Part shown: piece after piece, positions 1-32,645 of the stretch | How the letters are laid out: every line of letters starts with the position of its first letter | Position numbering within the stretch: the first letter of the stretch is position 1 | NCBI GenBank assembly: GCA_031268245.1 | Contig: JAIRXN010000122.1 | Location: 1 to 32,645, forward strand | Source: Treponema sp. | GTDB lineage: Bacteria > Spirochaetota > Spirochaetia > Treponematales > Breznakiellaceae | Length of the DNA: 32,645 bases | Direction of reading: 5' to 3' | Position numbers and translations under genes: made by a program | The notes under the pieces: generated by a model | Told to the model about the DNA's origin: nothing | What the model saw: only the letters and a program-made list of their open reading frames with translations | Databases searched by the model: none

Positions 1-2
1 TC

Positions 3-761
3 ACCCTCTATGCGGATGAGAATTTTGACGCTCTTGCCTGGAATGATCCCTCCAATATCCCCACCGGCAAAGCCATCACCCTTGTGGGCGCGGATACGGA
101 GCGCACCATTACCCTCACCGGAAACGGCAATATGTTTTATGTCGAGGGGAGCCTTACCCTGGACAATAACCTTACTCTGAAAGGCCACGGCTCCAATAAC
201 TCGTCGCTGGTGGAGGTATACGAAGGCGGGAGCCTTGTCATGAAGGCAGGGGCGAAGATAAGCGGCAATACCGCTAGCGCAGGCGGCGGCGTGAGTGTCA
301 TCATAGGTGGCAACTTTACCATGGAAGGCGGCGAAATCTCCGGTAATACCGCTACCGGCAGCCTCCCCAATGTCCCCACCCTCTTCTTAGTGTCCGATGG
401 CTCAGGCGGTGGCGTGCTTGTCCAGGGCGGCAACTTTACCATGAAAGGCGGGACAATCTCCGGCAATACCGCCAGCGGCGTTTTTTCTGGTAGCGTCGAA
501 TTGTGGACCGGCTCAGGTGGCGGCGTGGCTGTCTGGGACGGCAGCTTTAGCAAAACAGGCGGGACCATCTACGGCAATACCGGGAACGCGAATGTCGTCA
601 AAACCAGCGATTCAAGCCCCGTCGATACCATGGGCCACGCGGTGTATTATCAAACCGACGACTCCTACTACTACCGCGACGCCACGCTGGGCGCCGGGGA
701 CAACATAAGTACCAGTCAAGTTCCCTCAAGCGGAACCCAGTACAACTGGACAAAGAAGTGA
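3..761 (+). CDS. Surface/adhesin-like right-handed beta-helix repeat protein, 5'-truncated by the window edge
   Basis: Frame 3 is open from the window start (TLYADENFDALAWNDPSNIPTGKAITLVGADTERT...). Repeated GG-NFTM-GG-ISGNTA motifs are typical of polymorphic-membrane-protein/beta-helix surface proteins. Stop at 759-761. Confidence 0.75.
   Translation, partial: TLYADENFDALAWNDPSNIPTGKAITLVGADTERTITLTGNGNMFYVEGSLTLDNNLTLKGHGSNNSSLVEVYEGGSLVMKAGAKISGNTASAGGGVSVIIGGNFTMEGGEISGNTATGSLPNVPTLFLVSDGSGGGVLVQGGNFTMKGGTISGNTASGVFSGSVELWTGSGGGVAVWDGSFSKTGGTIYGNTGNANVVKTSDSSPVDTMGHAVYYQTDDSYYYRDATLGAGDNISTSQVPSSGTQYNWTKK
306..584 (+). repeat. Three in-frame coding repeats of about 48 bp at 306-353, 426-473 and 537-584 (third is degenerate)
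   Basis: ggtggcaactttaccatggaaggcggcgaaatctccggtaataccgct versus ggcggcaactttaccatgaaaggcgggacaatctccggcaataccgcc; third copy gacggcagctttagcaaaacaggcgggaccatctacggcaataccggg. Confidence 0.8.
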
Positions 762-781
762 GGTAATCCGCCGTCTGCGGC

Positions 782-811
782 GCGGCGGCGCGGTTAAAGT
801 TGCGCCGCCGC
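782..811 (+). terminator. Strong GC hairpin downstream of the beta-helix gene
   Basis: gcggcggcgc (782-791) / gcgccgccgc (802-811), 10-bp perfect stem, 20 bp after the stop codon. Confidence 0.55.
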
Positions 812-868
812 CAGGATAAACGCATAGAAACACTTTTATCGTCAAAAAGTGAATTCTGAAGAAGAAAA

Positions 869-1023
869 ACCGCGAAAGACACGGACAGGGAGAAGAATTT
901 AACCACAAAGCCGTCCAGGGACGGCGGGACACGAAGGAAGAAAGAAGGTTTTGGTAACCAATCCTATTCTTCCCTTTGTGCTCGTTGTGGTTAAAAATCT
1001 TCAAATTTTGGTGGTTTCGCGGT
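869..1023. repeat. Nested long imperfect inverted repeat between convergent genes
   Basis: Outer arms accgcgaaa (869-877)/tttcgcggt (1015-1023); inner arms around ttaaccacaa/ttgtggttaa with flanking cacaaag/ctttgtg; internal hairpin gccgtcc-ag-ggacggc (910-925). Confidence 0.6.
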
Positions 1024-1052
1024 ACTTGAAAGTAAACGCCGATACCCCGCAA

Positions 1053-1892
1053 TCACCCCTTGACCGCTCCGGCGGCCACGCCCTTGGTAATCTGCTTGCG
1101 GAAAACAAGATAGAAAACCACCATGGGTGTCATGCCGATTACCAGGGCGGAAAACTGCTTACCGTAATCGGATGCAAGAGTCCCCGAAAAACGGCTGATT
1201 CCCACGGGAATAGACTTGTTTATATCGTTGGAGGTAAGGATGTTGATCAGCATGAATTCATTCCAGGTACCGGTAAAGGTAAGGATCGCCACGGTCATGG
1301 CAACAGGAACTGTCATAGGGAAGATTATCTTTGAAAAAATGGAAAAGTAACGCGCCCCGTCTATCCGCGCCGACTCCACCAGGGCATCGGGAATGCTCCT
1401 GATAAACTCTGTCCCCAGGTATATCCCCATGGGAAGCCCCAGTCCTATGTAGGGAATCAGCACGCCAAGCCTTGTGTCGTAAAGCCCCACGGCATTCACC
1501 ATGAGGAAGAGGGGCACCATGATAGACTGAAGGGTAAGAAGGATTCCCACAATAAAACTACCGTGCAGTATTCCTGTGGCCCTGCTCTTTATTTTTGCAA
1601 AGGCAAAACCGGCCATAAAGCCCAGCACTACTACCGAAAGCACCGTTACGCCGGTATAGAGAACGCTGTTGAAGAGAAGGATGCCGAATTTCCCGTACTT
1701 CCAGGTCCAGGGATAGTTGCCGGTAAACCAGAGTTTGGGCAGGGCCAGCTTACTTGTGGTCATGTATTCCTGGGTAGTTTTGAAGGATTGAACAACAAGC
1801 CAGAGAAGAGGATAGATCGCCAGAACCGTAAAAAATGCCATGACAATGTAGATAAGAATCTTTGAGGCTATATGCCCTTTGCGCACATCCAC
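1053..1892 (-). CDS. Carbohydrate ABC transporter permease (MalG-like)
   Basis: 279 aa, multiple TM segments, EAA-like region (SARIDGARYFSIFSKIIFPMTVPVAMTVAILTFTGTWNEF). Confidence 0.9.
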   Translation of the reverse strand: MDVRKGHIASKILIYIVMAFFTVLAIYPLLWLVVQSFKTTQEYMTTSKLALPKLWFTGNYPWTWKYGKFGILLFNSVLYTGVTVLSVVVLGFMAGFAFAKIKSRATGILHGSFIVGILLTLQSIMVPLFLMVNAVGLYDTRLGVLIPYIGLGLPMGIYLGTEFIRSIPDALVESARIDGARYFSIFSKIIFPMTVPVAMTVAILTFTGTWNEFMLINILTSNDINKSIPVGISRFSGTLASDYGKQFSALVIGMTPMVVFYLVFRKQITKGVAAGAVKG

Positions 1893-1895
1893 GGC

Positions 1896-2798
1896 CTACT
1901 CCTTTCCGCCAAAGCGTTTTTCCACAATCCCGGTAAGGGCTATCAGTATAAAGCTGATGATCACCATTATTGTTGAAATGGCGTTTGCCAGGGGATAGTT
2001 GGGCGCTCCCCGGAAGGCCATGCGGTACATATAGAGGGAAAGAACACTCGTCATGTTTGCAGGGCCGCCGTCAGTCATTACATAGATAAGATCGAAGGAC
2101 TTGAGGGATCCCGAAATTGCAAGGATTGCACAGGTAACGATAACCCCCGAAAGTGCAGGGAGTATGATATGACGGAGTGTCTGCCATTCATTTGCACCAT
2201 CGATCTTGGAAGCTTCAATAATCTGCACATCAATACGCTGAATATTTGCCAGAAAAATAATCACATACATTCCCGTATACATCCAGAGCATTATCACAAG
2301 AACCGGAATCATGGGATGATTATTCAGGGAAAATTCTGCGGCAGGATCAAAATAGTGCATTATCTCCATATATACACTGTTTGAGTTAAGATAAAACGCC
2401 TTAAAAAGAATACCGATGATGACAGGAGAAATAACATTGGGGAGATATATCATGGTCTGGAAGAAGCCGGTTCCCTTTACCAGTTTACGGGAAAGAATAT
2501 AGGCCAGAATAAAACCCAGGGGAATCTGCCCGAATACGGACACGAGAACTATCAGCATGTTGTTCCTCAGGGCTATGTAAAAATAACCCTGAGGATTGGT
2601 AAACATGGAGACATAGCTCCCGAAGCCTGCAAAACCTATTTTGGAATTCCCAAAGATCCTGCCGCCGTTATAGTTGGTAAGACTCAGGATGACGGAAAAT
2701 ACAGTAGGAAAAGCGACCACCGCATAATAGATAAACGCTGCGGGAAAAACCAAAAGGAAATAGGCATAACGTTCTTCCTGTCTGCGGGGCCGCTTCAT
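1896..2798 (-). CDS. Carbohydrate ABC transporter permease (MalF/UgpA-like)
   Basis: Starts MKRPRRQEERYAYFLLVFPAAF; EAA motif EASKIDGANEWQTLRHIILPALSGV. The listed ORF extension to 3062 overlaps the binding-protein gene, so the internal ATG at 2798 is preferred. Confidence 0.88.
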   Translation of the reverse strand: MKRPRRQEERYAYFLLVFPAAFIYYAVVAFPTVFSVILSLTNYNGGRIFGNSKIGFAGFGSYVSMFTNPQGYFYIALRNNMLIVLVSVFGQIPLGFILAYILSRKLVKGTGFFQTMIYLPNVISPVIIGILFKAFYLNSNSVYMEIMHYFDPAAEFSLNNHPMIPVLVIMLWMYTGMYVIIFLANIQRIDVQIIEASKIDGANEWQTLRHIILPALSGVIVTCAILAISGSLKSFDLIYVMTDGGPANMTSVLSLYMYRMAFRGAPNYPLANAISTIMVIISFILIALTGIVEKRFGGKE

Positions 2799-2802
2799 CA
2801 CC

Positions 2803-4146
2803 TTATTGCCCGACTTTCCATGCTTCCAGAGCTTTCTGTGCAGCCTGTGCAACCTGTTCCGGAGTCTGGGTTCCCATGCCGATGGCCTGGAGCCCGTCAT
2901 TGATCGGTTCGTGGACAGGCCCCACAAAGACGCCGTCAATAACCGAGGTAGTAATACTGTACTGTGTAGCAAGCTTACTGCCGGCAACCTGTAGGGGTTC
3001 AAGCTTGATGGCGATGAAGTCAATATCAGTCCTGGTGGGAGTGGTAATGTTGCCGGTTTCAAGAAGGAAACTTTGAACCTCCTTGCCGGAGAGCCATTTT
3101 ACCAGCCGCCATGCAGCCTCTTCCCGGGGAGAATCCTCAGGGATGGACGCATTGATGCCCCAGCCTGTTCCCAGAATACCGGAAGTTGATTTATTGATCT
3201 TTGCACCCTCAATGTCGGGGAATACGGTAACCTGAAAATTATTCTGCCGGTATGGACTGATCAGTGCCTGGCCGGTGGAAGAGTCGGTGATAAGGGCGCC
3301 GATACGCCAGTCGCCGTCGATATAATAAGCGCCTTTGTTAGTGGCAAACTGCCCGATCCCGTCGCCGTAACCGGTGGTAAGGGAAGACTTGGAAAGTACA
3401 CCGTCATCGTAAAGCGTCTTAATGAATTTGAGGGCATTGACAAAATCAGGATCGGTAAATTTCGCTTGTCCTGAAAGGATCTTCTTTTCCCAGTCTTCAC
3501 CGCCAAAACGGCCGGCAACCATGGAAAAGAGGCAGCTCTGCATAACCCAGGTATCCTGGTTTGCCATAATTACCGTTTCGTAGCCCTTGGCCTTGAGTAT
3601 AGGTACCTGGGACTTGAGTTCCGCATAGGTTTTGGCAGGACTGAGCCCCGCATCCATGAGGACTTCGTTATTCACATAGAAGGCATGGCTTGAGGTAATA
3701 GCCCTGGCCAATTCTCCCACATAGCCGCCTCCCTGTCCGCCGCCGTCCAGAGCCCCGGCTACCATCACCTTGTCAAGACCGTCTCTCCTGATAAGGGGAG
3801 TCAGATCCTTGAGCAGTTTCCTGGTATGCAGGGTAGTTGAACGGCCGGAAGGCCATGCATAGATTACATCGGGAAGTTGCCCCGCCGCCGCATAGGCTTC
3901 AACCTTGTTATGGAAAGGATCGTTAAAAAGATCCTCCCGCACAATTTTGATATCCGGGTTTGCGGCGAGGAAGGGCGCCCAGATAACAGCCTCTTCCTTG
4001 GAAACATTGGCGGATGTCATGTCAAAGTAATTAAGAACCCGAAGTTCGATCTGTCCTTCGCCGGCTTCTTGCATCTTCAGACAGCCGGTAAAGAGTGCTG
4101 CGCCCGCAAGAACAAAGGCAAGCGAAAGATACGGAAATTTTTTCAT
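2803..4146 (-). CDS. Extracellular solute-binding protein (family 1), sugar ABC transporter lipoprotein
   Basis: MKKFPYLSLAFVLAGAALFTGC signal peptide with lipobox; MalE-like body (WPSGRS, YIDGDWRIGAL, GTGWGINASIPEDSPREEAAWRLVKWL). Confidence 0.88.
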   Translation of the reverse strand: MKKFPYLSLAFVLAGAALFTGCLKMQEAGEGQIELRVLNYFDMTSANVSKEEAVIWAPFLAANPDIKIVREDLFNDPFHNKVEAYAAAGQLPDVIYAWPSGRSTTLHTRKLLKDLTPLIRRDGLDKVMVAGALDGGGQGGGYVGELARAITSSHAFYVNNEVLMDAGLSPAKTYAELKSQVPILKAKGYETVIMANQDTWVMQSCLFSMVAGRFGGEDWEKKILSGQAKFTDPDFVNALKFIKTLYDDGVLSKSSLTTGYGDGIGQFATNKGAYYIDGDWRIGALITDSSTGQALISPYRQNNFQVTVFPDIEGAKINKSTSGILGTGWGINASIPEDSPREEAAWRLVKWLSGKEVQSFLLETGNITTPTRTDIDFIAIKLEPLQVAGSKLATQYSITTSVIDGVFVGPVHEPINDGLQAIGMGTQTPEQVAQAAQKALEAWKVGQ

Positions 4147-4194
4147 ATTTCCCCCGTGTGGAATAAAAATACATGGAGCCGCTCCAAAATTCAC

Positions 4195-4210
4195 TGATCC
4201 GGCAGGATCA
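4195..4210. promoter_or_regulatory. Perfect 6+6 palindrome upstream of the sugar-ABC operon, possible operator
   Basis: TGATCC-GGCA-GGATCA, about 50 nt upstream of the binding-protein ATG (4146, minus strand). Confidence 0.25.
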
Positions 4211-4286
4211 TAATTTAGAAACTAGCTCACATATTTTTATTGTATGCTTTCACCGGTACCTGTCCAGCGCCGCCTTGTCGTAAATT

Positions 4287-5045
4287 TTAATTTCCGGTAT
4301 TAATCTTAGGGATAACGCCGATCAGCAGATTTGTCACCTTGGCGGCATTCTCTTCAAAAACTTTGGCGATCATCTCCCAGCTAACCGGCTCTTCATCAAC
4401 CATCCAACTGTCATAATCGGTACTCATGGTTACCGCCGCATAGGGGATACCCGCCTCATTGGCCAACACTGTTTCTGTAGCCAGGGACATATTTATTATA
4501 TCAGCACTAAAACTGCGGAACATGATGGATTCGGCCCGCGTAGAAAAGCGGGGGCCTTCAATGGTAACAACAGTTCCCTTTTCATGGTAGCGGTACTGAA
4601 GTTTTCGGCATTCGGTAATAAGGAATTTGCGCAAAGCGCCGTCAAAAGGATGGGCCATGGCGCAGTGCACCGGTTTATGGGGTTCAAAAGATTCATAAAA
4701 AGTCATCTTCCGCTGTTTGGTGAAATCAATAAACTGATCCGGAATGACAATATCTCCCCGGCCTATCTTTTCCCGGAGGGAACCCACCGCCGAAGTCGCC
4801 AGAATATGGGTGCAGCCTGAGTTCCTGAGGGCCGTAATGTTTGCCCGGTAGTTCACCTGGCTGGGGGGAATCGTATGCTCCCTGCCGTGACGGGCAAGAA
4901 TGACCACATCGGTATCCCCAATGGTTCCGCACTTCAGGGGAGAAGAAGGTTCCCCATAGACAGTATCAGCCTTTTCGTCCCGGGCATTGGAAAGAATATC
5001 CGGGTTGTCCAAACCGCTTCCGCCGATAATACCGATCTTTGCCAT
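4287..5045 (-). CDS. mtnP: S-methyl-5'-thioadenosine phosphorylase / purine nucleoside phosphorylase family
   Basis: MAKIGIIGGSGLDNP; RHGREHTIPPSQVNYRANI; VVTIEGPRFSTRAES; NMSLATETVLANEAGIPYAAVTMSTDYD. Confidence 0.9.
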   Translation of the reverse strand: MAKIGIIGGSGLDNPDILSNARDEKADTVYGEPSSPLKCGTIGDTDVVILARHGREHTIPPSQVNYRANITALRNSGCTHILATSAVGSLREKIGRGDIVIPDQFIDFTKQRKMTFYESFEPHKPVHCAMAHPFDGALRKFLITECRKLQYRYHEKGTVVTIEGPRFSTRAESIMFRSFSADIINMSLATETVLANEAGIPYAAVTMSTDYDSWMVDEEPVSWEMIAKVFEENAAKVTNLLIGVIPKINTGN

Positions 5046-5055
5046 GATAAAACTC

Positions 5056-6183
5056 CTAAAAAAAATTCAAACTGTTCCCTTCGGAGTACAGGGCTCCTAT
5101 CCCCTCTTCCGAAGCCTCGCAAATTCCCCGCTCGCTTATCAGCGCCATAATATACCGGGCGGGCGTTACATCGAAACCCCAGTTACGCGCAGGACTCTTG
5201 TCAGGACAAATCTGGACTGTTTCGATGACGCCGCCTGAGGTTTTGCCGCTTATAAAACGGACTTCTCCCGCGTCCCGTTCTTCGATGGGAATTTCTGCAA
5301 CCCCGTCCAGCATTGTAAAATCGAAAGTTGAAGAAGGCAAGGCCACATAGAAGGGAACATTGTTCTCCCTGGCCGCAAGCGCCTTCAAATAGGTACCGAT
5401 CTTGTTGGCCGCATCTCCCCGGCGGGTTACCCGATCGGCCCCGGTGATCACCATGTCTACCATACCGTGCTGCATCAAATGGCCCCCGGCATTGTCGGGA
5501 ATAAGGTCATGGGGAATACCCTGTTCCGCCAACTCCCATGCGGTAAGACTTGCCCCCTGATTGCGGGGACGGGTTTCGTCCACCCAGACATGCACGGGAA
5601 TGTTTCTTTCAAACGCCGCATAGACCGGCGAGAGCGCCGAACCGTAATCGACAAAGGCAAGCCAGCCCGCATTACAGTGGGTAAGAATATGTACCGCTTC
5701 GCCGTTTTTTTTCTCTGCGATTTTTTCGATGATCCTGAGTCCGTGTTCACCAATGCGCCTGCAGCACTCCGCATCGCTATCGGCAATCTTCTCTGCGGTT
5801 TCCAGAGCCGTCTTCCGCTTCTCCGCAGGCCCCGCACCGGGAAGATCCAGAGCCTCCAGCATGGCATCTACCGCCCAGGCAAGATTGCTCGCAGTGGGCC
5901 GGGTAGCCTTGAGAAGCCGGGCGGAATTTTCAATATCCGCCCTGAAGGTCTTTTCCCCCGCCTCATACGCGGCAAGATACATCCCGTAGGCGGCAGTTGC
6001 CCCGATAAGCCCCGCTCCCCTGACATACATATCCTTTATTGCCTTGACAATATCCGCAACCGTACAGAGGTCAAGAATTTCAAACTGATGGGGAAGAATC
6101 TGTTGATTGATGATCTGTACGGCTCTTTTCCCCGCCCCTTCCTTAAGCCAAATGGTCCTAAAGTGCCTGCCGTTAACCTTCAT
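5056..6183 (-). CDS. mtnA: S-methyl-5-thioribose-1-phosphate isomerase
   Basis: 375 aa; VRGAGLIGATAAYGMYLAA, THCNAGWLAFVDYGSALSPVYAA, VWVDETRPRNQGASLTAWEL, ITGADRVTRRGDAANKIGTY. Confidence 0.93.
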   Translation of the reverse strand: MKVNGRHFRTIWLKEGAGKRAVQIINQQILPHQFEILDLCTVADIVKAIKDMYVRGAGLIGATAAYGMYLAAYEAGEKTFRADIENSARLLKATRPTASNLAWAVDAMLEALDLPGAGPAEKRKTALETAEKIADSDAECCRRIGEHGLRIIEKIAEKKNGEAVHILTHCNAGWLAFVDYGSALSPVYAAFERNIPVHVWVDETRPRNQGASLTAWELAEQGIPHDLIPDNAGGHLMQHGMVDMVITGADRVTRRGDAANKIGTYLKALAARENNVPFYVALPSSTFDFTMLDGVAEIPIEERDAGEVRFISGKTSGGVIETVQICPDKSPARNWGFDVTPARYIMALISERGICEASEEGIGALYSEGNSLNFF

Positions 6184-6186
6184 AAT

Positions 6187-6465
6187 TTATTTTTTCCGGC
6201 GCCTTCCAAAGAGCGGATCGAAGTATTTTTCCGGATCTACTTTTTTGAGCAGCATCTTGAGGATAGCCCGGTATAAGAGAAAAGAAAGGGCTATTGAAAT
6301 GATGAAGATTACCGGGAAGCCCCAGGCCGCCGCAGACTCGGGCAAGTGAGGCACCAGATATTTTGCATAAAGCACAAAGAGCAGGATAAAACTGATAATA
6401 GTAACAACTATGTTTACCACCGTTGCTCCCAGAATAAAAAGAAGTGTATTGGCTTTCTTATTCAT
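6187..6465 (-). CDS. Small membrane protein, at least two TM segments
   Basis: 92 aa, hydrophobic segments, compact spacing between lspA and mtnA. Confidence 0.6.
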   Translation of the reverse strand: MNKKANTLLFILGATVVNIVVTIISFILLFVLYAKYLVPHLPESAAAWGFPVIFIISIALSFLLYRAILKMLLKKVDPEKYFDPLFGRRRKK

Positions 6466-6997
6466 GTGAATTTTTCTCCTGAATTTCTTTTTTCGGCTGA
6501 ATGAGGATGGTAAACAAAAGCAGGATACAACAGATTACCACACTGGCATCGGCAATATTAAAAGTGGGCCAGCGCTCCAGGCCCAAAAAACCGTAGAATC
6601 TCACACTGATAAAATCCACCACACCTTCGGGCCTGAAAATCCTGTCGATAAGGTTTCCTATACCCCCGCCGGCGATTCCGGCCACAGCCCAGCGCTGGAT
6701 GGGACTGAACTCGGAGGATTTAAGATAATACCAGATGAGAAAACCAAGAACCACGAGGGGCAGGACAATAAAAAGCGCAGGTCTGATAAAATCGGGCAGG
6801 TTGTGCCCCAGGCTGAAGGCAACAGCCTTATTCCGTACATGGTAGATTTCCAGGAATTCATTGTTAAACACATCGGCAATCATCACACCGCTTCGGGGCC
6901 AGTTTTTGACAATGAATGCCTTTACTATCTGATCCAGTAAAACGATAAGCCCTGTCAATAAAAACGGCAGACCTTTTTCCCTGTTGATACGTTTCAA
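6458..6997 (-). CDS. lspA: Lipoprotein signal peptidase (signal peptidase II)
   Basis: DQIVKAFI..., HVRNKAVAFSLG, AGGGIGNLIDRIFRPEGVVDFISV, FNIADASVVIC catalytic Asp motifs. Confidence 0.93.
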   Translation of the reverse strand: MKRINREKGLPFLLTGLIVLLDQIVKAFIVKNWPRSGVMIADVFNNEFLEIYHVRNKAVAFSLGHNLPDFIRPALFIVLPLVVLGFLIWYYLKSSEFSPIQRWAVAGIAGGGIGNLIDRIFRPEGVVDFISVRFYGFLGLERWPTFNIADASVVICCILLLFTILIQPKKEIQEKNSHE

Positions 6998-7013
6998 GCT
7001 TCACTCCTATAAA

Positions 7014-7033
7014 AAGCGGCGGCATCGCCGCTT
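7014..7033. terminator. Hairpin downstream of the Nif3-like gene
   Basis: aagcggcg-gcat-cgccgctt, 8-bp perfect stem. Confidence 0.4.
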
Positions 7034-7046
7034 ATGTAAAATCGGA

Positions 7047-7067
7047 CATTAACACGCAGTGTTAATG
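7047..7067 (-). terminator. Hairpin immediately after the Nif3-like stop codon
   Basis: cattaacac-gca-gtgttaatg, 9-bp perfect stem. Confidence 0.45.
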
Positions 7068-7068
7068 A

Positions 7069-7833
7069 TTACAATCCTGTCGGCACATCGATAAATTCCG
7101 TGTCCAGATACAGTTCATGCGCACAGCGTTCCATGACGGAACGGACTCCCCAGACTTCTGTGGCATAGTGTCCGCCGGCAATCATATTGATACCGTTTTC
7201 CAAAAGATGATGATACACACTGTGGGAATTCTCCCCGGTAACATACAGATCTACCCCCTCTTCAATCGCCTGGAAAACTTCAAGGGCAGCTCCTCCGGAA
7301 ATCACCGCGCAGATGAGATTTTCTTTTCTGCCGAAGGGATACACACCAACCGGCTGATTGCCGCCGAAACTTATCCGCTTTGCCGCTTCATCAACGGAAA
7401 GCGGTTTTTTCAAATTACCCTTATAACCGATTTTTTTGCCATGATACATGCCGAAGGGCCTGGGATCTTCGATATCCAAAAGTTTCGCAAGAGCCGCATT
7501 GTTCCCCGCTTCGGGATGCTGATCCAGGGGAAGATGGCAGGCATAGAGGGCCAGGTTATGATCCAGAAGAAACTTGATCCGTTCCCGGTGGGAGGAAGTC
7601 AGGGGCAGGGGTTTTCCCCAGAAGAGGCCGTGATGAACAAAGAGCAGTCCCGCTCCGGCATCCGCAGCCCTCTTGAAGCTTTCCAGGCAGGCATCCACCG
7701 CAAAGGCTATCTTTTGAATCTCCCCGCCGTCATTATCCACCTGAAGCCCATTAAGGCTCGTATCGACAGAAAAAAATTCTTCGATTGCCAGGAAGCTTCT
7801 GAACCATTTATCCAGCTTTTCGGTCGTTATCAT
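7069..7833 (-). CDS. Nif3-like dinuclear metal centre hexameric protein (DUF34)
   Basis: NGLQVDN, AVDACLESFKRA, LLFVHHGLFWG, YACHLPLDQHPEAGNNAALAKLL, GGHYATEVWGVRSVME. Confidence 0.88.
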   Translation of the reverse strand: MITTEKLDKWFRSFLAIEEFFSVDTSLNGLQVDNDGGEIQKIAFAVDACLESFKRAADAGAGLLFVHHGLFWGKPLPLTSSHRERIKFLLDHNLALYACHLPLDQHPEAGNNAALAKLLDIEDPRPFGMYHGKKIGYKGNLKKPLSVDEAAKRISFGGNQPVGVYPFGRKENLICAVISGGAALEVFQAIEEGVDLYVTGENSHSVYHHLLENGINMIAGGHYATEVWGVRSVMERCAHELYLDTEFIDVPTGL

Positions 7834-9420
7834 CTATTCGAGTATATACCGGAGATCCCCGGAATTCCTAGACTCAAGAAACAGCCCTTCCCAGGAACCG
7901 CCGTCTTTATCTATACGGATTGTACCTGTTCCTTCTTCTGCCTTGAGAACCGAGGAGGCAAAACCAGCTATAAGATCGGCTGTTTTGACCGGATAGTCTT
8001 CCCCTGTCCAGATTTTTTTCCCTTTTCCCCTTAAAAGGAGGGAATATAAGGGTTTTGTCACCGGGATACTGCTGTAATCCAGCGAGCCTGCCCCCGGAAC
8101 AGCGGCAAGCAGCCGGGGCCCGGAAACACTTCGGGTAAATACCTGAAAAAGCGCCCCATAAACACTACCTGCCTCCTCTGCCCCTGTCCCGAAAGCCCTG
8201 TCGGAAACCACAAGCAGGATGGGTTTCCCGGTTTCCGGAGGCTCTGCAAGACCGGAAATTTTTAACGAATTGAAGCCCCTCAGATTGAGGCCCCTTAGCC
8301 GGTTCCGGAGATTGATACGAAAACGGAATATCACTCCCGATCCTTCGGGAATATCTTCAGGCTGATCTTCTTCCCCCTGCATAAGAGACCAGAAATTGCT
8401 TTCTATAGTAATTATGCCGGAAATTTCCGGCTTTGTGCTGTCAGATTCCCTGTTTTCGGATGCATAGTACAGGGCTCCCCCTCCTCCGGCATTGTAACCT
8501 GCAAGAAAAATACTCTCCTTAACGGTATCCGGGCCGAAAAGAGGGCCTTCCGCCTCACTATTTTGTAGAAAACGGGGGAGAAGAAAGCGGAGATCCTCCA
8601 GTCTTCCGGTTTCCAGGCTTCGGCCTATGGCGTTGGCTTTAACCTGTACGGCTCCTTTCAGGTAAAGACGCAGAAAACGGCCCTGAAGAAACGGTGAAAG
8701 AATATATTTCCGGAAAGTTCCTCCGGCGGCAAAGCCCGGGACTCCCCTCCTGAGGGAGAACCCGCTGCGGACCGGCGCCGTATTCCGTTCATCCGGGCCC
8801 AGGGCCGGTGAGTCAAAGCCTTTACGGGAATATGTTACCGCGGTAAAACCGAGCCGCCTCAGTTCATCGCAAACCGGATCTATTACAGGAACCGAACCTG
8901 ATTCCGGGGGAATAATAAGAACCAGGGGATGTTTACCTTCTACGGGACTGTCATAGATCCGTACAAAATAGTCCCGGCCCTGTTTTTCATCCCGGATAGG
9001 GATGGTTCGTACCCCTTCAGATACCGGAATTTCCTCTTTTTGCGGGGCAAAAAGGTAGGCCGGAAGGAGAAAAAGTCCCAAAAACAGGAGGGAGAGGACC
9101 TTGAATAGAGGGTTCGGATAGCCGGAATCTTCATCGGAAAAACCGCCGTCGTTCCGTCTCCGGCTTGAAGCGAAACGGATAATCAGGATAAAATTGTAGG
9201 CAAAAGCGTATACAAGCAGAGGGATACATTCAAGCCGGAACCCATAGGCGGGAAAGATCCCCGCCGTGATGAACAGGGCGAGCAGGGGGAGCCGGTTGAG
9301 GCCGGGCAGTTCTTCAAGCGCCTTGAAAAAACTCTGCAACTGGGGGAGAAAGAGAAACAGAACTATAATTGTTTCAGGTATCCAAATCTCTTTTATCATA
9401 TTTTTTATTCCAAAATCCAC
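7834..9420 (-). CDS. Membrane protein with a C-terminal alpha/beta-hydrolase (dienelactone hydrolase-like) region
   Basis: N-terminal TM helices; YDSPVEGKHPLVLIIPPESGSVPVIDPVCDELRRLGFTAVTYSRKGFDSP; FLAGYNAGGGGALYYA (nucleophile-elbow position). Confidence 0.6.
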   Translation of the reverse strand: MDFGIKNMIKEIWIPETIIVLFLFLPQLQSFFKALEELPGLNRLPLLALFITAGIFPAYGFRLECIPLLVYAFAYNFILIIRFASSRRRNDGGFSDEDSGYPNPLFKVLSLLFLGLFLLPAYLFAPQKEEIPVSEGVRTIPIRDEKQGRDYFVRIYDSPVEGKHPLVLIIPPESGSVPVIDPVCDELRRLGFTAVTYSRKGFDSPALGPDERNTAPVRSGFSLRRGVPGFAAGGTFRKYILSPFLQGRFLRLYLKGAVQVKANAIGRSLETGRLEDLRFLLPRFLQNSEAEGPLFGPDTVKESIFLAGYNAGGGGALYYASENRESDSTKPEISGIITIESNFWSLMQGEEDQPEDIPEGSGVIFRFRINLRNRLRGLNLRGFNSLKISGLAEPPETGKPILLVVSDRAFGTGAEEAGSVYGALFQVFTRSVSGPRLLAAVPGAGSLDYSSIPVTKPLYSLLLRGKGKKIWTGEDYPVKTADLIAGFASSVLKAEEGTGTIRIDKDGGSWEGLFLESRNSGDLRYILE

Positions 9421-9585
9421 TCTCGACCGTAAATCCGGCGGAAAGTATGTTGATCAATATGTAAATACATCATATAGTCATAATAATAACATATAATATC
9501 AGGATCAGGTTCGGCTTTGAGAGATGTTTAGTCGTATCTCTGTGTTTATGTGTTTCAAAGCCCCATTCTTCTTGAAGGAATATTT

Positions 9586-11082
9586 ATGGCTACTGTTAAG
9601 GAATTGGTTGTCGATGAGGCTAAGATAAAAAAAGCCGTCCAATCGGGTATTCCCCTTACCATAACAACTTTTACCCTTCCCCATGAGATTGAAGTCTATA
9701 TAGAAGGGGTATTAACCGTTTTTCTCAGGCAGGTGGATCAGGAAAAACTTAAAGATTATATCGTCTACTGTGTGCAGGAACTGGCGGTTAACGCAAAAAA
9801 AGCCAATACCAAGCGGGTTTACTTCATTGAACGGGGTCTGGATCTGGCAAATCCTGATGATTACAAGGAAGGAATGGCCAGTTTCAAGGAAAATACCCTG
9901 AATAATATAGGCCATTATCTGCAGCTTCAGAAAGAAAAGGGTCTCTACATCAAACTTATCTTCCAGATAAAGAAGAATATCATCCATATCGAAGTACGGA
10001 ACAATGTGGCGGTAACCAAGACGGAGCTTATCCGTATTCATGACAAGCTGGCCCGTTCCCGGCAGTACAATAACCTGGAAGACGCTCTGGCTCAGGTCTT
10101 GGATGATTCCGAAGGCGCCGGTCTCGGGCTGGTTATCCTGGTGCTGATGCTCAAAAAGATGGGGCTTGATGAGGACTGTTTCGATATTCTCAGTACCGAT
10201 GAAGAAACCATTGTCAGGCTTATCATTCCTCTGGATAAGACAAGGGTAGAAGGTCTCTCTATGCTTACCGAGACCATTGTCAACAACGTAAATTCCCTGC
10301 CCCAGTTCCCCGAAAACGTCATGATGGTTCAGAAACTCATTTCCGATCCCAAGTCCACTATGGTCAGTATTGCCCGGCAGATCTCCATGGATCCTGCCTT
10401 GACGGCAGATCTTCTCAAGATCGTCAATTCCGCCCAGTATATGCTTGCAAAAAAAGTAGATAGTATCTCCGATGCGGTCAAAATGGTGGGTATCCGGGGA
10501 ATCAAAAATCTGCTTTACTCCTATGGAACCCAGAAGATCCTGGGGGACGAAACTTCGGAAAAGAAACAACTCTGGGAACATTCCTACAAGACCGCTTTCT
10601 ATGCATATAACCTTGTCAAGAATTTCAAGAAAAATCATAACCTCCTTGACGATGTATATGTGGCGGGTATCCTGCACGATATGGGGAAGATTATCTTCTC
10701 CAATGTACATCCGGATCTGCTCAACAAGATAAAAGCCCTGTGCGGCGAAAAGAATTTACCCGCTTCTACGTTTGAAGACCTTGCCGCCGGTATGAACCAT
10801 GCAGAAATCGGCGCTCTTATTGCCGAAAAATGGAATTTTCCCGAAGGTCTTATAGAAGCCATCCGTTTTCACCATGATCCGGAGAGCGCCGCTCCTGAAT
10901 ATCAGGATCTGGTCGACACGGTGTATCTTGCCAATATGTTCTGTGAATATGAAATCGGCAATGTCGTCTATGATCAGATGGATCCGGCGATACTGAAAAG
11001 TTTTGAAATCACTTCACAAAAGCAGGTCGACAACCTGCTGGAACGCTTTTCCCAGGGTTTCAAGAAAGAAAATATACATTAG
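9586..11082 (+). CDS. GHKL ATPase-like domain fused to an HDOD domain, signalling protein
   Basis: N-box-like QELAVNAKKAN, G-box EGAGLGLVILV; HDOD region LPQFPENVMMVQKLISDPKSTMVSIARQISMDPALTADLLKIVNSAQY...VAGILHDMGKIIF. ATG at 9586 with gaagga upstream preferred over 9550. Confidence 0.8.
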   Translation: MATVKELVVDEAKIKKAVQSGIPLTITTFTLPHEIEVYIEGVLTVFLRQVDQEKLKDYIVYCVQELAVNAKKANTKRVYFIERGLDLANPDDYKEGMASFKENTLNNIGHYLQLQKEKGLYIKLIFQIKKNIIHIEVRNNVAVTKTELIRIHDKLARSRQYNNLEDALAQVLDDSEGAGLGLVILVLMLKKMGLDEDCFDILSTDEETIVRLIIPLDKTRVEGLSMLTETIVNNVNSLPQFPENVMMVQKLISDPKSTMVSIARQISMDPALTADLLKIVNSAQYMLAKKVDSISDAVKMVGIRGIKNLLYSYGTQKILGDETSEKKQLWEHSYKTAFYAYNLVKNFKKNHNLLDDVYVAGILHDMGKIIFSNVHPDLLNKIKALCGEKNLPASTFEDLAAGMNHAEIGALIAEKWNFPEGLIEAIRFHHDPESAAPEYQDLVDTVYLANMFCEYEIGNVVYDQMDPAILKSFEITSQKQVDNLLERFSQGFKKENIH

Positions 11083-11119
11083 ACTTGTTCAGTAACCAAC
11101 CGGGTTACTGAACAAGTCT
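11081..11119 (+). repeat. Solo 17-bp-stem hairpin (element C) overlapping the HDOD stop codon; related to hairpin 3 of elements A and B
   Basis: agacttgttcagtaacc-aaccg-ggttactgaacaagtct, 17-bp perfect stem; 27/39 identical to GAGCTTGTTCCGAAACTAACCGGGTTTTGGAACAAGCTC of element B, ungapped manual count. Confidence 0.75.
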
Positions 11120-11251
11120 ATTAGCAGCCCGGGCCTGCATCGCTATCCCGAAAGCCGCCGATACATTGAGACTTCCCTTCCTGCGCTCATTCGGGAATTT
11201 TGCTATTTCTTGTACCGTTTGGGCATCAGGCGGATGAAGCGCAACAGGCTG
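11105..11251 (-). pseudogene. 48-codon coding remnant in frame after the Fe-ADH-like stop; SpoU/TrmH C-terminus-like
   Basis: Minus-strand reading after TAG(11254-11252): QPVALHPPDAQTVQEIAKFPNERRKGSLNVSAAFGIAMQARAANRLVQ then TAA. SLNVSAAFGIA resembles SpoU motif 3. Confidence 0.4.
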
Positions 11252-11254
11252 CTA
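11122..11254. mobile_element. Possible MITE-like or dispersed repeat element with 8-bp terminal inverted repeats
   Basis: tagcagcc (11122-11129) ... ggctgcta (11247-11254), 133 bp; no clear target duplication. Confidence 0.3.
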
Positions 11255-12397
11255 GAAGGCCTGTTTCAGAAGGTCGAATGCGTCCTCCGCGGCGACAGTC
11301 CAGGGTGAAAACGCGACAAATTCCAGGGCTCTGGCGGATTCCGCTACCGGTACCAGACGATCCAGCGAGAGGTTGAATTCCTTGAGCCGGGCGGGAACCT
11401 GCAAAACGCCCATGCGGCGGCGAATGGTGTCTACAACCATGGCGGCGCTGTCCGCTATGGAGGCGCCTTCCACGGGTTCCCCCATGATACCTGCGATGCG
11501 GGCCAACTTTTCCGGCCGGGCAACGATCAGTTTTTCCAGAATATAGGGCAAAAGTACCGTAGAAGCCCAGGATTTGGCAACCGGAAAACGCCCGTTCAAG
11601 GCATAAGCCAGGGCAGTACCGATACCCGGAGCGCTTATCGAAGCTCCCAGGGCCATGAGGAAGCCTGCATTGGTAGCGCCGCCTATAAGGTCGAAACTGG
11701 TCTGATTTTCCGCATAGGAAGCCATCATCTGGGAATAGATGTAGATTGCCTGCTCCAGCATGGCGTCGGAGAGGAAGCTTGATTTTGAAGAACAGTAGGA
11801 TTCAATGGACACACAAAACCCGTCGAAAGCCGTGGTAGCGGAGAATTTCTCCGAAAGGGATTCGGAGAGGCTGCTGTCTATGATTGCCGCCGCACAGAGC
11901 CGGGGAGGGGACTTTACGCACTTTACCGAACGATCGCGGGGATCCACGGTGACAAAGTAACCGGCAAAGAGAAAAGGATCCCGGCCTGTAGTGGGAATGG
12001 AAATAAAGGGGATAAAATTCCCTTCCGGTTTGCGCCCGTCCAAAAGTTCAAAAATTTCCAGATTTGAGTGGGCAATTATGGCGGCTAAACGGGATATTGA
12101 CTGGGTTTTAAGGCCCCCAAACCCGATAATTGCCGAACAGCGGGCCCCCCTGGCGAGGCTTGCGGCGGCTTCCGCCACATCCGCAGTTGCCTGTGCAGGA
12201 ATCTCGTCAAAAACAATGGCTTCAACCCCGGAATCTTCCAGAATTGTTTTTAGCCTCTCAATACCCCGGTTTTCGTAGAGCACCGGCTCGGTCGTTATCA
12301 GAACTCTGCCGCCATAGTTAGAGCAGATCGTCCCCGCCCGGTTAATTGTATCCAACCCGATGAGTACTTCCGGATCCAGTCTGAACGAAATATCCAT
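11252..12397 (-). CDS. Iron-containing alcohol dehydrogenase family protein, degenerate paralogue
   Basis: Fold-level pattern of Fe-ADH (GGRVLITTEPVLYENRG, FIPFISIPTT, LLPYILEKL...IAGIMGE) but signature residues altered. Alternative start at 12412. Confidence 0.7.
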   Translation of the reverse strand: MDISFRLDPEVLIGLDTINRAGTICSNYGGRVLITTEPVLYENRGIERLKTILEDSGVEAIVFDEIPAQATADVAEAAASLARGARCSAIIGFGGLKTQSISRLAAIIAHSNLEIFELLDGRKPEGNFIPFISIPTTGRDPFLFAGYFVTVDPRDRSVKCVKSPPRLCAAAIIDSSLSESLSEKFSATTAFDGFCVSIESYCSSKSSFLSDAMLEQAIYIYSQMMASYAENQTSFDLIGGATNAGFLMALGASISAPGIGTALAYALNGRFPVAKSWASTVLLPYILEKLIVARPEKLARIAGIMGEPVEGASIADSAAMVVDTIRRRMGVLQVPARLKEFNLSLDRLVPVAESARALEFVAFSPWTVAAEDAFDLLKQAF

Positions 12398-12477
12398 AAT
12401 AAACCGTCCCAAAAAAAAGGCGGAACCCTCAAGGCCCTCTGCCTCCAGGTTCCGCCCTGTTTATAGCCTCTATCTTC

Positions 12478-12765
12478 TTATGTACCCAGCAGGACTTCCA
12501 GTATCCTGTCCGCAGTTTCCCCGATGAGCCGGTCATTAATATAGGCGGGATCATTGATCTTTTCCCGGAGTTCCGCGATACGTTCTTCCCGGATATCCGG
12601 GGCAGCCATAGCAAGTTCTTTTATGCGATACAATTCCGCTTTTTCCAGGGCAGCGGGAGAGATGCTGATGATGTCTTCGTTACCGCTTCCCTTTACAGAA
12701 TCACTCCGGTTCGGCTTTTTGCCGGGCTGAATGGGGTCTATACTGCCTATCCTATCGATTGTCAT
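12478..12765 (-). CDS. flgM: FlgM-like anti-sigma-28 factor
   Basis: 95 aa; MTIDRIGSIDPIQPGKK...DIISISPAALEKAELYRIKELAMAAPDIREERIAELREKINDPAYINDRLIGETADRIL. Confidence 0.8.
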   Translation of the reverse strand: MTIDRIGSIDPIQPGKKPNRSDSVKGSGNEDIISISPAALEKAELYRIKELAMAAPDIREERIAELREKINDPAYINDRLIGETADRILEVLLGT

Positions 12766-12806
12766 CTTCGTATCCTACCTGTAATAATTATCGGCATTTT
12801 ATATCA

Positions 12807-13499
12807 TTAGTTTACCACCGTCTTATCTTTCTTGCCAGATACAAAAACCGAAAATTCTCCTTTTTGTTCGCTTTTCTGTACCAAATTTGAGTATATCAGA
12901 GAAACGGTTCCCCGTAAATACTCTTCGTGAACCTTGGTCATTTCCCGGCCCACACAAACATATCTTTCACTATCAAATTCGGCTAGATCTTCGAAAAGTT
13001 TGAGAATTCTGAAGGGAGATTCATAAATAACAAAGGCGTTCCCGGTTTCAAGCAGTTCCTTCAGCCTTGCCCTGCGTCTTCCCTGTTTTGGGGACAAAAA
13101 ACCTTCAAAAATGACGGTTTTATCCATGGCCCCGGCTACACTGAGGAGAGAGGCAAAGGCTGAAGGCCCCGGAATCGGGATAACCTGGTGCCCTGCTTCG
13201 GCAGCCAGCCGGGAGAGAAGGGCGCCGGGGTCGCTGAGGGCAGGTGTACCCGCATCGCTGGCATAGGCTATGATTTTCCCTTCGTCAAGGAATTTTATAA
13301 GCTTTTCCGCGGCAAATTTTTCGTTTTGGGAACGGCAGGATACAAGCCGGACACCGATTCCAAAATGGCTTAAGAGTTTTGACGTTCTCCGGGTATCCTC
13401 ACAGGCAACAAGATCCGCTGTTTTGAGGGTTTCCACAGCCCGGAAACTTAAATCACCGAGATTCCCGATGGGGGTGCCGATAATATAAAGAATACCCAC
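12807..13499 (-). CDS. rsmI: 16S rRNA (cytidine-2'-O-)-methyltransferase
   Basis: MGILYIIGTPIGNLGDLSFRAVETLKTADLVACEDTRRTSKLLSHFGI; AYASDAGTPALSDPG; IPIPGPSAFASLLSVAG; FEGFLSPKQGRRRARL. Confidence 0.95.
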   Translation of the reverse strand: MGILYIIGTPIGNLGDLSFRAVETLKTADLVACEDTRRTSKLLSHFGIGVRLVSCRSQNEKFAAEKLIKFLDEGKIIAYASDAGTPALSDPGALLSRLAAEAGHQVIPIPGPSAFASLLSVAGAMDKTVIFEGFLSPKQGRRRARLKELLETGNAFVIYESPFRILKLFEDLAEFDSERYVCVGREMTKVHEEYLRGTVSLIYSNLVQKSEQKGEFSVFVSGKKDKTVVN

Positions 13500-13523
13500 G
13501 GATCTTAGTATACCTGTTTTTTT

Positions 13524-13540
13524 GAGTATTCGGAATACTC
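13524..13540. repeat. Short hairpin in the rsmI upstream region
   Basis: gagtatt-cgg-aatactc, 7-bp perfect stem. Confidence 0.5.
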
Positions 13541-13664
13541 TGAGGCTCTTTCAAAACTTCAGTTTTGAAAGAGCAACCTCTAAAAAATGCGGTTTTACAG
13601 CCCGTAGGGCGAAAAACCGCAAGAGCTTCTGCAAAACTTGCCCGAGTTTTGCAAGAAGCTCCTC
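13541..13664 (+). repeat. Three-hairpin compound element, copy A
   Basis: TGAGG closing arm; hairpin 1 gctctttcaaaac-ttca-gttttgaaagagc (13545-13574 region); hairpin 2 gcggtttt...aaaaccgc (13589-13620) with inner gccc-gta-gggc; hairpin 3 gagcttctgcaaaact...agttttgcaagaagctc (13623-13661); CCTC closing arm. Confidence 0.85.
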
Positions 13665-13673
13665 TTACGGAAA

Positions 13674-14114
13674 ATGAGGAGCGCCGGAAATTTGAGGGAC
13701 CTTATTCAGATTCTTATATTTATTTTGATCGGTCTCGTGCTGCTCTGGTTTGGTTATACTCTCTATTTCAGCCCGCAGGGTATTTTTTTCGGATTTGAAA
13801 AAAAGAAAAAACGCGGCCGCGGGCCGAGAGGAGAAGGCAGACCCGGAGCCCCCCAGACCTGTCCGGTATGCTCCGCGCTGCTCTCTCCGGGGGAACTGGT
13901 AAAATCAGTCGCTTTTCCGTCTTTTACCGGAAAAGACCGGCTTATGTATATTTCGGGCTGCACGTACTGCCTTAACGGAGACCGCCGGCGATCCTGTCCG
14001 GTCTGCGGAAGGCGGCTCCATGATGATGAAATCCTGGTTGCGCGGATGTTTGATCGTCCCCGCCGCAGCCATGTTCATGTTATCGGCTGCAGCTACTGCC
14101 GTTTAAAGAAATGA
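13674..14114 (+). CDS. Single-TM protein with double CxxC zinc-ribbon motifs
   Basis: MRSAGNLRDLIQILIFILIGLVLLWFGYTLYF...CPVC..CTYC..CPVC..CSYC. The 13638 start would place the first residues inside element A, so ATG 13674 is preferred. Confidence 0.7.
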   Translation: MRSAGNLRDLIQILIFILIGLVLLWFGYTLYFSPQGIFFGFEKKKKRGRGPRGEGRPGAPQTCPVCSALLSPGELVKSVAFPSFTGKDRLMYISGCTYCLNGDRRRSCPVCGRRLHDDEILVARMFDRPRRSHVHVIGCSYCRLKK

Positions 14115-14143
14115 AGAACTCATGCCTGGTTCCGCCTGCCCTC

Positions 14144-14944
14144 TCACTCGGCTTCCAGTTCCGCATCCATTTTTGCCTGTAGATTACCCTGAATATACTT
14201 ACGGATCTTTACCCGTACCGCAGGATCGATACGCTGGGTAAAGAGGATGACATAGACTTTTGCGGCGTTGTCCATGCGGGAACCGAAAATGATGCCTTCC
14301 ACCTTGAGGATCGAAGTCTGCAGCTTTATCTGAATGTCCTTGACGAGGGCATTTTTGACAAGGCCGGGATCATCGGTAAAGGCGCAGGAGAAACCCACAA
14401 CACTTATATCCTTGATAACTCCATTGACAAAGATCCCGTTCATTGGGAGGTTGACGGTAGCGCTGGTATCCTGCTCCGTGGTAGCCCGGATATACTTCCG
14501 GCGTCCCCTGGCATCCGCGGCATTGAGAGCTTCCAGCACCTTCCCGGTAGTAAGGTTAAGATCTGATTTTATAACCGTATAGCCGCATTTAACCCGGATG
14601 GCATTGATGTATTTGCGTATCAGATTTTCATCATCGTTTCCTGTAAGAATACCGACGCCTTCAATGTTTATCTCCCTGTCGGCCATAAGGCCCCTGATCC
14701 ATGCTTCCCATTCCCGTTCCGGCAGACCTTCGGCAATGTCTATAAAAACAATGGATTGGGGGTATTTTTTCAGAATCTTCCGCATGGAGCCGTGGTTTTT
14801 GACCATATATACTTCAAATTCCTGCTGGATAAGTTCTGCGGAGATTCGGTTTTGAACCACCGGAGAAGGATAGAGAAAAAAGATTTTTTTTCCCAGAAGT
14901 TCTGATTCGCCCATAATTTTATAATAAACGAGCACGGGAGTCAT
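14144..14944 (-). CDS. PilZ-domain (putative c-di-GMP-binding) protein
   Basis: RKYIRATTEQDTSATVNL...GVIKDISVVGFSCAF matches an RxxxR...D-S-GxxxG-like PilZ pattern; start could be 14914 (MGESELL). Confidence 0.65.
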   Translation of the reverse strand: MTPVLVYYKIMGESELLGKKIFFLYPSPVVQNRISAELIQQEFEVYMVKNHGSMRKILKKYPQSIVFIDIAEGLPEREWEAWIRGLMADREINIEGVGILTGNDDENLIRKYINAIRVKCGYTVIKSDLNLTTGKVLEALNAADARGRRKYIRATTEQDTSATVNLPMNGIFVNGVIKDISVVGFSCAFTDDPGLVKNALVKDIQIKLQTSILKVEGIIFGSRMDNAAKVYVILFTQRIDPAVRVKIRKYIQGNLQAKMDAELEAE

Positions 14945-14981
14945 GACAAGCTTTTGTCCCGTCCACTATAATAGTTAGGCC

Positions 14982-16034
14982 ATGAAAATATTGATGTACA
15001 GGCGGGCGGGCTTCCTGTCTCTCCGGGGCGTCGTGCTGATTCTCTCTCTCCTTGTGTGTTCCGCCTGCGGAAGATCTATGCCGCCCCAAAGTGAATTTGT
15101 GCTGGGAACGGTATGCAGCATAAATCTTTTTTCCCGCGGAACTCCCAAACGCTACGAACGGCTTTTCCGGCGGCTGAGGGCACTGGAAGAAATTTTCAGC
15201 GTTAATCTCGATTATTCGGAACTGAGCGGAGTTAACCGCCGTGCGGGAATGGGCAGGGTTGCTGTTTCTCCGGAATTGAAGACGGTTTTGGAAGCATCCT
15301 TCCATTATGCTGAAATTTCCGGAGGCGCCCTTGATCCAACTGTAGGTCCGCTGGTTTCACTCTGGGGCATAGGCACCGAAAGGGCTCATATTCCTCCGGC
15401 CGGCGGCATTGAGGCGGCCCTGGCCCTGACAGATTACAGGGAGCTTACTATTGATGAAAAAGGCGTATCATTGAAGCGGCAGGGTATGGCCCTGGATCTG
15501 GGAAGCATTGCCAAGGGCTATGCAGCGGATGAACTGGCCCGGCTCTGCCGGGAAGACGGAATAAAACGCTGCATTATAGATCTTGGCGGGAATATCTATG
15601 CCCTGGGAGGAAGAAAGGGTGCGGGCAAATCCCTTGAACCCTGGCGTATCGGTATCCAGGATCCCATGGGATTACGGGGAGATTATCTGGGAATCCTCAA
15701 GGTAATTGACCGGAGTGTGGTTACTTCCGGGGTCTATGAACGGTTCTTTGAAGAGGGGGGGAAGCGTTACCATCATATCCTTTCCACTAAAGACGGCATG
15801 CCCGTGGAAAACGACTTTCTTTCGGTAACGGTTATTGCGGAAAAATCCATTGATGCCGATGCACTTTCTACGGCTCTTTTCGCCCTGGGCCGGGAGAAAG
15901 CCGAAGCTCTTCTCGCCTCTCTCCCCGGCATAGAGGCTATCTTTGTATATTCAGATAAGGGAATCCGGCTCAGTCCCGGTGCAAAAGCGCTCTTTGAATT
16001 ACGCAGTGAACAGTACCGCCTTGCCGGGGACTAA
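14982..16034 (+). CDS. apbE: FAD:protein FMN transferase (ApbE), lipoprotein
   Basis: Lipobox LLVCSACG; GGALDPTVGPLVSLWGIG; LDLGSIAKGYAADEL; IIDLGGNIYALGG; ITSGVYERFF-like VTSGVYERFFEEGGKRYHHIL. Confidence 0.92.
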   Translation: MKILMYRRAGFLSLRGVVLILSLLVCSACGRSMPPQSEFVLGTVCSINLFSRGTPKRYERLFRRLRALEEIFSVNLDYSELSGVNRRAGMGRVAVSPELKTVLEASFHYAEISGGALDPTVGPLVSLWGIGTERAHIPPAGGIEAALALTDYRELTIDEKGVSLKRQGMALDLGSIAKGYAADELARLCREDGIKRCIIDLGGNIYALGGRKGAGKSLEPWRIGIQDPMGLRGDYLGILKVIDRSVVTSGVYERFFEEGGKRYHHILSTKDGMPVENDFLSVTVIAEKSIDADALSTALFALGREKAEALLASLPGIEAIFVYSDKGIRLSPGAKALFELRSEQYRLAGD

Positions 16035-16046
16035 AGCCCGGAGAAA

Positions 16047-17099
16047 TCATTTTACCCTTACAAGCTCCATTTCGAACACGAGAAAACTGTTTGCCGGAAT
16101 CGGACCCGTATCCCGATCTCCGTAGGCAAGTTCCGGTGGAATCACCACGAGGCGTTTTTCTCCGATCTTCATGTCCAGTACCGCCTCATCCCAGCCGGGA
16201 ATTACCCTGCCTGTTCCCGCGGGAAACTCTATAGGCCCCCCATGCACAGCGGATTCATCAAAGACCTCCCCGGAGAGAAACATGCCCTTGTAGTTTACCG
16301 AAACATTCTTACCCTTCTGCGGTTTGTCGCCGCGGCCTTGCTTCTGGATGATGTAGCGCAGCCCCGAAGGGGTTTGTGTCGTATTGGGATACTTCCGGTT
16401 AATTTCGGCGATGACCGCATCCCGTTTTACCTTTACTTTGGCGGCATTACCGGCCTTTACCTGGGCAACAAGACTGTCAAAGGCAGCCTGATCGGCCTTG
16501 AATGCCTGGGCGGCGGCTCCGTTACGAATTATCGTAACTTTGTTGATTTTATCGCCCCGTTTGATGGCGTTGACCACATTTTGACCTTCAACTACCCTGC
16601 CGAAGACCGTATGGCGGTCATTCAGCCAGGGAGTATCCACAAGAGTGATGAAGAACTGGCTGCCGTTGGTATCAGGCCCGGCATTGGCCATGGACAGTAT
16701 TCCGGGTCCTGTATGCCTCAAACTGGAATCAAACTCGTCAGGAAAGCGGTAACCCGGCCCGCCGCTGCCGTTTCCCAAAGGATCTCCACCCTGAATCATA
16801 AAATCCTCGTCGTCACCATTGACCCGGGAAATAACCCGGTGGAAACTCAAACCGTCGTAGAAGGGCTTGCCCTGGGTATTACTCAGTTTGCCTTCCGCCA
16901 GGGCCACAAAATTGCAAACCGTAAGCGGAGTCTTCTCGAATTCCAGACGTATCACGATATTTCCCCGGGAAGTACTGATCCGGGCAAAAAGTCCGTTCCC
17001 CAGGGTAGCGTCATTGGGGGCTCCCAGAGCGGTTTCCACCATCAGGGTAAACAGGAGACCGCCAAGACCCGCGGCCAAAGGTTTTTTCATCATATTCAT
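16047..17099 (-). CDS. Dual-family peptidyl-prolyl isomerase, N-terminal cyclophilin fused to C-terminal FKBP, exported
   Basis: Signal peptide [24 protein letters not shown]; cyclophilin FHRVI...[19 protein letters not shown]...[35 protein letters not shown]...[30 protein letters not shown]. Confidence 0.93.
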
Positions 17100-17151
17100 G
17101 CCTTATTTTATCCGGATGTTCTATGCTTTTCAATCTATTCAATAGACAGAT

Positions 17152-19275
17152 TTGTTAGGGAAATTGAAGTTTTCGAACAAACTAATGTTGAAACCCATGA
17201 CTATTTTTTATAAGATGTTTGTACAAATGAATATTACCGAGATCCAGGATGAATTATTCCGCCTTGAGTATCCCAATCTTTCACGGGATCACGATCCCGA
17301 TATAGAACGGTATTTCTATCTGAGGGGTATCGGCCAGTCTCAGGACGCTCTGTTTATCTTTCAAAACCGAATCATCCCCCGGTACCCGGATCCGCTTTTC
17401 CGTACAGAGCTGATGAGGAGTTACCGCAAGCACAGTTCTTCTTTCCGTTTACTGCTTGATGCAGGCTACAGGGCTCTTGCGGCCCGCTCCCTGGAACGGA
17501 TACGGGCTATTCTGGGCTACATTGCCAAAAAAATTGAGACCTATAATCCCAGAGACATTTATTCAACGATAAAAACCGCGGAGGATATCCTGGCCTTGCT
17601 GCCCAGGGAACGTTACGAGGCGGTTGAGGGGATGGATCGTTTTTCCCGTTATGCCGATGCCCTGGAATTCCATCAAAAGTCGATTTTTCGCGCTTCGGAA
17701 TTGATCCGATCCTACCTTAACCAGTCTCTTTCGGTGATTGAAGACGAAAGACGCAGACAGGAGAGGCTCAGGCTAAGGGAAGAGAAGCGGAAACGGCAGC
17801 GTCTGGTAAAGGAAGATTGGGAAAGTTACCGTAGACAGAAACTTTACGGCTTCTCCGGCCCGGCTATCGATTTTTCCAGAGTGGTTTTTTCTCCGGCAGA
17901 CCTTGCACGCATCGAAATTCCATCCCGTTTTTCCAGTCTGGAAGACCAGACCCTGGCCTTCTGTGTCAAATACTGGAATTTTATCAATGATTCGGCTTTT
18001 GAACGCATACTTTTCCTCTATTCCCGCAAGTTTGGAAAGAAGAATTACGATGTATTTCTCGCCATCCGGCGGGGAAGGGCGGCCAAACGGCGGGATGACG
18101 AGATTCTCGCTTCGGTGCTTTCCTCTCTGACGACCGGTTACTACTATTCAATCCGGGGTGACCGTTATCTGCAGCGTAACTGGAATAGTCTCAAATATGC
18201 TTTGGAAAATGCCGGAAGGTTACGGGCGCTGCCCGCTCCCGCTTCAGGCGGCGCAGAAGCCTTGCGGGTTTCCACGGAGGCGGCTTTACCCGCGGCCTCC
18301 GGATTGGCTGCCTTACCGTCACCGAAAGGGGCTCCTTCCGCGGAGGGCGCTGCCGGGCCGCAGCGAAGCGGAGCCTCCTCCCGGACTGCAAGCGCCGGGA
18401 GCGGGCAAAGGAAAATAGGAACCGTAAAGAAACTGAAGATTGCCCCTGCAAAGACCTCTTCGGCCGGGGAGACCAAGATTGCCCCCGCAAGGCCGAATCA
18501 ACAACCCCGCCCTAAAGGGACGGGGTATGTTGGTTCTGATAGGTATGGATTGTATGCGGGATCCAATACCCATGAACCAACGGCGGATACCAGTATTAAA
18601 ACCGCCCTGAAGGGCGGGGTATTGGACCCGCCTGCGAATAAAACGTTTGCGGTAATACCGCCTTCGAAACCGGCCTTGCCTAAGAAACCTGCTGCGGCTG
18701 TAAAGCCGGTTTTGCCCGCACAGCCGAAATTGCTGCCTGCCAAACCGTCCGGCCAAAGTGTTTCTGCGCAGCCGGTCATTGTGAAACCGGCCGCCGTGAA
18801 TGTATCTCCGCCTCCAAAGCCGGTCAAAGCTGCCGTTCCGCCGCCTTCTGAACCGTCCCGGCAGAGTCTCCCCGAATCCAGGACAGGGATCTCCCAGGCT
18901 GCGGCAGAGGCCAAGCCCGGCGAACCGCCCCGCCGCAAAATTCGGCGCAACGCTGAAGTTCCCATAGAGCCTGCGGGTTCTTCGGTTTCGGACAGGCTTA
19001 GGCAGCTTTCGGGCCGTTCCTACGATTTGTACCAGGATCGTTTTCTTACCCATGTCCGCCAGGCCATACGCAAGGTACTCAGTTCAGGCCGCGGTATTTT
19101 CTTTACCCTGGGCGAAGATGCGGAGGATCTGGTATACAACTTCCTGGAGGCTCATTACTCCGATCCGTACATGAACTGGGCGGAAAGCGCCGAAAGGAGG
19201 GAACTTGCGGCCCTGGGCTTTGAACTTGAATCCCTTAATTCCATTATTGACGAATGTTACAAACGGCTGAATTAG
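17152..19275 (+). CDS. Large hypothetical protein with conserved N- and C-terminal regions and an Ala/Pro-rich disordered middle; start uncertain (17152, 17185 or 17227)
   Basis: Long single ORF; charged helical N-terminus; low-complexity Pro/Ala/Lys section about residues 365-600; conserved-looking C-terminus (LSGRSYDLYQDRFLTHVRQAIRKVLSSGRGIFFTLGEDAEDLV). Confidence 0.7.
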   Translation: MLGKLKFSNKLMLKPMTIFYKMFVQMNITEIQDELFRLEYPNLSRDHDPDIERYFYLRGIGQSQDALFIFQNRIIPRYPDPLFRTELMRSYRKHSSSFRLLLDAGYRALAARSLERIRAILGYIAKKIETYNPRDIYSTIKTAEDILALLPRERYEAVEGMDRFSRYADALEFHQKSIFRASELIRSYLNQSLSVIEDERRRQERLRLREEKRKRQRLVKEDWESYRRQKLYGFSGPAIDFSRVVFSPADLARIEIPSRFSSLEDQTLAFCVKYWNFINDSAFERILFLYSRKFGKKNYDVFLAIRRGRAAKRRDDEILASVLSSLTTGYYYSIRGDRYLQRNWNSLKYALENAGRLRALPAPASGGAEALRVSTEAALPAASGLAALPSPKGAPSAEGAAGPQRSGASSRTASAGSGQRKIGTVKKLKIAPAKTSSAGETKIAPARPNQQPRPKGTGYVGSDRYGLYAGSNTHEPTADTSIKTALKGGVLDPPANKTFAVIPPSKPALPKKPAAAVKPVLPAQPKLLPAKPSGQSVSAQPVIVKPAAVNVSPPPKPVKAAVPPPSEPSRQSLPESRTGISQAAAEAKPGEPPRRKIRRNAEVPIEPAGSSVSDRLRQLSGRSYDLYQDRFLTHVRQAIRKVLSSGRGIFFTLGEDAEDLVYNFLEAHYSDPYMNWAESAERRELAALGFELESLNSIIDECYKRLN
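18496..18631 (+). repeat. In-frame palindromic element inside the CDS
   Basis: Hairpin aatcaacaaccccgccct-aa-agggacggggtatgttggtt (18496-18535); arms gcgggatccaatacc (18556-18570)/ggtattggacccgc (18618-18631); inner ccgccct-ga-agggcgg (18602-18617). Confidence 0.75.
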
Positions 19276-19373
19276 GAGCCGCGCGTGAATAGAATGCCAT
19301 GCATTTTATTCTAATTGCTTACGCAATAAGGAAATAACACGGCCCGGGGTCATGTTATTTCTGCGTGGGTCCT
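19274..19373 (+). repeat. Three-hairpin structure closed by an outer stem (element D), at the stop codon of the upstream CDS
   Basis: Outer aggagccgcgcg (19274-19285) / tgcgtgggtcct (19362-19373), one mismatch; inner gaatagaatgc-cat-gcattttattc (19287-19311), attgc-ttac-gcaat (19314-19327), gaaataaca...tgttatttc (19331-19361). Confidence 0.65.
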
Positions 19374-19529
19374 TAGTGTCTGTCTATAAAGTCGGTTGTT
19401 GTTCGTCAATACCTCGCTGAACCGCTCCGGTTCAAGCCCGTCAAGTAACCGGGTATCTGTATGTTGCAGGGTATTTTTTCACTTCAAGATTGTACTATTG
19501 ATAAATGATCCCATGTCTATGTCTAAAAA

Positions 19530-19561
19530 AAATTTACTTCCGTAAATTTGTGTAGTATAAT
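19530..19561 (+). promoter_or_regulatory. Putative promoter/operator of the AraC-family gene
   Basis: Hairpin aaatttac-ttcc-gtaaattt (19530-19549) overlapping the -35 area of a TATAAT box (19556-19561); CDS starts 19583. Confidence 0.35.
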
Positions 19562-19582
19562 AGTCCAAACAGGAGGCCCCCC

Positions 19583-20614
19583 TTGTTTTTGAATAACTGT
19601 CCCAATATTGCCGATGCCATCCGGGATACCGGTCTATGGGAATTTTTTACCGTCTATCCAGACGGTTCCCGACAGTTCAAGGATCTTATTTCGGTGAACG
19701 GCATGAAAACTACCGATGGTTTCCCTTTTGGTTCGGCATTCTGTAGTTTTCTGCTCCGGCACCGGTTCGGAAACAACCGGGTCTTTTTTGAGGAAGGTCT
19801 TCTTACCCCCCTGCACTGCCACAACTTTATCGAATTAGGTTATGTGGCGGAAGGACATCTCAAACAGCATATTGACGGCAGGGACTATGTGTTTAACCAG
19901 GGTGAAATGTTTCTCATTAACAAGGATATCCCCCATGGGGAGTATCTGTACCGGAAAAACATGACGGTCCTGTTTCTGAACATCTCCAATGCCTTTTTTG
20001 ATAAGTCCATGAATCACCTGGATTTGGCAGGCAGGGAATCCGAATATTTTGTCAGTCGTTTTATGATCGTCCAAAACCGGGAGTACTGTTTTGTCCGCTT
20101 TGTTCCCAAGGGAGGAAAAACCCCCACCCGGATACCCGGCCTTTTTGAAGAGATCCGTGTGGAACTCCAAAAGCCGGAGGCCGGCGGTTCCCATATTGTC
20201 ATCGGCCTCGTGGAACGGCTCCTCTCCCTTATCCCCTCGGAATACACCCTTTCTATTGAGCCCAACAGCGGGAGCTCGGCAGGGAAACGGTTTTTTGAAC
20301 AGCTTCGCCGCTACCTGGAAGATCATCACCCGGAAGTTACCATAGGGAACCTTGTCGCGGCCTTTGGTCATAACCGAGACTACTTTAACCGACTAATTAA
20401 ACGGCACACGGGGATGACCTATTCCGCGTTTCTCCAGAGCATACGGCTGGACAAGGCGTTATTGCTCTTAAAAACTACCGGCCTTCCGGTGGAAGAAATC
20501 GCTCTCCGGGTAGGCTACGAAGATCCGGGGTATTTTTATAAGATTTTCGGCAAAAGATACAACAGAAATCCTGGCGATATGAGAAACTCCGAAGCTATGA
20601 CCTATGAGCTGTAA
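19583..20614 (+). CDS. AraC-family transcriptional regulator with cupin-type N-terminus
   Basis: HCHNFIELGYVAEGHLKQHIDGRDYVFNQGEMFLINKDIPHGE; HTH LLLLKTTGLPVEEIALRVGYEDPGYFYKIFGKRYNRNPGDMR. TTG start with aggaggcccccc upstream. Confidence 0.9.
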   Translation: MFLNNCPNIADAIRDTGLWEFFTVYPDGSRQFKDLISVNGMKTTDGFPFGSAFCSFLLRHRFGNNRVFFEEGLLTPLHCHNFIELGYVAEGHLKQHIDGRDYVFNQGEMFLINKDIPHGEYLYRKNMTVLFLNISNAFFDKSMNHLDLAGRESEYFVSRFMIVQNREYCFVRFVPKGGKTPTRIPGLFEEIRVELQKPEAGGSHIVIGLVERLLSLIPSEYTLSIEPNSGSSAGKRFFEQLRRYLEDHHPEVTIGNLVAAFGHNRDYFNRLIKRHTGMTYSAFLQSIRLDKALLLLKTTGLPVEEIALRVGYEDPGYFYKIFGKRYNRNPGDMRNSEAMTYEL

Positions 20615-20760
20615 AAAAATCGTTTTAGGCCACATGAATATTCATTTTTGTCGAATCTGACTATTGCGCCCTCTTGTCACTGGCCCTCAAAATAATCTGT
20701 AAAAAGCATCGGACGACCGTTGGTCGTTTCTTTTCCAAATTTGATTTTGAGGAATTTGTT

Positions 20761-22146
20761 ATGAATCATGAAAAAGAAAACGTTTTCACGGGAACAGTGC
20801 AGGGCCGGGAAATAGCCGGTCACGCCGTGGCGGGAGTTGGTCAAAACCTTATTTTTGGCCTGTGGAGCAGCTATATGCTGGTATTCTTTACCGATGTTTT
20901 CGGCATCGCCGGCGGGGTAGCGGGACTGATTATGATGTTCACCCGGATCTGGGACGCGATTAACGATCCCATGATGGGGGTAATCGCGGATCGTACCCGT
21001 ACCCGCTGGGGACGTTACCGGCCCTGGCTTTTGTTCATGGCCCTTCCTGTCGTTTTCTTTCTGGCTCTCAATTTCAGCACCCCCAGCCTTTCCTCGGCCG
21101 GAAAAATCGCATGGGCGGCCATAACCTATGTGTGTATGAGTATGGCCTTTACCGCGGTAGACATACCGTATTGGACCCTCCCCGCGGCAATGACCCAGGA
21201 TGTGGGAAAACGGACCATGATTTACAGTATTTCCCGTACCACTACTACCCTCAGCAGTCTTATTGTGGGAATTGTCGCCATTCCCCTTGTTATGGCTCTG
21301 GGCGGGGGGGATATGGCCCGGGGATATTTTGCTGCCGCCCTTCTGATCGGCTGCCTGGGGGCGGTTCTCTACTTGTGCGGATTCAAACTTGTCCGGGAGC
21401 ATGTGATTTCGCCGCCGCCGGAGAAATTTAATTTTTCCGAAGTGTCCAAGGCCATTTCGCAAAACAAACCCCTTTTGCTGATTCTTATATCAATGATTGT
21501 CGCCAATGGTTTTGCCTTCCTCCGGATGAATCTGATGGTCTACTGGGTACAGTACAATATCGGTTCCCTGGATATGGTGGCGGTGTTCAACCTTGTCTCC
21601 CTGCCGGCCATGCTTTTAGGCATGGTTTTTACCCCCCTCCTCAGCAAAAAATTGGGGCAGAAGGGCATGTTTATCTTTGCCTGTTTATGGGGCGCTGTCA
21701 GCAATTTTGTTTTCTTTTTTGTGGGCTACGGAAACACAATCGCCGCCATGGTCTTGTACTTTTTCACCTCGGTCCCAACCGGCTTTGTCATGGTCCTGGT
21801 TTCCAGCATGATCGCCAATACCATCGAGTATGCGGAGTGGAAAACCGGACAGCGAAGGGAGGGCCTTATCAGTTCTACCCAAACCTTCCTGGCAAAGGTT
21901 AGTATAGCCATCGGCGGCGGCCTGAGCGGCCTCTTGCTCACCATTGTCAACTATCAGCCCAACACGGCCCAGCCCCCGGATACCCTGACGGCCTTCCATA
22001 TCGCCATGACCGCCCTCACCGGGCTCGGCTTCCTGCTCGGCATCATCCCGATGCTCTTTAACGATTTTAATGATAAAAAATATGCGGAGATCACGGCGGA
22101 GCTTCGGCAGCGCCGGGAACAGGCGAAAAAAACACAGGAGGAATAA
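20761..22146 (+). CDS. GPH-family (melibiose/glucuronide-type) sugar:cation symporter, MFS
   Basis: IWDAINDPMMGVIADRTRTRWGRYRPWLLF; DIPYWTLPAAMTQDVGKRTMIYSISR; NTIEYAEWKTGQRREGLISSTQTFLAKVSIAIGGGLSG. Confidence 0.93.
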   Translation: MNHEKENVFTGTVQGREIAGHAVAGVGQNLIFGLWSSYMLVFFTDVFGIAGGVAGLIMMFTRIWDAINDPMMGVIADRTRTRWGRYRPWLLFMALPVVFFLALNFSTPSLSSAGKIAWAAITYVCMSMAFTAVDIPYWTLPAAMTQDVGKRTMIYSISRTTTTLSSLIVGIVAIPLVMALGGGDMARGYFAAALLIGCLGAVLYLCGFKLVREHVISPPPEKFNFSEVSKAISQNKPLLLILISMIVANGFAFLRMNLMVYWVQYNIGSLDMVAVFNLVSLPAMLLGMVFTPLLSKKLGQKGMFIFACLWGAVSNFVFFFVGYGNTIAAMVLYFFTSVPTGFVMVLVSSMIANTIEYAEWKTGQRREGLISSTQTFLAKVSIAIGGGLSGLLLTIVNYQPNTAQPPDTLTAFHIAMTALTGLGFLLGIIPMLFNDFNDKKYAEITAELRQRREQAKKTQEE

Positions 22147-22148
22147 CC

Positions 22149-24632
22149 ATGCGGGAAAAGGTTTTATTTAACGAAGGCTGGCAGTTTTACTACGGCGAGG
22201 CGGGGCCTATCCATAAAACCGTTAAGAAGTCCGGGGGCTTGGGCGGTCTTACCAGCGCCCTTCCGGGGGAACGGGGGGAAGCGGTAAAACTGGGACCGGC
22301 GGGGGAATTTTTTCTCAGCCTCATATCCGCCGGCCCGGAGGATGACGGAAGCGCCCTGCTGCAGATGCTCCTGGGAACCGATCTTAAAGCCTCCCTCGCG
22401 GGGTGGAGGCCGGTGGATCTGCCCCACGACTGGAAAACGGAACTGGAGTATACCCCGGAAAAAAGCGTTTTTATGGCCGGGGCCAAGGAAAACGGGGTGG
22501 GCTATTACCGCAAGGTCTTCTCCCTTGCCCGGGAGGACGAGGGCAGGCATATCGCCGTGGAATTTAACGGCGTCTGCCGTTCCGCCTCGGTCTGGTTTAA
22601 CGGCTGTTTCTTGGGGGATCACTACAGCGGCTACACCAGTTTTAGTTTTGACCTTTCGGACCTGGCGAATTACGGGGACGAGGGGGATAATGTACTCCTG
22701 GTGCGGGTAGACACCACCACCGGGGATGAAGGTTGGTGGTACGAAGGGGCGGGAATCTACCGGGATGTCTATCTCCTCAAGACCAATACCCTCCATGTAG
22801 ATTTCTGGGGGACCTATATCCACCTTGATAAACTGGAGGAAGGTTCCGCCCTGATGATCGTGGAAACCACGGTGGTAAACCGGGATTATAAGCCCCGCGC
22901 CGCCCGGCTGGACACGGTTTTCCTTGATGATCGGGGCGCCAAGGCGGGGGAGGCGGGGACGGACTTCACTCTTGCCCCCCTGGACAGCGTAACCCTCATT
23001 CAAAAAATCACCGTACCAAACCCGCGGTTCTGGTCAACGGAAAGCCCGGTTCTTTACAAGGCCCTGTCCGCCATCAGTGAGGACGGCACTGGCAACCCCG
23101 TTGACAGCTATGAAAGCTCCTTCGGCATCCGTACCCTGGCCTACACCGCTGAGGGCTTGGTGCTCAACGGCAGGCCGATTCCCCTTAAAGGGACCTGTGT
23201 CCATCAGGACTTCGCCGCATTAGGCGTTGCTCTTCCCGTTGGCATTCAGGAATATAAGATACGAAAACTGCTTGAGATGGGGAGCAATGCCTACCGTAGC
23301 GCCCACCATCCGGCGGACCCGGCCCTGCTGGACATTTGCGACCGCCTGGGGATGCTCGTGATGGATGAGAACCGCCTACTCGAAAGCAGTGAACTACGGC
23401 TTGCGGACCTGCGGGATATGGTTAAACGGGACCGCAACCATCCCAGTGTCGTCCTCTGGTCCCTCTGTAACGAGGAGATGATTGGCGGCAGTTCCCCTGC
23501 GGTAAGGATGCTACGGCATCTGGCAAACGAGGTCCGCCGGCTGGACAGGACCCGCCCGGTAGTATCGGCAGAGTTAATCCCGCCAGGGGGGGCTCTGAAT
23601 CCCGAATATTTCAAGATATTTGATGTCCTGGGGTTGAATTATCCTGAGTCGCCCCTGACGGGAGATAATCTTTCCAAGATCAAGGCGGCCTGCCCCGAAG
23701 GCTGTTATCTTAATTCCGAAACCGCTTCGTATTTTTCCACCCGGGGCGCGTATTCCGACGATTGGGAACGCTGCCAAAACAACAACTTTGGTTCTCGTTT
23801 TTCCATGATGAGCCCCGGTAAAGACATTAAAGATCCCATCGGAGCGGGGGGCACCGCGCGGCCTGAAGATGCCCTGGGCTTTTATGCCGCCAATCCTTAT
23901 ACCGGCGGGGTGTTTATATGGACCGGTTTTGACTACCGGGGTGAACCTTCGCCTTTCCTCTGGCCGGCGATCAGTTCCCAGTTCGGCATCATGGATACCT
24001 GCGGATTCCCCAAAGATTATTACTACTACTACAAAGCCCATTGGACCACCCGACCCCTGATCCACGTCATGCCCCACTGGACCTGGCCCGGCAAGGAAGG
24101 AGAAACCCTGCGGCTGCGGGTTTTCTCCAACTGCGAGGAAGCAGAGATCCTGGTAAACGGTCTTTCAGCGGGACGAAAGCCCTGCGGTTCCGACTGGACG
24201 GAATGGGAACTGCCCTACGCTCCCGGGACTCTGGAAGCGGTGGCTTACCGGAACGAAAAAGAAGCGGCCCGGGAGATTCACCGGACCGCCGGAGCCCCGG
24301 CGGCATTGGTTCTTGAGCCTGAAGGCTGGACGGAACCCCTGCTGCGGGCCGGGGCTGCAGCGGTGATTTCGGTCTCCGTGCTGGACGGGGAAGGGAATCC
24401 CGTGCCTACCGCGGATAGCAGCATTACCTTTGAGCTAATCGGGGACGGCAGGCTCTTGGGCCTTGGCAACGGCGACCCCGCGGATCACAGCGCCGATGCC
24501 TACCCGGTCCGCCGGCTTTTTGCGGGCAAGGCGGCGGCGGTTATTCAAGCCGGGACCGGAAAAGACCGCCTGGTCCTCAAAGCCTCCTCCCCCGGCCTTG
24601 CCGGGGCCGCTCTGGAGATCACCGTGCGCTAG
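22149..24632 (+). CDS. Glycoside hydrolase family 2 (beta-galactosidase-like)
   Basis: LFNEGWQFYYG; VDLPHDW; GVGYYRKVF; VWFNG; GAGIYRDVYL; GTCVHQDFAALGVALP; YRSAHHPADPALLDICDRLGMLVMDENR; RDRNHPSVVLWSLCNEE; GVFIWTGFDYRGEPSPF. Confidence 0.95.
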   Translation: MREKVLFNEGWQFYYGEAGPIHKTVKKSGGLGGLTSALPGERGEAVKLGPAGEFFLSLISAGPEDDGSALLQMLLGTDLKASLAGWRPVDLPHDWKTELEYTPEKSVFMAGAKENGVGYYRKVFSLAREDEGRHIAVEFNGVCRSASVWFNGCFLGDHYSGYTSFSFDLSDLANYGDEGDNVLLVRVDTTTGDEGWWYEGAGIYRDVYLLKTNTLHVDFWGTYIHLDKLEEGSALMIVETTVVNRDYKPRAARLDTVFLDDRGAKAGEAGTDFTLAPLDSVTLIQKITVPNPRFWSTESPVLYKALSAISEDGTGNPVDSYESSFGIRTLAYTAEGLVLNGRPIPLKGTCVHQDFAALGVALPVGIQEYKIRKLLEMGSNAYRSAHHPADPALLDICDRLGMLVMDENRLLESSELRLADLRDMVKRDRNHPSVVLWSLCNEEMIGGSSPAVRMLRHLANEVRRLDRTRPVVSAELIPPGGALNPEYFKIFDVLGLNYPESPLTGDNLSKIKAACPEGCYLNSETASYFSTRGAYSDDWERCQNNNFGSRFSMMSPGKDIKDPIGAGGTARPEDALGFYAANPYTGGVFIWTGFDYRGEPSPFLWPAISSQFGIMDTCGFPKDYYYYYKAHWTTRPLIHVMPHWTWPGKEGETLRLRVFSNCEEAEILVNGLSAGRKPCGSDWTEWELPYAPGTLEAVAYRNEKEAAREIHRTAGAPAALVLEPEGWTEPLLRAGAAAVISVSVLDGEGNPVPTADSSITFELIGDGRLLGLGNGDPADHSADAYPVRRLFAGKAAAVIQAGTGKDRLVLKASSPGLAGAALEITVR

Positions 24633-24640
24633 TACCATAC

Positions 24641-24666
24641 CGCTGATTAGCGTCATTTAATCAGCG
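24641..24666. terminator. Bidirectional terminator-like hairpin between convergent GH2 and recR
   Basis: cgctgatta (24641-24649) / taatcagcg (24658-24666), 9-bp perfect stem. Confidence 0.5.
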
Positions 24667-24671
24667 TTGCC

Positions 24672-25289
24672 CTAGACCTTTATCCGGCCGCGGAAACTCC
24701 GGGAGAGCGTAAGGCGGTCGGCATATTCGAGGTCTCCTCCCACGGGGAGGCCCGAGGCAAGGCGGCTGACTTCCACGGGATAATCTTTCAGGATCTTCTG
24801 TAAGTAGAGAGCTGTGGTATCCCCTTCAACAGTGGGATTAAGGGCGAGGATCAGTTCCTCTACGGCGCCTGAACGGATTCTGGAAAGGAGTTGTCCAATA
24901 GAGAGCTTGTCCGGGCCGACACCATCCAGGGGGGCGATAAGGCCGCCCAGTACATGGAAGAGGCCCCTGAATTCGGCAGAAGTACCGTTTCCGAAGGATT
25001 CTTCGATAACCCGTACATCCTGAGCCCTTTCCACCACACAGATAACTGAACTGTCGCGGCCGGGATCGCTGCAGACCGGGCAGGGGTCGGTTTCGGTAAA
25101 ACTGCCGCAGACCGAACAGCGGCGGATGGCTGCGTGGAATCCCGCCAGTTCCTCTGCCAGCATGCGGGCATAGGCCGGATCTGCGTCGAGAATGTAGTAT
25201 GCCATGCGGCCGGCGCTTTTCTTTCCAACGCCGGGCAGCCTTGACAGTAAAGCTACCAGCCGTTCAATAGCATTCCGTGCATCGTTCAT
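24672..25289 (-). CDS. recR: Recombination protein RecR
   Basis: LSRLPGVGKKSAGRMAYYIL; CSVCGSFTETDPCPVCSDPGRD; Toprim VVERAQDVRVIE; YHVLGGLIAPLDGVGP-like FHVLGGLIAPLDGVGP. Confidence 0.95.
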   Translation of the reverse strand: MNDARNAIERLVALLSRLPGVGKKSAGRMAYYILDADPAYARMLAEELAGFHAAIRRCSVCGSFTETDPCPVCSDPGRDSSVICVVERAQDVRVIEESFGNGTSAEFRGLFHVLGGLIAPLDGVGPDKLSIGQLLSRIRSGAVEELILALNPTVEGDTTALYLQKILKDYPVEVSRLASGLPVGGDLEYADRLTLSRSFRGRIKV

Positions 25290-25621
25290 AGGCTTCCCGG
25301 AAAACCGGGCATATTCCCCGGAATACCAAGGCTGCCTGCCATGGCGCCCATTTCACTGTTGATCTCCTCCCGTATTTTTTCCATGGCGCTGTTAAAGGCA
25401 GCCGCAACAAGATCCTGTAGCATTTCAATATTATCGGGATTGACCGCCTCGGGGGCGATTCTTACCGCCTGGATCTCCATCTTACCGTTGATGTCGATCT
25501 CTACCATGCCGCCTCCCACGGAACCGGTGGCGCTGATACCTGCCAGTTTTTCCTGAAAGACATTCATCTGTTCCTTCAGCTTTTGGGCATTGTTAAGAAG
25601 ATCAAAAGGATTAATGTTCAT
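25286..25621 (-). CDS. YbaB/EbfC nucleoid-associated protein
   Basis: 111 aa; MNINPFDLLNNAQKLKEQMNVFQEKLAGISATGSVGGGMVEIDINGKMEIQAVRI...DLVAAAFNSAMEKI; dnaX-ebfC-recR order. Confidence 0.92.
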   Translation of the reverse strand: MNINPFDLLNNAQKLKEQMNVFQEKLAGISATGSVGGGMVEIDINGKMEIQAVRIAPEAVNPDNIEMLQDLVAAAFNSAMEKIREEINSEMGAMAGSLGIPGNMPGFPGSL

Positions 25622-27326
25622 CGGTTCTCCTTGAAACTATGGTGCCTTCAAACATGCGGAGTACACGTTCCGCCTGGGGCGGTATCGCCTGTGTTCTCCC
25701 TGTCTGTGATTCGGCAGAATTACTGTCATGTTCAACGGTATACTCCGTCCCGGATCCGCCCTGCGAAACTGCGCTGTCCGGCGGCGGAAAGCCTTCGCTC
25801 TCTTCGGCTTGCCCGGCGGCAGATTCCGGCCTGACAACATCATCCCAGAGGGGCGGCTCATCATCGGTTTCTTCTTCCTGCCTGTTTCCCCATTCCGGCA
25901 CTGCCGCAATACCGTCTTTTTTCCGGGAAGCCATCAGCCGCTTAAAGCTTTCTGTCAATGCTCCGGGGCGGTCGAAACTTATCGCTCCGCCGTCTGCGGC
26001 TTCCGGCAGGGAAGATTCGGTTTTCCGGGGCCCGGCGGAAGCCCCATTAGCTAAAGGGAGCGGGCCTCCTGTGTCCGCGGCAGCACGGCCGCCGGCAGTA
26101 TTACTGTTGACAGCAGTACTGCTGCCGGGAGGGGTTCCTCCGGAACCCGCGTCTTTCGCATTAAGCGCCCGCCTGGCCTCTTCAAGGGCAGCCAGCATCT
26201 CTGCCGGAGAAACCCAATCCTTGAGACGGCTGAGTCTTGAAACCGCCGTTTCAAGATCAAATCGCGGGGAAAGTGTATAACGGATATCCCGGTAACAGTC
26301 CAGGAGTATTCTGAGGGCTTCCTCAATCCGGGTGGAATCAAGGCTCTCCAGAACCTGTGCGGAGAAACGCTCCTTCCCGGCGCCCAGCAGCGCTTCCCTG
26401 GTAACACCGTTCTTTAAGAGGAGAAGACTCCTGTAATACCCTGCAAGATCTATGATGAACTGTTCAATGGCTATTCCGCCCGAGAGGGCTTCATCGGTCA
26501 GGTTGAAAGCCCCGGACGTATCCCCTGCGGCGCAGGCTTCAGCCAGAGCATTGAGCTTTTCCAGCCCCAGCAGCCCCAGCTTTTCCCGGATAAGGGCGGT
26601 CTTGATATGCCCTTCCGAAAAAGAAACTACCTGATCGAAGAGGGTAAAGGCATCCCGCAGGCTCCCGCCGCTTTCTCTGGCGATCCAGAAGAGGGCTTCT
26701 TCCTCCGCCTCAATGCCCATGCCGCCGCAGATCTGTTTGAGAAGACCCTGAATCGTTTCGATGGGGATCAGCCTGAAGTTGAACTGCTGGCAACGACTCT
26801 TGATCGTGGCCGGCACCTTGTGGATTTCTGTAGTGGCAAAAATAAAGACAATGTAGGAGGGAGGCTCTTCTATGGTTTTGAGCAGGGCATTAAAGGCGTT
26901 GTTGCTGAGCATGTGAACTTCGTCGATGATGTAGACCTTGTAGCGCCCCGCATTGGGAGGAAAGAGAACCTCATCCTTGATCTGCCTTACATCGTTAACC
27001 GATGTATTGCTGGCTCCGTCAATTTCGATAACATCAAGGCTTGTACCCGTCCGGATCTCGGAGCAGGCGGAACATACCCCGCAGGGACTTGCGGTAGGGC
27101 CCTTTTCGCAGTTGAGGGATCGGGCCAGAATACGGGCGGCGCTGGTTTTTCCACAACCCCGGGGCCCCGAAAAGAGGTACGCATGGGCAATCCTGCCCGA
27201 TTCCAGGGAATTTTTGAGTGTGGAAACCACAAACTCCTGACCCGCAAGCTCGTCAAGGCTCTGTGGCCGGTATTTGGTGGCTGTTACTTCATATTTCCCG
27301 CTGCCGGGTAGGACTGCTGTTTCCAT
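25611..27326 (-). CDS. dnaX: DNA polymerase III gamma/tau subunit
   Basis: KYRPQSLDELAGQEFVVSTLKNSL; AYLFSGPRGCGKTSAARILARSLNC; CGVCSAC; IDEVHMLSNNAFNALLKTIEEPPSYIVFIFATTEIHKVPATIKSRCQ. Confidence 0.95.
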   Translation of the reverse strand: METAVLPGSGKYEVTATKYRPQSLDELAGQEFVVSTLKNSLESGRIAHAYLFSGPRGCGKTSAARILARSLNCEKGPTASPCGVCSACSEIRTGTSLDVIEIDGASNTSVNDVRQIKDEVLFPPNAGRYKVYIIDEVHMLSNNAFNALLKTIEEPPSYIVFIFATTEIHKVPATIKSRCQQFNFRLIPIETIQGLLKQICGGMGIEAEEEALFWIARESGGSLRDAFTLFDQVVSFSEGHIKTALIREKLGLLGLEKLNALAEACAAGDTSGAFNLTDEALSGGIAIEQFIIDLAGYYRSLLLLKNGVTREALLGAGKERFSAQVLESLDSTRIEEALRILLDCYRDIRYTLSPRFDLETAVSRLSRLKDWVSPAEMLAALEEARRALNAKDAGSGGTPPGSSTAVNSNTAGGRAAADTGGPLPLANGASAGPRKTESSLPEAADGGAISFDRPGALTESFKRLMASRKKDGIAAVPEWGNRQEEETDDEPPLWDDVVRPESAAGQAEESEGFPPPDSAVSQGGSGTEYTVEHDSNSAESQTGRTQAIPPQAERVLRMFEGTIVSRRTDEH

Positions 27327-27339
27327 ACTGTTCAAAAAT

Positions 27340-27445
27340 CCCGCCGCCAGGATGATCACGGCGCAGGGAACCCTCGCTTACCGTTGCTTCCTTCCGGATC
27401 TGGCGGAGTTGGGCGCAGCCCCCTCGCATGGTTCCTGGCGGCGGG
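27340..27445 (-). ncRNA. ffs: Bacterial small SRP RNA (4.5S type)
   Basis: Minus strand cccgccgccagga...CCAGATCCGGAAGGAAGCAACGG...tcctggcggcggg: conserved SRP domain (GGAAGGAAGCA apical motif) closed by a 13-bp perfect terminal stem. Confidence 0.92.
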
Positions 27446-27489
27446 AATTTTATCATAACAGGATTGAAGAAAAGCCGCTAGCCTGTATC

Positions 27490-28716
27490 ATGATATACAT
27501 GAACTGCTTTATACATGCAGACCTTGACGCATTCTATGCCTCGGTAGAACAGCTCGATCATCCGGAATACCGGGGGAAGCCCGTCATTGTGGGCGGCCTT
27601 CCCGGAGACCGGCGCAGCGTAGTGTCCACCGCCTCCTACGAAGCGAGGGTTTTCGGCGTCCATTCTGCCATGCCCATTGTCCAGGCCTACAAGCTCTGTC
27701 CGGGCGGCATATATCTGCGGGGCAGGATGGCCCGTTACCGGGAAAAATCCGCTGTGGTCATGGAAATTTTTTCGGATTTTTCTTTTAATGTTCAACAGCT
27801 TTCCATAGATGAAGCGTTTTTGGATATCAGCGGCGCCGAACGCGTGCTGGGCCCTCCTGCCGAAGCCGCAAGAAAACTCAAGGAGACGGTACACCAAAAA
27901 ACAGGGCTGACTCTTTCTGTCGGACTTGCCTCCAACAAGTATATTGCAAAGATCGCCTCGGGCATGTCCAAGCCGGACGGCTGTTTTATTATTCCACCCG
28001 GCGGGGAAGAACAGTTTATGCGATCTCTTCCTGTAGGCAAGATCTGGGGAGCGGGAGAAAAAACACAGGAACTGTTCAGGAAACACGGCTTCAAAACAGG
28101 AGAAGATATTTACTGCCTTCCGCTTGACAGTCTTACTGCAATTTTTGGTAATGCATTCGGCAATTTCCTGTATCGTGCCGTCAGGGGGGAAGGAGCGGCA
28201 AGCTTTGATGAAGAACGGGGCAGCCATTCGATGAGCAGCGAACGGACTTTCCCATACGATCTCTATGATGAGTTCACCATAGAGACTGCCCTGTTTGATA
28301 TTTGCCAGAATCTTATGTTCAGGCTTTTAGACCTCCACTGGCAGAGCCGCACGGTTGCCTTAAAAATCCGCTATGAAGATTTTTCCACGGAAAACGCCCG
28401 GGAAACCTTCTCAAGTCCCGTATCAACGATGAATGAACTGTATGAACGTATTCTGGACCTCTTCCGTAAAAAATACAGGGCCGGCAGAGGCATACGTCTG
28501 ATCGGCGCAGGGCTCTTGAACCTTGAAACCGGGCAGGGCGCCCGCCAAAACGAGTTGTTTGATGATGAGGAAGAAAAAGAGAGGCGGCTTGAAGAGGCAA
28601 TCCTCAAAATCAATCATAAATTTCCCGAAGCAGCCCTGAAACGGGGCCGTTCCTGGCTGGCCCAGTCTTCCGCCGCGGCGGGAACACCCAACGCCGGGCC
28701 CGGTATGCAGGATTGA
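27490..28716 (+). CDS. dinB: DNA polymerase IV (Y family); start 27490 or 27499
   Basis: CFIHADLDAFYASVEQLDHPEYRGKPVIVGG; VVSTASYEARVFGVHSAMP; QQLSIDEAFLDISG; LSVGLASNKYIAKIASGMSKPDG; putative clamp motif QNELF near the C-terminus. Confidence 0.94.
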   Translation: MIYMNCFIHADLDAFYASVEQLDHPEYRGKPVIVGGLPGDRRSVVSTASYEARVFGVHSAMPIVQAYKLCPGGIYLRGRMARYREKSAVVMEIFSDFSFNVQQLSIDEAFLDISGAERVLGPPAEAARKLKETVHQKTGLTLSVGLASNKYIAKIASGMSKPDGCFIIPPGGEEQFMRSLPVGKIWGAGEKTQELFRKHGFKTGEDIYCLPLDSLTAIFGNAFGNFLYRAVRGEGAASFDEERGSHSMSSERTFPYDLYDEFTIETALFDICQNLMFRLLDLHWQSRTVALKIRYEDFSTENARETFSSPVSTMNELYERILDLFRKKYRAGRGIRLIGAGLLNLETGQGARQNELFDDEEEKERRLEEAILKINHKFPEAALKRGRSWLAQSSAAAGTPNAGPGMQD

Positions 28717-28750
28717 CAACTCCGTTCATTTGTACTAGAGTAATGGAATA

Positions 28751-29698
28751 ATGAATAACAATTTATTGGAAATATTGAGAATTGGAATATTTTATGATGG
28801 ATACTATTTTTATAAAATAAGTAATTATTATAAGTATGAACATGAAAAAAAATCGCGGATAAGCATAAGCGGTCTCCATGAATTTATACGGAACGAAGTA
28901 GCAAGTCTGACAGATACGGATATGCGCCAGTGTCAGATTATCGATGCGCATTATTTTAAGGGCCGGTCTTCCGCAAGAGAGCTGGGAGAAAAGGTGCAGA
29001 GCGAACGCATTTTTGAAGATATTCTTATGCGGGAAAATATTGTAAGCCACTATCTGCCCCTCCGTTATGGAGATAATAATATTCCCCAGGAGAAGGGGAT
29101 AGACGTATGGCTTGCCCTGGAAGCGTATGAGCTTGCCATTTACAAACATTTTGATATTCTTGTTTTGGTTGCCGGAGACGGGGACTATGTTCCGCTGGTA
29201 CGGAAACTGCATACCCAGGGCACACAGGTTATGTTAATCTGCTGGGATTTTACCTACCACAACGAAAATGGCGACATTGTCGAGACAAAAACTTCCAGAC
29301 AGCTTCTTGATGAAGTGTTTTATCCGGTACAGATGCATCAGAGAATCGATCAAAATGGCAGTGATTTTATTAAAAAATTGTTTGTGTATGACAGAAATAA
29401 TGTTGTATTCCAAAATGCCGAATTCCCAAAAAACGGAATCCTGCCTTTTATTCCGGACGATGAAAAGCCGATGGAATATGAATCCGTCATTTTCAGCATC
29501 AATAAAAACGGCTTTGGTTTTATTAAAGACGACGAAAAAAATAACGTATTCTTCCATTACAGTACCGTTACAAACCGGGAGTATGAAGAACTCCAGGCAG
29601 GCATGCGGGTAAAATACAGTGTGGAAGGGGACGAGGAGCGGAGCAAAAGGGAAGCCGCCCCCCGTTTCCGGGCCTGCAAGGTAACGGTTATCGAATAG
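28751..29698 (+). CDS. NYN (LabA/PIN-like) domain protein with a C-terminal cold-shock-like domain
   Basis: IGIFYDGYYFYKI...KGIDVWLALEAYELAIYKHFDILVLVAGDGDYVPLVRKLHTQGTQVMLICWDF (NYN acidic residues); SVIFSINKNGFGFIKDDEKNNVFFHYSTV (CSD RNP-like motifs). Confidence 0.85.
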   Translation: MNNNLLEILRIGIFYDGYYFYKISNYYKYEHEKKSRISISGLHEFIRNEVASLTDTDMRQCQIIDAHYFKGRSSARELGEKVQSERIFEDILMRENIVSHYLPLRYGDNNIPQEKGIDVWLALEAYELAIYKHFDILVLVAGDGDYVPLVRKLHTQGTQVMLICWDFTYHNENGDIVETKTSRQLLDEVFYPVQMHQRIDQNGSDFIKKLFVYDRNNVVFQNAEFPKNGILPFIPDDEKPMEYESVIFSINKNGFGFIKDDEKNNVFFHYSTVTNREYEELQAGMRVKYSVEGDEERSKREAAPRFRACKVTVIE

Positions 29699-29700
29699 AA

Positions 29701-29724
29701 ATTCCAAAACGAAAATTTTAGAAT
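29701..29724 (+). terminator. Weak AT hairpin after the NYN gene
   Basis: attccaaaa...ttttagaat with one C:A mismatch, directly after stop at 29698. Confidence 0.25.
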
Positions 29725-29814
29725 AACCTCATTTTATCTAAATTTTACCGAATCATAACAAAACGCTAACAACCGAAGAGTAAAAGGAGATATCTCAAGT
29801 TCAAGGAGCGTTTG

Positions 29815-30765
29815 ATGAACGGTTTAAAACTGAAAAATGCGGTAATGGGAATGCTGGTGTTTCTTGCGGTCATCGCGGGAACGGGCAGCCTCTATGCGAG
29901 GGGACAGGGGGCAAAAAGTCCCGCCTCTTCGGCGCCTCCGGGCTGGCCGCAGGAGTTGGTGATGTGCTACCTCCCCAACGAGGCTACCGAGGAATTCGCG
30001 GAGTACCGTAGCGGTGTCCAGAATGACCTCAGCGCCGCCCTGGGGATCAGGGTAACGGAGATCAATGCCGCGGACTATAACGCCGTGGTGGAAGCTATGC
30101 GGACCGGCCATGCGGATATTGCCTCCTTTGGCCCGGTTACTTACGTACAGGCTGTGGAACGGGCAGGGGTGGAAGCGATGGTTATCGTGGCGCCTTTCGG
30201 GGACAAGAGCCAGGCAGGGTATACTTCCAAGATTATCGTGAAGGCCGGGAGCCCCATTAAAACCCTCCAGGATCTCCGGGGGAAGACATTTGCCTTTGTG
30301 GACCCCGCTTCAACTTCGGGCAACTATGTGCCAACCCTGGAACTGATGAATGCCTTCGGCATGACCAACGAGGACTTCCATACCAATGGAAGGTTCTTTT
30401 CTTCCGTCAGCTTTTCCGGGCGGCATCAAAACGGACTCCAGGCAGTGATCAACGGCGATGTTGACGCTGCGCCGGTGGCATCCGACATCCTGGAGGGGGA
30501 ACTCGCATCAGGGAGGGTTAAGGAAAGCGACTTTGTGGTGATCCACCAGTCCCCCATGATCCCCAACGCCCCAATCTCAATTAGAAAGGAACTACCTGCG
30601 GATTTAAAGGTAAAAGTCAAACAGTTCTTCCTGGAGTATAAAAACCCCGACTACTTCCAGTTCATGCTCGGCTGGCCGCCTGAGCGGGAACCGGAATTTG
30701 TGGAAGCCAATGACCGTGACCTGGACTATGTCCGTGACCTGATGGAAAAAGTGATTCCCAAATAA
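29815..30765 (+). CDS. phnD: Phosphonate-type ABC transporter substrate-binding protein (PhnD family)
   Basis: MRTGHADIASFGPVTYVQAVERAGVEAM; GKTFAFVDPASTSGNYVPTLELM; NGLQAVINGDVDAAPVASDI; ggag upstream. Confidence 0.88.
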   Translation: MNGLKLKNAVMGMLVFLAVIAGTGSLYARGQGAKSPASSAPPGWPQELVMCYLPNEATEEFAEYRSGVQNDLSAALGIRVTEINAADYNAVVEAMRTGHADIASFGPVTYVQAVERAGVEAMVIVAPFGDKSQAGYTSKIIVKAGSPIKTLQDLRGKTFAFVDPASTSGNYVPTLELMNAFGMTNEDFHTNGRFFSSVSFSGRHQNGLQAVINGDVDAAPVASDILEGELASGRVKESDFVVIHQSPMIPNAPISIRKELPADLKVKVKQFFLEYKNPDYFQFMLGWPPEREPEFVEANDRDLDYVRDLMEKVIPK

Positions 30766-31544
30766 TGGAATCAGTTATTGCAGTATGGGGTTTAAAAAAA
30801 ATATACCGGGGCTCGGAAAAACCCGCGGTCCGGGATTTGAACCTCACGGTGGAGAGGGGGGAGATGATCGGCGTCATCGGTCCTTCGGGGGCGGGAAAGT
30901 CTACCCTCCTGCGCTGCATCAATCATCTGGTCATCCCAACGGCGGGACGGATCTTTATCGAAGGAGAAGAAATTACCGGCGCTTCTCCGGGTATGGTACG
31001 GAAGCTCCGCCGCCGTCTGGGTATGGTGTTCCAGCACCACAACCTCGTGGCCCGCCTCACAGTGATGCAGAATGTGATGCACGGGAGGCTGGGGTATATG
31101 AACACCATGGACGGTGTTCTGGGCCGCTACAAGGAAGAGGACAAGCGGCGGGCCGTAACCACCCTCGAGCAGACCGGTCTTGGGGACTTCCTCTACCACC
31201 GGGCCGGAGAACTTTCCGGCGGCCAGCGCCAGCGGGTAGGAATTGTCCGGGCCCTGATGCAGGAACCATCGGTTCTGCTCTGCGATGAACCCATCGCCTC
31301 CCTGGATCCCGCCAGCGCCCAGGTGGTGATGGAACTGATCCGGGATGTCTGCCGCCGTCATAAAATCGCCTGTATCGTGAACCTCCACCAGGTCGATGCG
31401 GCCCTGAAATACGCGGACAGGATCATCGGCATGTTTGAGGGGGAGATCGTATACGACGGCCCCACCGCGGAACTTACCGGAACGATGATCGAAAAGATAT
31501 ACGGTAAGCCCATGTCGGAACTTATGATCAGCTCCGAGCGGTAG
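30765..31544 (+). CDS. phnC: Phosphonate-type ABC transporter ATPase (PhnC family)
   Basis: Walker A GPSGAGKST; LSGGQRQRVGIVRALMQEPSVLLCDEPIASLDPASAQ; overlaps phnD stop (TAATG). Confidence 0.93.
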   Translation: MESVIAVWGLKKIYRGSEKPAVRDLNLTVERGEMIGVIGPSGAGKSTLLRCINHLVIPTAGRIFIEGEEITGASPGMVRKLRRRLGMVFQHHNLVARLTVMQNVMHGRLGYMNTMDGVLGRYKEEDKRRAVTTLEQTGLGDFLYHRAGELSGGQRQRVGIVRALMQEPSVLLCDEPIASLDPASAQVVMELIRDVCRRHKIACIVNLHQVDAALKYADRIIGMFEGEIVYDGPTAELTGTMIEKIYGKPMSELMISSER

Positions 31545-31555
31545 GAGATGAACGT

Positions 31556-32389
31556 ATGACAGATCTGCGCGGAACAGAGCTTGTTAAGGAAAGTGGAACG
31601 GCAGGAAAAATGCGCCTGGCATCCCGGGAAAGCCTTCGGGCCTCGGTGGTTTTTTTGATCGTCCTCCTCCTTCTCTTCGGCCTCTCCACAGGCTTTACCC
31701 GGTTTAACCCTGTCGCCGTCCTGTTTTCACAAGGGGAATTCTGGAACTTCATCTTCGCCGATTTTGTTCCTCCGTCTATGGGAAGGCTTGAGTCCCTGTT
31801 CCGGGCGGTGATGCAGACCGCCTACATGGCCCTGGCGGCCACGGGGATCTCGGCGATTGCGGCCTTTTTTCTAAGTTTTCTGGGAACCCCGGCAATAACC
31901 CGTTCGGTTTTGATCAATTCGGCAGTCCGGACCTTTGCTTCGATTCTCCGAAACATTCCTACCCTGGTATGGGCCTTTATTCTGGTCGCGGCCTTCGGCA
32001 TAGGGACCGTGGTAGGCGTCCTGTCCCTGATCATCGGTACTACCGGGTACCTCACCAGGTTTTTCATCGAGATCTTGGATGAGGCCGCTGAGGAAACCAT
32101 GGAACCCCTGCTGGCCGCCGGGGCCCCCATGCCCTCCATTGTAACCCAGTCCCTGCTGCCCGGGGCAATGCCGGGTTTTATCGCATGGATCCTCTACTGC
32201 GTGGAACTGAACATCCGGGCCTCCACGATCCTCGGCATGGTTGGGGCCGGCGGCATCGGACTCCTGCTTATGGGTTACATCAAACAGTTTAACTACGCCG
32301 CAGCGTCTACCGCGATTATCGCCGTGGCGATCATCATCATCGGGGTAAACCTGCTTACCAATTACCTGCGAAAACTGATTATGAGGTGA
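31556..32389 (+). CDS. phnE: Phosphonate-type ABC transporter permease (PhnE family)
   Basis: 277 aa; MQTAYMALAATGISAIAAFFLSFLG; RTFASILRNIPTLVWAFILVAAFGIGTVVGVLSLIIGTTGYLTRFFIEILDEA; GMVGAGGIGLLL. Confidence 0.92.
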   Translation: MTDLRGTELVKESGTAGKMRLASRESLRASVVFLIVLLLLFGLSTGFTRFNPVAVLFSQGEFWNFIFADFVPPSMGRLESLFRAVMQTAYMALAATGISAIAAFFLSFLGTPAITRSVLINSAVRTFASILRNIPTLVWAFILVAAFGIGTVVGVLSLIIGTTGYLTRFFIEILDEAAEETMEPLLAAGAPMPSIVTQSLLPGAMPGFIAWILYCVELNIRASTILGMVGAGGIGLLLMGYIKQFNYAAASTAIIAVAIIIIGVNLLTNYLRKLIMR

Positions 32390-32507
32390 GCTTGTTCCAA
32401 AACCCGGTTAGTTTCGGAACAAGCTCTTGGAAAAACCGGCAAAGGCCCGGTTTTTCCACTAAATTCAAGGTAGCTGTTCCAAAAACTGAAGTTTTGGAAC
32501 AGCCTCA
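32382..32507 (-). repeat. Three-hairpin compound element, copy B, overlapping the phnE stop codon
   Basis: gagcttgttcc...ggaacaagctc (32388-32426); tggaaaaaccgg...ccggtttttcca (32428-32458); gctgttccaaaa...ttttggaacagc (32473-32503); outer tgagg/cctca (32382-32386/32503-32507). Reverse complement aligns with copy A. Confidence 0.85.
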
Positions 32508-32532
32508 GGTAGAAAGCAATATGAAGCGTTCC

Positions 32533-32645
32533 CTAAGCCCTCATCCGGCCGGAAGAACCCCTCTTAATCAGCCTGCCCGGAATGATCACTTCCCTGGGCT
32601 TGCTCTTGTCGTCCGAGAGCATCCTTTTCAGGAGAAAGTCGGCGA
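32533..32645 (-). CDS. C-terminal fragment of a LacI-type transcriptional regulator, truncated by the window edge
   Basis: Minus strand ...ADFLLKRMLSDDKSKPREVIIPGRLIKRGSSGRMRA*; REVIIPxxLIxRGSS is the typical LacI/PBP1 C-terminus. Confidence 0.7.
   Translation of the reverse strand, partial: ADFLLKRMLSDDKSKPREVIIPGRLIKRGSSGRMRA

Follow-up and report, generated by a model that had tools for sequence, protein, structure and literature searches.

The closest described case that was found for the element reported here is MITEPye1 of Paracoccus yeei (PMC11578231). It is a small non-autonomous element with terminal repeats (TIRs) of the IS1182 type and with direct repeats, and its transcript is predicted to form stem-loops. 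It has been described for one species with 1-3 copies per chromosome and contains a long stem-loop (PMC11578231). In contrast, the spirochaete element has dozens of copies per genome, is spread order-wide, is built from three separate hairpins, comprises many stem subfamilies, and has mobile single hairpins at its side. A further point of comparison is bcr1 of the Bacillus cereus group, a structured, mobile dispersed repeat of about 150 bp with an average of 39 copies per strain (PMC6542083, PMC2267715). Compared by description, both are abundant structured mobile repeats, but bcr1 is found in one species group and is linked to TTTAT motifs. REP and BIME repeats are short dispersed palindromes of 20-40 bp, solo or composite (PMC3733652, PMC2817692). 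REPs are tied to RAYT transposases, whereas the spirochaete element has 4-bp target duplications (TSDs) and DDE-type ends. Neither a MITE of Treponema nor an IS1182 MITE in spirochaetes was found in the literature.

The analysis concerned a stretch of 32,645 bp of a Treponema sp. genome (the window), in which a preliminary description had noticed a three-hairpin element and a distant inverted copy. Both copies (A and B) were confirmed to be present. Their limits had included some TSD bases and were refined, so that the following features are distinguished:

13542-13661, plus strand: copy A, three-hairpin MITE of subfamily A, 120 bp, site empty in the sister species G002 and G003
13538-13541, no strand: TSD CTCT, left flank of copy A
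13662-13665, no strand: TSD CTCT, right flank of copy A
13545-13574, plus strand: hairpin H1 of copy A, a TIR with its own inverted copy, loop TTCA
13589-13620, plus strand: hairpin H2 of copy A, the central hairpin
13623-13661, plus strand: hairpin H3 of copy A, a short loop between two TIRs that face each other, the 3' TIR being the outer arm
32388-32506, minus strand: copy B, three-hairpin MITE of subfamily B, 119 bp, 90 bits with covariance model R1
32384-32387, no strand: TSD AGGT, one side of copy B, read directly
32507-32510, no strand: TSD AGGT, other side of copy B, read directly
11082-11119, no strand: copy C, solo single hairpin of subfamily C, 38 bp, empty site in G003
11078-11081, no strand: TSD ATTA, left flank of copy C
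11120-11123, no strand: TSD ATTA, right flank of copy C

The TIRs of copy A are GAGGCTCTTTCAAAAC and GAGCTTCTTGCAAAAC, with comparable ones in copy B and other copies, and a 14-nt linker separates its H1 from H2. Both A and B fold into three hairpins with energies well below those of shuffled sequences (z -9.6 and -9.1). Between the loci of A and B, the best pair of inverted repeats comprises 27 bp with 93% identity, and this match together with the roughly 40 additional places found with A in the genome excludes chance as the reason for the likeness. The H1 loop (CTTCAG), the linker length and the H3 loop are conserved between A and B, and the alignment of the two copies that had been proposed held for H1, the linker and H3. 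It did not hold for H2, where the sequences cannot be aligned and the presence of a hairpin alone is conserved. The compensated stem changes between the copies turned out to be genuine. The third copy that had been mentioned most plausibly refers to the solo hairpin C, bases 1-37 of which are identical to H3 of the three-hairpin copies in subfamily C.

A covariance model (R1) was built from 20 copies and matched 59 places in the host genome of 2.35 Mb at E<=1e-7, some of them partial. A BLAST search with copy A yielded about 40 separate places, several of which coincide with the ends of contigs, where a repeat that interrupts assembly would be expected. In a set of 61 genomes of close relatives, for which up to about 59 matches per genome were scored, R1 matches were found in 41. 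The copies are thus not confined to the window; such a confinement had been named beforehand as an argument against the proposed element. With a second covariance model (R2), 53 genomes of a phylum-wide sample of 395 were positive, and all but one of these belonged to the same order (the Treponema order). The three-hairpin elements range from 119 to 142 bp.

The movement of the element was analysed with 109 distinct full-length elements (100-150 bp), which were delimited by their ends. An exact 4-bp TSD was present in 58 of them, while repeats of 3 bp or 5-8 bp and shifted offsets gave 0-2 cases as controls, and 14 matched over 2 bp only. The TSD bases are A+T rich, and the final position is T or A in 53 of the 58. 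The other 51 copies are devoid of an exact TSD, for which age, recombination or misparsed ends come into question. The site of copy A is empty in both sister species G002 and G003, where the flanks are 91-97% identical and are joined at a single CTCT, and the site of copy C is empty in G003 with a single ATTA. At the copy B locus the downstream sequence of a relative is not collinear. The sequence past copy B (32507-32645 of the window) is not collinear with the sister contig G002:C72, which places copy B at a variable site or at the junction of a rearrangement. Isolated hairpins of 30-60 bp were screened as well. Six of 54 candidates were flanked by an exact 4-bp repeat, against about 0.2 expected by chance, and all six had a length of 37-40 bp, which indicated that single hairpins move as well; many of the remaining candidates are truncated elements. 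Two contigs (L007 and L010) share a tRNA-like flank after the element and differ upstream, with the TSD AAAA in L010 and none in L007, a pattern that suggests recombination between elements or misassembly.

Several insertions lie directly at genes. Copy C interrupts the stop codon of the HDOD gene at 9550-11082 and leaves the protein unaltered: the TAG is rebuilt from the duplication and the first G of the element, and G003 likewise has ATTAG at this place. Copy B likewise falls into a stop codon, that of a transport permease gene (31556-32389) adjoining a gene for a phosphonate-binding protein, where the duplication contributes the T and the element the GA of the TGA. Copy A is localized between a TP_methylase gene on the minus strand (12807-13499) and a small plus-strand gene, directly upstream of the likely ATG start of the latter at 13674. 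Based on rough ORF calls, 17 of 40 copies have a stop codon no more than 10 bp away, and neither position nor orientation relative to the adjacent genes showed a clear bias (orientation: 27 same, 14 opposite).

As a possible approach to identify a partner, related genomes were searched for transposase genes family by family, and the flanks of these genes were screened for the element ends. One DDE_Tnp_1 group (L117) stood out. Most other transposase loci had unrelated ends, and PF13751, considered as partner family, was absent from the host genome. Matches to the L117 group were present in 25 of 121 relatives, many of them partial, and a scan of GTDB genomes yielded 29 loci, mostly of spirochaetes. 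A comparison of near-identical copies in the complete genome G034 delimited an IS of 1217 bp with the ends GAGCCGATTTCAAAATC and the 4-bp TSDs TTAA and TCTA. Among the other members, the end GAGCCTGTTGCAAAAC also occurs, the TIR in L160 is GAGCCTCTTTCAAAAC, and the TIR GAGGCTGTTCCAAAAC of L164 and L165 is identical with copy B in 16 of 16 positions. The 4-bp TSDs of the IS are TTAA and TCTA (L163, L185), TCAA (L327) and ATAT (L346). The transposase contains the domain PF01609 (DDE_Tnp_1; 58.2 bits, cut-off 23) with conserved column blocks, which is common to the IS1182 family, e.g., ISUnCu17. IS1182 was also the best NCBIfam match (NF033551), and plasmid homologs with about 35% identity are annotated as IS1182 family. 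The NCBIfam scores of 79.9-101.9 bits did not reach the curated cut-off of 270, and thus the spirochaete enzymes form an outlying clade with respect to IS1182. The cognate transposase was not found in the host genome, the assembly of which is incomplete (77%). The four sister genomes contained a broken copy in G003 and a trace of 36 residues in G004, and no intact member was detected in the genus. Most genomes that harbor the element had no detectable partner at the sensitivity used, which leaves room for another transposase. Because the ends and the duplication length are common to the element and the IS, it was probably mobilized in trans by the IS1182-like IS.

The outer ends of the element, GAG-[GC]-CT-[CG]-TT-N-CAAAAC, are the TIRs of IS1182-like ISs in related spirochaetes. 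The full-size ISs of this group have plain ends without hairpins. H3 consists of two IS-type ends that face each other across 5-9 nt. At the locus L166 the order H1-linker-H2 is followed by an IS end at the expected start of H3, which fits H3 being an IS that collapsed to its two ends, as read from a single degraded locus with its other side off the contig. The possibility that L166 is an IS with H1-H2 as its right end was rejected, since the ends of L164, L165 and L169 place the IS end inside, at the start of H3, and H1-H2 in L166 is thus adjoining element sequence. The same plan with unrelated stems and an unrelated H2 occurs in other families of the order. In G048 the TSDs of such elements are ACTT, AACT, TACC, AATT, ATTT and CACT, one extra C being counted within the element, and in G447 they are TACA and AATA, while other elements of the same plan in that comparison had no TSD.

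Taken together, the element is short, non-coding and multi-copy, has TIRs, TSDs of fixed length and empty sites, and related ISs with the same ends occur in the order. It represents a new MITE family, abundant and widespread, which is distinguished by its three-hairpin design and has single-hairpin relatives that are mobile as well. The reading as a non-autonomous mobile element, one of several offered in the preliminary description, was borne out by copy number, 4-bp TSDs, empty sites and candidate autonomous partners whose ends match. Very probably it is a family of hairpin-built MITEs that carry the ends of an IS1182-like IS, are moved in trans, and keep their pairing while the sequence drifts. 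A DDE transposase of the IS1182-like group would recognize both outer ends in trans, cut out or copy the element, and insert it with a 4-bp stagger, which would result in the 4-bp duplications. H1 is a TIR followed by an inverted copy of itself, H2 is an independent hairpin, and H3 would in effect be the IS reduced to its ends; the solo hairpins of 37-40 bp are mobile as well. During sequence drift the inverted repeats stay paired, most likely through homogenization of their arms by template switching.

The conservation of pairing was quantified with an alignment of 104 copies. Standard pairs were present in 97.2% of the paired cells, and 30 of the 33 pairs showed changes on both sides. The covariation score was 0.455, whereas shuffles gave 0.140 and slid structures did not exceed 0.128. 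Because the alignment had been fitted to the structure, a tree-aware null was also run. It was modeled on R-scape and is approximate, and recombination between copies violates its tree. At E<0.05 five pairs passed, of which three belong to H1, one to H2 and one to H3, in contrast to zero of the several thousand remaining column pairs, so that covariation beyond phylogeny, the absence of which had been named beforehand as an argument against a conserved fold, is present. On the tree, 104 double Watson-Crick replacements were inferred, 50 of which involve transversions and do not pass through a wobble intermediate. Single steps led to G-T 45 times and to A-C 31 times, this asymmetry being weak as a test of RNA function. 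Recombination between copies is not taken into account by the tree and may inflate both the double changes and the covariation. The loops TTCA and AACCG are conserved, and the H1 loop occurs in inverted form (CTGAAG instead of CTTCAG) in three rows, one of which (L004) is otherwise 96% identical to copy A.

Several other explanations have to be weighed against mobility and pairing as outlined above. As an explanation, a fixed structured RNA at these loci or an ordinary pair of rho-independent terminators has practically no probability left: stable hairpins close to gene ends would fit, but copy A contains no terminator-like site with a hairpin followed by a T-tract, dozens of copies are dispersed with TSDs, and the empty sites already refute it. 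The preliminary claim that the two copies are not independent terminators is upheld by the same observations. Very improbable is also a movement of REP- or BIME-like repeats by a RAYT (Y1 tyrosine) transposase, since the 4-bp TSDs conflict with Y1 transposition and the ends match a DDE-type IS. Y1 transposition is not known to make target duplications. What speaks for this explanation are the dispersed intergenic single hairpins, which are REP-like in size at 20-40 bp (PMC3733652).

Two explanations concern why the stems stay paired. It is rather unlikely that selection on an RNA keeps the hairpins, which after insertion into transcripts could serve as mRNA stabilizer, processing site or attenuator; such a function would be compatible with mobility. 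The strong covariation in all three hairpins, the folding far beyond shuffles, the conserved loops and the many copies close to stop codons would be in accordance with it. Selection on one RNA strand should favor G-U, but A-C steps are almost as frequent as G-T steps, about half of the double changes contain transversions without a wobble intermediate, a clear bias of gene orientation is missing, and the element had no family match in an Rfam scan of the window. A similarly low probability is given to a fold that is required in the DNA, with end hairpins or cruciforms as transposase substrate or signal, so that paired copies alone spread. This explanation has its likeness in IS200/IS605 or RAYT enzymes, for which hairpins serve as substrate or signal. 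Each end is itself a hairpin, also where the stems differ considerably between subfamilies of the order, and the solo hairpins are mobile too. The terminal repeats of the cognate full-length ISs, however, are plain and free of hairpins, their 4-bp duplications are DDE-like, and their transposase thus does not need a hairpin. Polymerase template switching reportedly leaves arm homogenization together with spacer inversion as its mark (PMC8604942), and it has been argued that it can create and maintain RNA stems (PMC8794818). Because of the double changes with transversions, the near-parity of G-T and A-C and the loop inversions, templating was ranked first and selection at the DNA or RNA level second. 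Judged from these substitution patterns, the pairing would most likely be kept by arm homogenization through replication template switching, perhaps reinforced by selection on transposon ends. Selection and template-switch homogenization both stand as explanations of the pairing, and no feature points to RNA function in particular. A role as structured RNA or protein-bound cruciform, likewise offered in the preliminary description, is conceivable.

Further features were observed in the window and its counterparts. A 141-bp segment (18494-18634; 47 codons, in-frame) inside the ORF 17152-19275 is missing in G003 and G002 and contains the hairpins CCCCGCCCT...AGGGCGGGG, which we take to resemble IS200/IS605-type ends. 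A 117-bp in-frame segment (8679-8795) of the minus-strand ORF 7834-9420, which has no Pfam match, is not present in G003. The non-coding block 19283-19533 has no counterpart in G003. It contains GTGTCTGTCTATAAAGTCGGTT, which is one half of a hairpin from a further family, with a complete copy at G000:C232:5674. A different dispersed hairpin repeat, AGCGCTGATTTATTCTCGATTGAATAAATCAGCGCT, is found at the copy C site in G002 (L352, 1-60), and variants lie inside the degraded IS of G003 (L166, 421-475). The sole Rfam match in the window is a bacterial small SRP RNA (RF00169, 57.2 bits) at 27342-27440 on the minus strand. Tandem-like coding repeats of 111-120 bp (GGCGGCAACTTTACCATG...) are localized at 248-588 in the ORF 84-761.

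It is tempting to speculate, with somewhat less than even confidence, that a single perfect hairpin of 37-40 bp, which is no more than a pair of terminal repeats facing each other, constitutes a complete transposable unit that a DDE transposase moves with 4-bp duplications. The three-hairpin MITE would then be assembled from such units as modules, and throughout an order its pairing, rather than its sequence, would be under active maintenance. If so, the solo hairpins would be among the smallest known transposons, and the family would be a natural record of template switching during replication that keeps stems paired. With dozens of copies per genome and many stem subfamilies, which can be placed by TSDs and empty sites, it is a dense natural data set for the question whether covariation proves selection for structure or arises from template switching. 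Covariation in hairpins borne by repeats is not necessarily a sign of RNA function. The element also breaks metagenome assemblies at contig ends. It accounts for a big class of dispersed hairpins in genomes of the Treponema order, which would otherwise be taken for terminators, RNAs or regulatory sites.

Follow-up and report, generated by a model that had tools for sequence, protein, structure and literature searches.

A protein-coding gene of a spirochaete, a Treponema species, carries within the region encoding a disordered linker a 141-bp insert, which is very probably a non-autonomous mini-transposon of IS200/IS605 descent, similar to the palindrome-associated transposable elements (PATEs) and inserted in frame. 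The element was studied in a window of 32,645 nucleotides (the whole stretch of DNA that was analysed, contig C66 of a 2.35-Mb genome which is 77% complete and assembled in 242 contigs), where the following features were delimited:

17152 to 19275, plus strand: host gene, an open reading frame of 707 aa with a likely start at 17227
18496 to 18636, minus strand (inferred to be the active strand, the one transferred): inserted element of 141 bp, delimited by the empty site in the G002 and G003 orthologues, the protein alignment and the family logos
18496 to 18535, minus strand: P1, the subterminal palindrome of the right end (RE), AATCAACA-ACCCCGCCC-TAAA-GGGACGGGGT-A-TGTTGGTT
Terminus ..TTGTTGATT of the minus strand: the RE cleavage site in the proposed model
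18556 to 18571, minus strand: one strand of P2, the long-range left-end stem, GCGGGATCCAATACCC
18602 to 18617, minus strand: inner hairpin within P2, CCGCCCTGAAGGGCGG, which matches the hairpin at the left end of IS200 elements that encode TnpA
18617 to 18631, minus strand: the other strand of P2, GGGTATTGGACCCGC
18637 to 18642, minus strand: target site AATAAA (TTTATT on the minus strand), which flanks the left end, from the logo AAT(A/C)A(A) and the empty sites
About residues 25 to 355 of the host protein: helical N-terminal domain
About residues 355 to 610: long disordered Ala/Pro/Lys linker (AlphaFold pLDDT about 30)
About residues 611 to 706: conserved C-terminal domain

The insertion is exact. 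Two orthologues from the same genus (G002 and G003, apparently the same records as L113/L114) are about 90% identical to the host gene and lack exactly 141 bp. Their empty sites read GGCCG|AATAAAACG in G003 and GGCCG|GATAAAACG-like in G002; set side by side, GGC-CGAATAAAACG in G003 corresponds to GGC-CG[AATCAACAACC...CCGCCTGCG]AATAAAACG in the window, and the filled site has AAT at both ends where the empty site has a single AAT. The element, AATCAACA...CCTGCG, is read through on the plus strand by the host gene as 47 codons, NQQPRPKGTGYVGSDRYGLYAGSNTHEPTADTSIKTALKGGVLDPPA, which would be translated as part of the protein. In an alignment of ten proteins these 47 residues are present in the window protein only and absent from the nine orthologues, and no counterpart was seen in the more distant orthologues. 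A preliminary description had put the insert at 136 bp and 45 residues, slightly too short; it had correctly placed the palindromes CCGCCCTAAAGGGACGGGGTATGTTGG at 18507 and CCGCCCTGAAGGGCGGGGTATTGG at 18602, which contain the only two exact matches in the window to the 13-mer CCGCCCTNAAGGG. The start that it gave for the coding sequence, a TTG at 17152, should also be moved, since conservation among the orthologues begins at M26 and the true start is thus probably 17227 (MNITEIQDEL).

The host protein has no match in Pfam or NCBIfam, and relatives of its gene were found in Treponema MAGs that, from a reading of the isolate names, come from termite guts. Because the AlphaFold model has a mean pLDDT of only 57, the disorder call alone was taken from it: the insert falls inside the linker, the length of which differs among the orthologues in the protein alignment. 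Landing in frame in a disordered linker would explain why the insertion was tolerated, and it is presumably neutral for the protein. Elsewhere in the window (16047-17099, minus strand), peptidyl-prolyl isomerases of the cyclophilin and FKBP types are joined in a single protein of 350 aa.

The element folds far better than expected from its composition. As DNA it reaches -33.4 kcal/mol, against -19.5 +/- 2.6 for shuffled sequences (z -5.4), and as RNA -68 against -44.6 +/- 3.5 (z -6.6), with no shuffle equally good. The stems are conserved: two-sided changes occur at 19 of the 26 pairs of P1 and P2, and helix 1 of P1 is 93% paired, with two-sided changes at 9/12 pairs (96 sequences). The cells with two-sided changes number 207, against 67 +/- 7 in shuffles and 17-58 in slid controls, in an alignment that was fitted to the covariance model and hence favours it. 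This model, R1, consists of the two stems P1 and P2 and scores 149.8 bits on the element at 18496-18636, the window copy being in the training set. Terminal inverted repeats were not found, as 3 of 20 terminal positions match, which is the chance level. The element has no TnpA reading and, at 141 bp, is too short for a transposase. An Rfam search returned nothing above threshold; among RNA classes, HEARO was rejected (14 bits in Rfam against a cut-off of 83), as was a TnpB omega RNA, a TnpB domain being present in one of 20 relatives and absent from the own genome.

The element is a member of a dispersed family. With a query of 145 bp, the own genome yielded partial copies, where counts are minima among the matches listed, and 30 of 59 relatives gave matches. 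With R1, copies appeared in 32 of these 59, which belong to four families of the order; within the own taxonomic family R1 detected them in 138 of 200 genomes, a survey in which the numbers of copies per genome are to be read as "at least". Near-identical 141-bp copies in G070 are, as sequences, consistent with recent spread. The preliminary description had named, as evidence against mobility, an insert present in all orthologues and a genome without further copies; the opposite was found on both counts. Most of 94 sampled copies are intergenic by an ORF test, so residence in frame is the exception, and the lengths of the 94 fall 40/31/23 modulo 3, so that keeping the frame reflects luck plus selection. 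We found no description of the family in the literature searched; it is apparently a common, undescribed repeat of Treponema and relatives.

Insertion follows a target rule. Logos of about 92-93 copies give N|AAT|CAACA at the left boundary, with N free, and CG|AAT|(A/C)AA at the right. A reading on the window strand was rejected: the target would be NAAT, which leaves the A/C-A-A preference past the right end unexplained. The minus-strand reading, TT(T/G)ATT|CG...TGTTGATT|N, is preferred because it explains both ends: the T-rich target stays at the left flank, and the flank past the other (N) end shows no sequence preference in the logos. Relatives spanning the junction were found at five other loci, four of which (PriA, MetRS, L004 and L153) are clean single-copy empty sites; L004 carries a deviant triplet and is ambiguous as to AAT duplication. 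Only AAT is common to both flanks and it belongs to the target/end motif; it may be a genuine 3-bp target duplication. At the L164 locus, two relatives, G003 and G001 (L298, L299), have a 20-21-bp remnant built from both element ends, which reads as the footprint of an internal deletion. The flanks of L159, L167, L138, L205, L166 and L176 suggest head-to-tail tandem copies with a common AAT junction. Four copies (L204, L055, L161 and L002) occupy the loop of a hairpin that was already there; a general preference for hairpin loops was rejected, as the folding advantage of joined over permuted flanks is slight, only about 2 sd.

The left end connects the family to IS200 transposases. In the own genome only TnpA fragments were seen, none inside the element, and one of them lies at a contig end directly behind a left end, TTATTTAATC-GCCAAGGGTTTAATTCCCCGCCGCTCTGCGGCGGTT. 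A search for the clade of this TnpA found it in 34 of the 200 genomes, and one TnpA of the clade matches NCBIfam transpos_IS200 at E 5e-34. The left ends of the clade mostly follow TTTATT or TTTAAT and have in common with the element the hairpin GGGTNNAATACCCCGCC..GGCGGTT. A profile of the element left end matched 20 of 33 regions upstream of TnpA ORFs, 17 of them at E<1e-3. Control sequence totalling 800 kb gave two matches; at least one of these stands beside a strong right-end match and probably represents a genuine copy. The closest left end is that of G078 (L276), TTTATTCGAGAGGGGTCTAATACCCCGCC, its TnpA element reading TTTATT|CGAGAGGGGTCTAATACCCCGCC..GGCGGTT where the window element reads TTTATT|CGCAGGCGGGTCCAATACCCCGCC..GGCGGTT. 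At the right end the resemblance to TnpA elements is weak (best E 0.015), and no TnpA element nearly identical to the family at both of its ends came to light. The earlier suggestion of IS200/IS605-type ends as a possible source agrees with the palindromes, the target rule and the left end, all of that type. Presence of the TnpA clade is not associated with presence of the element (27/34 genomes with the clade vs 111/166 without, p 0.22), and no Y1 transposase of any kind was detected in G033, G037 and G048, which are element-rich and complete or near-complete. Since some carriers have no detectable Y1, many copies must be relics or have been moved by an enzyme that was later lost, and the copies in these three genomes may be relics. 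IS200 TnpA genes of other types in G002 and G003 (L083, L084) were rejected as partners, their ends being different. In G070, a copy of a longer subfamily (L289, contig C268; CGCAGTGGGGTC...AGGTTCATT) has a TnpA element directly after it, which apparently inserted at the end of the copy and suggests a common target.

The orientation of the copies along the chromosome was analysed in three complete genomes, G037 and G033 and G167, the last two of which we take to be T. azotonutricium and T. primitia. GC skew places the origin of G033 near 0 and its terminus near 2.1 Mb; relative to the window orientation, 13 of 16 copies are on the minus strand in one half and 8 of 10 on the plus strand in the other, so that 21 of 26 conform to placement on the lagging-strand template (Fisher p 0.004). 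G037 shows no bias (7/12) and G167 has 10/14 among the copies listed; the three combined give 38/52 (p 0.0012), figures that are not controlled for gene orientation and are significant alone only in G033. The inferred active strand thus tends to lie on the lagging-strand template. We propose that an IS200-type HUH tyrosine transposase, supplied in trans, would bind both hairpins of the minus strand as single-stranded DNA, excise the element as a circle and insert it 3' of TT(T/G)ATT, the lagging-strand template being favoured, with no sizeable target duplication. With a length of 141 nt, divisible by three, and no stop in its plus-strand frame, the insert would lengthen a flexible part of the protein by 47 residues, and the gene would survive.

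How palindromic elements that reside in frame, such as the Rickettsia palindromic elements (RPEs), spread is, to our knowledge, poorly resolved. Here, the exact empty sites, the target rule, the strand bias and a plausible class of transposase make the process testable, and the evidence for the origin of an in-frame insertion is unusually complete. The family is a new one of a known kind, PATE-type by its features and RPE-like by its residence in frame. PATEs of Haloquadratum are palindrome-associated transposable elements for which internal (core) deletions have been described (PMC3119063). Like them, the present elements have no transposase, no terminal inverted repeats and probably no sizeable target duplication, are multicopy, form homogeneous and heterogeneous subfamilies and show core deletions; near-terminal palindromes resembling IS605-type ends are present at the left end, the right end being suggestive. 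Unlike PATEs, the family is bacterial (Treponema and relatives), consists of other sequences and includes in-frame insertions into named proteins. With the IS200/IS605 elements IS608 and ISDra2, which are biased to the lagging-strand template (PMC6006769), it has in common subterminal hairpins, a short T-rich target on the 5' side of the left end, the absence of a preference on the 3' side and the strand bias, but the element, about 141 bp, has neither tnpA nor tnpB and its right-end hairpin adjoins the end. The stem-loops of Borrelia plasmids (PMC2775950) are likewise transposase-free, dispersed IS605-type hairpins linked to genes in a spirochaete; they are, however, plasmid-borne single hairpins located at the 3' ends of genes, whereas here whole two-ended elements lie within genes.

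Other copies are also read in frame. In the own genome, PriA contains a 66-bp copy (L005:1454-1519) in the same orientation and frame as in the window gene, the site being empty in G004, G002 and G003. In G004, a 138-bp copy read on the opposite strand separates the anticodon-binding domain of MetRS from its tRNA-binding domain, at a site that is empty in G002, G001, G003 and the own genome. An unrelated 251-aa ORF of another species (L322, in G070) carries the window peptide in frame, and an ORF of G033 (L184) which reads through a 132-bp copy is a candidate case. Three others were rejected: the G003 copy L055 lies in fact in a shadow ORF, upstream of the gene for a chemotaxis receptor, and the open frames around L203 and L205 (G036), where the DNA is GC-rich, resemble shadow ORFs. 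The family also affects how core genes, priA and metG among them, are annotated. With its PriA and MetRS parallels, its further genomic copies and same-genus orthologues lacking exactly 47 codons, the element is, as the preliminary description had proposed, a mobile in-frame palindrome comparable to RPEs (PMC10969869), which are also palindromic, about 100-150 bp long and found in frame in unrelated genes. The likeness lies in these features, and the present family differs in being mostly intergenic and in having a transposase class that can be proposed. One could go further and regard it as a gene-adapted coding repeat, in which selection maintains a stop-free multiple of three and a portable peptide. 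The L322 peptide, the three in-frame insertions with empty orthologues and a length of 0 modulo 3 in 7/8 G070 copies would fit, but the intergenic majority, family lengths nearly random modulo 3, the MetRS copy read on the other strand and the free change of amino acids, by inspection, between the window copy and those of G070 make this unlikely. It is conceivable, if doubtful, that an IS200/IS605-derived PATE subfamily is a recurrent donor of the portable 47-residue peptide (NQQPRPKGTGYVGSDR.GLYAGSNT...TALKGGVLDPPA) to unrelated proteins in several species; it would then be an RPE-like system with an identifiable class of mobilising enzyme.

A REP/RAYT-type palindrome moved by a domesticated TnpA-REP would account for a palindromic, many-copy repeat with tandem pairs at several loci. 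We consider it very improbable: the unit is two-ended, ~60-170 bp long and has a fixed target, unlike single hairpins with a GTAG foot, the consensus lacks a GTAG-type foot, and G033, G037 and G048 have no Y1 match. Integron attC sites or cassettes are scarcely credible, even though the P1 ends CAAC..GTTG resemble R boxes and integrons, some with long attC sites, are known in Treponema species (PMC3607928), because the copies are dispersed, whole insertions at TTKATT without a gene, and because no integron is reported in T. azotonutricium or T. primitia (PMC3607928) while G033 and G167 are copy-rich. Finally, a chance or lineage-specific low-complexity expansion of the linker, which the variable linker length of the orthologues might suggest, is negated by the exact empty site, the strong fold and the homologous copies elsewhere, and can practically be discarded.

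Two further observations concern repeats resembling or adjoining the family. The 115-132-bp ab initio 'attC' sites of T. brennaborense and T. succinifaciens (PMC3607928) have a family-like length and could be copies of it. In G010 (L069, contig C18), an 87-nt copy adjoins an apparent CRISPR array with the repeat GTTTCAATCTACACACCCGCACGGGGTGTGAC.
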